Shown: positions 1 to 64,000 of the stretch, one piece after another | How positions within the stretch are numbered: position 1 is the first letter of the stretch | Layout: every line of letters starts with the position of its first letter | Assembly (NCBI RefSeq): GCF_041435215.1 | Contig: NZ_CP108394.1 | Coordinates: 6,820,001-6,884,000 of the forward strand | DNA: 64,000 nucleotides | Source: Streptomyces sp. NBC_01314 | GTDB lineage: Bacteria; Actinomycetota; Actinomycetes; Streptomycetales; Streptomycetaceae | Direction: 5' to 3' | Program-made: the position numbers and the translations under genes | Notes under the pieces: generated by a model | The model's database searches: none | Told to the model about the DNA's origin: nothing | What the model saw: the letters and a program-made list of their open reading frames with translations, nothing else

Positions 1-160
1 CCAGGCCCGGCTCGTACATCGGGACCTCGCCCCGCCGGAGCATGTCGATCTTCTCTTCGACGACGTCGAGCCCGAGCACCTCGAACCCCAGTTCGGCCAT
101 GGCCGCGGCGTGTGTCGCGCCGAGATAGCCGGTGCCGATCACGGTGATCTTGAGGGCCAT
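1..160 (-). CDS. UDP-glucose/GDP-mannose dehydrogenase family protein (5' part only)
   Basis: Only the first 53 codons lie in the window; the gene runs off the left edge. The reading starts MALKITVIGTGYLG and continues with THAAAMAELG and a VLGLDVVEEKI strand. This is the N-terminal Rossmann fold of nucleotide-sugar dehydrogenases, with the GxGYxG NAD-binding motif at residues 9-14. Members oxidise UDP-glucose to UDP-glucuronate (Ugd) or a related NDP-sugar in two NAD-dependent steps, giving precursors for surface glycans. That suits the LCP and glycosyltransferase genes that follow. The ATG at 160 is divergent from the acyl-CoA dehydrogenase gene. The exact sugar cannot be decided from this fragment. 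Confidence 0.85.
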   Translation of the reverse strand, partial: MALKITVIGTGYLGATHAAAMAELGFEVLGLDVVEEKIDMLRRGEVPMYEPGL

Positions 161-330
161 GGGTGCTCCTGATGTCCGGCCGTGGGGTGTCACACGCGCT
201 CTGGTCCTGTGCGCTGCACGAGCATAGTCGGGGCGTGTCCGGGCCCTTCACCGGGCAGATTCCGACGGGGACGGGCGGCCTGTCGTCAAACTCACGTATC
301 ACTCGCGTGGGCGGACCTCTAAAATTTGAG

Positions 331-350
331 TTACTTAACGGTAGTTAGCG
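331..350. promoter_or_regulatory. Possible operator ahead of the acyl-CoA dehydrogenase gene
   Basis: An AT-rich stretch, TTACTTAACGGTAGTTAGCG, sits 19 bases before the start of the acyl-CoA dehydrogenase gene. CTTAAC and GTTAG form an imperfect inverted repeat around GGTA. Fatty-acid genes in actinobacteria are often controlled by TetR-type repressors binding such sites, but no regulator is adjacent, so this is a guess from position and symmetry. Confidence 0.25.
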
Positions 351-368
351 TCAGGAGCGTGAGAGACC

Positions 369-1526
369 TTGGCCGGATCGGCTGATTTCGACCTGTACCG
401 CCCGTCCGAGGAGCACGACATGCTCCGTGACGCGATCCGTTCCCTCTCCGAGGCGAAGATCGCGCCCTTCGCCGCCGTCGTGGACGAGGAGGCCCGTTTC
501 CCGCAGGAGGCGCTGGACGCGCTGGTCGCCAACGACCTGCACGCCGTGCACGTCCCCGAGGAGTACGGCGGCGCCGGCGCCGACGCGCTCGCCACGGTCA
601 TCGTGATCGAGGAGGTGGCCCGCGCCTGCGTGTCGTCCTCCCTGATCCCGGCCGTCAACAAGCTCGGCTCGCTGCCCGTGATCCTCTCCGGCTCCGAGGA
701 GCTGAAGAAGAAGTACCTGGGCCCGCTCGCCAAGGGCGACGCGATGTTCTCGTACTGCCTCTCCGAGCCGGACGCCGGCTCCGACGCGGCAGGCATGAAG
801 ACCCGCGCGGTCCGCGACGGCGACCACTTCATCCTCAACGGCGTGAAGCGCTGGATCACCAACGCGGGCGTCTCCGACTACTACACGGTCATGGCCGTCA
901 CGGACCCGGAGAAGCGCTCCAAGGGCATCTCCGCCTTCGTCGTCGAGAAGTCCGACGAGGGCGTCTCCTTCGGCGCCCCGGAGAAGAAGCTCGGCATCAA
1001 GGGCTCCCCGACCCGCGAGGTCTACCTCGACAACGTCCGCATCCCCGCCGACCGCATGATCGGCGAGGAGGGCACCGGCTTCGCCACGGCGATGGCGACC
1101 CTGGACCACACCCGTATCACCATCGCCGCCCAGGCCCTCGGCGTCGCCCAGGGCGCCCTCGACTACGCCAAGGGCTATGTCCAGGAGCGCAAGCAGTTCG
1201 GCAAGCCGATCGCCGACTTCCAGGGCATCCAGTTCATGCTCGCCGACATGGCCATGAAGATCGAGGCCGCCCGCGCGCTGACGTACCAGGCGGCGGCGAA
1301 GTCCGAGCGCGGCGACAAGGACCTCACCTTCCAGGGCGCCGCCGCCAAGTGCTTCGCCTCCGACGTCGCCATGGAGGTCACCACGGACGCCGTCCAGCTC
1401 CTCGGCGGCTACGGCTACACCCGCGACTACCCGGTCGAGCGCATGATGCGCGACGCGAAGATCACACAGATATACGAAGGCACGAACCAGGTCCAGCGCA
1501 TCGTCATGGCCCGCAACCTGCCGTAA
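369..1526 (+). CDS. Acyl-CoA dehydrogenase
   Basis: 385-residue FAD-dependent acyl-CoA dehydrogenase, the usual family length. It catalyses alpha,beta-desaturation of an acyl-CoA in fatty-acid or branched-chain amino-acid breakdown and passes electrons to ETF. Visible family features are the YCLSEPDAGSDA flavin and substrate segment (about residues 129-140), the WITN motif, the QFGKPIADFQ helix, and the C-terminal AKITQIYEGTNQVQR segment with the catalytic-type Glu. The start is a TTG at 369 with an AGGAG at 353-357. A hairpin terminator follows at 1548-1575, so the gene is probably monocistronic. Chain-length specificity cannot be read from the sequence. Confidence 0.95.
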   Translation: MAGSADFDLYRPSEEHDMLRDAIRSLSEAKIAPFAAVVDEEARFPQEALDALVANDLHAVHVPEEYGGAGADALATVIVIEEVARACVSSSLIPAVNKLGSLPVILSGSEELKKKYLGPLAKGDAMFSYCLSEPDAGSDAAGMKTRAVRDGDHFILNGVKRWITNAGVSDYYTVMAVTDPEKRSKGISAFVVEKSDEGVSFGAPEKKLGIKGSPTREVYLDNVRIPADRMIGEEGTGFATAMATLDHTRITIAAQALGVAQGALDYAKGYVQERKQFGKPIADFQGIQFMLADMAMKIEAARALTYQAAAKSERGDKDLTFQGAAAKCFASDVAMEVTTDAVQLLGGYGYTRDYPVERMMRDAKITQIYEGTNQVQRIVMARNLP

Positions 1527-1547
1527 CCTCTTCGGCGCAATCCGTAC

Positions 1548-1575
1548 ACAGCCCCCGGCACCCGTCGGGGGCTGT
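1548..1575 (+). terminator. Rho-independent-type hairpin after the acyl-CoA dehydrogenase gene
   Basis: ACAGCCCCCG (1548-1557) pairs perfectly with CGGGGGCTGT (1566-1575) across an 8-base loop, 22 bases after the stop codon. It lacks a long T-tract, as is common in Streptomyces. Confidence 0.75.
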
Positions 1576-1699
1576 TGCCGTACGGGACGTATGGGGCGGA
1601 TTGTTTCCGTCCGCCCGATGGCGGGCGGGTGCGGGGAGGCGTAGGACGGAAGTGCACGGGGTTCGCCCCGGACCCCGCTTCACCCCCCCAGGAGGAGCC

Positions 1700-2065
1700 A
1701 TGACTCAGCACGCCGGATCCATGACCGCGATGAGCAAGGAGATGCAGGACTGCGTCAATGCCTGCATGACGTGCCACAGCATGTGCGAGGAGACCATGAG
1801 CTCCTGCATGCAGGCCGGCGGCCAGGCCCAGATGCAGATCATGCGCGCCCTGATGGACTGCGCCGAGATGACCCGTATATGCGCGGACATGATGATGCGC
1901 CGCTCGCCGCTGTCCGCCGAGATGTGCGCGATGTGCGCCCGCGCCTGTGACATGTGCGCCGAGGCGTGTATGTCCATGCCGGACGATCAGCAGATGACGC
2001 GCTGTGCCGAGGCGTGTCGCCGCTGCTCGGAGATGTGCCGGACGATGGCGGGCGCGACCGCCTGA
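1700..2065 (+). CDS. Cysteine-rich four-helix-bundle copper-binding protein (Csp/DUF326-like)
   Basis: 121-residue protein with 16 cysteines spread over its whole length and many methionines. Typical groups are CVNACMTCHSMC, CAMCARACDMCAEAC and CAEACRRCSEMC, in CxxxC and CxxC spacing on predicted helices. This is the pattern of the Csp copper-storage proteins, four-helix bundles whose inner Cys residues bind many Cu(I) ions. No signal peptide is visible, so it is probably the cytosolic (Csp3-like) type. GGAGGAG lies 3 bases before the ATG. It stands alone between two terminators and points toward the first LCP gene. Copper storage is inferred from the family; other soft metals are possible. 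Confidence 0.85.
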   Translation: MTQHAGSMTAMSKEMQDCVNACMTCHSMCEETMSSCMQAGGQAQMQIMRALMDCAEMTRICADMMMRRSPLSAEMCAMCARACDMCAEACMSMPDDQQMTRCAEACRRCSEMCRTMAGATA

Positions 2066-2081
2066 TCCCGCACGACCAAAA

Positions 2082-2118
2082 GACCGAGGGACACCCCGTC
2101 ACGGGATGCCCCTCGGTC
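2082..2118. terminator. Bidirectional hairpin between the copper-storage gene and the first LCP gene
   Basis: GACCGAGGG (2082-2090) pairs with CCCTCGGTC (2110-2118), and the stem continues inward through ACCCCG/CGGG. It lies between two convergent stop codons and can end both transcripts. Confidence 0.8.
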
Positions 2119-2134
2119 TCCTGGTCCGACGGGG

Positions 2135-3442
2135 TCAGTTGCCCGACACCGTCACCGTCTCGTCGTTCTTCAACTGCTCCACCAGCTGCTTCACCTTCGT
2201 GGTGTCCCACTGGAGGTTGCCGTTGTCGGCGTTGCCCGAGATCGGCATGTTCATGGACTTGCCGTCGCCGCCCGTCACGCCCTTCATCGCCCAGAACATG
2301 TCGGCCAGGTCGAACAGGCTCATGTCCTCGTCGACGATCAGGGTGTCCAGACCCGCGCTCATCGTCGGGTACAGCTTGAACGGGTTCAGCACCGTGCTCG
2401 GCGTCGCCGTCTGGCTGGCCAGGGCCGCGAGGAACTTCTGCTGGTTCTTCGTACGGTCCAGGTCGCTGCGCGCGAGGGCGTAGCGGGTGCGGACGAAGGC
2501 GAGGGACTGCTCGCCGTTCAGAGTCTGCTTGCCCGCCTCGAAGTTCGCGCCGGACTTGGTGTCCTTCAGGCCGCCCTTGGGGATGTCGATCTCCACGCCG
2601 CCGACCGCGTCGACGATGTTCGCGAAGCCCGCGAAGCCGATCTCCACGTAGTGGTCGATGTGCAGACCCGTGTTGGCCTCGACGGTGCGGACCAGCAGCT
2701 CGGGCCCGTCCTCCGCGTACGCCGCGTTCAGCTTCACCTGACGGCCGGTGCCCTTGAAGGTCTTGCCGGACTCGGAGCCGACGAACGTCGGTATCTCGAC
2801 GTTCGAGTCACGGGGCAGCGAGACCAGCGTCGGGCCGTTCGATCCGGTGTGCAGGATCATCATCGAGTCCGTGCGCTTGCCGTCGGCGGACCCGGTGTGG
2901 AGCTCCTTCTTCTGGTCGTCGGAAAGGCCCTCACGGCTGTCGGAGCCGACGATCAGGTAGTTGGTGCCCTCGCCCGTGTCCGGCCGGTCGATGACCTTCG
3001 AGAGGTCGACCTCGCGGTTCAGCTTGGAGTCGGCCCAGAAGTACGTGCCGATCGTCGTCGCGAGAACCACCACGGTGACCGTGATCGCCGTCACCTTGAT
3101 ACGGCGCCGCCAGTTCGGCGCGGGGCGCTCACCACGGCCGCCGCCGTGGCCGCCCGGACCGCCGGTGCCACCGGAGCCGTAGACCTGGCCGGTGTTGTAG
3201 TCATTGTTGTACCCGCCGCCGTACTGGTCGGGTCCGTTGCTGTTGCTGTTGCTGTTGCCGTAGCCGTCGGCGTACGAGTCGCCGTACGACGGCTGCTGGG
3301 GCACGCCTCCCTGAGGGGGTGCCGACTGGCCGCGACGGACCGGGCGCATCACGCGCGCCCCGTCGGGCTGTGCGCTCGCGTCGCCGTGGCCGTAGCCGCC
3401 GCCGCGGTTGTTGCCGGACCATCCCTCGGGCCAATCGTTCAT
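2135..3442 (-). CDS. LCP (LytR-CpsA-Psr) family protein, no LytR_C domain
   Basis: 435-residue membrane-anchored LCP phosphotransferase. The family attaches undecaprenyl-linked glycopolymers to peptidoglycan on the outer face of the membrane. Residues 1-110 are a low-complexity Gly/Asn/Gln-rich cytoplasmic head that includes an SNSNSN run. One membrane helix spans about 116-135. The LCP domain follows with IVGSDSR (164-170), KRTDSMMILH (189-198), SLPRDS (208-213) and the C-terminal Arg motif SDLDRTKNQQ. I chose the ATG at 3442 because the extra codons upstream look like leader DNA. It ends without the LytR_C domain found in three of its neighbours. It is one of five LCP genes in this 9-kb stretch. 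Confidence 0.92.
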   Translation of the reverse strand: MNDWPEGWSGNNRGGGYGHGDASAQPDGARVMRPVRRGQSAPPQGGVPQQPSYGDSYADGYGNSNSNSNGPDQYGGGYNNDYNTGQVYGSGGTGGPGGHGGGRGERPAPNWRRRIKVTAITVTVVVLATTIGTYFWADSKLNREVDLSKVIDRPDTGEGTNYLIVGSDSREGLSDDQKKELHTGSADGKRTDSMMILHTGSNGPTLVSLPRDSNVEIPTFVGSESGKTFKGTGRQVKLNAAYAEDGPELLVRTVEANTGLHIDHYVEIGFAGFANIVDAVGGVEIDIPKGGLKDTKSGANFEAGKQTLNGEQSLAFVRTRYALARSDLDRTKNQQKFLAALASQTATPSTVLNPFKLYPTMSAGLDTLIVDEDMSLFDLADMFWAMKGVTGGDGKSMNMPISGNADNGNLQWDTTKVKQLVEQLKNDETVTVSGN

Positions 3443-3571
3443 GCGCCCAGTGTGCCGGGTAGGGCTGTGCCCTTTACAAGGGTCGATGAAAAACAAAGGC
3501 AGGGCTGTTGCGAAGCCGACACAAATTACACGGTTTTGTAGGGGACCGGGCGCCTCGGACGAACGCTGATC

Positions 3572-5011
3572 TCATGAGCACGAGACCTGGTCGCCCCTCA
3601 CCACTCCCGACTCGCCCTGCTCGGGGTTCTCCGCGCGTACCCTGCGGACCTGATCGAAGTCCGTGCCGGCGATCACCCTGAGCGTGGGGCCCTGGGCGCG
3701 GACCGGGCGTAGTTCCGAGCCCGGGAGGGCGGTCGACAGGGAGCGGGCGGAACGGTCCCAGCGGGGGTCGTAGACGACGACCGTGCGGTGGACGTCCTGC
3801 CGCGGGGCGTTCACCGGGGTCTTCGTGGTGCGGAATCCGGTGGCGGCCAGCTGGCGGTCCACCTTCTTGCCGAGGCCGGGCACGGCCGTGCCGTTCTCGA
3901 CCTGGACGCGGATCTGCTGGGGGGCGACGTCGACGGGGGCGTACCTACCGCGCGTCTTGTAGGGGGCGAGGGGGCGGTCGTCGCGCAGGGCCTCGAAGAG
4001 GCGGGCGGACTTGGCGTCGTCCCACTTGAGGGTCGAGCCGATGCCCTTCACGGCGTACCCCATGCGTCCGATGGGCACGGTGGTGAACTCGGAGGAGGCG
4101 GGGGTGAGGTTCCGCATCGCGCGTCCGAGGTCGATCAGCTCGCCGGTGCCGAACTCCTTGTCGGCGCGTACGGACCCGAGGACGGCCTGTGTGATGTCGC
4201 GGAACTTCATCGGGTTGAGCAGCACACCCGAGGATGTGGCCTGGGACATCAGGGACGCCATGAAGCGCTGCTGGCGTTTCATGCGGCCGAGGTCGGAGGA
4301 GCCGTCGGCGTGCCGGGAGCGCACGTACTGGAGGGCCTGGCCGCCGTCCAGCTCGTGGGTGCCGGTGGTGAGGTCGAGGCCGGTGTAGGAGTCCTTGAGG
4401 GGGCGGGTGGTGCAGATCTTGACGCCGCCGAGGACGTCCACGGTCCGCATGAAGCTGGTGAAGTCGACCTCGACGTAGTGGTCGATCTTCACCCTGGTCA
4501 TGTGCTCGACCGTGCGCACCGTGAGCTGCGGTCCGCCCTCCGCGTAGGCCGCGTTCAGCTTGAGGGGGTGGCCCTTGTGCGTCCTGCCGGTGGCGCGGTC
4601 GGTGTGCCCGGGCGTCTCGGCGTACGAGTCGCGCGGCAGGCTCACGATGCTCGCGCGCTCGCGGTCCTCCGAGATGTGCACGATCATCATCGTGTCCGTG
4701 CAGTGGCAGGGGGCACCGCCCAGCCGGTACTTCCGCCGCTCCTGCTCGCTGATCCGGTCGCGGCCGTCGGTGCCGACCAGCAGGACGTTCATGCCGTGGC
4801 CCGCCTCGGGGCGGTTCTTCATGTCCTTGAAGGCGTCGACCCGGGCGATCTCGTTGTCCAGGCGGGTCACCACCGCGTGCCCGATGCCCGCGGCGGCCAG
4901 CACCACCACGGAGAGCGTGGTCACCACCCGCATGGGCCAGCTCCGACGCCGGGGAGGTACGGGAGGGCGGGGCCGCTGCGGGTGGGCTGGGTGGCGGGGC
5001 GGTGTGGACAC
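3572..5011 (-). CDS. LCP family protein with C-terminal LytR_C domain
   Basis: 479 residues. A short Pro/Arg-rich cytoplasmic head is followed by one membrane helix (about 28-47). The extracytoplasmic LCP catalytic domain has LVGTDGRD (78-85), TDTMMIVH, SLPRDS (124-129) and the SDLGRMKRQQRFM motif. The last 100 or so residues (from about DVAPQQIRVQVENG) form a LytR_C domain. The GTG start at 5011 has a GGAGG about 10 bases upstream. Cys residues at 102 and 104 lie just before the TDTMM motif. It is divergent from the glycosyltransferase gene at 5148. Its likely role is ligation of a cell-wall polymer; the polymer is not known. Confidence 0.92.
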   Translation of the reverse strand: MSTPPRHPAHPQRPRPPVPPRRRSWPMRVVTTLSVVVLAAAGIGHAVVTRLDNEIARVDAFKDMKNRPEAGHGMNVLLVGTDGRDRISEQERRKYRLGGAPCHCTDTMMIVHISEDRERASIVSLPRDSYAETPGHTDRATGRTHKGHPLKLNAAYAEGGPQLTVRTVEHMTRVKIDHYVEVDFTSFMRTVDVLGGVKICTTRPLKDSYTGLDLTTGTHELDGGQALQYVRSRHADGSSDLGRMKRQQRFMASLMSQATSSGVLLNPMKFRDITQAVLGSVRADKEFGTGELIDLGRAMRNLTPASSEFTTVPIGRMGYAVKGIGSTLKWDDAKSARLFEALRDDRPLAPYKTRGRYAPVDVAPQQIRVQVENGTAVPGLGKKVDRQLAATGFRTTKTPVNAPRQDVHRTVVVYDPRWDRSARSLSTALPGSELRPVRAQGPTLRVIAGTDFDQVRRVRAENPEQGESGVVRGDQVSCS

Positions 5012-5147
5012 GGGGGGACACCTCCGCGAGACCGGTCAGGGGAAGTCAGGGAACCGTGAGCACCGTAGGGCCCCGGGATCCGTGGCCCGTCCGCGCGACC
5101 GGGCGGCGCGCGTTCGTGTCCCCCGTTCGCGGTAACGTGAGCCCTCT

Positions 5148-6176
5148 ATGAACGCCAAGCCCGACGTGCAGCTCCCCGCCGTGTCTGTGATCATGCCCGT
5201 CCTCGACGAGGAGCGGCATCTGCGCGGAGCCGTCCAAGCGATCCTCGCGCAGGAGTACGCCGGCGAGATGGAGGTCGTGATCTCCCTCGGTCCGTCCACG
5301 GACCGCACGGACGAGATCGCCGCCGCGCTCGTGGCCGAAGACCCGCGCGTCCATACCGTCCCGAACCCCACCGGTCGTACGCCCGCCGCGCTCAACGCCG
5401 CGATCAAGGCCTCCCGCCACCCGATCGTGGTCCGCGTCGACGGCCACGGCATCCTTTCGCCCGACTACATCGCCACCGCCGTACGGCTCCTGGAGGAGAC
5501 CGGCGCGCAGAACGTCGGCGGCATCATGCACGCCGAGGGCGAGAACGACTGGGAGCACGCGGTCGCCGCCGCCATGACCTCGAAGATCGGCGTCGGCAAC
5601 GCCGCCTTCCACACGGGCGGGCAGGCCGGTCCGGCCGAGACGGTCTACCTGGGCGTCTTCCGGCGCGAGGCGCTGGAGCGGCAGGACGGTTACAACGTGG
5701 AGTTCATCCGCGCCCAGGACTGGGAGCTGAACTTCCGGATCCGTGAGGCGGGCGGCCTCATCTGGTTCTCGCCCGAGCTGCGGGTGTCCTACCGGCCGCG
5801 GCCCAGCGTGCGGGCGCTCGCCAAGCAGTACAAGGACTACGGGCGCTGGCGGCACGTCGTCGCCCGCTACCACGAGGGCTCCATCAACCTGCGCTATCTC
5901 GCCCCGCCCGCCGCGGTGTGCGCGATCGTGGCCGGCGTCCTGGTGGGCGGCCTGCTCACCCCGCTGGGCTACGTGATCCCCGGCGGCTATCTCGCGGCGA
6001 TCGTCGCGGGCTCGCTGCCGGCGGGCAAGGGGCTGCCGCTCAAGGCCCGCCTCCAGATCCCCGTCGCCCTCGCCACCATGCACATGTCCTGGGGCTTCGG
6101 CTTCCTCACCAGCCCCAGGTCGCTGGCCAAGAAGGTCATCGCCTCCCGCCGCCCGGCGGTGCTCACCGAGAGCTGA
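5148..6176 (+). CDS. Family 2 glycosyltransferase, ExoA-like, membrane associated
   Basis: 342 residues. The N-terminal GT-A fold begins VSVIMPVLDEERHL and carries the metal/nucleotide motif VRVDGHG (about 95-101) and the acceptor-side RAQDWELNFRI, which matches the ED-type catalytic block. A hydrophobic region at about 245-290 contains one or two membrane helices. It resembles the succinoglycan ExoA group, which transfers a sugar to a lipid-linked intermediate at the cytoplasmic face. It lies among LCP genes that attach such polymers to the wall, so a role in making their substrate is a reasonable inference. A strong hairpin follows at 6191-6230. Confidence 0.9.
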   Translation: MNAKPDVQLPAVSVIMPVLDEERHLRGAVQAILAQEYAGEMEVVISLGPSTDRTDEIAAALVAEDPRVHTVPNPTGRTPAALNAAIKASRHPIVVRVDGHGILSPDYIATAVRLLEETGAQNVGGIMHAEGENDWEHAVAAAMTSKIGVGNAAFHTGGQAGPAETVYLGVFRREALERQDGYNVEFIRAQDWELNFRIREAGGLIWFSPELRVSYRPRPSVRALAKQYKDYGRWRHVVARYHEGSINLRYLAPPAAVCAIVAGVLVGGLLTPLGYVIPGGYLAAIVAGSLPAGKGLPLKARLQIPVALATMHMSWGFGFLTSPRSLAKKVIASRRPAVLTES

Positions 6177-6190
6177 GCGCCAAGGACGTA

Positions 6191-6230
6191 CGCCTCGGGC
6201 CCCTCTCGATCGCGAGAGGGGCCCGAGGCG
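6191..6230. terminator. Perfect bidirectional hairpin between convergent genes
   Basis: An 18-base arm (6191-6208, starting CGCCTCGGGCCCC) is followed by an ATCG loop and a perfect complementary arm (6213-6230). It separates the glycosyltransferase gene from the convergent LCP gene at 6288. Confidence 0.85.
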
Positions 6231-6287
6231 TGTACGACGACCGGTCCACGACGAGACGACCGGTCTACGACGACTGGTGCACGACGG

Positions 6288-8063
6288 CTACCAGGTGAAG
6301 CCGGGGTTGACCTCCATGCAGGCGTCCGTCTTCGCGCCGTTCAGGGTGTCCGCCGACTCCGGAGTCGTGTCGTCCTCCTTCTCGGCCTTGTACGTGCTGC
6401 CCTCACGCCAGTCGGCGCCGACGACGAGTGTGACGCCGCTGACGTCGGTGGACTTCTCGACCTGGCCGAGCGGGATTCCGAGGGCCTTGGCGACCGCCTG
6501 GGCGTCGCCCTCCAGTTCGGCGCTCGGGTAGCGCACGACCGTCTTCTCCTGGACGACCGCGGTGGTCGCGTCGGACGTGGCCTTGGCGAAGCCCTCCTCG
6601 ACGAGCAGCTGGGACACCGTGTGCGCACGGCCGCCGACGGGGGCGAGGGTGGAGGTCATGGTGCCGTTCTTCACCAGCACGCCGATCTCGTCCTTCGCCG
6701 CCGCCGGGTCCTCGGTGGTCGCGTCCTCGGTGGTGGTCTTCTTCTTGTCCTTGCCGTCCAGCGCGATGTCGTCGCGCACCAGCCGGAACAGCTTCTCCGC
6801 GTCGCCCTCCTTGGGCACGACGCGCGCGCCGACGTAGGTGAACGGCATCGTCGCCATCGTGATCCGGGCCGGCTCGACCTTGCGCAACTCCGTGCCGAGG
6901 TCGAGGAGTTTCGCCACATCGCCGAGGCCCTCGTCGACGGTGAGCGCGTCCGTGGCCTCCTCGGCGAGCTTGCGCAGCTTGTTCGGGTTGGTGATCGTGG
7001 CGTTCTCGCGCAGCTCGCGGACCATCGCGTTCATGTACTGGTGCTGCGCCTTGGCCCGTGCGATGTCGCTGCCGTCCTCGAAGCCGTACCGGGTGCGCAG
7101 CCACTGCAGGGCCTGCTTGCCCTTGATGAACGTGGTGCCCTTTTCCAGCTTCAGCCCCGAGCCCTTGCCCTCGCTGGTGTGCGAGTAGATGTTGGCGTCC
7201 ACGCACACCGGCACACCGCCGATCGCGTCGGCCATCGACACCACACCGGAGAAGTCGACCATCATGAAGTGGTCGATGCTGATCCCGGTCAGCTTCTCCC
7301 AGGTGGCGACCGTGCAGCCGGGGCCGCCGCGCTCCAGCGACTGGTTGGTCATCGTGTAGGTGAGCGCCCGGTACACCTCGCCGCTGTCCGGGTCGGTGCA
7401 CTTGGGGATGTCGAGCAGGGTGTCGCGGGGCATGCTGACGACCGACATGTTGCTGCGGTCGGCGGACAGGTGCAGCAGCATCTGGACATCGGCCAGCGGC
7501 GGGCCGTTGAAGTTCTCCTTGGCGCCGCCGAGCTTCTGGTTCTCCGCGCTGTCCCGCGCGTCCGAGCCGATGATCAGGATGTTCAGCGGGGTCTGCCCGG
7601 CCGCGTTCGGCGTCGGCTCGGCGACCTTCGTGTCGCCGAGGTTCAGCTTCTCCTTCTTGATGTTGCCGTTGAGGTGCTGGTAGTAGAGATAACCGGCACC
7701 CGCGGTGCCGAGTATCACGACCGCCAGGACCGTCGCGGACCAGCGCAGCACCCGTCTGCGCCGGGGTCTCGCGGCGGTTTTCGCGCGCCCCCGCCCGCCG
7801 CCGCTGCCGCCACCGTTCCGGCGGCTCCCTCGGCGCTGCTCGGGGACTTTGACATCCGCGTCGTCGTCCTTGCCGTCCGAGCCGTCCGAGCCGTCCTGCG
7901 CTGCCAGGTCCCCGTCCTGCGCGCCGGGTTCCTCCACGCGCGGCCGCCCCCCGTCCCCGCGCACGTCACTGCGTACCATCTCCCTGCCCCTCCCCACCCT
8001 GCCGTGGCGGGACCGTCCCCGCCTCCTGTTGGACTGTCGAGACCCCAACTCGGATGTACTCAT
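6288..8063 (-). CDS. LCP family protein with LytR_C domain and long charged head
   Basis: 591 residues from the ATG at 8063. The first 105 residues are an Arg/Gly/Asp-rich cytoplasmic head, followed by a membrane helix at about 108-128. The LCP domain has IIGSDARD (165-172), MLLHLS, SMPRDT, two Cys residues (KCTD and GCTVATWEKL) that may form a disulfide, and the SDIARAKAQHQYM motif. The C-terminal third contains a LytR_C domain. An alternative ATG at 7979 (563 residues) has a much better GGAGG-type ribosome site, so the true start may be there. Likely function: transfer of wall glycopolymers to peptidoglycan. Confidence 0.9.
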   Translation of the reverse strand: MSTSELGSRQSNRRRGRSRHGRVGRGREMVRSDVRGDGGRPRVEEPGAQDGDLAAQDGSDGSDGKDDDADVKVPEQRRGSRRNGGGSGGGRGRAKTAARPRRRRVLRWSATVLAVVILGTAGAGYLYYQHLNGNIKKEKLNLGDTKVAEPTPNAAGQTPLNILIIGSDARDSAENQKLGGAKENFNGPPLADVQMLLHLSADRSNMSVVSMPRDTLLDIPKCTDPDSGEVYRALTYTMTNQSLERGGPGCTVATWEKLTGISIDHFMMVDFSGVVSMADAIGGVPVCVDANIYSHTSEGKGSGLKLEKGTTFIKGKQALQWLRTRYGFEDGSDIARAKAQHQYMNAMVRELRENATITNPNKLRKLAEEATDALTVDEGLGDVAKLLDLGTELRKVEPARITMATMPFTYVGARVVPKEGDAEKLFRLVRDDIALDGKDKKKTTTEDATTEDPAAAKDEIGVLVKNGTMTSTLAPVGGRAHTVSQLLVEEGFAKATSDATTAVVQEKTVVRYPSAELEGDAQAVAKALGIPLGQVEKSTDVSGVTLVVGADWREGSTYKAEKEDDTTPESADTLNGAKTDACMEVNPGFTW

Positions 8064-8164
8064 GTTCTGTTGAACGCGTCATAGGTTCCGACCGGATGAC
8101 ATGCGGACACGGGTCGGTACGGCGGCACCGCCGCCCTACGGCATTTCGACGACATTCAGAACCG

Positions 8165-8196
8165 ACCGGGCGGGCGCGTCCCCGCGCCCGCCCGGT
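8165..8196 (-). terminator. Hairpin terminator after the third-to-fourth LCP junction
   Basis: ACCGGGCGGGCGCG (8165-8178) pairs perfectly with CGCGCCCGCCCGGT (8183-8196) around a 4-base loop. It lies 57 bases past the stop of the LCP gene at 8254, so the two LCP genes are probably transcribed separately. Confidence 0.75.
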
Positions 8197-8253
8197 GATC
8201 ACCGTTCAGCTGTACTCGCGTCCGGTAAGACGCGCCACGACCCCGTCAGGTCA

Positions 8254-10032
8254 TCAACTGGCGCACTTTTCCTTGTCCGCGGTGTTCTTCTCGACGTCCA
8301 GGTCCGCCGCCGACGTCGCGCTCAGCGGCACCCCGGCTCCCTCGAAGTCCTTGCCGAGGGTCAGCACCATCGAGGGCAGTCCCTGCGCGTTGGTCTCGCT
8401 GTTGCCCTTGCCGGGTTTCAGCGCGGACGCGGACAGACCCATGAGGTCGGCCAGCTTGCGCGCCTGGTCCGCCTGGCCGGGGTCGTACGCGAGGGTGGTC
8501 TTCGACAACGTCTTGTCGGCGTTGCCGAGCTGGCTCGACTTGGTCACGCCGACATCATTCTGCAGCCAGTTAAGAGTGGCCTGTGCGCTGCCGGACTCGG
8601 CACCGCCGTTGTAGACGCTGACCCGGACCTCGGAGGCGTCGGCGCGCGTGCCCTTGAGCTTCGCGGCCTCCTTCTCCTTCTTCTGCTTCTTCACCTCGGT
8701 GAGCGAGATGTCGTTCCGGATCGTCGAGAACAGCTGCTCCGCCTTCTGCGGCATGGGCAGCACGGTCGCGCCGTCGGTGTTGTCGACGACCGGGACGGTG
8801 GTGAAGGTGATGTTCTTCGTCTTGACCTTGCCGACCTCCTGGCCGAGCGAGGCCAGCTTCTTGATGTCGGTGATGTGGGAGTCGACGGACAGGGCGTCAG
8901 TGGCCGCCTCAGCAAGCGACAACACCTTCGTCGGGTCGGTGAGCGTGTCCTTGGACTTCATCTGGCGGATCATCGAGCTGAGGAACTGCTGCTGCAGCTC
9001 GATGCGGCTCAGGTCGCTGCCGAGGCCCACGCTGTAGCGGGTGCGCAGGAATGCCAGCGCCTCCTCGCCCTCGATGGTGTGCTTGCCCGCGCTGAGGTCC
9101 AGCTTGGACTTGGAGTCCTTGATGTCCTTCGCCAGACAGACCTCGACACCGCCGATGGCCGTGGAGAGCGTCTTCACCGCGTTGAAGTCGGCCACCATGA
9201 AATGGTCGGGCTTGATCCCGGTCAGTTCTTCCACGGTACGCATCGTGCAGCTCGGGGTACGACCGTCCTGACCGAGGCTTGTGTTGAACCGAACGTTCTG
9301 CGTACCCCGGATGTTCTCCTTGGAGCCGTCTTCCTGCGTCGTCAGGCAGTCCGGGACGTCCACGATCATGTCGCGGGGGATGCTCATCGCGGTCGCGTTC
9401 GTGCGGTCCTTGGAGACGTGCAGCAGGATCGTGGTGTCGGCGTGGCCGACGCTTTCCTTGTCGCCGTAACTCTCGTTGCCCGCGCCGGTGCGCTTGTCCG
9501 TGCCGATCACCAGCAGGTTGATCGCCCGGTCCTTGCTGAAGCCGCCGGTGCCCGCGCCGTCGTCCGAGATCTTCTGGATGTTGTCGTTGAGGTGCTGCAC
9601 GTAGAGGTAGCCCGCGGCGCTTATCCCGACCAGCAGGAAGGCCAGCGTGCCGCCCGTCCACACCAGGATCCGCTTGCCCGTGGACTTCTTCTTCTGCTTG
9701 GTCCTGCCCCGGCCGCTCCGGCGGCCCGGCAGCGGGTCCTCCTCGGGTGTGCCCCGCCGACGCCGGGGTCCCGGCAGCGTGTCGGGGATCTCCCGGGTGT
9801 CCGTGGCCGCCGAGGCGGAACGCGCGGACGCGCTCGCCGTCGCCCTGGCCCCCGCCGCGGCGGGCGCGGCCCGACGCGGCCTCGGCACCGCTGACTGCGG
9901 TGCGGAAGGACCCAGTCGCAGTTCGTATTCACCGGTGCTCGGGTTGAGTACCCACTGGTCTGCGGGGTCGATGTCGTCCGCCCGCCCACGGCCTTGCGCG
10001 TCCACGGTTTCTGATTCCTCCGTCGGGGCCAC
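8254..10032 (-). CDS. LCP family protein with LytR_C domain
   Basis: 592 residues from a GTG at 10032. A second GTG at 10005 has a GGAGGA about 10 bases upstream and begins at VDAQGRGRADDIDPADQW, so the start may be nine codons later. A head of about 120 residues precedes a membrane helix (about 122-143). The LCP domain shows VIGTDKR, TTILLHVS, SIPRDM, a Cys pair (DCLTTQ and SCTMRTVEEL), and SDLSRIELQQQFL. A LytR_C domain ends the protein. The segment ADQWVLNPSTGEYELRL near the N-terminus is a short conserved cytoplasmic motif, possibly a docking site. Role inferred from the family: wall-polymer ligase. Confidence 0.9.
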   Translation of the reverse strand: MAPTEESETVDAQGRGRADDIDPADQWVLNPSTGEYELRLGPSAPQSAVPRPRRAAPAAAGARATASASARSASAATDTREIPDTLPGPRRRRGTPEEDPLPGRRSGRGRTKQKKKSTGKRILVWTGGTLAFLLVGISAAGYLYVQHLNDNIQKISDDGAGTGGFSKDRAINLLVIGTDKRTGAGNESYGDKESVGHADTTILLHVSKDRTNATAMSIPRDMIVDVPDCLTTQEDGSKENIRGTQNVRFNTSLGQDGRTPSCTMRTVEELTGIKPDHFMVADFNAVKTLSTAIGGVEVCLAKDIKDSKSKLDLSAGKHTIEGEEALAFLRTRYSVGLGSDLSRIELQQQFLSSMIRQMKSKDTLTDPTKVLSLAEAATDALSVDSHITDIKKLASLGQEVGKVKTKNITFTTVPVVDNTDGATVLPMPQKAEQLFSTIRNDISLTEVKKQKKEKEAAKLKGTRADASEVRVSVYNGGAESGSAQATLNWLQNDVGVTKSSQLGNADKTLSKTTLAYDPGQADQARKLADLMGLSASALKPGKGNSETNAQGLPSMVLTLGKDFEGAGVPLSATSAADLDVEKNTADKEKCAS

Positions 10033-10249
10033 GCGGCGCCTTCCCCCTCAAAGGACGCTCGGGTCTCGATGCAAGTGGTGCGCGACCGAGAAGGTCTGAC
10101 GCACCGGATCGCTCACACTAGCCGCCCGATCAGGCGCGAAGCGACGGCGGTGACAAATTGCACGTCCCTACAACTGGGCAATCTGCCCATTTCCTAAAGC
10201 ATTTGTTCCTTGTGTTGACGCACGCTTTACCTGCGGAACCCCTTCGAGG

Positions 10250-11446
10250 TCACTCGCAGCCCTCCTCCGCGGCCGTACTGCCGCGAAAAGTCGGCATCGG
10301 ATCCGGTGTCCCGGAGAGGCTTCCCGAAAGCCCTTCCGCATGCCCTTCCCGCGCCCCGTCGGGCAGTTCCCGCGCGACCGCCAGGGGTGCGTCGGTGCGC
10401 AGTCGGGCGAAAAGGCTCCGTGCTGCCGGTTCGACGAGCTCATCACGATTGGTGTCATACGCATATGACTTCCGGGGAACGGTCAGGAATTGCACCTTTT
10501 CCATGGGAAGCGTGCGCAGACCGCGCACAAGGTCGTAGAGCCCGCGCAGACTCGCCAGTCCCGGATCCGTGGTGAGTGATGACGTGGCCGCGTCCAGTAC
10601 CGGATACAGCTTCACCGGATTCAGCAGTACGTCATTGCTGCGCACCTTGGTGGCCAGCGCCGCGAGGAATCGCTGCTGCCGGTCCATCCGTTCCGTGTCG
10701 CTGCCGTCCCCCAGCGACTTACGGGCCCGCACGTACCCCAGCGCCTGCTCGCCGTCGAGCCTCACCTTGCCCGCGGGCAGCCGCAGTCTGGCCTGCTTGT
10801 CGTGAATGGGCTCGGTGAGACAGACCTCTACCCCGTCGACGGCGTCGACCATCTCCTTGAAGCCGCTGAAGTCCACGACGACGTGGTGGTCGATCCGGAT
10901 ATCGGTCATCCGCTCGACCGTCCGAATGGTGCAGGCCGAACCGCCGCTCTGGAACGCGTAGTTGAACATGGTGAACACCGGTTTGGTGCGACGTCCGTCC
11001 GCCCGCCGGCAGCTCGGCACATCCACCATCAGATCCCGTGGCAGCGACACCGCGGTCGCGCTCCGCCGGTCCGCCGCGAGATGCAGCAGGATCGTCGTGT
11101 CCGACCGCTCCGTGCCCGAATCCCGCCCGTACTCGCCGTTGTCGTCCCCCGACCGCGAGTCCGACCCGATCACGAGGATGTTCTGCGCGCCCCGCACCAG
11201 CGCCGTCGGCCGCTCCTTCTCGAACCGTGCCAGCTCGTCCGCGGCCGTCCGGTCCGACGTGATGTTCCCGTCCAGCTTCTGGTACGCCGCCCACCCCACC
11301 CCCAGGGCCCCCACGACCATCAGCACCGCCCCGCCCCCCACCCATCGCACCCACCGCCGCCGACGCCGACGTCTGGGCCCGAGCCCGGTGGGTGAACCAC
11401 CCACACCGGGCCCCAGCCCAGGCGCCCTGCCTCCGACGTCGTCCAC
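10250..11446 (-). CDS. LCP family protein, short form without LytR_C
   Basis: 398 residues from a GTG at 11446. A short Gly/Arg head leads into a membrane helix (about 36-55). The LCP domain has VIGSDSRSG (92-100), TTILLHLA, SLPRDL, a Cys pair (SCRRAD and ACTIRTVERM) and the SDTERMDRQQRFL motif. The C-terminus stops soon after the LCP fold and ends in a Gly/Ser/Pro-rich tail. It is the most distal of the five LCP genes. Paralogues with and without LytR_C, side by side, suggest they serve different polymers or anchoring sites; that is inference. Confidence 0.9.
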   Translation of the reverse strand: MDDVGGRAPGLGPGVGGSPTGLGPRRRRRRRWVRWVGGGAVLMVVGALGVGWAAYQKLDGNITSDRTAADELARFEKERPTALVRGAQNILVIGSDSRSGDDNGEYGRDSGTERSDTTILLHLAADRRSATAVSLPRDLMVDVPSCRRADGRRTKPVFTMFNYAFQSGGSACTIRTVERMTDIRIDHHVVVDFSGFKEMVDAVDGVEVCLTEPIHDKQARLRLPAGKVRLDGEQALGYVRARKSLGDGSDTERMDRQQRFLAALATKVRSNDVLLNPVKLYPVLDAATSSLTTDPGLASLRGLYDLVRGLRTLPMEKVQFLTVPRKSYAYDTNRDELVEPAARSLFARLRTDAPLAVARELPDGAREGHAEGLSGSLSGTPDPMPTFRGSTAAEEGCE

Positions 11447-11714
11447 TTCCGGCCACCCCTCACGGCGTACGAGCGAGTCGTTGCTCTTACGACGATGGCG
11501 CGGGAGGGGGTGCGGGGGCGGCCGGGGCTAGGCCGAACGGGGGGTGGGGTGCTGCCCTGTGGGCGCTGTTCCACGGGGCTCAGGGGCGGCCGACCTGCTT
11601 CTTTCCAGGGGCGCGGGGCTGTGGCACATGCGGCTCCGCCGCGTGGGCGCGAGCAACCACGACGCACCCGCAGCCGCTCTACGACCTCACCCGTACGACT
11701 TCACCCCCACGGCG
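11447..11714. repeat. Intergenic region with a Streptomyces-type GC-rich repeat
   Basis: The 268 bases between two minus-strand genes contain no convincing gene. Around 11611-11672 there is a GGGGCGCGGGG block followed by GCGCGAGCAACCACGACG, which also occurs with one change at about 16728-16745. Such short palindromic intergenic elements are common in Streptomyces genomes. Confidence 0.45.
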
Positions 11715-12470
11715 TCACCGCGCGGTCGAGGTAACCCGCTCACTCTCGATCCGCTTCGCGAGCGCGTCCTCACCCAGCTGCCCAAGATGCCGACACAGCA
11801 CCACGGACCCTCCGGTGGCGAGCGGCCCGTACAACCCCGCGGCCAACCCCTCCCACGTGCCGTAGGGCAACCCCGACAACAAGCGGGACCCAGGACCCGT
11901 CAGCCCGAGGTCACCCGCCTCCGCCCGGGCCCGCTCCACGACCTCCGCCCCGCTGAACTCCCGCCCGGCCACGACCAGCGCCGCCTCCTCGGGATCCACC
12001 GGCGCGTACGCCACGAACCGATCCCCCTGCGACGGCACCTCGACGGCGTAGTCGGCGAATCCCGGAGGGGCCTGAGGGAAGCGCCCCCCGAGCGGCCGCA
12101 ACGCGAGAGCGATCCGCTCCCCGGAGCAGGCCCGAGCCGCGTCCAGCGTGTCCGGCCCGCTCACCACGATGTCGGCCGCCCCCGGATCCCCGGCGACGTC
12201 GGCGACGACCCCCACCGACGAACACGCCAGCAGCCACACCGCCGTCTGCCAGTGCGCCGGCAGCAGCAGCGCGACCCGGTCACCGGGCTCCGCCGACAAC
12301 TCGCCCTGAAGGAGGTTCGCGGTCTTTGCCACCCAATTGGCGAAGGTGGCCACGGACAATTCGACCCGCTCGCCCGTGGCATCGTCGTAGAAGGTCACCA
12401 GGGGGCGCGCGGGATCCGCGGCCAGCGCGGATCGCAGCAGGTCGGCAGGGGTGCGGTCGGTGGCGTTCAC
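11715..12470 (-). CDS. TIGR03089 family protein (short AMP-binding-enzyme relative)
   Basis: 251 residues. The beginning resembles the N-terminal part of acyl-CoA synthetases: LVTFYDDATGERVELS, FANWVAKTANLL, and a GDRVALLLPAHWQTAVWLLAC stretch. It then ends at about half their length and shows no TSGTTG-type ATP loop. This is the TIGR03089 pattern, which is restricted to actinobacteria and has no known function. The GTG at 12470 has no clear ribosome site. A TACGCT hexamer sits a few bases upstream, so a leaderless transcript is possible. It is divergent from the amidase gene. Ligase activity is unlikely given the missing motif. Confidence 0.8.
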   Translation of the reverse strand: MNATDRTPADLLRSALAADPARPLVTFYDDATGERVELSVATFANWVAKTANLLQGELSAEPGDRVALLLPAHWQTAVWLLACSSVGVVADVAGDPGAADIVVSGPDTLDAARACSGERIALALRPLGGRFPQAPPGFADYAVEVPSQGDRFVAYAPVDPEEAALVVAGREFSGAEVVERARAEAGDLGLTGPGSRLLSGLPYGTWEGLAAGLYGPLATGGSVVLCRHLGQLGEDALAKRIESERVTSTAR

Positions 12471-12608
12471 CCGCGTAAGCGTACGCGGGGACCGCTCGCC
12501 CGCGGTCCTGGGGCGGACCGGAATCGCCACCGGTTCGGCGGAACGGAGCCGACAGTCCGTCAATTCCGCGATGGACAGATATGTATGAGTATGTCCAGGA
12601 TCGGACGC

Positions 12609-14051
12609 ATGCGTAGATCACGATTCCTCGCGTCCTCGATCGGCGTCACCTGCGCGGCGGCACTCGCCCTCCCGGCGGCACTCCCGGCGACGGCATCCAC
12701 GGCGACCCCGACGGACTCGTCCTCCACGACAACCCTGGCCCGGGCGCGAACCCCGGCCCTGACCGCTCCGCTCGCGCTCGCGCCCGCGCCCGGCAGCACC
12801 CAGTCACTCCCCCTCGTCCCCCTGGGGGCCGACCGGAACCTCGGTCCGGCCGCCGCCGCGCAGGGCCTCGGGAAGCGGGACGTACGGTCCTTCTCCCTGG
12901 TCGGTGTCGTCTGGGACAACCCGGACACCGAACTCCAGGGCCGCGTCCAGGTCCGTGCCCGTGCGAGGGACACCGCCCGCTGGTCCGGCTGGCAGGACGT
13001 CGAGACGCACAACCACGAGCACGCCGCCGACCCGGACACCGCCGAGCGCTCCTCGGGCCGTGTGCGCGGCTCCACGGCCCCGTTGTGGGTCGGAGACTCG
13101 GACGGCGTCGAGGTGCGCGTACGCGCCGAGACCCAGGGCCGTACGACCGCTCGGGGCGTCCAGATGCTTCCGGACGGTCTACGTCTGGAGCTGGTCGACC
13201 CCGGCCTGGGCGTACCGGAGGGCGCGTCGGGACCGGGCGTCGGGACGGGCGCCGTGCACGCGGCCGACCGCCCGCCCGTCGGCACCCCCGTGGACGCCCC
13301 GCGGCTGGGCACGCTGACCGCCGAGTCCGCCGCCGCCTCCGCCGTCAACGCCGACCTCGCGCCGCTCGGCGCCACCGCGATCCCCGCGCTGTCGCGCAAG
13401 AAGACGGAAGAGCGGCTGGCGAATGTGATGCCCGGGGTGAAGCCGTACATCGGACCGCGTCCGCGCATCGTCACGCGGGCGGGCTGGGGCGCCGACGAGA
13501 AGCTGCGCGAGCGCGACTTCCGCTACACCAACCGGGTCAGCGCGGCCTTCGTCCACCACACGGCGTCGGGCAACAACTACAAGTGCGCGCAAGCCCCTTC
13601 CGTCATCCGCAGTATCTACCGCTACCACGTCGTGAGCAGCGGCTGGCGGGACATCGGCTACAACTTCCTCGTCGACAAGTGCGGAAACATCTACGAAGGC
13701 CGCGCGGGTGGTGTCGCGAAGGCCGTCATGGGCGCCCACACCCTCGGTTTCAACACCAACAGCATGGGCATCGCGGTGATCGGCAGCTTCGGCACCACCA
13801 AGCCGCCCGCGGTCGCGGTCGCGGGCATCGCGCAACTAACAGCCTGGAAACTCGGTCTTTACGGGGCGAACCCCAAGGGGAAGACGTACCTCACTTCGGG
13901 TGGTGGCAATCTCTACGCAAAAGGTAAGAAGGTGCGACTGCATGTGATCTCCGGTCACCGGGACGGGTTCGCGACCGAGTGCCCGGGGGGGCGCCTTTAC
14001 GGAAAGCTCGGCACGACCCGCACGCAGTCCGCCCGCTATCAAGGCCGATAG
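12609..14051 (+). CDS. Secreted N-acetylmuramoyl-L-alanine amidase with PGRP/Amidase_2 domain
   Basis: 480 residues. The signal peptide is MRRSRFLASSIG followed by an Ala/Leu-rich core. A long Thr/Ala/Pro-rich region and a beta-rich middle domain precede the C-terminal peptidoglycan-recognition domain (about 284-450). Zinc and catalytic residues of the amidase fold are present: VHHTASGNN (His), WRDIGYNF (Tyr), and ISGHRDG with ECPGG (His and Cys). It should cut the bond between muramic acid and the stem peptide outside the cell. The ATG at 12609 has AGGA 8 bases upstream; ATGs at 12585 and 12591 are alternatives. Its place beside LCP genes fits a wall-remodelling role. Confidence 0.92.
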   Translation: MRRSRFLASSIGVTCAAALALPAALPATASTATPTDSSSTTTLARARTPALTAPLALAPAPGSTQSLPLVPLGADRNLGPAAAAQGLGKRDVRSFSLVGVVWDNPDTELQGRVQVRARARDTARWSGWQDVETHNHEHAADPDTAERSSGRVRGSTAPLWVGDSDGVEVRVRAETQGRTTARGVQMLPDGLRLELVDPGLGVPEGASGPGVGTGAVHAADRPPVGTPVDAPRLGTLTAESAAASAVNADLAPLGATAIPALSRKKTEERLANVMPGVKPYIGPRPRIVTRAGWGADEKLRERDFRYTNRVSAAFVHHTASGNNYKCAQAPSVIRSIYRYHVVSSGWRDIGYNFLVDKCGNIYEGRAGGVAKAVMGAHTLGFNTNSMGIAVIGSFGTTKPPAVAVAGIAQLTAWKLGLYGANPKGKTYLTSGGGNLYAKGKKVRLHVISGHRDGFATECPGGRLYGKLGTTRTQSARYQGR

Positions 14052-14149
14052 CGCGGCGACAGGGTGACGGGGGGAACCGGGGTACGAGACCCGGCCAGAA
14101 CCAGTGACCGGCCGGAGGTCACGCCAGGCAGCACAGCACAGACAACACA

Positions 14150-14180
14150 GGCCGAGGGCGCGCCCGCCGCACCCTCGGCC
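14150..14180 (+). terminator. Hairpin terminator after the amidase gene
   Basis: GGCCGAGGG (14150-14158) pairs with CCCTCGGCC (14172-14180) across a 13-base GC-rich loop, about 100 bases after the stop codon. Confidence 0.55.
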
Positions 14181-14314
14181 GACTCCACCGTCGACGTGCC
14201 TCACCGCACGTGGACGGTCATCCGCACGGCCGCCAAGGCGCCATGGAACGGTCTGCATACACTGGCCGGTCGAATGACAGTTCGGCCGGTCCCGGCAGGA
14301 AGCAGAGACGACAG

Positions 14315-15397
14315 GTGACAGAAGCGATCCTCCTGGTCGGCGGCAGAGGCACCCGGCTGCGTCCGCTCACGGTGCACACTCCGAAGCCCATGGTCCCGGC
14401 GGCCGGAGTCCCCTTCCTCACACACCAGTTGGCGAGAGCCAGAGCGGCGGGGGTCGACCACATAGTTCTCGCCACCTCCTATCTGGCCGAGGTCTTCGAA
14501 CCCCACTTCGGCGACGGCTCCGCCCTCGGCCTGCACCTCGAGTACGTCACGGAGGAGGAGCCCCTGGGCACGGGCGGCGCGATCCGCAACGCCGCCTCGC
14601 ACCTCCACTGCGGCCCCGAGGACCCGGTCCTCGTCTTCAACGGCGACATCCTCACCGGCCTGGACATCCGCCGCCTGGTCGCCACCCACGGGACGACCGG
14701 CGCGGATGTCTCCCTCCATCTGACCCAGGTGACCGACCCGCGCGCCTACGGCCTCGTCCCCACCGACGAGACGGGCCGCGTCCTGGCCTTCCTGGAGAAG
14801 CCCCAGACGCCCGAGGAGATCGTCACCGACCAGATCAACGCGGGGGCGTACGTCTTCCGCCGCTCGGTCATCGACACGATCCCGGCGGGCCGCCCGGTCT
14901 CGGTGGAACGGGAGACGTTCCCGGACCTGCTGTCCGCGGGCGCCCATCTGCAAGGGATGGTCGACTCGACGTACTGGCTGGACCTCGGCACCCCCGCGGC
15001 CTTCGTCCGCGGCTCGGCGGACCTCGTCCTGGGCCGTGCCCCGTCCCCCGCCGTCCCCGGCCGCTGCGGCGACCGCCTCGTCCTGCCCACCGCCCGGGTC
15101 GCGGGCGACGCCAAGCTGACCGGCGGCACGGTGGTGGGCGAGGGCGCGTTCGTCGGCGAGGGCGCCCGCGTCTTCGGCAGCACGGTCCTGGCCGGCGCGG
15201 TCGTCGAACCCGGCGCGGTGATCACCGACTCCCTCATCGGAGCCCGCGCCCGCATAGGCGAACGCTCCATCCTCACCGGCGCCGTCGTCGGCGACGGCGC
15301 GATCATCGGCGCCGACAACGAACTCCGCACCGGCGTCCGAGTCTGGTGCGACGCCCAAATCCCCACGGGGGCGCTCCGCTTCTCGTCGGACCAGTAA
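14315..15397 (+). CDS. Nucleotide-sugar pyrophosphorylase, mannose-1-phosphate guanylyltransferase-like
   Basis: 360 residues. The N-terminal nucleotidyltransferase domain opens EAILLVGGRGTRLRPLT and TPKPMVP, the sugar-nucleotide pyrophosphorylase signature. FNGDILTG (about 109-116) supplies the metal-binding Asp, and EKPQ is also present. From about residue 235 a left-handed beta-helix of hexapeptide repeats (GEGAFVGEGARVFG and similar) forms the C-terminus. It makes an NDP-sugar from a sugar-1-phosphate. With manB and manA in the same window, GDP-mannose is the most likely product, and the syntenic M. tuberculosis gene is annotated that way. The GTG at 14315 was chosen because homology begins right there. 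Glucose-1-phosphate as substrate cannot be excluded. Confidence 0.85.
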   Translation: MTEAILLVGGRGTRLRPLTVHTPKPMVPAAGVPFLTHQLARARAAGVDHIVLATSYLAEVFEPHFGDGSALGLHLEYVTEEEPLGTGGAIRNAASHLHCGPEDPVLVFNGDILTGLDIRRLVATHGTTGADVSLHLTQVTDPRAYGLVPTDETGRVLAFLEKPQTPEEIVTDQINAGAYVFRRSVIDTIPAGRPVSVERETFPDLLSAGAHLQGMVDSTYWLDLGTPAAFVRGSADLVLGRAPSPAVPGRCGDRLVLPTARVAGDAKLTGGTVVGEGAFVGEGARVFGSTVLAGAVVEPGAVITDSLIGARARIGERSILTGAVVGDGAIIGADNELRTGVRVWCDAQIPTGALRFSSDQ

Positions 15398-15430
15398 CCG
15401 CTGGGTGCGTTCGTCGTCCGCGGCTGAGTG

Positions 15431-15546
15431 GGGGTTGGCCGCGCGGTTCCCCGCGCCCCTGAAAAAGCAGGGGCTGCGCCCCGTGCTTTTTCGGCCCGCA
15501 AGGGCCGTAGGCCCTTAGGGGCGCGGGGAACCGCGCGACCAGCCCC
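15431..15546. repeat. Long inverted repeat with nested hairpins (REP-like palindromic element)
   Basis: A 30-base left arm (15431-15460) and a 30-base right arm (15517-15546) are complementary with only two mismatches. Inside, GAAAAAGCA (15461-15469) pairs with TGCTTTTTC (15484-15492) around a GGGG/CCCC stem, and GGCCCGCAAGGGCC follows. It lies between convergent stop codons and can act as a two-way terminator. The arms carry the GGGGCGCGGGGAACCGCGCGACC motif family widespread between Streptomyces genes. Confidence 0.8.
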
Positions 15547-15594
15547 CACCGAACCCGCGCCTGGGGGAGGGACGGGTAGGGGCGGAGGGGCGAC

Positions 15595-16596
15595 CTACAA
15601 CCGCCCGATATCCCCGCGAGGCATCCGCGGCGCCCGCCGAGCCGGCACCCTCCCCGACAACAGGATCAACCGAGCCGCCCGATGCCGCTGCCCCGCATAC
15701 GGCTCCAACAACGCCAACATCACCGAGTCGTCCGCATCCCGATCCCCCGCCAACGCGAACCCCACGATCCCCGGCAGATGCAGATCCCCCACGGTCACCG
15801 CATCCGGCGCCCCATGACTCCGCTGCACGGTCTCCGCCGACGTCCACGGCCCGATCCCCGCCACCAGCTCCAACCGCGCCCGCGCATCCACCGGCGGCAT
15901 CCGCACGGCCTCCTCCAGCCGCCCCGCCACCCGAACCGCCCGCAGAATCGTCGACGCCCGCTTGTCGTCGACCCCGGCCCGATGCCACTCCCAGGAGGGG
16001 ATCAACGCCCACTCCCGAGCCGTGGGCATCACGAACATCCCCGGCGGAACGGGCCCCGGCGCCGCCTCCCCGAACTTCCGTACGAGCAACCGCCACGCCC
16101 GGTACGCCTCGTCCGTCGTGACCTTCTGCTCCAGCACCGACGGGATCAACGACTCCAGCACCAGCCCGGTCCGGGTCAGCCGCAACCCCGGCCGCCGCCG
16201 CCAGGCCATCGCCACGACCCGGTGCCGAGGTACGAAGACATCCGGCTCGTCCGCAGCCCCGAGCAGCGAAGGCACCCCGTCGAGCAGCCACTCACCCCCG
16301 GGCCCCCACGCCTCCGCCTCGACGGCCCCACCCCGCATCGCGATCCGCAGAGTCCCGGCCCCCACCGGCGTACGACTGGCCCGCCACACGGACCCGTCCG
16401 TCATCGCCCGGAAGGTCGGATCCCAAGGCCCCCGCCGAAGCGGCCCCAGCACCAACCCCAGATCGAGCGCACCCTCCGGCACCCAACTCCGCCGCTTCCC
16501 CGCCGCCGCGGCCTGCCGAGGCACCCCACCGGGCACGACGACATCCCCACCCCGCACAGTCGTACGAGTGGGTCGCTGAGGGAAACGTCCGGCCAC
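15595..16596 (-). CDS. DNA-3-methyladenine glycosylase, AlkA/HhH-GPD type
   Basis: 333 residues of the helix-hairpin-helix glycosylase superfamily, which removes alkylated bases in base-excision repair. Visible features are the LESLIPSVLEQKVT helix, the hairpin LELVAGIGPWTSAE, and the following DLHLPGIVGF, whose Asp is in the position of the catalytic Asp. The N-terminal 100 residues match the beta-rich AlkA-type domain and include DPTFR. The GTG at 16596 has AGGA 8-9 bases upstream. It stands alone downstream of fbiB, separated by a repeat-containing gap of 212 bases. Substrate range cannot be told from sequence. Confidence 0.88.
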   Translation of the reverse strand: MAGRFPQRPTRTTVRGGDVVVPGGVPRQAAAAGKRRSWVPEGALDLGLVLGPLRRGPWDPTFRAMTDGSVWRASRTPVGAGTLRIAMRGGAVEAEAWGPGGEWLLDGVPSLLGAADEPDVFVPRHRVVAMAWRRRPGLRLTRTGLVLESLIPSVLEQKVTTDEAYRAWRLLVRKFGEAAPGPVPPGMFVMPTAREWALIPSWEWHRAGVDDKRASTILRAVRVAGRLEEAVRMPPVDARARLELVAGIGPWTSAETVQRSHGAPDAVTVGDLHLPGIVGFALAGDRDADDSVMLALLEPYAGQRHRAARLILLSGRVPARRAPRMPRGDIGRL

Positions 16597-16689
16597 GATG
16601 AGGTCCTGGTAGTGATGCGGCGCCTTGCACGAGAGGTGCCGTGCCGAGCGGTGCTTCGAGCGAGCGGTGCTATGAGCCTAGGCTGCCGC

Positions 16690-16760
16690 AACGCTTCTCG
16701 GGGGCGCAGGGAACTTCGCGGGGAACCGCGCGGGCAACCACGACGAATCCGCCCGCGCAC
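16690..16760. repeat. Fragment of the intergenic GC-rich repeat family
   Basis: The stretch contains GGGGGCGCAGGGAAC, CGCGGGGAACCGCGCGG and GCAACCACGACGAATCCGC. It shares its halves with the elements at 15431-15546 and 11611-11672. No gene is visible in the 212-base gap that holds it. Confidence 0.5.
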
Positions 16761-16808
16761 AACGAACGGCGACACCCCCGAACTGGGCGCGCCACCCCCC
16801 ACCCCACG

Positions 16809-18227
16809 TCACCGCACCTCGATGAACGCCCCCGCATCCCGCTCACCCCGCGCCGGAGGCGCACCCGAGGCGTGCCCCACAGCGACCGCCCCCATCGGAT
16901 CCCACCCCTCCGGCAGCCCCAGCACCCCCCGCACGACATCCCGGCAGAACATCGTCGAGGACACCCACGCCGACCCCAGCCGCTCCCCGGCCAGCGCGAC
17001 GAGGAAGTTCTGCACGCCGGCCCCGGCCGCGACCACGAACATCTCCCGCTCGGCCGCGTCCCGCCGCGCGTCCCCGTAGGAGTGCGCCCCGTCCATCACC
17101 AGACACGGCACCACCAGATACGGCGCGGCACGCAGCACGTCCCCGCGCCGCACCCGCTTCGCGATGGACTCCTCGCTCTTGCCGTCCCGCCGCAGGTCCG
17201 CGATCCACGCGTCCCTCATGGCGTCGAGCAGCCGCACCCGCGACTCCTCCGACTCCAGCAGCACGAACCGCCACGGCGTCGTGTGATGAGGCGCCGGCGC
17301 GGTCACGGCGGCGGCCACGGCCCGCCGCACCGCCCCGGGGTCGACCGGCTCGTCCGTGAACGCCCGGACCGTACGCCGCTGGGTCACCGCCAGCCGTACG
17401 GCCTCGGAGGTGCCGAGCCGGAACATGTCGTCCCGCGCCCCCCGGACCAGGGCCTCGGTCCCCTCGCCGTCGTCCGCGGCCACGACATGCCCCAGCCCGC
17501 GTACGACGGCGACGGGCAGCCCGGCGGCCTTGCCCTTCACCAGGTCGCCGGCGCCGGCCAGCTCGTCGGCGGTGGCGACGACCGTCGCGCTGAGCGGATT
17601 GCCGTGCGCGTCGGTGCCGCCCCGCAGGTCGTCGAGGACGCGCACGCCGGCCGCTCCGATGGCGACGTCCGTCAGCCCGCTGCGCCAGGGTCGCCCGAAC
17701 GTGTCGGTGACGACGACCCCGACCTCGACGCCGAGCGTGTCCCTGATGCCGTTTCGGATCGCCCGCGCGGAGGCGTCGGGGTCCTCGGGCAGCAACAGCA
17801 CGGTCCCGGAGGGTGTGTTGGAGGCGTCGACCCCGGCGGCGGCCATGACGAGCCCCTGCCGGTTCTCCACGATCCGCAACGCCCCGCGCCGGGCCACCAC
17901 CCGTACGGTCTCGGCGTCGATCGCGGCCTCCCGGTCGACCGCCTCGACGATTCGCCCCTCCGCCTTGGACACGATCTTCGAGGTGACGAGCAACACGTCC
18001 CCGTCGACCAGCCCCGGCCCGGCCGCGGAGATCAGCTTGGCGAGGTCGTCCCCCTCCCGCACCTCGGGGATGCCGGTCAGGGCCCAGACCCGGTACCCGG
18101 GGCCGGGCCCGCCGCCCGAAGCGGGGCCTGCGGCGGTCAGGGACCCGGCGGGAGCCGACTCCTCGCCCGCCGTCACCCCCTCGCCGGTAGCCGTCGTATC
18201 CCTGAAGTCTCCGAACTCCCCGCTCAC
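16809..18227 (-). CDS. fbiB: Bifunctional coenzyme F420 synthase: F420-0:gamma-glutamyl ligase plus nitroreductase-like domain
   Basis: 472 residues. After a variable Gly/Ala head, the ligase domain (about 45-290) starts [18 protein letters not shown] and includes [28 protein letters not shown] and [12 protein letters not shown], all typical of CofE/FbiB. The C-terminal flavin-type domain (about 295-472) has [13 protein letters not shown] and a [12 protein letters not shown] segment. FbiB adds the oligoglutamate tail, and in mycobacteria its second domain reduces dehydro-F420-0. The GTG start overlaps the fbiA stop (GTGA), so the two are translationally coupled. The acyl-CoA dehydrogenase and other enzymes elsewhere in the cell may use F420; nothing here shows which. 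Confidence 0.94.
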
Positions 18228-19183
18228 GCTCCCCGTACCTCCTCCGCCAGTGCCAGCGCCTCGCGGGCCATCGTCGCCGTCGCGTCCAGGTCGGTCATCA
18301 TCAGCGGCACGGCCCGGCACCGGATCCCGGCGGTCTCGACACGCTCGACGACGCCCGCGTCGACGGTGTCGACGAGCCAGCCGTCGAGCAGCCCCGAGCC
18401 GTAGTGCTCGGCGACGGCCGCGGCGGTGGACTCGACGCCGACGGCGGCGAGGACCTTGTCCGCCATACCGCGCACGGGCGCGTCGCCGACGATGGGGGAG
18501 AGGCCCACGACCGGCACCCCGGCCTCGGCGATCGCCTCCCGGATTCCGGGCACGGCGAGGATGGTGCCGACGGAGACGACGGGGTTGGACGGCGGGAAGA
18601 GAATCACGTCCGCCTCGGCGATGGCCTCCAGGACCCCGGGCGCCGGCTTCGACTGCTCGGCGCCGACCGGCACGATCGCCTCGGCCGGCACGGAGGCCCG
18701 CAGCCGCACCCAGTACTCCTGGAAGTGGATCGCTCTGCGCTCACCGTCCTGCTCGACGGCGACATGGGTCTCGACGCGGTCGTCGGTCATCGGGATGAGC
18801 CGCACGCCCGGCTTCCACCGGTCGCACAGCGCCTCCGTGACCGCGCTCAGCGGAAACCCGGCACTGATCATCTGCGTCCGCACGATGTGCGTGGCGAAGT
18901 CCCGGTCGCCGAGGCCGAACCACTCGGGCCCGACGCCGTACGCGGCGAGTTCCTCCTTGAGGTGGAAGGTCTCGTCGGCCCGGCCCCAGCCCTGCTCCTC
19001 GTTGATGCCGTCGCCAAGCGTGTACATCACCGTGTCGAGGTCCGGGCAGACCTTCAGCCCGAAGAGGTGGATGTCGTCCCCGGTGTTGCCGACGACCGTG
19101 ATGTCCGCGTCCGGCACGGCCAGCTTCAGACCGCGCAGGAACCGGGCACCACCGATGCCGCCTGCCAGAACCACAATGCGCAT
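18224..19183 (-). CDS. fbiA: 2-phospho-L-lactate/phosphoenolpyruvyl transferase of F420 biosynthesis (CofD/FbiA)
   Basis: 319 residues, the usual length. It begins [19 protein letters not shown] with the Gly-rich loop that binds the guanylated donor. It continues with VVGNTGDD and the [15 protein letters not shown] segment typical of the family. FbiA moves the phospho-lactyl or phosphoenolpyruvyl group from the GDP-linked donor to Fo, giving (dehydro-)F420-0. The ATG at 19183 matches the conserved N-terminus. It lies 73 bases downstream of the cysteine dioxygenase gene on the same strand and overlaps fbiB by 4 bases. I see no clear promoter in the 73-base gap, so all three may share a transcript. 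Confidence 0.95.
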
Positions 19184-19256
19184 GGAAGCAGTCTCGCAGG
19201 CGGGTACGACAACGGGTCGCCCACCCGCGACCACGGCCGGTTTCCCACGGTCCCGG

Positions 19257-19754
19257 TCAGGCCGTGACGGTCGCCGCCCCCGCCGCGCAGGCCTTCGCGT
19301 GCATCGGCATGTCCGTCAGACCCGGGTAGTAGACGTGCAGACTGATGGCCGGTTCCAGCGTGTCGTTGACGACCTCGTGGGCGTAACCCGGCGCGAAGAC
19401 GCGCTGCGCGCCCGCGCCGAGCACGCGCGTGCCCCGGTCGGTGCGCTCGGTCAGCGTGCCGTCGAGCACCGTCAGTACGCCGGAGGAGCCCCCGTGGTCG
19501 TGCAGCCCGGTGCCCTGACCCGGCACCCACGACAGCAGCCACACCTCGTACCCGGGACCGGTCAGCAGCCGGTGGTACCAGCGCGTGGTCGCGTCGTACT
19601 CGACGAGGTGCTCCCACCGGGAGCGGTCGTCGGCGAGGGAACGGGCCAGTCCGGCGAACTCGGCCACGGTGACCGGGTGTTGGCGCGGCGCCTGGAGGAG
19701 GTGCGGTACTTCGAGAAGGTCGCCGGCGATCTGGAGGTCGCTGTCGCTGTTCAT
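19257..19754 (-). CDS. Cysteine dioxygenase family protein
   Basis: 165-residue cupin that oxidises L-cysteine to cysteine sulfinate with non-haem iron. The metal ligands are visible: H85 and H87 in GLHDHGGSSG, and H126 in PGYAHEV. HVYYP (140-144) provides the conserved Tyr region. Size and motifs fit bacterial type I Cdo. The ATG at 19754 has only a weak, partly self-complementary ribosome site (GAGGACCTC). Upstream lies a cysteine-rich leader ORF with two hairpins in between, which suggests regulation by charged Cys-tRNA. The stop is 73 bases before fbiA. Confidence 0.9.
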   Translation of the reverse strand: MNSDSDLQIAGDLLEVPHLLQAPRQHPVTVAEFAGLARSLADDRSRWEHLVEYDATTRWYHRLLTGPGYEVWLLSWVPGQGTGLHDHGGSSGVLTVLDGTLTERTDRGTRVLGAGAQRVFAPGYAHEVVNDTLEPAISLHVYYPGLTDMPMHAKACAAGAATVTA

Positions 19755-19812
19755 GAAGTGGGGAGGTCCTCGACGGAGAGTGCGTGGGGGAGGGCGGGGT
19801 GTCACGTGCCGT

Positions 19813-19852
19813 CCGCCCGGGTCGCGGGCGGGGCGGATGCCCGGTTCCGGGC
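19813..19852 (-). promoter_or_regulatory. Candidate attenuator hairpins between the Cys leader and cysteine dioxygenase
   Basis: Two stems lie in the 155-base gap. CCGCCCG (19813-19819) pairs with CGGGCGG (19825-19831), and GCCCG (19839-19843) pairs with CGGGC (19848-19852). They are in the right place for a transcriptional or translational switch governed by a ribosome on the leader ORF. Alternative pairings were not computed. Confidence 0.5.
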
Positions 19853-19909
19853 CAAGGGGAACGGCGGCCGAGCCGGGAGGGGCTCAGTGGCAGCCGGAGC
19901 GCGTGAGGC

Positions 19910-20002
19910 TCAACAGCTGGAACAGCGACAGCTACAGCGACAGTGAGCAGCACCGAGGGACCCGGCGGAGCGGGTCGAGGTGAGTGCCAAGTTCGCGAGC
20001 AT
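19910..20002 (-). CDS. Cysteine-rich leader peptide upstream of cysteine dioxygenase
   Basis: A 30-codon ORF reading MLANLALTSTRSAGSLGAAH and then CRCSCRCSSC before TGA. Five Cys codons, all TGT, fall in the last ten codons, which is extreme for chance. The ATG at 20002 lies 7 bases after a candidate -10 box (TGTGCT at 20015-20010) and 17 more bases from a perfect TTGACA (20038-20033), so the mRNA probably begins at the ATG itself (leaderless). Poly-cysteine leaderless short ORFs are known in mycobacteria as cysteine-responsive attenuators of sulfur genes. This one precedes cysteine dioxygenase by 155 bases. The peptide itself need not have a function; ribosome progress would be the signal. 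Confidence 0.8.
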   Translation of the reverse strand: MLANLALTSTRSAGSLGAAHCRCSCRCSSC

Positions 20003-20009
20003 GCCCACA

Positions 20010-20038
20010 AGCACAGCGGTTCATACCTTCGCTGTCAA
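20010..20038 (-). promoter_or_regulatory. Promoter of the Cys leader / cysteine dioxygenase / fbiAB unit
   Basis: On the minus strand TTGACA (20038-20033) and TGTGCT (20015-20010) are 17 bases apart. The expected start, 7 bases downstream, is the A of the leader ATG at 20002. The -35 box is consensus; the -10 box has G for A at the second position. Confidence 0.6.
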
Positions 20039-20185
20039 CTTCACGTCCGGTATGTGGATGCCGGTTCACCTCTTTCGGTGCATCCGCGCGGCGAAAGGTT
20101 TGTGCGTGGGGTGTCGGGGAGACATGGCGTCCAACCGGGCAAGCCGTCGGCACGCGCGCGTGGAGCGTCGAGGGTGCGTCCGGAG

Positions 20186-20197
20186 CGAGTCGACTCG
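20186..20197. promoter_or_regulatory. Perfect 12-base palindrome upstream of whiB
   Basis: CGAGTCGACTCG is fully self-complementary. It is followed by GAACGAGTCGGAACGAGATC, which repeats the CGAGTCG half. It could bind a regulator of whiB or of the divergent unit; no protein is implied by the sequence alone. Confidence 0.35.
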
Positions 20198-20371
20198 AAC
20201 GAGTCGGAACGAGATCGAACTCCTGGGCGTCCTCTCCCGTAAGGGAAGGAGAACCCCCTCCGGAACTCCCGCCTGCCGTCAGGCTGCTGTCAGGGTTTAT
20301 GCCGATTTGAACACTTTCCGCATAGCCTTGGTTCCGCAGAGTGAATAAGGGGCTCAATAGCAGATCTCGGC

Positions 20372-20401
20372 TTGACTCGCCCGTAGCAGCACACTTGTAA
20401 T
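20372..20401 (+). promoter_or_regulatory. whiB: Candidate whiB promoter
   Basis: TTGACT (20372-20377) and TGTAAT (20396-20401) are separated by 18 bases, a fair match to the housekeeping sigma consensus. They lie about 75 bases before the whiB ATG. whiB of S. coelicolor is known to have more than one promoter, so others may exist upstream. Confidence 0.5.
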
Positions 20402-20474
20402 TTCACTCGTGTCGTTCAGCCGAAATCGGTAACGGCCGCACGACGGGGACGCGAAAGACGGACGAGGGGCGCAC

Positions 20475-20738
20475 ATGACCGAGCTCGTGCAGCAACTGCT
20501 GGTCGACGACGCGGACGAAGAACTCGGCTGGCAGGAGCGCGCGCTGTGCGCCCAGACCGATCCCGAGTCCTTCTTCCCCGAGAAGGGCGGCTCGACCCGC
20601 GAGGCCAAGAAGGTCTGTCTCGCCTGCGAGGTCCGCTCCGAATGCCTTGAGTACGCCCTCGCCAACGACGAGCGGTTCGGTATCTGGGGCGGCCTGTCGG
20701 AGCGCGAACGCCGCCGCCTCAAGAAGGCAGCGGTCTGA
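20475..20738 (+). CDS. whiB: WhiB developmental transcription factor, iron-sulfur protein
   Basis: 87 residues. It matches the S. coelicolor sporulation regulator WhiB as I remember it. Four Cys (25, 48, 51, 57, with the CxxC at 48-51) bind a [4Fe-4S] cluster. The GIWGG turn is followed by a basic tail, ERERRRLKKAA, which contacts DNA. WhiB acts together with WhiA to switch aerial hyphae from growth to sporulation septation. The ATG at 20475 has GAGGGG about 7 bases upstream. In M. tuberculosis the orthologue whiB2 is also next to fbiA. It is transcribed away from the cysteine dioxygenase unit. Confidence 0.97.
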   Translation: MTELVQQLLVDDADEELGWQERALCAQTDPESFFPEKGGSTREAKKVCLACEVRSECLEYALANDERFGIWGGLSERERRRLKKAAV

Positions 20739-20815
20739 CCCGAGCCGGAACATCCGACCCGCCCCGGAACAGTCGAACAGGAATAACCGAACACGTACGG
20801 CCCGTCGCACGTGGG

Positions 20816-20824
20816 TTGTCCACA
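20816..20824 (+). promoter_or_regulatory. Single consensus DnaA box
   Basis: TTGTCCACA, the preferred Streptomyces DnaA box, lies in the 205-base gap between whiB and the large glycosyltransferase gene. A single copy is weak evidence by itself; two more occur in tandem at 55886-55908. Confidence 0.4.
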
Positions 20825-20943
20825 GGCGGCGGGCCGCTGTGCTGCTCAGCCGTTAGTGTGGGCCCTCGTCCGAGACGTCCCGCTGTCCCCGCCGGACACG
20901 ACAGACGTCCACCGCAGTCCATCGAACCGGGGCCCGTACCTCG

Positions 20944-23900
20944 ATGTCCGTGCACAGCCACACCTCAGCTCACCAAGACGCTGCCACTCCCGAGTTCCCA
21001 CGTCATGTGGTGACCGCGGTCCTCGTCGCGCACGACGGCGCCCGCTGGCTGCCCGACGCGCTCGCCGGGCTGCTCGGCCAGGAGCGCCCCGTGCAGAGTG
21101 CCATGGCGGCCGACACCGGCAGCGCGGACGACTCCGCCCAGCTCCTTTCCGGCGCCCTCGGCGCGGACCGCGTCCTGCACCTCGCCCGACGGACCGGTTT
21201 CGGCCAGGCCGTCGAGGAGGCCAACCGCAGCGCGGGCGTCCTCACCCAGGACGACCTGGCGTACCTGAGGCGCCCCAGCGGCTGGGACCCGGTCACCCGC
21301 AGCTGGCGCGACGACGCGTACGACATGCCGGAGCTCCCCCACGGGGAACCGGTCCAGTGGCTGTGGCTGCTGCACGACGACTGCGCCCCCGAGCCCGACG
21401 CCCTCGCCCAGATGCTGCGGGTCGTGGAGAACGAACGCGAGCTGGGCCGGGACGACGTCGCCGTAGTCGGCCCCAAGCTGCGCGGCTGGTACGACCGCCG
21501 TCAGCTCCTGGAGGTCGGCGTCACCATCGCCAACTCCGGCCGCCGCTGGACCGGCCTGGACCGCCGCGAGCAGGACCAGGGCCAGCACGACCACGTCAAG
21601 CCCAGCCTCGCCGTGTCCACCGCCGGCATGCTCATCCGCCGCGACGTCTTCGAGGCACTGGGCGGCTTCGACCGTCGCCTGCCCCTCATGCGTGACGACG
21701 TCGACCTGTGCTGGCGCGCCACCACCGCCGGGCACCGCGTCCTCGTCGCCCCTGAAGCCGTCGTACGGCACGCCGAGGCGTCCTCGCGAGAGCGCCGCAC
21801 CGTCGACTGCGCGGGCCGCGGCTCCGCCTCCCCGCACATGGTCGACAAGGCGGGCGCGATCTACACCCTCCTCGTCAACTCCCGTACGGCACAGCTGCCC
21901 TGGGTGCTGCTGCGCATCGTCCTGGGCACCCTGGTCAGGACCGTCGCGTACCTCGTCGGCAAGGTCCCCGGACAGGCCGTCGACGAGATCCGCGGCCTGC
22001 TGAGCGTGCTGCTGCGGCCCGAGCGGATCATCGCCGGGCGGCGCAGGCGAGGCCGTTCGCAGCTGGACAAGGGCGAGCTGCGCCCGCTGTTCCCGCCGCC
22101 CGGCGCGACCGTCCGGGCCACCGTCGAACAGGTCGCGGGCGATCTGTTCGGCACCTCCGACGCCGAGGTCCCCCAGGCCGGACGGCACGGCGGCGCAATC
22201 GAGTCGGGGCCCGGCGACGACGACGCCGACTTCCTGCAGGTCGAGCAGTTCGCCCGGCTCAAGCGCATCGCGCGTGCGCCCGGGCCCGTGCTCTTCGCGC
22301 TCCTGCTGCTCGCCTCGCTCGTCGCCTGCCGTGAGCTGCTCGGCGGCGGCGCGCTCGCGGGCGGCACCCTGCTGCCCGCCCCCGCCGATTCCGCCGAGCT
22401 GTGGTCGCGCTACCTGGACGGCTGGCACCCGGTCGGCGCGGGCGGCGCCGAGGCCGCACCGCCGTACCTGGCGATCGTGGCCATGCTCGCCTCCCTGCTG
22501 TTCGGCTCCGCCGGACTCGCGGTCACCGTGCTCCTCGTGGCGTCCGTGCCCCTGGCCGGCTTCACCGCGTACTTCGCCTCGCGCTCCCTGGTCCAGTCCC
22601 GACTGCTGCGCGCCTGGGCGGCCGTCGTGTACGCCTTCCTGCCCGCCGTCACCGGCGCGCTCGCGACCGGCCGCATCGGCACCGCGGTCCTCGCGATCCT
22701 GCTGCCCCTCATCGCACGCGCGGGCGCCGCCGCCGGCGGTCTCACCACCAGCACGGGGGCGCGCGGCAGTTGGCGTGCCACCTGGGCGTACGCGCTGCTG
22801 CTGACGATCACCACCGCGTTCACCCCCATCGTGTGGCCCATCGCACTGCTCCTCGGCCTCGGCCTCCTCGCCGTGCGCCGCCGTGAGATCACCGCCTACG
22901 GCCCGCGCTTCCTCGCCCAGCTGGCCACCCCGCTGCTGATCCTGGCCCCCTGGTCACTGACGCTGCTGCCGTTCGGCTTCTTCGAGGAGGCCGGTCTGGA
23001 GTACGGCGGCAGCACGGCCACGGCGACCGATCTGCTCGGCATCAGCCCCGGCGGGCCCGGCACGGTCGGCGGGCTGACCCTCATCGGCGTCGTCCTCGCC
23101 GCGCTGGCCGCCCTGCTCCGCGCGGAACGGCAGTTGGCGATCCGGACCGCCTGGACGGCCGCCCTGCTGGCGCTTGTCTTCGCGGTCCTCTCCAACGGCT
23201 CCACCTGGGCCGGGCCCGCGACCCTCGTCTACGGCATCGCCCTCCTCGCCGCCGCCACCCTGGGCGCCGACGGGGCACGCTTCCGCGTGGCAGAGCAGAG
23301 TTTCGGCTGGCGGCAGCCGGTGGCCGTGCTCATCGCGCTCGCCACCGCCGTCGGCCCGCTGCTGGCCGCCGCCGGATGGGTGCTCGGCGGCGCCGACGGC
23401 CCCCTGGAGCGCCGCGACCCCGTGCAAGTGCCCCCGTTCGTCGCCGAGGAGAGCGGCACCCGGGACCAGGCACGCACCCTGGTCCTCGACAGCGACTCCA
23501 CCGCCAGGGTCGGCTACACCCTGGTCCGGGGCTCCGGCGTCCGCCTCGGCGACGCCGAACTCACCGCCGCCGCCGGAAAGAACGAGCAGCTCGACAGAGT
23601 CGTCGCCAACCTTGTCGCGGGCTCCGGCGCCGACCAGACCGACGAACTCGGCGGCTTCGCCGTGCGCTACGTCCTCGTCCGACCTGGCGCGCCCCGCGAG
23701 GTCAGCCGCGTCCTGGACGCCACGCCCGGCCTGAGCCGCCTCAGCCAGCAGGACGGCAGCGCCCTGTGGCGGGTGGACCGCCAGGTCGCCCGCGTCACCG
23801 TCGAGGCCGCCTCAGGCGACCCGAAGGCCGTCGCCGCGGGCCCCGTCGACGTGCACACCACCATCCCGGCCGGCGGCTCGGGCCGCGTCCTGCGCCTGGC

Positions 23901-24579
23901 CGACTCCGCCGACGAGTCCTGGACCGCCACCCTCGACGGCAAGCCGCTCACCCCGACCACGGTCGACGGCTGGGCCCAGGGCTTCCAGCTGCCCGTGGAC
24001 GGCGGCAGGCTGGACGTCACCTTCGACGCCCCCGTCAGCCACACCGGCTGGCTGTGGGCCCAGGGCTCACTCGCCGTCGTCCTCGTGGTCCTCGCCCTGC
24101 CCGGCCGCCGCCGGGACGTCGACGACGACCTCCCCGAGGAGCCCGTCGCCGTACCCGCCCAGGACGTCACCGGCGACGGCCGCCGCGCCCGCCGGCTGCG
24201 CGCCCAGGCGGAGGCCGAGGCCGAACAGCCCGGCGACCCCGACCTGCCTTCTCCTCCGGAGGAGACCCCGTTCCCCACCGCCGTCCCGCAGCAGCAGGCG
24301 TACGGAGAGTGGGAGACCGCGAACCACGTGGGCGCGGGCGCCGAATACGGCCAGTACGACCAGCAGTACCAGGGCGCCCAGCAGTACCCGGCGGGCACGT
24401 ACGACCAGCAGCAGTACCAGGCCGACCCCCACCAGGGCGGCCAGTACGACCCGTACGCCTCCTACGGGGGCAACACGGCCCCCTACGACCAGACGTACAA
24501 CCAGGGCTACGACGCGACGTACGACCCGTCGCACGGCACCGGCGCCGACAATGAGCGCCCCGACGGGAGCCAGCAGTGA
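20944..24579 (+). CDS. Giant membrane glycosyltransferase (GT2 domain plus many membrane helices)
   Basis: 1211 residues. Residues about 20-290 form a GT2 domain: VTAVLVAHDGARWLPDAL, the metal-site LWLLHDDCAPEPDA, and the catalytic-type MRDDVDLCWRA. From about 449 to 900 there are many hydrophobic segments. An extracytoplasmic beta-rich part (about 900-1030) and a last helix (about 1035-1053) follow. The final 150 residues are a charged then Gln/Tyr/Gly-rich cytoplasmic tail. The layout suggests addition of sugars to a lipid-linked polymer with export or further processing outside. The ATG at 20944 has no strong ribosome site. It overlaps the DUF5719 gene by four bases (GTGA), so the two products probably act together. 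The sugar is unknown. Confidence 0.88.
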   Translation: MSVHSHTSAHQDAATPEFPRHVVTAVLVAHDGARWLPDALAGLLGQERPVQSAMAADTGSADDSAQLLSGALGADRVLHLARRTGFGQAVEEANRSAGVLTQDDLAYLRRPSGWDPVTRSWRDDAYDMPELPHGEPVQWLWLLHDDCAPEPDALAQMLRVVENERELGRDDVAVVGPKLRGWYDRRQLLEVGVTIANSGRRWTGLDRREQDQGQHDHVKPSLAVSTAGMLIRRDVFEALGGFDRRLPLMRDDVDLCWRATTAGHRVLVAPEAVVRHAEASSRERRTVDCAGRGSASPHMVDKAGAIYTLLVNSRTAQLPWVLLRIVLGTLVRTVAYLVGKVPGQAVDEIRGLLSVLLRPERIIAGRRRRGRSQLDKGELRPLFPPPGATVRATVEQVAGDLFGTSDAEVPQAGRHGGAIESGPGDDDADFLQVEQFARLKRIARAPGPVLFALLLLASLVACRELLGGGALAGGTLLPAPADSAELWSRYLDGWHPVGAGGAEAAPPYLAIVAMLASLLFGSAGLAVTVLLVASVPLAGFTAYFASRSLVQSRLLRAWAAVVYAFLPAVTGALATGRIGTAVLAILLPLIARAGAAAGGLTTSTGARGSWRATWAYALLLTITTAFTPIVWPIALLLGLGLLAVRRREITAYGPRFLAQLATPLLILAPWSLTLLPFGFFEEAGLEYGGSTATATDLLGISPGGPGTVGGLTLIGVVLAALAALLRAERQLAIRTAWTAALLALVFAVLSNGSTWAGPATLVYGIALLAAATLGADGARFRVAEQSFGWRQPVAVLIALATAVGPLLAAAGWVLGGADGPLERRDPVQVPPFVAEESGTRDQARTLVLDSDSTARVGYTLVRGSGVRLGDAELTAAAGKNEQLDRVVANLVAGSGADQTDELGGFAVRYVLVRPGAPREVSRVLDATPGLSRLSQQDGSALWRVDRQVARVTVEAASGDPKAVAAGPVDVHTTIPAGGSGRVLRLADSADESWTATLDGKPLTPTTVDGWAQGFQLPVDGGRLDVTFDAPVSHTGWLWAQGSLAVVLVVLALPGRRRDVDDDLPEEPVAVPAQDVTGDGRRARRLRAQAEAEAEQPGDPDLPSPPEETPFPTAVPQQQAYGEWETANHVGAGAEYGQYDQQYQGAQQYPAGTYDQQQYQADPHQGGQYDPYASYGGNTAPYDQTYNQGYDATYDPSHGTGADNERPDGSQQ

Positions 24580-26084
24580 ACCGCACGACCCTGTCCTTGA
24601 TCGCCGGCACGACCGCTCTCGCCGCCGTCACCGGCTTCGCCGTGCTCAGCGCCCCCGACGCCTCCGGCGGCACCACCGCGAAGGCGCCCGCGCAGCTGCC
24701 CGTGCAGCGCACGAGTCTGCTCTGCCCCCAGCCGAGCACCTCGGACCTCGCGGAGACCGCGTACACCTCCTTCACCCCCGTCACCGAGGCCACCGGCGGC
24801 AAGGGCAGCGCCGAACTCGTCGCGGCGGGCGGGGAGTCCACGGACTCCGACCAGGGTGACAAGGGCACAAAGGGTGACAAGGCCAAGGCCGTCAAGCCGG
24901 TCGTCGAGGTCAAGGAGCCCGGCAAGCCCGTCACCGGCAGCACGGACGGCGGTGATGCGCCCGCCCTGATCGGCACGGCCGAGGGGAAGTTCGCGCCCGG
25001 CTGGACGGTCCAGGAGACCACCGAGGTCGCCGCCGGCACCGGCCGCGGCCTGCTCGGCGTCAACTGCGGCGCCCCGGACACGGAGTTCTGGTTCCCGGGC
25101 GCCAGTACGGCCGCGGGCCGCACCGACTACGTCCACCTCGTCAACCCGGACGACTCGGCGGCCGTCGTCGACATCGAGCTCTACGGCAAGGACGGCGCCC
25201 TGAAGTCGACGGTGGGCGACGGCATCACGGTCAAGCCCCGCGCCGCCGAGCCGGTCCTGCTGTCGACGCTCGCCACGGCGAAGGAGGCCGACCTCACGGT
25301 CCACGTCAGCGTCCGCAGCGGCCGGGTCGCCGCCTCGGTCCAGGCCCTCGACGACAAGCTGGGCGGCGACTGGCTCGCCGCCGCGGCCGACCCGGCCGGC
25401 AGCCTGGTCCTCCCCGGCATCCCCAAGGACGCCACCTCCGTGACCCTCGTCGCCTTCACCCCCGGCGAGACCGACGCCGACCTGAAGCTCCGCCTCGCCT
25501 CACCCAACGGCCCGATCACCCCGGCCGGCAACGAGACGCTGCACGTCAAGGCAGGCATGACCGCCTCCGCCGACCTGGGCGACATCACCCGCGGCGAAGA
25601 GGGCTCCCTGTTCCTGACCCCCACCGATCGGTCGGTCCCGGTGGTGGCCGCCCTCCGTGTCGTCCGCGGCAAGGGCGACAACCAGGAGACGGCCTTCATC
25701 CCGGCGACCCGTCCGGTCGGCGCACGCGCCACGGTCGCCGACAACCGCGCCAAGGGCACGACCCTCGCGCTCACCGCCCCCACCGGCGCGGCCAAAGTGA
25801 AGGTCACCGCGTCCGCCGGCAGTAGCACCGGCGAGGCCACGACGAAGACCTTCACGATCAAGGCCGGCACCACCCGGAACATCGACATGCCCGCCCCCAA
25901 CGGCCTCAAGGGCACCTACGCCCTCACCGTGGAACCCATTTCCGGGGGCCCCGTCTACGCCTCCCGCATCCTGGAATCCAAGCTCGACACCGTCCCCGCC
26001 TTCACGATCCAAACCCTCCCGGACGACCGCGGCACGGTGGCCGTTCCGGAGGCGGAACAGGACCTCTCGATCCTGCAGAAGTAG
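24576..26084 (+). CDS. Secreted or membrane-anchored DUF5719 family protein
   Basis: 502 residues. The first 30 residues (LSLIAGTTALAAVTGFAVLS after MNRTT) form a signal peptide or anchor. The rest is Ala/Thr/Gly-rich beta-type sequence with repeated carbohydrate-binding-like strands and a single LLCPQPST near the start. DUF5719 proteins have no assigned activity. Its GTG start overlaps the stop of the giant glycosyltransferase, which is the best clue: it is probably an outer partner of that enzyme in making or holding a surface glycan. Cys residues in LLCPQ and LGVNCGAPDTEFW may pair outside the cell. Confidence 0.85.
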   Translation: MNRTTLSLIAGTTALAAVTGFAVLSAPDASGGTTAKAPAQLPVQRTSLLCPQPSTSDLAETAYTSFTPVTEATGGKGSAELVAAGGESTDSDQGDKGTKGDKAKAVKPVVEVKEPGKPVTGSTDGGDAPALIGTAEGKFAPGWTVQETTEVAAGTGRGLLGVNCGAPDTEFWFPGASTAAGRTDYVHLVNPDDSAAVVDIELYGKDGALKSTVGDGITVKPRAAEPVLLSTLATAKEADLTVHVSVRSGRVAASVQALDDKLGGDWLAAAADPAGSLVLPGIPKDATSVTLVAFTPGETDADLKLRLASPNGPITPAGNETLHVKAGMTASADLGDITRGEEGSLFLTPTDRSVPVVAALRVVRGKGDNQETAFIPATRPVGARATVADNRAKGTTLALTAPTGAAKVKVTASAGSSTGEATTKTFTIKAGTTRNIDMPAPNGLKGTYALTVEPISGGPVYASRILESKLDTVPAFTIQTLPDDRGTVAVPEAEQDLSILQK

Positions 26085-26156
26085 GTCCTTGCGGGAGGGT
26101 TCGGGATGCGTCGGCGGGGGCGATACCCTCACCCTCCCCGGGCGCACCCCCCGGTG

Positions 26157-26612
26157 TCACTCCTCCCCGTACCGGGGATCCACAGTCTCCGGGTTGAGCC
26201 CCAGCAACTCGGCCACCTGCTCCACCACGACCTCATGCACCAGCGCGGCCCGCTCATCGCGCCCCTTGGTACGAATCTCCACCGGCCGCCGATAGACCAC
26301 GACCCGAGCCGGCAGCCCCTCCCGCGCCGCGACGGTCCCGCCGAGCGGCACAGCCTCGTCGTTCCAGGCCCCGTCGACGGGCCCGTCGAGCCGAGGCACC
26401 TCCAGCACGAGGAAGTCGATGTCCGCCAGCTGCGGCAACCGCCGCTCCAGCCGCTCCACGGAGTCCTGCACAAGATCCGCGAACACCTCCGCACGGCTTG
26501 CCGCGAGCGGCACCTGAGGCGGCGCGATGGGCCCGCGCATTCCCCTGCCGTGCCGGTCTCGGCGGCGGGGCCCGGGTGCGGATGCGGCGCGGGGCGGTAC
26601 GAGGTTGTCCAT
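26157..26612 (-). CDS. Zincin-like metallopeptidase family protein with degenerate motif
   Basis: 151 residues of the small zincin-like family found next to whiB2 in mycobacteria (Rv3259 group). The core is DIDFLVLEVPRLDG, ARVVVYRRPVEIR, and ALVHEVVVEQVAELLGL. The expected HExxH zinc motif reads HEVVV, with Glu one position later, so the second zinc His is absent and protease activity is doubtful. The ATG at 26612 was chosen because the conserved part starts soon after it. A TACGCT hexamer about 8 bases upstream suggests a leaderless message. It converges on the DUF5719 gene. Confidence 0.8.
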   Translation of the reverse strand: MDNLVPPRAASAPGPRRRDRHGRGMRGPIAPPQVPLAASRAEVFADLVQDSVERLERRLPQLADIDFLVLEVPRLDGPVDGAWNDEAVPLGGTVAAREGLPARVVVYRRPVEIRTKGRDERAALVHEVVVEQVAELLGLNPETVDPRYGEE

Positions 26613-26973
26613 CACCTGTGAAGCGTAGTCCCCACGGGACCCGCCCGCCCGGCTCCACACCCCCCGGCGGCACGCACCGACCCGCCGCCGCTGACCTGGC
26701 ACGGTCGACCCTGCACCGCCGCCCGGCTCGCCGGGCGGCGGTGCCCGGCGAGCCGTACGCCCTGCCCCAGGATGACCGTTCCAGCCAAGGTTGGGCTCGA
26801 TTCTGTACCTCGTTGAGACCAGTGAACTCACATTAATTAGCATGGTTTATACCGATAATTGACCGAATTCGAGTCCGCTCGGCATCCCGGACGCGGGGCT
26901 ACTCGCAGGTCGACACGGCGGGTTCGGAGGGGCGTGTGGGGCGTTTCACACCACGACACGGTGGAGTGACCTG
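26613..26973. other. 361-base divergent intergenic region with a strong hairpin and an AT-rich island
   Basis: No gene is visible. A perfect 14-base stem, 26713-26726 with 26731-26744 around a CTCG loop, lies in the middle. Bases 26828-26870 are strikingly AT-rich for this chromosome (ACATTAATTAG, GTTTATACCGATAATTGACC). Promoters for both flanking genes probably lie here, but I cannot assign good -35/-10 pairs. Confidence 0.6.
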
Positions 26974-27396
26974 GTGGAGAGTCGTCGCGGCCCGCTCAAG
27001 AGTGCGGTACCGTCCAACATCGTGAGCCCTGTACGTCGCTGTTCGCGCACCGCTTGCGGCCGCCCCGCCGTCGCGACGCTGACGTACGTCTACGCCGACT
27101 CGACCGCGGTCCTCGGCCCCCTCGCCACCTACGCCGAACCCCACTGTTACGACCTGTGCGCCGAGCACTCCGAGCGCCTCACCGCGCCGCGCGGCTGGGA
27201 GGTCGTACGGCTGTTGGACGCCTCGGCCCCCGCGCGCCCCAGTGGTGACGACCTGGAAGCGCTCGCCAACGCCGTGCGTGAGGCGGCCCGTCCGCGGCAG
27301 CGCGCCGCGGAGGCCGGTGGCGGCGCGCGTACGGCGGACCCGATGGAGGTCGCTCGCCGCGGCCACCTCCGGGTGCTCCGCTCACCCGACAACTGA
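26974..27396 (+). CDS. DUF3499 family protein
   Basis: 140 residues from a GTG at 26974, which has GGTGGAG 8 bases upstream. An in-frame GTG at 27022, just where homology becomes strong (VSPVRRCSRTACGRPA), has a TACCGT box 8 bases upstream and could be a leaderless start. Two Cys pairs, RRCSRTAC and HCYDLCAEH, look like a zinc-binding knuckle. The C-terminus is Arg/Ala-rich. DUF3499 is confined to actinobacteria and sits beside manB and whiB in most of them; its function is not known. Confidence 0.85.
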   Translation: MESRRGPLKSAVPSNIVSPVRRCSRTACGRPAVATLTYVYADSTAVLGPLATYAEPHCYDLCAEHSERLTAPRGWEVVRLLDASAPARPSGDDLEALANAVREAARPRQRAAEAGGGARTADPMEVARRGHLRVLRSPDN

Positions 27397-27710
27397 GCCC
27401 CGCGCCGAACCGCCCCTGAACACCGTCGCGTCCGTGGTCAACCACCGGACGCCGCTGTCCGCTTTCGTGGTGCCCCTGGTCCTGGTCCTGCTCGTCGACG
27501 GGCGGCGCGCGCGGCGGGCCTCGACGCCTGGCCGGCCGGTGCGACACAGGCATTCGACCGGCCCTCCCCGCACATCGCGAACGAGGACGGCAACCCCGTA
27601 GGGGGAAGCGACTCCCGTGGGGTCGGAGGCGTTCGCGGAGGTCACACGGTCGACTGTCGGCTCGGGCGGGTAGTTTGGGTGACCGGTGAGGACTTCAGGA
27701 GGATGTGTCC
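27397..27710 (+). other. manB: 314-base intergenic region before manB
   Basis: I see no gene and no strong hairpin. A TAGTTT at 27671-27676 could be a -10 box for manB, with only a poor -35 match upstream. The AGGAGG of manB is at 27697-27702. Confidence 0.5.
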
Positions 27711-29075
27711 GTGGCTGCTGATCTGTCGACGATCGTGAAGGCGTACGACGTACGCGGGGTGGTCCCGGACCAGTGGGACGAGACCCTGGCCGAGCTCTTC
27801 GGGGCGGCATTCGTGCGGGTGACCGGCGCGGACGCCATCGTGACCGGCCACGACATGCGGCCCTCCTCGCCCGGCCTGTCGCGTGCCTTCGCGCGCGGGG
27901 CGGCAGCGCTCGGGGTGAACGTGACCGAGATCGGCCTCTGTTCGACGGACCAGCTGTACTACGCGTCGGGCACGCTGAACCTGCCCGGCGCGATGTTCAC
28001 GGCCTCCCACAACCCCGCCCGGTACAACGGCATCAAGCTGTGCCGCGCGGGCGCCGCCCCCGTCGGCCAGGACACCGGCCTCACCGAGATCCGCGAACTG
28101 GTCGAGGGCTGGACCGAGTCGGGCGCCCCGGCGCCGGCCGCGACGCCTGGCACGATCACCTCCCGGGACACGTTGGAGGACTACGCGGCGCACCTCCTCG
28201 GCCTCGTCGACCTGACCTCCACCCGCCCCCTGAAGGTCGTCGTCGACGCGGGCAACGGCATGGGTGGCCACACCGTCCCGACGGTCTTCGCCGGCCTGCC
28301 GCTGGACCTGGTCCCCATGTACTTCGAACTGGACGGCACGTTCCCGAACCACGAGGCCAACCCTCTCGACCCGGCGAACCTCGTCGACCTCCAGAAGCGG
28401 GTCCGCGAGGAGGGCGCCGATCTCGGCATCGCCTTCGACGGCGACGCCGACCGTTGCTTCGTCGTCGACGAGCAGGGCAACCCCGTCCCGCCCTCCGCGA
28501 TCACGGCCCTGGTCGCCTGCCGCGAACTCGCCAAGCACGGCGGCAAGGGCACGATCATCCACAACCTGATCACCTCCTGGTCCGTCCCGGAGGTGGTGAA
28601 GGAGAACGGCGGCACGCCGGTGCGCACCCGCGTCGGCCACTCCTTCATCAAGGCCGAGATGGCCAGAACCGGCGCGATCTTCGGCGGCGAGCACTCCGCC
28701 CACTACTACTTCGCCGACTTCTGGAACGCCGACACGGGCATGCTGGCCGCCCTGCACGTCCTCGCCGCCCTCGGCGGCCAGGACGGCCCCCTCTCCGGCC
28801 TCGTCGCCCAGTACGACCGCTACACGGGCTCCGGCGAGATCAACTCCACGGTCGCCGACCAGACGGACCGCCTGGCCGCGGTCCGCTCCGCGTACGAGAA
28901 CCGGGAGGACGTCACCCTGGACGACCTCGACGGCCTCACCGTCTCCTCGGCGGACTGGTGGTTCAACGTCCGCCCCTCCAACACGGAACCGCTGCTGAGG
29001 CTGAACGCGGAGGCGAGGGACGACACGACGATGGCGAAGATCCGCGACGAGGTTCTGAGGATCATCAGGGCCTGA
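27711..29075 (+). CDS. manB: Phosphomannomutase/phosphoglucomutase
   Basis: 454 residues of the alpha-D-phosphohexomutase family, four-domain type. The phospho-serine loop is [13 protein letters not shown] (Ser99). The magnesium loop is [14 protein letters not shown] (about 242-255). The sugar loop is [10 protein letters not shown] and the phosphate loop [11 protein letters not shown]. It interconverts mannose-6-phosphate and mannose-1-phosphate (and possibly the glucose forms), feeding GDP-mannose synthesis for protein and lipid mannosylation. The GTG at 27711 is 8 bases after AGGAGG; a GTG two codons earlier is too close. It leads a plus-strand run with the Trm112-like, SIS and manA genes. 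Confidence 0.94.
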
Positions 29076-29353
29076 GGCCCGAGGGGCCGCTGCGGCTGCT
29101 CCTCGCCGTCCGCCCCCAGCTGAGGGGCCTGTCGTGCCGCCAGGGTCCGTACGGGGGTACAGCGGGGCAGAGGGGCGCGCGGCGGGCCGCGCCAAGCGCC
29201 GGTGAGCGAAAACCCACCCCCGCCCACCCCCGCCCGGCCCCGACCGCCGGGTGCCCGCCCACCGAACGCCCGCCCCAACCCCGGCGGCAACCTCTCCACG
29301 GCGGTACTCTGACCAGGCCGCACCGCACGAACCCGCCCCCGAAGGGACCCGAC

Positions 29354-29524
29354 ATGGCGCTCGAAGCCGGCCTCCTGGAGATCCTCGCCTGCCCGGCGTG
29401 CCACGCCCCCCTCACGGAGGAGGACACCGAGCTGGCCTGCACGAACCAGGAATGCGGCCTCGCCTACCCGATCCGGGACGGCATCCCCGTACTCCTCGTC
29501 GACGAGGCCCGCCGCCCCGCGTGA
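29354..29524 (+). CDS. Trm112-like zinc-ribbon protein (UPF0434/YcaR family)
   Basis: 56 residues. Cys13 and Cys16 ([10 protein letters not shown]) and Cys29 and Cys34 ([12 protein letters not shown]) form a zinc ribbon, ending in [15 protein letters not shown]. In eukaryotes and archaea Trm112 activates methyltransferases; the bacterial short forms are less understood. It sits between manB and the SIS gene in actinobacteria, which hints at a link to that pathway, but no function is shown. The ATG follows an AAGGGAC stretch. Confidence 0.88.
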
Positions 29525-29623
29525 CCCACGCGATCAAGCTCTCAGGCAAGGCGTAACCCCGCACGAGCCGGGAACCCCGGCGTACAGGCGAAAAGGGCAC
29601 CCGGCGATCGGAGGCTGCCGCCC

Positions 29624-30751
29624 ATGCTCGACGAATCGCTGCTAGACACCCCCGAAGCCCTGTCGGAGGCGGACCGTCGCGACCTGCTTCGCGGCGCCGC
29701 CGAGGCGGGCGCCAGGGTCCGTACGGCCATCCGTCTCGGCATCGAGGCCGGCATCCCGGCGCTGAAACCGGACGGCCGCCCCCGCTCCCTGCTGTTCGCG
29801 GGCCCCGGCATGGCGTCCGCGGGCGTCGCCGACCTGCTCGGCGCCCTCGCCGGGTCCAGCTGTCCCATCATCCGTCTCCACCCCACCGGCGTGGCCCCCG
29901 CAGCGGGCGCCCTCCGCTGGGAGCTCCCCGGCTGGGCGGGCCCGGTCGACCTTCTCCTGGTCGCCACCGCGGACGGCAGTGAACCCGGCCTGTCGATCCT
30001 CGTCGAACAGGCATACCGCCGCGGCAGCACGGTCGTCGCCGTCGCCCCGGCCCACACCCCCGTCGCCGAGGCGGTGGAAGCCGCCCACGGCCTCTTCGTG
30101 CCGATGGCGACCGCCCCGTACGAGCAGGAGGTGCCCCTGGGCGCCGCCGCCCCCGGAGTCCTGTGGGCGCTGCTCACCCCGATGCTCGCGCTACTCGACC
30201 GCACCGGCCTGGTCGACGCGTCGCCGGACGCCCTGCAGAAGGTCGCCGACCGCCTCGACCACGTCGCCGAGCGCTGCGGCCCGGCGATCGCCACCTACAG
30301 CAACCCCGCCAAGACGCTCGCCGCCGAGCTGGCCGACGTGCTCCCGCTGATCTGGACCGAGGGCCGGGCGGCGGGCCCGGTGGGCCGCCGTTTCGCCTCC
30401 GCTCTCGCCGAACTGGCGGGCCGCCCCGGCCTCGCCGCCCAGCTCCCGGAGGCTCTCGCCTCGCACACGGTGCTGCTGTCCGGCCCGCTCGCCGCGAACG
30501 CCGACCCCGACGACTTCTTCCGCGACCGCGTCGAGGACGCACCCGTCCTGCACGCGCGCGTGGTGCTCGTCCGCGACCGCCCGACCGGGGGTCTGAGCGC
30601 CGTCCCGGTCGCCCGCGAACTGGCTCTCAGCCACGACACCGCGATCAGCGAGCTGGAACCCGAGGAAGGCAGCGACCTGGAAACCCTCGCGGAGATGATC
30701 GCCATCACGGATTTCGCCGCCGTTTACCTGTCGCTCGCTTCCGGAGCCTGA
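29624..30751 (+). CDS. SIS-domain sugar isomerase-like protein (bifunctional phosphoglucose/phosphomannose isomerase relatives)
   Basis: 375 residues. Two sugar-isomerase-type Rossmann halves are seen. The first has LLFAGPGMASAGVADLLGAL and SCPIIRLHP, then LLLVATADGSEPGLSILVEQA. The second has KTLAAELADVLPLIWTEG. It matches the gene found between manB and manA in other actinobacteria. It may isomerise or bind a sugar phosphate. The catalytic residues of true isomerases are not obvious, so it may instead be a regulator. GGAGG lies 9 bases before the ATG. The gap to manA is 65 bases. Confidence 0.85.
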   Translation: MLDESLLDTPEALSEADRRDLLRGAAEAGARVRTAIRLGIEAGIPALKPDGRPRSLLFAGPGMASAGVADLLGALAGSSCPIIRLHPTGVAPAAGALRWELPGWAGPVDLLLVATADGSEPGLSILVEQAYRRGSTVVAVAPAHTPVAEAVEAAHGLFVPMATAPYEQEVPLGAAAPGVLWALLTPMLALLDRTGLVDASPDALQKVADRLDHVAERCGPAIATYSNPAKTLAAELADVLPLIWTEGRAAGPVGRRFASALAELAGRPGLAAQLPEALASHTVLLSGPLAANADPDDFFRDRVEDAPVLHARVVLVRDRPTGGLSAVPVARELALSHDTAISELEPEEGSDLETLAEMIAITDFAAVYLSLASGA

Positions 30752-30816
30752 CCTTTACCGGAGCCCGACCCTGACCGGGGCCTCGGCCGGCTCCCCACCA
30801 ACGGAGAACGCACACC

Positions 30817-31968
30817 ATGGACCGCCTCGCCAACACCGTCCGCCCCTACGCCTGGGGTTCGACCACCGCCATCCCGCAGCTCCTCGGCGTGGCCCCCACC
30901 GGCGAGCCGCAGGCGGAGATGTGGATGGGCGCCCACCCGGGCGCACCCTCGCGCACCGGACGCGGCCCCCTCACCGAGGTCATCGACGAGGCCCCGGAAC
31001 GCGAGTTGGGATTCCAAACGGTCGCAAAGTTCGGCCCCCGCCTCCCGTTCCTCCTGAAGCTCCTCGCCGCCGGCGCCCCCCTCTCCCTCCAGGTCCACCC
31101 CAACCTCGAACAGGCCAGGGAGGGTTACGAGGACGAGGAGCGGCGCGGCATCCCGATCGACGCGGGCCACCGCAACTACAAGGACGCCAACCACAAGCCG
31201 GAACTCATCTGCGCCCTCACGGAGTTCGAGGGTCTCTGCGGCTTCCGCGCCCCGCTCCAGGCCGCCGACCTGCTCGCCGCCCTCGACGTCGACTCCCTCA
31301 AGCCGTACGTCGACCTCCTGCACGCCCACCCCGAAGAGGCCGCGCTGCGCGAGGTGTTGACCGCCGTCCTGAGCGCCGACCCCGAGAACATGTCCCACAC
31401 GGTCAACGAGGCCGCGGCCGCCTGCGCCCGCCTCGGCGGCGCCCACGCCCCGTACGCCGACATCGCCCACCACTACCCGGGCGACCCCGGCGTCATCGCC
31501 GCCATGCTGCTCAACCACGTACGCCTGCAGCCCGGCGAGGCCCTGTTCCTCGGCGCCGGCATCCCGCACGCCTACCTGAACGGCCTCGGCGTCGAGATCA
31601 TGGCCAACTCCGACAACGTCCTGCGCTGCGGCCTGACCCCGAAGCACGTCGACGTCCCCGAACTGCTGCGCGTCGTCCGCTTCGAGCCGACCGACCCCGG
31701 CGTCCTGCGCCCCGAGGCGTCCCCCGAAGGCGAAGAGGTCTACGAAACCCCCATCGACGAGTTCCGCCTCTCCCGCTACGTCCTGCCCGAGGCCACCGCC
31801 CCGCACGACCTCACCCGCGCCACCCCGCAGATCCTCCTCTGCACAGCCGGTTCGGTCCGCGCGGGCGAACACACGCTCACCCCCGGCGAATCCGTCTTCG
31901 TACGGGCGGACGAGAAGGCCCGGGTGTCCGGACCGGGCACGTTGTTCCGCGCCACCGTGGTCACCTGA
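30817..31968 (+). CDS. manA: Mannose-6-phosphate isomerase, class I
   Basis: 383 residues. The four zinc ligands of type I PMI are all present: Q92 and H94 in PLSLQVHPN, E129 in HKPELICAL, and H251 in GAGIPHAYLNG. The flanking motif MANSDNVLRCGLTPKHVD is typical. It converts fructose-6-phosphate to mannose-6-phosphate, the entry to the ManB and GDP-mannose steps also encoded here. The ATG at 30817 has a GGAGA about 10 bases upstream. It ends the manB-manA plus-strand run. Confidence 0.95.
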   Translation: MDRLANTVRPYAWGSTTAIPQLLGVAPTGEPQAEMWMGAHPGAPSRTGRGPLTEVIDEAPERELGFQTVAKFGPRLPFLLKLLAAGAPLSLQVHPNLEQAREGYEDEERRGIPIDAGHRNYKDANHKPELICALTEFEGLCGFRAPLQAADLLAALDVDSLKPYVDLLHAHPEEAALREVLTAVLSADPENMSHTVNEAAAACARLGGAHAPYADIAHHYPGDPGVIAAMLLNHVRLQPGEALFLGAGIPHAYLNGLGVEIMANSDNVLRCGLTPKHVDVPELLRVVRFEPTDPGVLRPEASPEGEEVYETPIDEFRLSRYVLPEATAPHDLTRATPQILLCTAGSVRAGEHTLTPGESVFVRADEKARVSGPGTLFRATVVT

Positions 31969-32095
31969 AGGGCGTGAACCCGCCGCAAGCGGCGTGAACC
32001 CTCACTGATCCACGGCCTGGCGCACCGGCGCCGGGCCGGGCTGCAACAATGCCCCCTGCAAAAGGCGGGCAAAGCCCGGCCGGTGACGGATGGAA

Positions 32096-32117
32096 GCGTG
32101 GGTACCCAAGCCCACGC
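32096..32117 (+). promoter_or_regulatory. Leader hairpin before the CDF transporter gene
   Basis: GCGTGGG (32096-32102) pairs with CCCACGC (32111-32117) around an 8-base loop, 37 bases before the ATG. It could be part of a metal-responsive leader or an untranslated-region stem; I recognise no known riboswitch. Confidence 0.35.
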
Positions 32118-32154
32118 ACAGACATATGCGTAGGCGAAGGGACACCCCGGACAC

Positions 32155-33132
32155 ATGAGCGCGTCAGGCGGCACCAAGGCGATCGTGGCGGCACTCGCCG
32201 CCAACCTCGCGATCGCGGTAGCGAAGTTCGTGGCGTTCGTCTTCAGTGGCTCGTCATCGATGCTCGCGGAGTCCGTGCACTCACTCGCCGACTCCGGCAA
32301 CCAGGGCCTGCTCCTCCTCGGCGGCAAGAAGGCCAAGCGCGAGGCGACCCCGGAACACCCCTTCGGCTACGGCCGCGAGCGCTACATCTACGCCTTCCTC
32401 GTCTCCATCGTCCTCTTCTCCGTCGGCGGCATGTTCGCCATCTACGAGGGCTACGAGAAGATCAAGGACCCGCACGAGATCGACCACTGGTACTGGCCGG
32501 TCGGCGTCCTCCTCTTCGCGATCATCGCCGAATCGTTCTCCTTCCGGACCGCCATCAAGGAATCCAACGGCCTGCGCGGCGACAAGTCCTGGACCGAGTT
32601 CGTCCGTCACGCCAAGGCCCCCGAGCTGCCGGTCGTCCTCCTGGAGGACCTCGGCGCCCTCGTCGGCCTGGTCCTCGCCCTCGGCGGTGTCGGCCTCGCC
32701 CTGCTCACCGGCGACGGCGTCTGGGACGGCATCGGCACCCTCTGCATCGGCGTCCTGCTCATCCTGATCGCGATCATCCTCGCCGCCGAGACCAAGTCGC
32801 TGCTCCTGGGCGAGGCGGCCGGTCTGGAGGACGTCAGGAAGATCGAGGCCGCGATCGTCGACGGCGACACGGTCCCCGGCATCATCCACATGCGCACCCT
32901 CCACCTCGGTCCCGAGGAGTTGTTGGTCGCCGCCAAGATCGCCGTCCGGCACGACGAAACGGCCACCGAGGTCGCCAACGCGATCAACGCCGCCGAGGCC
33001 CGCATCCGCGAGGCCGTCCCGATCGCCCGCGTCATCTACCTGGAACCCGACATCTACAGCGAGGCGGAGGCCGCCAAGGGCGCCGATCCCGAGGCCGCCC
33101 CCGGTGGCCCGGCCCCCACCGCCGAACACTGA
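32155..33132 (+). CDS. Cation diffusion facilitator (CDF) family transporter
   Basis: 325 residues with about six membrane helices in the first 210 and a cytoplasmic metal-binding domain after that (EDVRKIEAAIVDGDTVPGI onward). TM2 contains AESVHSLADSGNQ, where H and D occupy the usual metal-site positions, and TM5 contains LLEDLGALVG. CDF proteins export divalent metals such as Zn, Fe, Co or Mn in exchange for protons. The replacement of the canonical HD pair in TM5 by ED means the metal cannot be named. The extra segment between TM4 and TM5 (FRTAIKESNGLRGDKSW) marks the actinobacterial subgroup. A strong terminator follows at 33166. Confidence 0.9.
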   Translation: MSASGGTKAIVAALAANLAIAVAKFVAFVFSGSSSMLAESVHSLADSGNQGLLLLGGKKAKREATPEHPFGYGRERYIYAFLVSIVLFSVGGMFAIYEGYEKIKDPHEIDHWYWPVGVLLFAIIAESFSFRTAIKESNGLRGDKSWTEFVRHAKAPELPVVLLEDLGALVGLVLALGGVGLALLTGDGVWDGIGTLCIGVLLILIAIILAAETKSLLLGEAAGLEDVRKIEAAIVDGDTVPGIIHMRTLHLGPEELLVAAKIAVRHDETATEVANAINAAEARIREAVPIARVIYLEPDIYSEAEAAKGADPEAAPGGPAPTAEH

Positions 33133-33165
33133 CCCACCGGCCACACCACCAGGCACCGCGCACCG

Positions 33166-33194
33166 GGGCCCGTCGCGACCGACGCGACGGGCCC
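33166..33194 (+). terminator. Perfect hairpin terminator after the CDF gene
   Basis: GGGCCCGTCGCG (33166-33177) pairs with CGCGACGGGCCC (33183-33194) around a 5-base loop and is followed by TTCCCC. Confidence 0.85.
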
Positions 33195-33511
33195 TTCCCC
33201 GTGTTCGGCCCGCGACGGCTCCCGCCCACACGATTCTCCGCCCCGGGCGCCCCCAGCACTCGCTTCGGCCTGATCTGTACGCAGGCGGACTGGGGCAGGC
33301 CGGGCCGACCGGTGTAGCTTTGGACGGAGCCAGACGTCGCTGCTGATGGCGGTCGGGCGGTCCCAAGGACCGGCCGAGGGAGAGAGGGCCTCCGACGGAC
33401 TGCGCTGCGCGCACGCGGGCATGCCTGTGTCCTCTTCGGGGCACCCCTGTGTCCGCCGCCGCGCAGACCAGCCCTACCCACCCTCGACCCGACACCGAGG
33501 AGCAGTTCGTC
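33195..33511 (+). other. ahcY: Upstream region of ahcY
   Basis: No gene is visible in the roughly 380 bases between the CDF and ahcY genes. Beyond the terminator the DNA contains TAGCTTTGG near 33317, which may be a -10 region, and GC-rich stems. I looked for an S-adenosylhomocysteine riboswitch and could not find its conserved core. Confidence 0.5.
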
Positions 33512-34969
<1,458 letters not shown>

Positions 34970-34979
34970 TCCGCCCGGC

Positions 34980-35060
34980 GACGGGTGCGTCCGCGCACTG
35001 ACGCACCCGTCTCGGCGGCAGCTCCCAGACAGGCCCCCGCACCCCCGTGCCGGGGGCCTG
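34980..35060 (+). terminator. Two tandem terminator hairpins after ahcY
   Basis: GACGGGTGCGT (34980-34990) pairs with ACGCACCCGTC (35001-35011). Then CAGGCCCCCG (35030-35039) pairs with CGGGGGCCTG (35051-35060). Both stems are perfect. Confidence 0.8.
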
Positions 35061-35119
35061 CCCGTTCGGCCCGCACCCCGCCCGCCGGCCGGACCGGCCC
35101 GTCAAGATCCAGGACCCTC

Positions 35120-35734
35120 ATGCCCCGCGGCCGGTATTCGCTTCATGACCAGCACGACCACACCCTCCTCGCCGAAGAACACTTCCACTGCGCGCCCGGC
35201 CCGTCCGGCTGGCGCTACGTCTCCCAGCTGACCGCCCCGTCCGGCGACCACGCAGGCTCCGTCGACCTCGCACTCGACGAACTCGGCCGCCCCATCCGCC
35301 TCGAACTCCACGCCGCGAGCTGGCAGGTCCGCGCCGCCGCCCTCGACGGCGTCACCTGGGTCCGCACCGACCCCACCGGCACGGAGGCCACCGAGGGCAA
35401 TGTCCGTGCCCACGCCTTCACCGGCACCTCCCCGGCGTTCCTGATCGCCATCGCCCGCCTCCTGCGCCTCACCCCTTCCGCGCCCGCCACTCGCGTACGC
35501 CTCGTCGCCTTCACCGACCCGGTCCTCGCCCCGCGCACCACGGACCAGTCCTGGGCCTTGATCGAAAGAGAAACACACGCCACTGACAACGGCCCCCTGA
35601 CCGTGGACGAATACCAGGTCACAGCCCTCGACACGGGCGAGCGGCACACCGTTCACCTCGCGGGCGACGTCGTCCTCGCGGCACCCGGAATCGAGCTGGA
35701 GCACCTGGAAACACCGCCGTCGACGTTCGACTGA
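35120..35734 (+). CDS. Unknown protein, 204 residues
   Basis: I do not recognise a family. The sequence opens MPRGRYSLHDQHDHTLLAEE and is rich in His and acidic residues at the start, with a beta-strand-like middle (GSVDLALDELGRPIRLEL, WQVRAAALDGVTWVRTD) and no membrane helix or signal peptide. The ending ELEHLETPPSTFD is acidic. It is flanked by terminators on both sides, so it is probably its own transcription unit. The codon pattern is typical of the region. The ATG at 35120 has AGGA 5 bases upstream. The fold resembles lipid- or glycan-binding beta barrels in feel only; I would not assign a role. Confidence 0.75.
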   Translation: MPRGRYSLHDQHDHTLLAEEHFHCAPGPSGWRYVSQLTAPSGDHAGSVDLALDELGRPIRLELHAASWQVRAAALDGVTWVRTDPTGTEATEGNVRAHAFTGTSPAFLIAIARLLRLTPSAPATRVRLVAFTDPVLAPRTTDQSWALIERETHATDNGPLTVDEYQVTALDTGERHTVHLAGDVVLAAPGIELEHLETPPSTFD

Positions 35735-35758
35735 GGCCGACACCCGGCTGACCCCGAA

Positions 35759-35780
35759 GCCGGGCCGGCAGCGGCCCGGC
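35759..35780. terminator. Hairpin between convergent genes
   Basis: GCCGGGCC (35759-35766) pairs with GGCCCGGC (35773-35780). It lies 25 bases after the unknown gene and about 100 bases from the stop of the RDD gene. Confidence 0.65.
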
Positions 35781-35884
35781 GCACGCGGGGCCGGGAGGTC
35801 TCCCCCAACCGCGCCTATCTGCTCCCGCACGCCGTCGTCACCGACGCCCCCCGCCGCGACCGGGTCCCGGGTCGTCGTGGTGCC

Positions 35885-36946
35885 TCAGGCCGGCGGCGCG
35901 AACCCGGTGCCCGGCCGCTCGGGAGACGGCTCGTACGGCGAGACGGGCGCCACCGGTGCCACGGGAGGGGCCGCGCCGAGTACACCAGCCCCGTGATCAG
36001 CACCCGCAGGCTGTACATAACCGGGAGCTTCCACAGGCGGGGCAGGGCTCACATACCCCCCGGGCGGCGCGTACGCCGGAGCGACCGGAGGCTGAGCCAC
36101 CGGCCCACCCCACCCAGGCCCACCGGCCGGCGAAGCGCCCGGCGTCACACCCCCCGCGACCACACCCGCCGCATACGGCGCCCCACCCACGCCGGCCGCG
36201 CCCCCGAACGCCTGTCGAGCATCCCGCGCCTGCCGCTCGTGCACCACGGCCGCCAGATACGCGCCCGGCGGCACCCCGTACGGCGCCGGAGCACCCGTCC
36301 TCGCCGCCAGGTCCGAGGCGAGACGTTCCGCCATCGCCGCACCGACGTGCGGGTCCAGCTGCCGCATCCGCGTCAGGTACTGGCGGATGGCCAGCCACAG
36401 CCCATCAGGAACGGCGGACAGGTCGAGCCGGGAGAACTGCCCCACGAGCCAGGGTGGCGGCGGAGGCACGAACGCCGTCCGCCCGGCCGGGACCCGCTCC
36501 CGGACGACCAGCGTCCCCGCGAACACGTCACCCAGCCGCCGCCCCCGCTCCGACACGAGCGAGGCGATGCACGCGACGACCCCGAACGTCATCACGATCT
36601 CGACCACCCCGACCGCGCCGCGCACCAGCGCGTGCCGGAACCGGATCGGTCCTCCGTCGTCCCGCACCACCCGCAGCCCGCACGCCAGTTTCCCCAGCGA
36701 TCGCCCATGGCTCAGGGTCTCCACCGCGATCGGCCCGCCCACCAGTACGAGCAGGAAGCTCGCGATGGATATCGCCATCTGCGCGGCCTCGTCGAGGCCG
36801 GCCGTCGACAGCACCAGGATCAGGACCACAACGAGGTACACGACCACGGCCACGATCAGGTCGAGCAGCACGGCCAGCGCCCGGCTCGGCAGCTTCGCGG
36901 GACGCAGCTCCAGCGCCACCGCCTCGCCCGTCACTAGCTCACTCAC
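35885..36946 (-). CDS. RDD family membrane protein with Pro/Gly-rich tail
   Basis: 353 residues from the GTG at 36946 (AAGGA about 8 bases upstream). Residues about 15-165 form the RDD domain: SRALAVLLDLIVAVVVY with the Arg/Asp pair, then HGRSLGKLACGLRVVRDDG with the second motif, spanning three or so membrane helices. A soluble part follows (about 165-265), then a 90-residue Ala/Pro/Gly/Tyr-rich tail. RDD proteins are membrane proteins of mixed or unknown transport roles. It is divergent from the SpoIIM-like gene. The same pair sits beside moxR2 and DUF58 genes in M. tuberculosis (Rv3692-Rv3695), so the RDD protein probably belongs to the system whose other half lies across the rRNA operon. 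Confidence 0.88.
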   Translation of the reverse strand: MSELVTGEAVALELRPAKLPSRALAVLLDLIVAVVVYLVVVLILVLSTAGLDEAAQMAISIASFLLVLVGGPIAVETLSHGRSLGKLACGLRVVRDDGGPIRFRHALVRGAVGVVEIVMTFGVVACIASLVSERGRRLGDVFAGTLVVRERVPAGRTAFVPPPPPWLVGQFSRLDLSAVPDGLWLAIRQYLTRMRQLDPHVGAAMAERLASDLAARTGAPAPYGVPPGAYLAAVVHERQARDARQAFGGAAGVGGAPYAAGVVAGGVTPGASPAGGPGWGGPVAQPPVAPAYAPPGGYVSPAPPVEAPGYVQPAGADHGAGVLGAAPPVAPVAPVSPYEPSPERPGTGFAPPA

Positions 36947-37085
36947 ACCCGTAGTCCTTCCGCTTTCATCCCCTGACCTGCCCCGAGAGTGGCCAGTCTG
37001 CCAAGCTGAGGTCACATCGCGCCGCAGTACGACCAGTACGACAAGCCGACACGCAGTATGAGAGGGACGAGGAGCAGCACACCCG

Positions 37086-38093
37086 ATGGACCTCGATGTC
37101 TTCGTGTCCGCCCATCGTGCCGAGTGGGACCGCCTCGACTCCCTGCTCCGCCGCCAGCGCCGCCTCGATGGAGCCGAGGTCGACGAACTCGTCTCCCTCT
37201 ACCAGCGAACAGCCACCCACCTCTCACTGATCCAGTCGAGCGCTCCCGACCCGCAGCTCACCGGGCGCCTCAGCCAACTGGTGGCACGCGCGCGCAGCGC
37301 CGTGACAGGAAACCGACGGGCCTCCTGGCGCGACGTCACCCGCTTCCTGACCCACGGCTTCCCCGCCGCGGTCTACCGCTCCCGTCACTGGTGGGTCCCC
37401 ACCGCACTGCTCTCCACCCTCGTCGCCGTGCTCCTGGGATGGTGGATCGGCACCCACCCGGAGGTCCAGGCCTCCATCGCGGCCCCCGACGCACTGCGCG
37501 AGATGACACGCCCCGGCGGCCAGTACGAGACGTACTACTCCAGCCATCCCGCTGCCTCCTTCGCCGCCCAGGTCTGGACGAACAACGCCCAGGCCGCCGC
37601 GATGTGCCTGGTCCTGGGCATTTTCCTGGGCCTGCCGGTCCTGTGGATCCTGCTCCTGAACATGCTCAACCTGGGGGTGGGCATCGGCCTGATGACGTCG
37701 GCCGGCCGCCTCGACGTCTTCCTGGGCCTGATCCTCCCGCACGGACTGCTGGAGCTGACCGCCGTCTTCGTGGCCGCCGGCACCGGCCTGCGCCTCGGCT
37801 GGACCCTGATCGACCCAGGCCCCCGCACGCGCCGCTCGGCCCTCGCCGAGGAGGGGCGAGCCGCCCTGGGCATGGCGATAGGCCTGGCGCTGGTCCTCTT
37901 CGTCTCCGGCGCCATCGAAGGCTTCGTCACTCCGTCCGGCCTGCCCACCTGGGCCCGCATCAGCATCGGCGTCCTCGCCGAGCTCGTCTTCCTCACCTAC
38001 GTCTATGTCCTGGGCGGACGCGCTGTCCGGGCCGGTGAGACGGGCGACGTCGAGGAGCATGAACGCAGCGCCGCGGTCCCTACGGCCGCCTGA
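37086..38093 (+). CDS. SpoIIM-like stage II sporulation protein M domain membrane protein
   Basis: 335 residues. A soluble N-terminal helical part (about 1-95) contains DELVSLYQRTATHLSLIQ. About five or six membrane helices follow, with the SpoIIM signature region QVWTNNAQAAAMCLVLGIFLG and GIGLMTSAG...ILPHGLLEL. In Bacillus, SpoIIM works with peptidoglycan hydrolases in engulfment. In actinobacteria the family has no engulfment role and occurs with RDD, MoxR and DUF58 genes. The ATG at 37086 is 139 bases from the divergent RDD gene. The rRNA promoter starts only 54 bases after its stop. Confidence 0.88.
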   Translation: MDLDVFVSAHRAEWDRLDSLLRRQRRLDGAEVDELVSLYQRTATHLSLIQSSAPDPQLTGRLSQLVARARSAVTGNRRASWRDVTRFLTHGFPAAVYRSRHWWVPTALLSTLVAVLLGWWIGTHPEVQASIAAPDALREMTRPGGQYETYYSSHPAASFAAQVWTNNAQAAAMCLVLGIFLGLPVLWILLLNMLNLGVGIGLMTSAGRLDVFLGLILPHGLLELTAVFVAAGTGLRLGWTLIDPGPRTRRSALAEEGRAALGMAIGLALVLFVSGAIEGFVTPSGLPTWARISIGVLAELVFLTYVYVLGGRAVRAGETGDVEEHERSAAVPTAA

Positions 38094-38686
38094 TGTGCGT
38101 CCACCCCCGCTGGGCTGTTAGTCTCCTCTTCGTTCCCGCAAGAGCCGTTGACATGGTGCGTGTGGGGAGGTAGATTAGAACAGTTGCCTAGAGGTGGATG
38201 TACCCCAGGGCGGCAGTGAAAATCTATCGGCTTCTCGTGAATGCAATTTCCCGAGTAAGCCCACCCGATGAATCAGAACGAGGGCCGGTTAGTCCGGCCA
38301 AAAACTTCTGATAAAGTCGGACTCGCCGAAAGAAAGCCGCGAGGCCAACAATTAGGCAAGGCCCTTCAACGGCCACCGGAAATGAATTCCGACCGGAAAC
38401 GGAACGGGAAACGGATCTGGTAAGGTTGGAAACGCAAGACCGAAGGGAAACTGCCCGGAGGAAAGCCCGAGAGTAGCTTGGGTGAGTACAAAGGAAGCGT
38501 CCGTTCCTTGAGAACTCAACAGCGTGCCAAAAATCAACGCCAGATATGTTGATACCCCGTCCGCCGGAATCTTCCGGTGGTCGAGGTTCCTTTGAAGTAA
38601 AACACAGCGAGGACGTTGTGAACGGTCGGGCTTATTCCGCCTGACTGTTCCGCTCTCGTGGTGTCGACCCGATTACGGGTAAACAT
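38094..38686 (+). other. rRNA operon promoter and 16S leader region
   Basis: 593 bases with no gene. It holds the strong promoter at 38148-38176 and further candidate -10 boxes (TAAAGT at 38312, TAAGGT at 38419) that may be extra rRNA promoters, since Streptomyces operons usually have several. A CCTTGAGAACTCAAC motif lies at 38506-38520 and its TTGAGAACT core is repeated in the 16S-23S spacer; it is probably a boxA-like antitermination or processing site. Confidence 0.7.
38148..38176 (+). promoter_or_regulatory. Strong rRNA promoter
   Basis: A perfect TTGACA (38148-38153) is followed after 17 bases by TAGATT (38171-38176). This is close to the Streptomyces housekeeping consensus, 510 bases before the 16S gene. 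Confidence 0.75.
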
Positions 38687-43645
<4,959 letters not shown>

Positions 43646-43740
43646 TCAGTTGCTCGCGTCCACTGTGTTGGTTCTGAAACCACGAACAACCCCATTCCCG
43701 GTTTGGTCACGGGGGATGGTGCGGTTGAGTGTTTCATAGT

Positions 43741-43860
43741 GTTTCGGTGGTCATAGCGTGAGGGAAACGCCCGGTTACATTCCGAACCCGGAAGCTAAGC
43801 CTTACAGCGCCGATGGTACTGCAGGGGGGACCCTGTGGGAGAGTAGGACGCCGCCGAACA
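43741..43860 (+). rRNA. 5S ribosomal RNA
   Basis: 120 bases from GTTTCGGTGGTCATAGCG to CGCCGCCGAACA. The first and last ten bases form the closing stem. CGAACCCGGAAGCTAAGC is the conserved loop region. It lies about 95 bases after the 23S gene. Confidence 0.95.
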
Positions 43861-43868
43861 AATATTGC

Positions 43869-43902
43869 AAAAAGGCCCACACCTTATGGTGTGGGCCTTT
43901 TT
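43869..43902 (+). terminator. rRNA operon terminator
   Basis: AAAAAGGCCCACACC (43869-43883) pairs perfectly with GGTGTGGGCCTTTTT (43888-43902) around a TTAT loop. It has a real T-run, which makes it the clearest intrinsic terminator in the window. Confidence 0.95.
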
Positions 43903-43962
43903 GCGTTCCCGGTTCTCCTTTGTCCAAGACCACAGGACCGAAGTCGGGGGAACTGAGGAGAA

Positions 43963-45272
43963 TCAGAGTCGTCCTGCCGCCTTCAGTGCCAGATAGGCGT
44001 CCGCGAGGGCCGGCGCCAGGTTGTCCGGAGTCGCGTCGACGACCGTGACGCCGTGGCGGCGGAGTTGCTCGGCGGTGCGGTGGCGGTCCGCTTGGGCCTG
44101 GGCCGCTGCTGCGGCCTCGTAGACGGCGTCCGTGGAGCCCCGGGAGTCAGCCATGCGGGCGATGTGCGGGTCGGCGACCGAGGCCACCAGGACCGAATGG
44201 CGCTGGGTGAGGCCCGACAGGACGGGGAGAAGGCCCTGCTCGACGGGGGCCGCGTCGAGGGTCGTCAGGAGGACGATCAGGGCGCGGCGAGGGGCCGTAC
44301 GGAGCGCGGTGGCTGTGAGGCCGCGGGCGTCCGTTTCGACGAGTTCGGGTTCGAGCGGGGCCATGGCGTTGACCAGGGAGGGGAGGACGTCGCGTGCTGT
44401 GCGTCCCTGCACGAGGGCTCGTACGCGGCGGTCGTAGGCCAGGAGGTCCACGCGATCGCCTGCGCGCGAGGCGAGGGCGGCCAGGAGGAGCGCCGCGTCC
44501 ATGGAGGCATCGAGGCGGGGGGCGTCGCCCACGCGGCCTGCGGAGGTCCGGCCGGTGTCCAGGACGAGGAGGATGTGGCGGTCGCGTTCGGGACGCCAGG
44601 TGCGTACCGCCACCGAGGAGTGGCGGGCCGTGGCGCGCCAGTCGATGGAGCGGGTGTCGTCGCCGGGGATGTACTCGCGGAGACTGTCGAACTCCGTGCC
44701 CTCGCCTCGGGTCAGGACGCTGGTGCGGCCGTCGAGTTCGCGCAGGCGGGCCAGTTTGGACGGTAGGTGCTTGCGGCTGGTGAACGGAGGGAGCACGCGT
44801 ACCGTCCACGGGACCTTGTGGCTGCCCTGGCGGGTGAACAGGCCGAGGGGGCCGTATGAGCGGATCGTGACTCTGTCCGCCTGACGGTCGCCTCTGCGGG
44901 TGGGGCGCAGGCGGGTGGTGACGCGGCGGCGTTCGCCCGGGGGGATCGTGAGGCGGTTGCGGGAGGATGCTACTTCGGAGCCGGGGAGCCAGCTGCTGGG
45001 TGGCCAGGCGTCGCGGAGGTGGGCGCGCAGCGGGCGGTTGGTGGGATTGGTGACCGTGAGGGTGACGTCCGCGGTCTCGCCCAGGCGTGCGGAGGTGTCG
45101 CCGGAGCGGATGAGGCCCAGGCGGCGCACTGGAGCGGCGAGGGCGTAGTCGCAGGCGCATGCCAGGGCCAAGGGGGCGTTCACGGCCAGGATGCCCGTCC
45201 AGCTGGGCTCCCAGATGCCCACGGGGAGGCTGCCGAGGGCCGCGAGGAGCGCGGCGCGTCCGGTGGGAGCCA

Positions 45273-45273
<1 letters not shown>
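43963..45273 (-). CDS. DUF58 domain-containing membrane protein
   Basis: 436 residues. One or two hydrophobic segments at the N-terminus (about 5-45) precede a beta-rich part. The DUF58 core contains GEGTEFDSLREYIPGDD and RSIDWRATARH (about 190-220), followed by a von Willebrand A-like domain whose metal motif reads LVLDTGRTSAG. DUF58 proteins pair with MoxR ATPases, which are thought to act as chaperones for metal insertion or complex assembly. It is the last gene of a five-gene minus-strand operon and abuts the MoxR gene (overlap at 45273). The rRNA terminator lies about 60 bases from its stop, so the two units converge. Confidence 0.92.
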
Positions 45274-46261
<988 letters not shown>

Positions 46262-46265
<4 letters not shown>

Positions 46266-47455
46266 GAACGGCGTACCTCTCTTTCGAGGGCGTCGAGTTG
46301 GTCGGTGAGGGCGATGAGGGCCCTGTCGTCGCTGGGCGGCGGGCCGAAGAGGAGCACGTGGCGGGGCTGTCCGTCGCCGTGGAGGTGGGCGGACAGGGCG
46401 GGGAGCAGGACCTCGGGCGTGTGTGCCCGGGAGGCGGGGACACCGACGAGAGGGGCGAGGCGCGTGCGGGTGGTGGAGCGAAGAGCGGCGGCCGCGCGGT
46501 CGCGGGCGTCGGCCTTGCGGTAGAGGCGGGCGCGGCCTTCGACGGTTTCGGAGGCGCGGATCGCGACAGGGAGTTTCTCGGGCACCAGGGGGCCGAGTCG
46601 GCGTGCCCGCCAGAGGGCGGCCAGTACGCCGGCGACGAAGAGTTGCAGGGTGCCCCAGAGCCAGCCCGAGGGGAGCAGGTCGAGGAAGCTGCGGTTGCCG
46701 GCGTCGGGGGCCGAGTCGTCGGAGAGCGAGGGGAGGTACCAGACCAGATGGGGGCGCGAGCCGAGGAGTTGGAGGGCGAGGGAGGCGTTGCCCTGCTCGT
46801 CGAGGCTGCTGTTGAGGAGGATGTCGGGGGCGCCGAGGACGACGGTGTCGCCGTCCCCCTCGGCTGCCGGGACGCGCACCAGGGTGGGCAGGCCGTTCTC
46901 GGGGTAGCAGGTGTCGGCGGCGTCGGCGATGACGTGATAGCGGAGCCCGCCGGTGTCGGCGCTGCCCGCGCGGCGGGCGGCGGGCAGCTCACAGCGGGGC
47001 GTGAGCGTGGAATCCAGGCTGAGGGCGGTGTCGACGGTGACCCCATGGGCCAGGGTGCTGACGGAGGGGGCGCCGGGGGCCACGAGGACCATGTGGCCGG
47101 CGGAGGCCTCGGTCGCCGCGCGGAGGCGAGTCTGCTGGGAGTCGGTCAGCAGGTCCGGGACGGCGACCAGGAGAGTGGTGTCCGGGCCGGCCGCGGAGCT
47201 CGCCTCGTCGAGGGTGGTGACCAGCTGGGTGGACACGCCCCGGTCGTCGAGGAGTTCGGCGACGGCGCGGCTGCCGTCGGTGTCGGCGGAGCGCGGATCA
47301 AGGCGGCCGTGTTCGGCGCCGGAGCGGATCACGGCGATCACCGCGGCCGCCGCCAGGAGGATCACCGCCGCGAGCACGACACCGCGCGCGCGGGTCCACA
47401 CCTGGCGGGCCGTGGGCGAGACCGAGGTGGAGGGGAGCGTGGCCTCGGTGGTCAT
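46262..47455 (-). CDS. DUF4350 domain-containing membrane protein
   Basis: 397 residues. One helix lies near the N-terminus (about 25-43). An extracytoplasmic region with SADTDGSRAVAELLDDRGVS matches DUF4350, a glutamine-amidotransferase-like fold. A second helix lies at about 260-285 (WLWGTLQLFVAGVLAALW), and a cytoplasmic tail ends the protein. The catalytic triad of true amidotransferases is not visible, so it probably has a binding or structural role. Its ATG overlaps the stop of the DUF4129 gene (ATGA). Confidence 0.88.
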
Positions 47456-48177
47456 TCGGCGGCTCCCGGGCGGTTGGTCAGGGCCGTGGTCGCGGTGTCG
47501 GCGGCGCTGCTCGCCAGTGCGGGTCTGGTGCGTTCCAGGTCGGTGTCGAGGGCGGCGAGCCGGAGGTACGTTCCTTCGGCCGCGGATCGGCCGCCGTATG
47601 TGACGTCGTCGAAGTCCCGGGCGGCGGCGCGCAGTCGGTCCGCGTGGGCGGGGAGCGCCGAGCCGGCTTCGGAGGCCGCCTCGTCGGCGGTGCGGCCGGG
47701 GCGTGCGTCGAGCAGGGCGCGTTCCTCCAGGGAGCGGACGACGGCGCGCATGCGTTCCTGGAGTGCCTGGTTCCAGTGGCCCTGGGCGGCATGTGCCTCG
47801 GCGGCGGCGCGGTGTTCGGCGGCGCTGCGAGGGCGGTCGTCGAAAAGCACGGTGGACGAGGTGGGAGCGCGGCGCGGGGTCCCGAGACGCCACCACAGCG
47901 CTCCCAGGAGGGCCAGTACGGCCAGGACGATGACGACGAGGCCGAGCATGCCACCCGGGGTGGCGGCCGAGGCGGCGCCGAACACCTTGTCGAGCCATTC
48001 CCAGAAGGCGTTCATGGCGCGCTCGTACCAACTGGGGTCGTTCTCGTGGTACATGCCCTTGGACAGCTCGTGCCGGGCCGCCTCCCGCGCGGGGTCGCGC
48101 GGGAGGGTGATGGGCGGCTCGTCCGCCGAGCGCCATGACATCGGTACGGCTGTCAGTGCTCCCCCCGACAGGCTCAC
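47452..48177 (-). CDS. DUF4129 domain-containing membrane protein
   Basis: 241 residues. An outer N-terminal segment with ARHELSKGMYHENDPSWYERA is followed by one helix (about 73-95) and a cytoplasmic DUF4129 part (HWNQALQERMRAVVRSLEER, TADEAASEAG, FDDVTYGGR). DUF4129 is commonly found with transglutaminase-like and MoxR/DUF58 proteins. The GTG at 48177 is only 4 bases after the upstream stop, with GGGGAG as ribosome site. Role unknown; the operon suggests a membrane complex. Confidence 0.88.
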   Translation of the reverse strand: MSLSGGALTAVPMSWRSADEPPITLPRDPAREAARHELSKGMYHENDPSWYERAMNAFWEWLDKVFGAASAATPGGMLGLVVIVLAVLALLGALWWRLGTPRRAPTSSTVLFDDRPRSAAEHRAAAEAHAAQGHWNQALQERMRAVVRSLEERALLDARPGRTADEAASEAGSALPAHADRLRAAARDFDDVTYGGRSAAEGTYLRLAALDTDLERTRPALASSAADTATTALTNRPGAAE

Positions 48178-48181
48178 CCCA

Positions 48182-49540
48182 TCAGCTCCCCGGGGTCGCG
48201 CCGGGAGCGTTGCCGTAGCCCTGGAGACCGGCGGCGCGGCCCAGTTCGAGGTCGAGGGCCTCTCGGCGGATGCGCTGGTCGATGTAGAGGAGCACGGTGA
48301 CGCCCGCGCTGATCGGGAAGGTGAGTGTGGATCCGATCACCGCGCCGACGCCGCTGATGAGGAGGTAGGTCCAGCCGAGTTCGGTGCCGCCGGTGGCGAG
48401 GAGGCCGGAGACGCCGTCCCCGTCCAGGGCCGCGCCCGCGAAGGAGAAGGGGATCACGACGATCGACGCGACGATGTAGGCGATGATCGCGGCGAGCAGT
48501 TGGATGCCGAGGACGCGCCACCACGAGCCGCGCACCAGCTTGGCGGAGCGGTTCAGCGACTTCCCGACGCCCTGCTTCTCCAGCATCAGGGCGGGCGAGG
48601 CGAGCGAGAAGCGGATCATCAGCCAGACGGTGAGGACGAAGGCGCCGAGTCCGCCGAGGAGGGCGAGGAGGACGCCCCCGCCGGTGGAGCCTCCGGCGGC
48701 GAGGAGGATGCCGGGCGTGACGCCCACGGTCATGATCAGGCCGGCGATCAGGAGCAGCAGGATGGTCAGGCCGCCCAGCCTGAGGAGCTGCGGGCGGGCG
48801 TCCCGCCAGGCCTCGGCGATGGTCACCGACTTGCCGAGGACGGCGCGGCTGGTCACGGTCGTGAGCAGGGCCGTCGCGATGATGGTGCCCAGCAGGGAGA
48901 TCACCATGACGACGGAGGTGCTCAGCAGGGTGTCGCCCAGGGCGCGGCCCAGCTCGCTGGGGGTGGCGGTCGGGTCGTTGAGGGCGTCCGAGCTCGCGGC
49001 GTCATCGAGGACGAGGCCTTGGAGCAGGATGACCCCGATCTGGGTGATGACCGCGACGGCCAGGGAGATGCCGAGGACCGTGCGCCAGTGTGTGCGCATG
49101 GTGGAGACCGCGCCGTCGAGGATCTCGCCGATGCCGAGCGGGCGCAGCGGGATCACACCGGGCTTGGCCGCGGGCGGGGGTCCTCCCCAGCCGCCGCCCC
49201 AGCCGGGAGTGCCGGGGCCGGGGGCGCCGTAGCCGGGGTGGCCGGGGCCGTAGCCGCCGGGGTGCGGGGGGCCTGCGTGGCCGCCCCAGCCCGGGACGGG
49301 CGGAGGCGGTGGCGGGGTCTGGCCGGGGGCCTGCGGGGTCGGAGCGGACCACTGGGCGGGCGGAGGCTGCTCCTTGGACCACTTGGACGGCGGCTGCGCC
49401 TGGTCCGCGCCGCTCTGGTCCGTCGGCTGTGCCTGGTCGGCGCCGCTCTGGTCCGCCGGCTCCGTGGAGCCCTGCTGGTCCGGCTCCTGGCCGCCCGAGG
49501 GGGCGGATCCGGGCGAGGCCCAGCCCGGAGTGTCCTTCAT
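48182..49540 (-). CDS. Multi-pass membrane protein with glycerophosphodiesterase-membrane-type domain
   Basis: 452 residues. The first 125 are a Pro/Gly/Gln-rich cytoplasmic tail with a repeated DQSGADQAQP unit. About six membrane helices follow (starting ILDGAVSTMRTHWRTVLGISL). The fold is that of the membrane part of some glycerophosphoryl diester phosphodiesterases, without the enzyme domain. It heads the five-gene operon; AGGAG lies 5-6 bases before the ATG. It may be the membrane scaffold on which the MoxR/DUF58 proteins act; that is inference. Confidence 0.85.
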   Translation of the reverse strand: MKDTPGWASPGSAPSGGQEPDQQGSTEPADQSGADQAQPTDQSGADQAQPPSKWSKEQPPPAQWSAPTPQAPGQTPPPPPPVPGWGGHAGPPHPGGYGPGHPGYGAPGPGTPGWGGGWGGPPPAAKPGVIPLRPLGIGEILDGAVSTMRTHWRTVLGISLAVAVITQIGVILLQGLVLDDAASSDALNDPTATPSELGRALGDTLLSTSVVMVISLLGTIIATALLTTVTSRAVLGKSVTIAEAWRDARPQLLRLGGLTILLLLIAGLIMTVGVTPGILLAAGGSTGGGVLLALLGGLGAFVLTVWLMIRFSLASPALMLEKQGVGKSLNRSAKLVRGSWWRVLGIQLLAAIIAYIVASIVVIPFSFAGAALDGDGVSGLLATGGTELGWTYLLISGVGAVIGSTLTFPISAGVTVLLYIDQRIRREALDLELGRAAGLQGYGNAPGATPGS

Positions 49541-49680
49541 CGTCGCTCCTTCACGGTGCCCGTCCGCGGTCGCGGCGGCAGGTTGGCGCCCATCGTGCCA
49601 CGCGGTGTCCGGGAAGTGACCGGGGGCCGGATGCGCTGCGCACCTTCAATTGTCCGACGGATACGGGGCAGACTGACCGT

Positions 49681-50826
49681 ATGGCTGATCAGTACGCGCG
49701 ATCCGGCGACGACATCCGGCCGACCGAGATACCCGCGATCCGTTGGGACGAGCCCCCCGAAGGCCCCGTCCTGGTCCTCCTCGACCAGACGAGACTGCCG
49801 GCCGAGGAGGTCGAGCTGGTGTGCACGGACGCGCCCGCGCTGGTGGAGGCGATCCGTTCGCTCGCCGTGCGTGGGGCGCCGCTGCTGGGGATCGCCGGTG
49901 CGTACGGCGTCGCGCTCGCCGCCGCGCGCGGGTTCGACGTGGAGGACGCCGCCGAGGCGCTCGGGGGTGCGCGGCCCACCGCGGTGAACCTCGCGGTCGG
50001 TGTGCGCCGTGCGCGGGCCGCGCACCGGGCCGAGCTCGGCCGGACGGGCGACCAGAAGCAGGCCGCCGAGGCGGCGCTCGCCGCGGCGCGGGCGCTGCAC
50101 CGTGAGGACGCCGAGGCCAGCTCCCGCATGGCCGCGCACGGGCTGGCACTGCTCGACGAGCTGCTGCCGGGCGGCGGGCACCGGGTGCTCACGCACTGCA
50201 ACACCGGGGCGCTGGTGTCGGGGGGCGAGGGCACGGCGTTCGCTGTGGCGCTCGCGGCGCACCGGTCGGGCCGGCTGCGGCGGCTGTGGGTGGACGAGAC
50301 GCGGCCGCTGCTGCAGGGTGCCAGGCTGACCGCTTATGAGGCGGCGCGCAGCGGAATGGCGTACACCTTGCTCACGGACAATGCCGCGGGTTCGCTGTTC
50401 GCGGCAGGGGAGGTGGACGCGGTGCTGGTGGGGGCCGACCGGATCGCCGCCGACGGATCGGTGGCGAACAAGGTGGGGACTTACCCGCTCGCGGTGCTCG
50501 CCCGGTATCACCACGTGCCGTTCATCGTGGTGGCGCCGGTGACGACAGTGGATCCGGACACCCCCGACGGGGCGTCCATCGAGGTGGAACAGCGCGCGGG
50601 GCACGAGGTGACCGAGATCACGGCACCTCAGGCACCGATGGCGGGAGCAGAGGCGGGAGGCGGGATCGTGGTGGCACCCCTGGGGACCCAGGCGTACAAC
50701 CCGGCGTTCGACGTGACGCCGCCCGAGTTGGTGACGGCGATCGTCACCGAGGAAGGGGCTGTGTCGCCCGTGACCGCTGATGCGCTTGCCGAGCTGTGTG
50801 ACAGGTCACGCCAGGTAACGATTTAG
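49681..50826 (+). CDS. mtnA: S-methyl-5-thioribose-1-phosphate isomerase
   Basis: 381 residues of the eIF2B-like fold. It isomerises methylthioribose-1-phosphate to the ribulose form in methionine salvage from methylthioadenosine. The catalytic Cys is C173 in LTHCNTGALVSGG and the Asp is D253 in GADRIAADGS; NKVGTYPLAVLA is also typical. The ATG at 49681 is in a usual family position, with no strong ribosome site. The stop is only 8 bases from the mtrA start, so the end of mtnA probably carries the mtrA promoter. No other salvage gene is nearby. Confidence 0.93.
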   Translation: MADQYARSGDDIRPTEIPAIRWDEPPEGPVLVLLDQTRLPAEEVELVCTDAPALVEAIRSLAVRGAPLLGIAGAYGVALAAARGFDVEDAAEALGGARPTAVNLAVGVRRARAAHRAELGRTGDQKQAAEAALAAARALHREDAEASSRMAAHGLALLDELLPGGGHRVLTHCNTGALVSGGEGTAFAVALAAHRSGRLRRLWVDETRPLLQGARLTAYEAARSGMAYTLLTDNAAGSLFAAGEVDAVLVGADRIAADGSVANKVGTYPLAVLARYHHVPFIVVAPVTTVDPDTPDGASIEVEQRAGHEVTEITAPQAPMAGAEAGGGIVVAPLGTQAYNPAFDVTPPELVTAIVTEEGAVSPVTADALAELCDRSRQVTI

Positions 50827-50834
50827 TTAATGGG
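50798..50834 (+). promoter_or_regulatory. mtrA: Candidate mtrA promoter with GTAAC/GTGAC repeats
   Basis: GTGACA (50798-50803) and TTTAGT (50822-50827), 18 bases apart, would place the start at the ATG of 50835. Overlapping the region are GTGACAGGTCAC and GGTAACGATTTAGTTAAT, which look like GTAAC-type direct repeats of the kind reported for MtrA binding. Autoregulation is plausible but unproven. Confidence 0.4.
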
Positions 50835-51524
50835 ATGATGGCATTCATGAAGGGACGAGTCCTTGTCGTCGACGACGACACCGCACTGGCCGAGATGCTC
50901 GGCATTGTGTTGCGTGGTGAAGGTTTTGAGCCGTCTTTCGTAGCCGACGGCGACAAGGCGCTGGCCGCGTTCCGTGAGGCCAAACCGGATCTGGTGCTGC
51001 TGGATCTGATGCTGCCGGGCCGGGACGGGATCGAGGTGTGCCGTCTGATCAGGGCGGAGTCCGGGGTGCCGATCGTGATGCTCACGGCGAAGAGCGACAC
51101 CGTCGATGTGGTGGTCGGCCTGGAGTCGGGCGCGGATGACTACATCGTGAAGCCGTTCAAGCCGAAGGAGCTGGTGGCCCGGATCCGGGCGCGCCTGAGG
51201 AGGTCGGAGGAGCCGGCGCCGGAGCAGCTCGCCATAGGTGACCTGGTCATCGATGTGGCCGGGCACTCGGTGAAGCGTGAGGGGCAGTCGATCGCGCTGA
51301 CGCCGCTGGAGTTCGATCTGCTGGTGGCGCTGGCGCGGAAGCCGTGGCAGGTGTTCACTCGGGAGGTTCTGCTGGAGCAGGTCTGGGGGTATCGCCACGC
51401 GGCGGACACCCGTCTGGTGAACGTTCATGTGCAGCGGCTGCGTTCCAAGGTCGAGAAGGACCCGGAGCGGCCGGAGATCGTGGTGACCGTCCGTGGTGTC
51501 GGATACAAGGCAGGACCCAGCTGA
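50835..51524 (+). CDS. mtrA: MtrA, OmpR-type response regulator
   Basis: 229 residues. The receiver domain has VVDDDTALAEML with the acidic pocket, D57 in LVLLDLMLPGRDG as the phosphorylation site, and the TAKSD and VKPFKP segments. The C-terminal winged helix ends VTVRGVGYKAGPS. It is nearly identical to other Streptomyces MtrA proteins, which control development, wall and antibiotic genes. ATGs at 50835, 50838 and 50847 are possible; the last begins MKGRVLVV and has no better ribosome site, while 50835 fits a leaderless start. mtrB begins 1 base after its stop. Confidence 0.96.
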   Translation: MMAFMKGRVLVVDDDTALAEMLGIVLRGEGFEPSFVADGDKALAAFREAKPDLVLLDLMLPGRDGIEVCRLIRAESGVPIVMLTAKSDTVDVVVGLESGADDYIVKPFKPKELVARIRARLRRSEEPAPEQLAIGDLVIDVAGHSVKREGQSIALTPLEFDLLVALARKPWQVFTREVLLEQVWGYRHAADTRLVNVHVQRLRSKVEKDPERPEIVVTVRGVGYKAGPS

Positions 51525-51525
51525 C

Positions 51526-53613
51526 ATGTCCGGTGACAGTGCCGCTTCGGCGCCCGGCCAGCCGGGGACCCGCGCGGAGCGGCCTGTCGGCCGGAAGTCG
51601 TCGGGTTCCCGCTGGGGGCGTCTCCTTGCGGGCGGGTTGCTGCAGGGCGGAGTCCAGGGCAGCCCGGTTCTGAGGTTGTTCATGCGCTGGGTGCGCCGTC
51701 CGCTGCTGCCCGTGATGCGGCTGTGGCGGCGCAACATCCAGCTCAGGGTCGTCGTGACGACCCTGCTGATGTCGCTCAGCGTCGTGCTGCTGCTGGGTTT
51801 CGTCGTCATCGGGCAGGTCCGTAACGGATTGCTGGACGCCAAGGTGAAGGCCTCGCAGAGCCAGGCCACCGGCGGTTTCACGGTGGCCGAGCAGAAGGCC
51901 GACAGTGAGGCGAACGCGGCCGGGAACGAAAACGCGGAGCCGGACGGCGACCGGGTGCAGAACGTCGGCGAGTGGACGACCAACCTGGTGAGTTCGCTCT
52001 CCAGCGGCGGCCAGGGCGCGTTCGACGTCGTGACGCTCAGTCCCGCCTCCGCGGACGGTGACACCGGAGGCCTCGGGCCCCGTGTCTCCGGGGGCGTGCA
52101 ATGGGACGTCAGCGTGCCTGTGGAGCTGCGTGAGCGGGTCGACGACGGCGCCGGCGCGGTCCAGAGCTACACACGGATCCACTACAACAACGGCCAGGAG
52201 TCCCAGCCGGCGCTGATCATCGGCAAGCAGGTCAACGACCCCAACAGCAAGCCGTACCAGCTGTACTACCTCTTCCCGCTCACTCAGGAGGAGAAGTCCC
52301 TGAGCCTGGTCAAGGGGACGCTGGCGACGGCCGGGCTGTTCGTCGTGGTGCTGCTCGGGGCCATCGCCTGGCTCGTGGTGCGGCAGGTCGTCACACCCGT
52401 GCGGATGGCGGCCGGGATCGCCGAGCGGCTGTCCGCCGGGCGGCTGCAGGAACGGATGAAGGTCAGCGGCGAGGACGACATCGCGCGGCTCGGCGAGGCC
52501 TTCAACAAGATGGCGCAGAATTTGCAGCTGAAGATCCAGCAGCTGGAGGACCTGTCGCGGATGCAGCGGCGGTTCGTCTCGGACGTGTCGCACGAGCTGC
52601 GTACGCCGCTGACGACCGTACGGATGGCGGCCGATGTCATCCATGACGCGCGCGTGGACTTCGACCCGGTGACCGCGCGGTCGGCCGAACTGCTCGCCGA
52701 CCAGCTGGACCGGTTCGAGTCGCTGCTCGCAGACCTGCTGGAGATCAGCCGGTTCGACGCGGGCGCGGCGGCCCTGGAAGCCGAGCCGATAGACCTGCGC
52801 GGGGTCGTGCGGAAGGTCGTCAGCGGGGCGGAGCCGCTCGCCGAGCGCAAGGGGACGCGGATACGGGTAGCGGGGGACCAGCAACCCGTCGTGGCCGAGG
52901 CCGACGCCCGGCGCGTGGAGCGGGTGCTGCGCAACCTCGTGGTCAACGCCGTGGAGCACGGCGAGGGCAGGGACGTGGTGGTCAAGCTCGCGGCGGCGGG
53001 CGGCGCGGTCGCGGTCGCGGTGCGCGACTACGGAGTGGGGCTGAAGCCGGGGGAGGCGACGCGGGTGTTCAGCCGTTTCTGGCGGGCGGACCCGGCGCGC
53101 GCGCGTACCACCGGCGGTACGGGACTGGGGTTGTCCATCGCCCTGGAGGACGCCCGGCTGCACGGGGGCTGGCTGCAGGCGTGGGGCGAGCCCGGAGGCG
53201 GTTCGCAGTTCCGGCTCACCCTGCCGAGGACGGCGGACGAGCCGCTGCGCGGGTCCCCGATACCGCTGGAACCGAAGGACTCCCGGCGAAACCGTGGACT
53301 CAATGACGCCGGTCTGCCGCTCGGTGGCGGCGGCAAGCTCGCCACGGTGCCGGTCCAGGCCGGTGAGCACGGGGCCGCGCGGGCGGCCATAGGGCCCAGG
53401 CCGGGAGCCGGACAGGCTCCCACGGCCGACCCGACGGCGCTGCCGGGCAACGGCGCGCGCGTGGTGCCCCGGCCCGGCACGCCGTCCGTGACCCCGCCCC
53501 AGGCTTCGCCGTCGCGGCGGCCCGACGGTGGTGCGGGACGGGCCGAGGAGAGGCCGGCGGAGAGCGATGCGGAGCGGCAGCACGAGCAGGGGGAGGCATT
53601 CCGTGGGCGCTGA
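51526..53613 (+). CDS. mtrB: MtrB, membrane sensor histidine kinase
   Basis: 695 residues. TM1 lies at about 75-96, a sensor region outside the membrane at about 97-262, and TM2 at about 265-285. A HAMP domain precedes the phospho-acceptor H356 in VSDVSHELRTPLT. The ATPase domain shows NLVVNAVEHGEG and TGGTGLGLSIALEDA. The last 110 residues are Pro/Arg-rich and variable. It phosphorylates MtrA in response to envelope signals. AGGA lies about 10 bases before the ATG. It overlaps lpqB by 11 bases. Confidence 0.96.
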   Translation: MSGDSAASAPGQPGTRAERPVGRKSSGSRWGRLLAGGLLQGGVQGSPVLRLFMRWVRRPLLPVMRLWRRNIQLRVVVTTLLMSLSVVLLLGFVVIGQVRNGLLDAKVKASQSQATGGFTVAEQKADSEANAAGNENAEPDGDRVQNVGEWTTNLVSSLSSGGQGAFDVVTLSPASADGDTGGLGPRVSGGVQWDVSVPVELRERVDDGAGAVQSYTRIHYNNGQESQPALIIGKQVNDPNSKPYQLYYLFPLTQEEKSLSLVKGTLATAGLFVVVLLGAIAWLVVRQVVTPVRMAAGIAERLSAGRLQERMKVSGEDDIARLGEAFNKMAQNLQLKIQQLEDLSRMQRRFVSDVSHELRTPLTTVRMAADVIHDARVDFDPVTARSAELLADQLDRFESLLADLLEISRFDAGAAALEAEPIDLRGVVRKVVSGAEPLAERKGTRIRVAGDQQPVVAEADARRVERVLRNLVVNAVEHGEGRDVVVKLAAAGGAVAVAVRDYGVGLKPGEATRVFSRFWRADPARARTTGGTGLGLSIALEDARLHGGWLQAWGEPGGGSQFRLTLPRTADEPLRGSPIPLEPKDSRRNRGLNDAGLPLGGGGKLATVPVQAGEHGAARAAIGPRPGAGQAPTADPTALPGNGARVVPRPGTPSVTPPQASPSRRPDGGAGRAEERPAESDAERQHEQGEAFRGR

Positions 53614-55438
53614 CCGCGCGGAAGGCGACCGTAGGCGTCCGGGTCGGGTGGCCGCGCGTATCGGGGGTGTCGGCATCAGTGCCGTCCTGCTGGCGGGGTG
53701 CGCCTCGATGCCGGACAGCGGTGACATGCGTGACGTCGAGTCCACCCCGAGACAGGAATCGAAGGTGCGGGTCATCGCGCTGCAGCCCGCCGACGACGCC
53801 GAGCCGCAGGAGATCGTGCAGGGCTTCCTGGAAGCCCTGACCAGCGATGACCTGGGATACGAGACCGCACGCAAATACCTGACGGGCGACGCGGCCAAGG
53901 AATGGGATCCGGGCGAGTCGACCACGGTCCTCGCCGAGGCACCCACCCCCTACACCCAGGTCACGGGGGAGCGGCCCGACGCCGACAAGTCCCGGTACGA
54001 GCTGTCCGGCCTGAACGTCGCCCGGGTCGATGGGCAGCATGCGTACAGGCCCACCAGCGGCGAATACCGCAAGACCGTGCACCTCACGCGCGTGAAGGAC
54101 ACCAAGCAGTGGCGCATCGACCGGCTGCCGCCGGGTGTGGTGCTCGGCAGGTCGGACTTCGAGCGCAACTACAAGTCCGTCAACAAGTACTACTTCACCT
54201 CCGCCGCGCAGTCCGGTGAGCCGGGGACCGTCGCCGACCCGGTCTATGTACGCAGCCAGGTCGACCCGGTGACCCAGGTGGTCCGGGACCTGCTGAAGGG
54301 CCCCACCAGCTGGCTCAACCCGGTCGCGAGGACGAGTTTCCCCTCCGGTACGGCCCTGAAGAAGGGCACCCGGGCGCTGACGCCCGACGATCAGAACAGG
54401 CTGGTCGTGCCGCTGAACAAGAAGGCCGACCGCGTCTCGGACAGCCGATGCAGGGAGATGGCCGCCCAACTGCTCTTCACCCTTCAGGACTACATGCCCA
54501 CGGGCGTGGACGAGGTGGAGCTGCAGGGGTCGACCGGCGCCCAGTTGTGCGTGCTCCTTGAGGGAGAGGCCGACATCAGCGCCGCGCACGGCTTCGGCAA
54601 GAGCGCGGCGTACGAGTACTTCATCGACGGCGACCACAAGCTCGTACGGCTGTCCGAGCGGGATCCGGTGACCACGCCGACGGCCGTTCCCGGCGCGCTC
54701 GGTGAGGGCGAGAAGCAGTTGCGGTCCGCCGCTGTGTCGCGTGACGAGGACCGCGCGGCGGGAGTGTCGGCCGACGGGAGGGATCTGTACGTGGCACCGC
54801 TGACGGCGGGGGGCACGCTCGCAGACCCGGCGCTGCGCAGCGCCGGTGCCACCGCGAAGGACCGGCTGACGACGCCCAGTTGGGACGGGCGGGGCGACCT
54901 GTGGGTGGCCGACCGCGACCCGAAGAACCCCCGGCTGCTGGTTCTGGCGGACGGCATGGGCGAGCCGCTGGAGGTCAGGACGCCCAACCTCGACGGGCGC
55001 ATCGAGGCGGTGCGGGTGGCCGCCGACGGTGTGCGCGTGGCGCTGATCCTGGAAAGCGAGGGCAAGCGGGCGCTGTACATCGGGCGCATCGAGCGGGACG
55101 CCGACGCGGAGAGCACCACCGTCTCGATCGTCGAACTGCGGTCCGTCACACCGGACCCGGAGGACGTCACCGCCATGTCGTGGGCGGGTGACAGCCAACT
55201 CGTGGTCGTGGGGCGCGAACCCGGCAGAGTGCAGCAGATGCGGTACGTCCGGGTCGACGGCTCCCCGACGCCGGGCTCCGGGCCCTCCGCGCTCACCGGT
55301 GTGGAGGAGATCGCCGCGTCCGAGGACGAGAGCCAGCCGCTGGTCGCGCACTCGGCGGACGGGATCGTCCGGCTGTCCCCGGGGGCGCAGTGGCAGACGG
55401 TGGTCAAGGAAGGGTCGGCGCCGGTCTATCCGGGGTGA
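53603..55438 (+). CDS. lpqB: LpqB, lipoprotein partner of MtrAB
   Basis: 611 residues. A type II signal peptide ends in the lipobox VLLAGC with the lipidated Cys33. The N-terminal part (about 55-290) has the GerMN-like domain, including VRDLLKGPTSWLNP. The C-terminal half is a beta-propeller-like domain (GDLWVADRDPKNPRLL and similar blades). In mycobacteria LpqB binds the outer part of MtrB and tunes the kinase. The GTG at 53603 is 8 bases after GGGAGG and lies inside the end of mtrB, so the three genes form an operon. Confidence 0.93.
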   Translation: MGADRAEGDRRRPGRVAARIGGVGISAVLLAGCASMPDSGDMRDVESTPRQESKVRVIALQPADDAEPQEIVQGFLEALTSDDLGYETARKYLTGDAAKEWDPGESTTVLAEAPTPYTQVTGERPDADKSRYELSGLNVARVDGQHAYRPTSGEYRKTVHLTRVKDTKQWRIDRLPPGVVLGRSDFERNYKSVNKYYFTSAAQSGEPGTVADPVYVRSQVDPVTQVVRDLLKGPTSWLNPVARTSFPSGTALKKGTRALTPDDQNRLVVPLNKKADRVSDSRCREMAAQLLFTLQDYMPTGVDEVELQGSTGAQLCVLLEGEADISAAHGFGKSAAYEYFIDGDHKLVRLSERDPVTTPTAVPGALGEGEKQLRSAAVSRDEDRAAGVSADGRDLYVAPLTAGGTLADPALRSAGATAKDRLTTPSWDGRGDLWVADRDPKNPRLLVLADGMGEPLEVRTPNLDGRIEAVRVAADGVRVALILESEGKRALYIGRIERDADAESTTVSIVELRSVTPDPEDVTAMSWAGDSQLVVVGREPGRVQQMRYVRVDGSPTPGSGPSALTGVEEIAASEDESQPLVAHSADGIVRLSPGAQWQTVVKEGSAPVYPG

Positions 55439-55947
55439 GGGACGCAATGGGCGGTACGTCCGGTGCTTCTGGGGCGTGCGGTGCCTGCGGTGCCTGAGGT
55501 GCATCTGTGGGTGGAGTGAGGCCTGGTGCTGCGGTGTGTCCGGTGAGGCTGGGCGCTCTGCGGGGGTGATCCGCAGGCGGGTCGCCGCTGTCCGTCGGCT
55601 GCCCAGGGGCGGCTTCGGCGGGCCGCTGTGGCCTTCCCCCGTGGCTTACGGCCGCCGGGGCCAGGCGCGCTCCTGTGACCTGCGGTTCTACGGTCCTGAG
55701 GCCTCGTCGCCGAGCGGGGATCGGGCGCTGAGGGCTTTGTGGCCGTGGTCCCGGGTGGGCTTGGCGGGACGAAGGGCTTGGGCGTCGAGAGCGACGATGC
55801 CGGTCGGTCATCTTGGGAGGGCACTCGGTCATCTTCGGGCGTCCGTCATGCGTGTGGGTGACGTCCTCTCTGTGATTGCGGTGAGTTGTCCACAGACGGT
55901 TGTCCACAGGGGTGGCAGGGCTTCGCATGGGTTGGCACAGTGTGGGC
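55439..55947. other. 509-base intergenic region between lpqB and the comF-like gene
   Basis: I see no convincing gene. A minus-strand Pro/Arg/Ser-rich open frame crosses it but looks like an antisense artefact. Near the left end GCGGTGCCT is repeated in tandem, CGGTCATCTT occurs twice near 55805-55835, and two DnaA boxes lie at 55886-55908. Confidence 0.6.
55886..55908 (+). promoter_or_regulatory. Two tandem consensus DnaA boxes
   Basis: TTGTCCACA occurs at 55886-55894 and again at 55900-55908, in the same orientation with a 5-base gap. This is the preferred DnaA box of Streptomyces. It lies 40 bases before the comF-like start. It could be a DnaA titration or regulatory site; nothing else of a replication origin is present. 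Confidence 0.65.
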
Positions 55948-56739
55948 ATGCGGGGGTGGTGGCAGGACCTCACGGATCTGGTGCTGCCGGCCGAGTGCGG
56001 AGGCTGCGGGAGGCTTCGCGCGGTGCTCTGCCCGGAGTGCCGCGCGGCTCTGACCGGGACCGCGCCGTGCCGGGTGCGGCCGGTGCCGGAGCCGTCGGGG
56101 TTGCCCGTGGTGCACGCGGCGGCCCCGTACGAGGACGCGGTGCGGGCCACGCTGATCGCGCACAAGGAACGGGGTGCGCTGGCGCTCGCCCGACCGCTCG
56201 GCACGGCCTTGGCAGGGGCCGTACGGGCGGGTGGGGACGGGCCGGTGCTGCTGGTCCCGGTGCCGTCCGCGCGGCGGGCGGTGCGGGCGCGGGGGCACGA
56301 CCCGGCACGGCGGATCGCGCTCGCGGCCGCCGGGGAGCTGCGGCGTACCGGGACGCCGGCCCGGGTGGCCGGGGTGCTGCGGCAGCGGCGGGCCGTGGCC
56401 GATCAGTCGGGGCTGGACTCCCGGCAGCGGCTGCACAACCTCGCGGGTGCCCTGGAGGTGGCCGCCGGGGGTACCCGGCTGCTGGGCAGCGGGCCGGTCG
56501 TGCTCGTGGACGACCTGATGACGACGGGTGCCTCGCTCGCGGAGGCGGCACGGGCGGTGCGGTCGGCCCGGGACGGATGGGCGACCGAGCCGCGGCACTC
56601 CGCCGCGGAACGAAAGGCGAAGGAGGAGGTGCGCACACAAGGCGTGACGGGAATGGCGGGCGTGGACGGCGCCCGAGACAGGATCAGCGCGGCGGTGGTC
56701 GCCGCGCCACCCGACTCTTTCCAAATAAACCGGAACTGA
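55948..56739 (+). CDS. ComF family phosphoribosyltransferase-like protein
   Basis: 263 residues. A zinc-ribbon start with ECGGCGRLRAVLCPECRAAL is followed by a type I PRTase fold whose signature is VVLVDDLMTTGASL (about 186-199). The middle has VPVPSARRAVRARGHD. ComF relatives take part in DNA uptake in competent bacteria; in Streptomyces the role is unknown. The ATG at 55948 was chosen on family length; an in-frame ATG at 55927 is possible. It sits directly behind the tandem DnaA boxes. The orthologue occupies the same place between lpqB and hpf in M. tuberculosis. Confidence 0.85.
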   Translation: MRGWWQDLTDLVLPAECGGCGRLRAVLCPECRAALTGTAPCRVRPVPEPSGLPVVHAAAPYEDAVRATLIAHKERGALALARPLGTALAGAVRAGGDGPVLLVPVPSARRAVRARGHDPARRIALAAAGELRRTGTPARVAGVLRQRRAVADQSGLDSRQRLHNLAGALEVAAGGTRLLGSGPVVLVDDLMTTGASLAEAARAVRSARDGWATEPRHSAAERKAKEEVRTQGVTGMAGVDGARDRISAAVVAAPPDSFQINRN

Positions 56740-57053
56740 CAGAGAACTTGCATCGTTGCAGGTAACGAACGGGCGAATTCACCTGAACGGAGGTACGCCC
56801 CAGTAGAGGGTGACGACATCCGTCCGGGCGAGATATGTTCGGATGTGAGGGAATGGCCCCGGCCGTTCACCACATATTTGAATGCTGCGCTGCGGCTTTT
56901 CCGAATCACCCCGCGCTGGTGGGTGGAGATCTTGTCCACGGGGGAGGAGGAGGTGGAAGTCACCGAGTCCGCGGTTCCGGGAGCCACCGGAACCTGGTGC
57001 ACAAGGGAGATGCTCCGCCAGTGGAGCGGAGCAATCCGGGAACGGAGTTCTGC
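56740..57053 (+). other. hpf: Long leader and promoter region of hpf
   Basis: 314 bases without a gene. GTGACG (56810-56815) and TATGTT (56834-56839), 18 bases apart, form a possible promoter, which gives a leader of about 200 bases. The leader holds the hairpin at 57011-57033. A GGTAACGAAC near 56761 resembles the motif upstream of mtrA. Confidence 0.5.
57011..57033 (+). promoter_or_regulatory. hpf: Hairpin just upstream of the hpf start
   Basis: TGCTCCGC (57011-57018) pairs perfectly with GCGGAGCA (57026-57033) around a 7-base loop. It ends 20 bases before the GTG start and near the GGAG ribosome site. It could control translation or mRNA stability. Confidence 0.5.
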
Positions 57054-57746
57054 GTGGACATCGTCGTCAAGGGCCGCAAGACCGAGGTGCCCGAGCGGTT
57101 CCGCAAGCACGTGGCCGAGAAGCTGAAGCTGGAGAAGATCCAGAAGCTCGACGGCAAGGTGATCAGCCTCGACGTCGAGGTGTCCAAGGAGCCCAACCCC
57201 CGACAGGCCGACCGCAGTGACCGGGTGGAGATCACGCTCCACTCGCGGGGGCCGGTGATCAGGGCCGAGGCAGCGGCAAGCGATGCGTATGCGGCGCTCG
57301 ACCTGGCGGCGGACAAGCTGGAAGCCCGGCTGCGCAAGCAGCACGACAAGCGTTACACGCGCCGAGGCGCGCGCAGGCTCACGGCCGCGGAGGTCGCCGA
57401 CCACGTCCCCGGCGTGGCGACCCTCAACGGCAACGGATACGTCGCCGACGAGGAGAAGCCGGACGGCGTGCCCACCAAGAAGATCGGCTCGCTGGAGGTC
57501 AAGGGCGAAGGCCCCCTCGTCGTCCGCGAGAAGACCCATGTCGCTTCCCCGATGACCCTCGACCAGGCTCTCTACGAGATGGAGCTGGTCGGGCACGACT
57601 TCTACCTCTTCGTCGACTCCGAGACCAAGGAACCCAGTGTCGTCTACCGGCGGCATGCCTACGACTACGGCGTCATCCACCTCAGCACGGACCCGATGGT
57701 CGCCCAGGCGCATTCGGACGCCGCGGGTGGCGCGCTCGGCGGCTGA
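57054..57746 (+). CDS. hpf: Long-form ribosome hibernation promoting factor
   Basis: 230 residues. The N-terminal domain (about 1-100) starts MDIVVKGRKTEVPERFRKHV and carries the basic helix of HPF that enters the 30S mRNA channel. A linker rich in Pro/Gly/Glu precedes the C-terminal dimer domain (about 165-225), with ASPMTLDQALYEMELVGHDF and YRRHAYDYGVIHL. Long HPF alone makes inactive 100S ribosomes in dormant cells. The GTG at 57054 lies about 8 bases after GGAG. Upstream codons are not conserved. It is divergent in role from the rRNA operon 14 kb away: one makes ribosomes, the other stores them. Confidence 0.94.
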   Translation: MDIVVKGRKTEVPERFRKHVAEKLKLEKIQKLDGKVISLDVEVSKEPNPRQADRSDRVEITLHSRGPVIRAEAAASDAYAALDLAADKLEARLRKQHDKRYTRRGARRLTAAEVADHVPGVATLNGNGYVADEEKPDGVPTKKIGSLEVKGEGPLVVREKTHVASPMTLDQALYEMELVGHDFYLFVDSETKEPSVVYRRHAYDYGVIHLSTDPMVAQAHSDAAGGALGG

Positions 57747-57951
57747 GCACGCTGGGTGACAGCTGAGCCGGTGCCCCTGGAGCGCCTGTGCGCCCCCAGG
57801 GGCACCGGTGTGCGACCCCTTGGGGCCCGCTCTGTCAGCGCAGTGCGGGCCGGGCATGGAATCATGGCCGAACCGGCCTCAACCGGGGGGTCGTTGCCTT
57901 GGGTTGGCGATGGCACAGAAACACGGGCCACGGCCTTCAGGGGGAGGAACG

Positions 57952-58701
57952 ATGGCGGGCAGCAGTTTCGGACCGATGCGTGACGAGGGTGCCGACGAAG
58001 TCTCCGCCGGTATGGGCTCGACCGCGGACTCCTCGCGCAAGGAGCCGATCCGGGTCCTCGTCGTGGACGACCACGCGCTTTTCCGCCGCGGTCTGGAGAT
58101 CGTGCTCGCCGCCGAGGAGGACATCCAGGTCGTCGGCGAGGCCGGTGACGGGGCGGAGGCGGTCGACAAGGCCGCGGATCTGCTGCCCGACATCGTGCTG
58201 ATGGACGTACGGATGCCCAAGCGTGGTGGTATCGAGGCGTGCACCTCCATCAAGGAGGTGGCCCCCAGCGCGAAGATCATCATGCTGACGATCAGCGACG
58301 AGGAGGCCGACCTCTACGACGCGATCAAGGCGGGGGCGACCGGTTATCTCCTCAAGGAGATCTCCACGGACGAGGTGGCCACGGCCATTCGCGCGGTCGC
58401 CGACGGACAATCGCAGATCAGCCCCTCGATGGCGTCGAAGCTGCTCACCGAGTTCAAGTCCATGATTCAGCGGACCGACGAGCGGCGCCTCGTGCCGGCC
58501 CCGCGGCTGACGGACCGGGAACTGGAAGTGCTCAAGCTCGTGGCGACCGGGATGAACAATCGGGACATCGCCAAGGAGCTGTTCATTTCCGAGAACACCG
58601 TGAAGAACCACGTACGCAACATCCTGGAGAAGCTGCAGCTGCACTCCAGGATGGAGGCCGTGGTGTACGCGATGCGGGAGAAGATCCTCGAAATCCGCTA
58701 G
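57952..58701 (+). CDS. Orphan NarL/LuxR-type response regulator
   Basis: 249 residues. The receiver domain starts at about residue 33 (IRVLVVDDHALFRRG) with D85 in LMDVRMPKRGG as the phosphate acceptor. A LuxR-type helix-turn-helix is at about 180-245: LTDRELEVLKLVATGMNNRDIAKELFISENTVKNHVRNIL. No kinase gene is adjacent, so its signal partner is elsewhere or it is not phosphorylated. The ATG at 57952 has GGGGAGGAA 5-7 bases upstream. Its stop overlaps the stop of the convergent glycosylase gene in a shared CTAG. The family is typical of conserved Streptomyces regulators next to secA. Confidence 0.93.
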   Translation: MAGSSFGPMRDEGADEVSAGMGSTADSSRKEPIRVLVVDDHALFRRGLEIVLAAEEDIQVVGEAGDGAEAVDKAADLLPDIVLMDVRMPKRGGIEACTSIKEVAPSAKIIMLTISDEEADLYDAIKAGATGYLLKEISTDEVATAIRAVADGQSQISPSMASKLLTEFKSMIQRTDERRLVPAPRLTDRELEVLKLVATGMNNRDIAKELFISENTVKNHVRNILEKLQLHSRMEAVVYAMREKILEIR

Positions 58702-59888
58702 GCCACCGCGCGCACCAGAGGCTCCCGTAGTTCCGGGGCGTCCACCCGCTCCACGCGTACGTCCGTGCAGTCCACCCAGGTCGCCGCCTCCAGAAGGGCC
58801 TGGGCCACGGCCGGGATCGCCTTGGGGCCGTCGAGAGTGACCTGTTTGGCGACCAGGGTGCGGCCGTCGCGGGCGGGGTCGACGCGGCCGACGAGTCGGC
58901 CGCCGGACAGGACCGGCATCGCGAAGTAGCCGTGGACGCGCTTCTGCTTGGGGACGTAGGCCTCCAGGCGGTGGGTGAAGCCGAAGATGCGTTCCGTGCG
59001 GGCCCGTTCCCAGATCAGGGAGTCGAACGGGGACAGCAGCGTGGTGCGGTGGCGGCCGCGCGGGGGTGCGGCCAGCGCCGCGGGGTCGGCCCAGGCAGGC
59101 TTGGCCCAGCCCTCCACCGTCACCGGGACCAGGCCCGCGTCGGCGACCACCGCGTCGAACTGCTCGCCCTTGAGGCGGTGGTAGTCGGCGATGTCCGCGC
59201 GGGTGCCGACGCCGAGGGCCTCGCCGGCCTGGCGGACCAGGCGGCGCACGCACTCAGTGTCGTCCAGCTCGTCGTGCAGCAGAGCGTCCGGGATCGCGCG
59301 CTCCGCGAGGTCGTACACCCGCTTCCAGCCGCGGCGCTCCACGCAGACCACCTCGCCGTACATCAGGGCGCGTTCGACGGCGACCTTCTCGCCGGACCAG
59401 TCCCACCATTCGCTGGTGCGTTTCGCGCCGCCCAGTTCCGTGGCCGTGAGGGGGCCCTCGGTGCGGAGCTGTTTGATGACGCGGTCGTAGGCGCCGTCCG
59501 GGAGCTGGTGGCCCCAGTGGGGGCGGGCCCGGTAGGCGCGGCGGCGGAAGGCGAAGTGGGGCCATTCCTCGATGGGGAGGATGCAGGCGGCGTGGGACCA
59601 GTACTCGAAGGCGTGGGGTCGTGCCGAAGGCGCGCCGGCGGGTGCGGCCGTCCAGTAGGCGCTGTCGACCGTGGCGCGGCCCACGGCGCCGAGGCGGGCG
59701 TACGGGATGAGTTCGTGGGAGCGGGCCAGGACCGAGATGGTGTCGAGTTGGACCGCGCCCAGGTGTCGCAGAACGCCGCGGACGCCGGATCTGCGGTCCG
59801 GGGCGCCGAGGAAGCCCTGCGCCCGGAGGGCGATTCGGCGGGCCTCGTCTGCGGTGAGTTCTGTGGTGGGGCGCGGGAGGGAGGTCAT
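58698..59888 (-). CDS. YcaQ/AlkX-like winged-helix DNA glycosylase
   Basis: 396 residues of the HTH_42 family. The N-terminal helices contain VLRHLGAVQLDTISVLARSH, where QLD fits the Q-x-D catalytic motif of E. coli YcaQ rather than the QxQ of AlkZ. The middle has WSHAACILPIEEWPHFAFRR, and the C-terminal part GRHRTTLLSPFDSLIWER and HGYFAMPVLSGG. YcaQ unhooks interstrand crosslinks and bulky adducts by glycosidic cleavage. The ATG at 59888 is in the family position. It converges on the response regulator with a 3-base stop overlap. It is the second repair glycosylase in the window. Confidence 0.88.
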   Translation of the reverse strand: MTSLPRPTTELTADEARRIALRAQGFLGAPDRRSGVRGVLRHLGAVQLDTISVLARSHELIPYARLGAVGRATVDSAYWTAAPAGAPSARPHAFEYWSHAACILPIEEWPHFAFRRRAYRARPHWGHQLPDGAYDRVIKQLRTEGPLTATELGGAKRTSEWWDWSGEKVAVERALMYGEVVCVERRGWKRVYDLAERAIPDALLHDELDDTECVRRLVRQAGEALGVGTRADIADYHRLKGEQFDAVVADAGLVPVTVEGWAKPAWADPAALAAPPRGRHRTTLLSPFDSLIWERARTERIFGFTHRLEAYVPKQKRVHGYFAMPVLSGGRLVGRVDPARDGRTLVAKQVTLDGPKAIPAVAQALLEAATWVDCTDVRVERVDAPELREPLVRAVA

Positions 59889-60010
59889 GCTCCGCAGGGT
59901 AGGGGAGGGCACTGACAGCGGGGGGTGAGCTGCGGGGTTGGGGGCGGGGCGGGTGCGGGCGCCGGGGTCGGTGCCGGTGCGGGTGCTCGGATCGGGTGGG
60001 GTGCCGTGCC

Positions 60011-60146
60011 TTTTCGCCCCCGCCGTCGCCCCTACCCGTCCCGTCCCAGGGGCGCTGCCCCTTCGCGTCGGCCCCCTCCTGGGGGTTGCGCCCCCAGACG
60101 CCCATCGGCCTTCGGCCTCGTCCTCAGACGCCGGACGGGCTGAATC
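60011..60146. repeat. Common Streptomyces intergenic palindromic repeat
   Basis: A run of small stems: GGGGCGCTGCCCC near 60049, CCTGGGGGTTGCGCCCCCAG near 60078, GGCCTTCGGCC near 60107, and a tail of GTCCTCAGACGCCGGACGGGC. This arrangement is widespread between Streptomyces genes. It lies between convergent gene ends and may help end transcription. There is no gene in the 256-base gap. Confidence 0.6.
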
Positions 60147-60714
60147 ATCCCCGTGCCGGTAGATAGGGCGCCGGAGACGGCAGGCCCAGGTCCGAGGGGA
60201 GCAGGGACGCGATCCAGCAGTCGCGGCGGACCCCGTTGTTGTCGAGGGCGGATCTGAGGGTGCCTTCGAGGGTGAAGCCGGTGTGTTCGGCGACCGTGCG
60301 GGAGGCGGTGTTGCCCACTTCGGCGCGCCATTCGAGGCGGTCGAGGGTGAGGGTGGTGAAGGACCAGTGGGCGGCGGCGCGGGTGGCCTCGGTGATGTAG
60401 CCGTTGCGGCGGTGCTCCTTGGTGGCCCAGAAGCCGATCTCGCCGGTGCCGGGGGAGCGCATGGTGATGCCGAGCATCCCCGCCAGCTCCCCGGCGGGGA
60501 GGAAGAGGCCGAAGGTGAACATCGAGGCGGTGGCCCAGCCTTCGGGAACGGCCCGCTCGACGAAACCCTCCGCGTGCTCACGCAGGTACGGCGAGGGGAT
60601 CGTGGTCCAGCGCTGGATGTCCGGGTCCTGCGCAGCCGCGTACACCGTGGCGGTGTCGCGCCGGTCCACGGTGCGCAGCAGCAGGCGCTCGGTGGTCAGG
60701 GTGACGGGTTCCAT
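60145..60714 (-). CDS. GNAT family acetyltransferase (RimJ/RimL type)
   Basis: 189 residues. It starts MEPVTLTTERLLLRTVDRRD, the typical opening of RimJ/RimL-type N-acetyltransferases. Motif A regions are ELAGMLGITMRSPGTGEIGFW and KEHRRNGYITEATRAAAHW, where HRRNGYITEA is the acetyl-CoA loop. GNASRTVAEHTGF-type sequence (here GNTASRTVAEHTGF) follows. Substrate cannot be told; ribosomal proteins, antibiotics and other small amines are known in the family. The ATG at 60714 was chosen because the conserved part begins there; an upstream ATG at 60750 has no better ribosome site. It is divergent from secA. Confidence 0.88.
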   Translation of the reverse strand: MEPVTLTTERLLLRTVDRRDTATVYAAAQDPDIQRWTTIPSPYLREHAEGFVERAVPEGWATASMFTFGLFLPAGELAGMLGITMRSPGTGEIGFWATKEHRRNGYITEATRAAAHWSFTTLTLDRLEWRAEVGNTASRTVAEHTGFTLEGTLRSALDNNGVRRDCWIASLLPSDLGLPSPAPYLPARG

Positions 60715-61002
60715 CGGGCGATTCTGCTCGGCGGAACGGAAGGGCGCCATCCCATTCGAGGACGTTCTGTGGACGGCGCGCGGCGCGATGCGTGAGGAGA
60801 CGGTCACAATTCACGCATTTCGCAGGCGGAACGCGGCACCATCCACAACGCCTGCCCGTTGTCCTGGTAGCTGTCACGGCCAGACCTCCCGGCACGGCGG
60901 GGTCCTCGCTTACGATGGCCGTTGCTCAAACTGTGATTCAAGTCTGCCAACTGTCATTGAACCGACCCTCCCCAGGCCCGACCGGCAAGGAGACAAACCC
61001 CC

Positions 61003-63849
61003 GTGTCCGTCCTCTCGAAGATCATGCGTGCAGGCGAAGGCAAAATCCTGCGCAAGCTGCACCGCATCGCGGACCAGGTCAACTCCATCGAAGAGGACTT
61101 CGTCGACCTCTCCGACGCCGAGCTGCGGGCCCTCACCGAGGAGTACAAGCAGCGGTACGCCGACGGTGAGACCCTCGACGACCTGCTCCCCGAGGCGTTC
61201 GCCACCGTGCGCGAGGGCGCCAAGCGCGCCCTCGGCCAGCGCCCCTACGACGTGCAGATCATGGGTGGCGCCGCGCTCCACCTCGGCTATGTCGCCGAGA
61301 TGAAGACCGGTGAGGGCAAGACCCTCGTCGGCACACTGCCCGCTTATCTGAACGCGCTGTCCGGTGAAGGTGTCCACCTGATCACGGTCAACGACTACCT
61401 GGCCGAGCGCGACTCCGAGATGATGGGCCGCGTCCACAAGTTCCTGGGCCTGGAAGTCGGCTGCATCCTCGCCAACATGACGCCGGCCCAGCGCCGCGAG
61501 CAGTACGCGTGCGACATCACCTACGGCACGAACAACGAGTTCGGTTTCGACTACCTCCGCGACAACATGGCGTGGTCCAAGGACGAGCTCGTCCAGCGCG
61601 GCCACAACTTCGCGATCGTCGACGAGGTCGACTCCATCCTCGTCGACGAGGCCCGTACGCCGCTGATCATCTCCGGCCCGGCCGACCAGGCCACCAAGTG
61701 GTACGGCGACTTCGCCAAGCTGGTCACGCGCCTGAAGAAGGGCGAGCCCGGCAATCAACTCAAGGGCATCGAGGAGACCGGCGACTACGAGGTCGACGAG
61801 AAGAAGCGCACGGTCGCCATCCACGAGTCCGGCGTCGCCAAGGTCGAGGACTGGCTGGGCATCGACAACCTCTACGAGTCGGTGAACACCCCTCTGGTGG
61901 GCTACCTGAACAACGCCATCAAGGCCAAGGAGCTCTTCAAGAAGGACAAGGACTACGTCGTCATGGACGGCGAAGTCATGATCGTCGACGAGCACACCGG
62001 CCGTATCCTCGCCGGCCGCCGCTACAACGAGGGCATGCACCAGGCGATCGAGGCGAAGGAAGGGGTGGACATCAAGGACGAGAACCAGACGCTCGCCACG
62101 ATCACCCTGCAGAACTTCTTCCGCCTCTACAAGCGCCACGACCACAACGGCAAGGAACGGCCCGGCCTCTGTGGCATGACCGGTACGGCGATGACCGAGG
62201 CCGCCGAGTTCCACCAGATCTACAAGCTCGGCGTCGTCCCGATCCCGACGAACCGGCCGATGGTCCGCAAGGACCAGTCCGACCTGATCTACCGCACCGA
62301 GGTCGCGAAGTTCGAGGCGGTCGTCGACGACATCGTCGAGAAGCACGAGAAGGGCCAGCCGATCCTCGTCGGTACGACGTCGGTCGAGAAGTCCGAGTAC
62401 CTGTCCCAGCAGCTGAGCAAGCGCGGTGTCCAGCACGAGGTGCTCAACGCCAAGCAGCACGACCGGGAGGCGACGATCGTCGCCCAGGCCGGCCGCAGGG
62501 GCGCCGTGACCGTCGCCACCAACATGGCCGGCCGTGGTACGGACATCAAGCTCGGCGGCAACCCCGACGACCTCGCCGAGGCGGAGCTGCGTCAGCGTGG
62601 TCTCGACCCCGAGGAACACATCGAGGAGTGGGCCCACGCCCTGCCCGAGGCCCTCACGAAGGCCGAGGCAGCGGTCAAGGCGGAGTTCGAGGAGGTCAAG
62701 GAGCTCGGCGGGCTCTACGTCCTCGGCACCGAGCGGCACGAGTCCCGCCGTATCGACAACCAGCTGCGTGGTCGTTCCGGCCGTCAGGGCGACCCCGGCG
62801 AGTCCCGTTTCTACCTGTCGCTGGGCGACGACCTGATGAGGCTCTTCAAGGCCCAGATGGTCGAGCGTGTGATGTCCATGGCGAACGTGCCGGACGACGT
62901 CCCGATCGAGAACAAGATGGTCACCCGTGCGATCGCCTCCGCCCAGTCCCAGGTCGAGCAGCAGAACTTCGAGACCCGGAAGAACGTCCTCAAGTACGAC
63001 GAGGTCCTCAACCGGCAGCGCGAGGTCATCTACGGCGAGCGCCGCCGCGTCCTGGAGGGCGAGGACCTGCAGGAGCAGATCCAGCACTTCACGGACGACA
63101 CCATCGAGGCGTACATCACCGCCGAGACCGCCGAGGGCTTCGCCGAGGAGTGGGACCTCGACCGGCTGTGGGGTGCCTTCAAGCAGCTCTACCCGGTGAA
63201 GGTCACCGTCGATGAGCTGGAGGAGGCCGCCGGAGACCGGGCCGGGCTGACCGCCGAGTTCATCGCCGAGTCCATCAAGGACGACATCACCGAGCAGTAC
63301 CAGGCGCGTGAGACACAGCTCGGCTCCGAGATCATGCGTGAGCTCGAGCGCCGGGTCGTCCTCTCCGTGCTGGACCGCAAGTGGCGCGAGCACCTCTACG
63401 AGATGGACTACCTCCAGGAGGGCATCGGCCTGCGCGCGATGGCCCAGAAGGACCCGCTGGTCGAGTACCAGCGCGAGGGCTTCGACATGTTCACCGCCAT
63501 GATGGAGGGCATCAAGGAGGAGTCCGTCGGCTACCTGTTCAACCTGGAGGTCCAGGTCGAGCAGCAGGTCGAGGAGGTCCCGGTCGAGGACTCGAAGCCG
63601 TCCCTGGACAAGAGCGACGCGGTGCCGGCCCAGGCGGGTGCGTCCCGGCCGGAGATCCGCGCCAAGGGCCTGGAGGCCCCGCAGCGCCGTGACCGCCTCC
63701 ACTTCTCCGCGCCGACCGTCGACGGCGAGGGCGGCATCGTCGAGGGCGACCTGCCCGAGGACGAGCCCGTCCGCTCCGAGGCCGACGGCCTCACCCGCGC
63801 GGAGCGCCGCAAGCAGCAGGGGAAGACCAGCCGCCGCCGCAAGAAGTGA
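61003..63849 (+). CDS. secA: SecA, preprotein translocase ATPase
   Basis: 948 residues, normal for the actinobacterial housekeeping SecA. Walker A is MKTGEGKT with K106, and [16 protein letters not shown] holds the DEAD-type box. [14 protein letters not shown] and the [20 protein letters not shown] motif VI region are present. The helical scaffold and a basic tail (KTSRRRKK) end it. There is no C-terminal zinc-binding CxCxxG segment, as usual in this group. SecA drives export of unfolded proteins through SecYEG; the LCP, amidase, DUF5719 and LpqB products here all need it. The GTG at 61003 has AAGGAG about 10 bases upstream. A terminator follows at 63935. Confidence 0.97.
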
Positions 63850-63934
63850 GGGTCGCTTCGACGAGGGCGCTCCGCGGCGGCGCTCGGCGAGGTCGCTCGC
63901 CGGGCGAGCGGTGAAGCACGAGCAATGAGACGGT

Positions 63935-63968
63935 GAAGGGCCGGGCATCTTCGGGTGTCCGGCCCTTC
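63935..63968 (+). terminator. Hairpin terminator after secA
   Basis: GAAGGGCCGGGCA (63935-63947) pairs with TGTCCGGCCCTTC (63956-63968) with one G-U pair across an 8-base loop. It lies 86 bases after the secA stop. The last 30 bases of the window hold nothing I can assign. Confidence 0.75.
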
Positions 63969-64000
63969 GTGCGTCGCGGGGGCGTAGACGGTCAGCTGGC

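Follow-up and report, generated by a model that had tools for sequence, protein, structure and literature searches.

What is a run of cysteine codons doing in front of a gene whose product degrades cysteine? The window, by which we mean the whole stretch of 64,000 nucleotides of Streptomyces DNA that was analysed, contains a gene for a cysteine dioxygenase (CDO), whose product matched cysteine dioxygenases in a comparison with the PDB (best E 1.8e-9), and upstream of it a short ORF that ends in such a run (Table 1). A sequence-only reading of this DNA had proposed that the ORF is a leaderless leader controlling CDO, and we compared the region across Streptomyces and beyond, and modelled the leader RNA.

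Table 1. Features of the CDO leader region and its neighbours (window positions)
Feature	Position	Strand	Basis or remark
cofE	16809-18320		after cofD; Pfam F420_ligase, Nitroreductase
cofD	18224-19183	minus	Pfam CofD; downstream of CDO
CDO, presumed controlled gene	19257-19754	minus	Pfam CDO_I, 68 bits (cut-off 23)
Target of the arm, GAACAGCGACAGC (G of the CDO AUG and codons 2-5)	19740-19752	minus	MFE fold, duplex scans
Weak Shine-Dalgarno candidate GAGGA, 12 nt before the CDO ATG	19767-19771	minus	sequence
Cys tract, TGT CGC TGT AGC TGT CGC TGT TCC AGC TGT TGA	19910-19942	minus	sequence
Putative sequestering arm GCTGTCGCTGTTC, inside the Cys tract	19920-19932	minus	MFE fold, sliding duplex, synonymous recoding (p 0.01)
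Hairpin inside the leader ORF, GACCCG/CGGGTC	19959-19976	minus	MFE fold
Leader ORF, 30 codons	20002-19910	minus	ATG at the predicted +1, stop TGA; equivalents in 136/147 Streptomyces CDO loci
-10-like hexamer TGTGCT	20015-20010	minus	sequence; T(-8) in 136/136; no match in generic promoter scan
-35 hexamer TTGACA of the leader promoter	20038-20033	minus	sequence; TTGAC conserved in relatives
whiB	20475-20738	plus	Pfam Whib; divergent neighbour of the leader

A cysteine-rich leader ORF upstream of CDO

The ORF itself was confirmed from the sequence, including the five TGT codons that had been claimed for its last ten positions: its translation is MLANLALTSTRSAGSLGAAHCRCSCRCSSC, and TGT stands at codons 21, 23, 25, 27 and 30. 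Such an ending is rare in the window. Among the 1455 stop codons on both strands that have ten open codons ahead of them, at least three Cys in the last ten codons were found at 15, at least four at 3 and at least five at 1, and this single stop was that of the CDO leader, which was also the only one preceded by at least three TGT codons. Elsewhere in the same genome, the flanks of 3 sulfite reductase and 18 PALP-family matches contained no poly-Cys leader with at least four Cys and a usable start; these flanks had two Cys-rich stretches (L205 and L215), and no stretch with at least three Cys was seen on the one strand read at the main sulfite reductase (L204).

For the comparison within the genus, 150 Streptomyces genomes were searched, all of which had some match to the CDO protein, and 147 loci with a close match were analysed (G008, G010 and G050 had no close CDO match and were left out). 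An in-frame, ATG-started ORF of 28-40 codons with a Cys-rich end, and with TTGAC 36-37 nt before the ATG, was present at 136 of the 147 loci. These leaders have three to seven Cys within the last ten codons, they all stop with TGA (136/136), and the last codon is Cys in 133 of 136. The expectation that the Cys codons are kept across Streptomyces was borne out, since 140 of the 147 loci have, upstream of CDO and on its strand, a stop whose ten preceding codons include three or more Cys, vs 1 of 147 on the reverse strand. The 11 loci without a countable leader comprise four with a leader outside the length limits (L136 and L137, 19 codons; L143 and L144, 49 codons), all with TTGAC 36-37 nt before the ATG, six without a leader, and L045, in which the leader promoter and ATG persist and most of the Cys codons now encode Arg, a natural loss of the sensor. 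In a second set, partly overlapping the 147, the leader was present at all of the 80 best named Streptomyces CDO loci, including those of S. europaeiscabiei, which has the nearest CDO (99%), and S. violaceoruber (L323), a close relative of laboratory strains such as S. coelicolor and S. lividans.

The leaders fall into two main sequence types, MLANLALTSTRTAGSHGAARARCSCCCCSSC-like and MPATSAPLATHxRGFRSAVQARCCCCCSSC-like, and the sequence ahead of the tract differs between groups. In this part of the leader, all three codon positions are conserved to much the same degree, with no excess of change at the third position, and therefore its translation has no substitution signature. The Cys positions shift even among close relatives, such as the window and L265.

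The surroundings of the leader are also shared among the loci. A WhiB match lies beside CDO in 146 of 147 loci, and GAGGA occurs within 25 nt 5' of CDO in 116 of 122. The spacer between leader and CDO ranges from 42 to 477 nt and is C-rich in the sequences viewed. The downstream cofD may be co-transcribed with CDO.

Promoter and predicted leaderless start

In the window, TTGACA is followed after 17 nt by TGTGCT and, after a further 7 nt, by the ATG at 20002. The same register was conserved in the 136 leaders, which read TTGAC(A), a 17- or 18-nt spacer, a TNTCCT-like hexamer, 7 nt and ATG, with C at -1 in 99% and T at -8 in all of them. The -10-like hexamer was TGTCCT in 57 loci and TCTCCT in 48, together 105 of 136, and the form of the window, TGTGCT, was found in 5. 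Because a TTGAC at 32-42 nt before the ATG was required for a leader locus to be counted, its presence holds by construction and only the tightness of the register is evidence: the distance from TTGAC to the leader ATG was 36 nt in 93 loci and 37 nt in 43 of the 136 counted, and other TTGAC within 70 nt 5' of the ATG occurred nine times at 8 and once at 60. From this register, we infer that the transcript starts on or beside the A of the leader ATG, and the comparison supports a promoter spacing of the kind expected of a leaderless mRNA for the poly-Cys ORF before CDO. The placement of the ORF at the predicted +1 of a TTGACA promoter thus stood as far as the 36/37-nt register is concerned, but a generic sigma-70 scan returned no promoter at the leader. 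This is explained by the scan, which demands an A at position 2 of the -10 element, a base that TGTGCT does not have. The combination of a TTGAC(A) -35 element with a -10-like hexamer without the usual A at this position possibly points to another sigma factor or to an activator.

Complementarity between the Cys tract and the CDO start

The MFE fold of the window's own locus (L001) contains a long-range helix, absent from the sequence-only reading, in which 13 contiguous pairs join 19932-19920 in the Cys tract with 19752-19740 at the start of CDO. The main form of the tract is 5'-GCUGUYGCUGUUC and its partner at the CDO start, consisting of the G of AUG and codons 2-5, is 5'-GAACAGCRACAGC. Pairing statistics were computed for the 122 of 136 leader loci in which ATGAAC lies no more than 6 nt from the aligned start, a choice that favours a complementary start; the other 14 leader loci have best runs of only 7-10 pairs. 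When the tract was slid along 21-nt segments of the RNA, a sharp minimum was found at CDO +1 to +21 (mean -22.9 kcal/mol, n=122), which was on average the best partner. Segments starting at -140 to -14 gave means of -7.0 to -11.9 kcal/mol. Inside CDO, the mean was -14.3 kcal/mol for the segment at +21 (n=122), and values deeper in the gene, scored in only about 30 loci, reached -15.6. The contiguous run between tract and start reached at least 11 pairs in 100 of 122 loci and was 3-10 pairs long in 22. Of the 102 loci whose run is 11 pairs or longer, 101 have 2-4 whole Cys codons in the arm.

The leader and this form of the CDO start occur together. A CDO start of the form RTG-AACAGC was found at 130 of 136 loci with a leader vs 1 of 7 without, the single one being L045 with its degenerate leader. 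Ten loci have a CDO start located upstream of the aligned one, and nine of these still read ATGAACAGC, L087 being the one that does not; the ten have similar leaders and are probably one clade. When tracts and starts were swapped between species as a test of covariation, native and swapped pairs did not differ in their pairing; since tract and start are both nearly invariant, the helix has no strong support from covariation.

The choice of synonymous codons in the tract gives a further indication. TGT and TGC occur in a ratio of 526 : 136 over the final ten positions of the 136 leaders, vs 86 : 495 in whiB and the part of CDO examined at the same loci. The preference depends on position, with TGT in 107/111 cases at -6, 123/127 at -4 and 131/133 at -1, and TGC in 60/65 at -5; TGT at -6 and -4 with TGC at -5 fits the partner ACA-GCG-ACA, which in the main layout lies opposite -6 to -4. 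With the peptide held fixed, 101 of 122 loci had a native tract that paired better (p<=0.05) than recodings drawn from host codon usage, with means of -23.4 vs -16.5, and the p value for the window's own locus was 0.01. The result depends on the codon model and on the side recoded, with p<=0.05 in only 60 of 122 loci under uniform codon choice and in 39 of 122 when the CDO side was recoded instead of the tract. In 127 of 136 leaders, the native tract also paired better than 20 shuffles of its codons did on average. Taken together, these comparisons indicate that synonymous codon choice in the tract favours pairing with the CDO start.

Other RNA structures were considered as well. Two hairpins had been placed between the leader and CDO by the sequence-only reading. 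The MFE fold does contain hairpins there, but a scan for intrinsic terminators (a hairpin followed by a U-run) gave 0 sites in 19700-20480. The lack of such a terminator favours control at the level of translation. No match to any of 4227 Rfam models was obtained at E<=1 in 19000-20700. A hairpin inside the ORF (Table 1), which may perhaps cause pausing, has a counterpart in the other sequence group (67 rows) in which two pairs are changed on both sides (A-U 34 / G-C 19 and C-G 51 / U-A 15). Within the window's own group, only two pairs of this hairpin are in the consensus and they hardly vary. The hairpin may explain part of the leader conservation before the tract. A second helix, between the 5' end of the leader and the tract, had 7-8 pairs in 50 of 136 loci; it was dropped because the synonymous test gave p<=0.05 in only 12/67 and 6/69 loci.

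CDO loci outside Streptomyces

Among 40 CDO loci from other genera of the family, 38 have three or more Cys within the ten codons ahead of a stop, vs 2 of 40 on the reverse strand. Pairing of the tract with the CDO start region reached p<0.05 in only 5 of 39 loci tested in other genera (with CDO starts picked by a Shine-Dalgarno rule, and L153 and L349 left out). Pairing with the start is thus mostly not significant outside Streptomyces, which suggests that the Cys codons are more widely kept than the actuator based on pairing. In one other genus, 4 of 7 tested loci have a tract that pairs over 11 nt with GACGACACAGC, located 2 nt before a GTG start (p 0.01-0.04). In L355 and L353, both from a single other genus in the family, the tract could form a helix with a GCGAC-rich box lying some 70 nt ahead of the probable CDO start; this helix was the best in L355, the second best in L353 and not seen in L357, and the actuator may differ there.

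Beyond the family, 29 genomes had matches to distant CDO homologues, and 20 of the upstream regions were read. The leader in L244 resembles the Cys-rich leader family NF042936 (Ms4527A; 36.7 bits, below the cut-off of 45), L233 has a leader ending in GGRCCRCC before the stop, and L237 and L240 have a five-codon ORF, MRCCC, followed directly by a stop. Reading of the remaining 16 regions gave no clear poly-Cys leader. At several distant loci (upstream regions L237, L240 and L244, with L257, L260 and L264 as the wider regions), the next ORF looks by eye like a rhodanese. The presence of short Cys leaders of other types at distant CDO genes suggests that such leaders may have been gained, or retained, in front of CDO on more than one occasion.

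Predicted direction of control

It is very likely, on the evidence of the comparisons above, that the poly-Cys leader controls CDO by sensing cysteine decoding. The question is then in which direction. In the mechanism that we favour, transcription would start at the A of the leader AUG, and ribosomes would load on the leaderless ORF and then read the Cys tract. When Cys-tRNA is ample, they would finish and leave, the tract would pair with the CDO start and block initiation, and CDO would be low. When Cys-tRNA is short, a ribosome would wait with a Cys codon in its A site, its footprint would cover the arm, and the CDO start would be open, with CDO expression high. Because the arm is made of the Cys codons themselves, it is precisely a ribosome stalled on them that would expose the start. 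We give a probability of roughly 0.65 to this reading, in which the leader acts as a cysteine-sensing translational attenuator that turns CDO on when Cys-tRNA is short.

Stalling was modelled by setting a ribosome footprint unpaired on the leader-CDO RNA of the 122 loci and computing the cost of opening the CDO start. The mean cost was 19.3 kcal/mol without a ribosome and 19.4 with a ribosome early in the leader, and with the ribosome further along it was 12.8 when the first Cys codon was in the A site, 11.7 for the second, 14.1 for the last and 15.9 for the stop codon. With the first Cys codon in the A site, 116 of 122 loci showed a decrease of more than 1 kcal/mol, and with the second 119 did. 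For the window's own sequence, the cost fell little from 21.9 kcal/mol when the ribosome stood at the first Cys codon (18.7) and more when it stood at the second (12.2). Since the modelled costs fall at the Cys codons, stalling there is predicted to uncover CDO, and this speaks against the proposal of the sequence-only reading that low cysteine turns the gene off.

The opposite direction nevertheless has to be weighed, because CDO consumes cysteine, so that its induction by cysteine shortage is unexpected and seems to make no physiological sense for an enzyme of catabolism. Under the reversed logic, abundant cysteine would turn CDO on, as ribosomes that pass quickly and repeatedly, and that dwell at the TGT codons and UGA, would prevent the tract from pairing; under starvation they would fail upstream or queue, and the 3' part of the arm would re-pair. 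This would fit the expected role of the enzyme, and in animals high cysteine activates CDO, according to the abstract of PMC10942545. The model also lends it something: with a ribosome at the stop, the start becomes cheaper to open in 94 of 122 loci (mean -3.5), and in the window the arm begins 10 nt after the start of the first Cys codon, so that a stall at this codon masks it poorly. However, stalls at the first and second Cys codons open the start more (-6.6 and -7.7, 122 loci) than a ribosome at the stop does, and an arm that holds whole Cys codons is the classical layout of derepression by stalling. On balance, we consider the reversed logic unlikely, though a serious candidate.

TnaC is a precedent for control of a catabolic operon by a leader peptide. 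In a mechanism of this kind, the ribosome would be held, either by its Cys-rich nascent peptide or because it terminates slowly at UGA, and Rho would be blocked in the C-rich spacer, so that control would be exerted on transcription termination. The invariant UGA, the Cys that nearly always precedes it and the C-rich spacers would all suit such a mechanism, and Rho has been proposed to act at mycobacterial cys leaders, as stated in the portion of PMC1262725 at hand. The codon positions ahead of the tract, however, have no signature of a conserved peptide, and the pairing of the tract with the CDO start would be left unexplained, which makes this mechanism improbable. It is more improbable still that the ORF encodes a small Cys-rich protein with a job of its own, such as metal or redox binding, with the pairing as a by-product. 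A Cys-rich C-terminus is indeed kept at most of the family loci read, but the sequence before the tract varies between groups without a third-position excess, the Cys positions shift among close relatives, and the codon choice is biased towards pairing. A chance ORF in a conserved intergenic region, for which one could cite the empty promoter scan, is hardly credible, and the comparison across loci already contradicts it, given the strand counts in Streptomyces (140 vs 1 of 147) and in the other genera (38 vs 2 of 40) and the rarity of such an ending in the window.

If the leader works by derepression as we favour, a paradox follows, since the anatomy of an exact and testable RNA pairing predicts that a cysteine-consuming enzyme is induced by cysteine shortage. 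Either the predicted direction is wrong in vivo, or CDO does something else. Derepression by shortage hints that the enzyme serves a purpose other than the disposal of excess cysteine, such as freeing sulfur from a different thiol, or some redox function. Whether CDO, turned on at Cys-tRNA shortage through an arm of sensor codons on its AUG and codons 2-5, in fact belongs to a cysteine-starvation response of this type (sulfur from other thiols, or redox) is in our judgement evenly balanced. In any event, either the role of the enzyme or the usual reading of such leaders would need revision.

Comparison with known cysteine leaders

Leaderless poly-cysteine ORFs are said to have been described as attenuators in mycobacteria by Canestrari et al. 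in 2020. At mycobacterial cysteine genes, pairing between the upstream ORF and the downstream region is relieved by stalling, as given in the part of PMC13236596 that was available, and cysteine leaders are also reported there before cysA2 and other genes (PMC4633059 and PMC9094748, both in excerpt). Leader peptides with a Cys run have also been described before cys operons in Mycobacterium and P. acnes and before cbs in B. longum (Seliverstov 2005, PMC1262725, in the sections at hand). Similar to the CDO leader, these are short ORFs with a Cys run near the stop and no conserved terminator hairpin. In contrast to it, they precede cys operons or cbs, not CDO, and none is reported for Streptomyces in those sections.

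For Streptomyces, eight leader peptides have been listed in S. lividans TK24 (two Leu, two Trp, and one each for Ala, Ile, Met and Thr), according to the available part of PMC8079986. Like the CDO leader as predicted here, they are mostly leaderless and several are without a clear terminator; unlike it, none in that part of the source lies before CDO, and none is termed cysteine-dependent. The metNIQ leader of this set, published as methionine-dependent, ends in RCMCRRMCAF, as given in the same part of the source, and with its three Cys may respond to cysteine. When three Streptomyces CDO leaders were scanned, 0 families were returned at E<=10, so that they match neither NF042936 (Ms4527A), which the distant L244 leader resembles, nor NF042934 (putative leader peptide). 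A literature search at the level of listed records and selected passages found no cysteine leader before CDO in Streptomyces, and a prior description is possible.

The closest likeness is thus to the mycobacterial poly-Cys attenuators, in which a short ORF with Cys codons, leaderless there and predicted to be so here, likewise precedes a gene of cysteine metabolism, and in which pairing is reported to be relieved by stalling, as the model predicts for CDO. Two features of the mycobacterial type were found at the Streptomyces CDO loci, namely a Cys run just before the stop and a tract able to base-pair with the start of the gene that follows. The differences are that the target here degrades cysteine, and so belongs to cysteine metabolism but not to its supply, that the lineage is another one, and that the arm is directed at the CDO AUG and codons 2-5. 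From these likenesses in sequence, the CDO leader would appear to work like the mycobacterial switch with a different target, lineage and arm, which would carry attenuation by cysteine codons beyond the mycobacterial cysteine genes to an enzyme that degrades cysteine, across Streptomyces.
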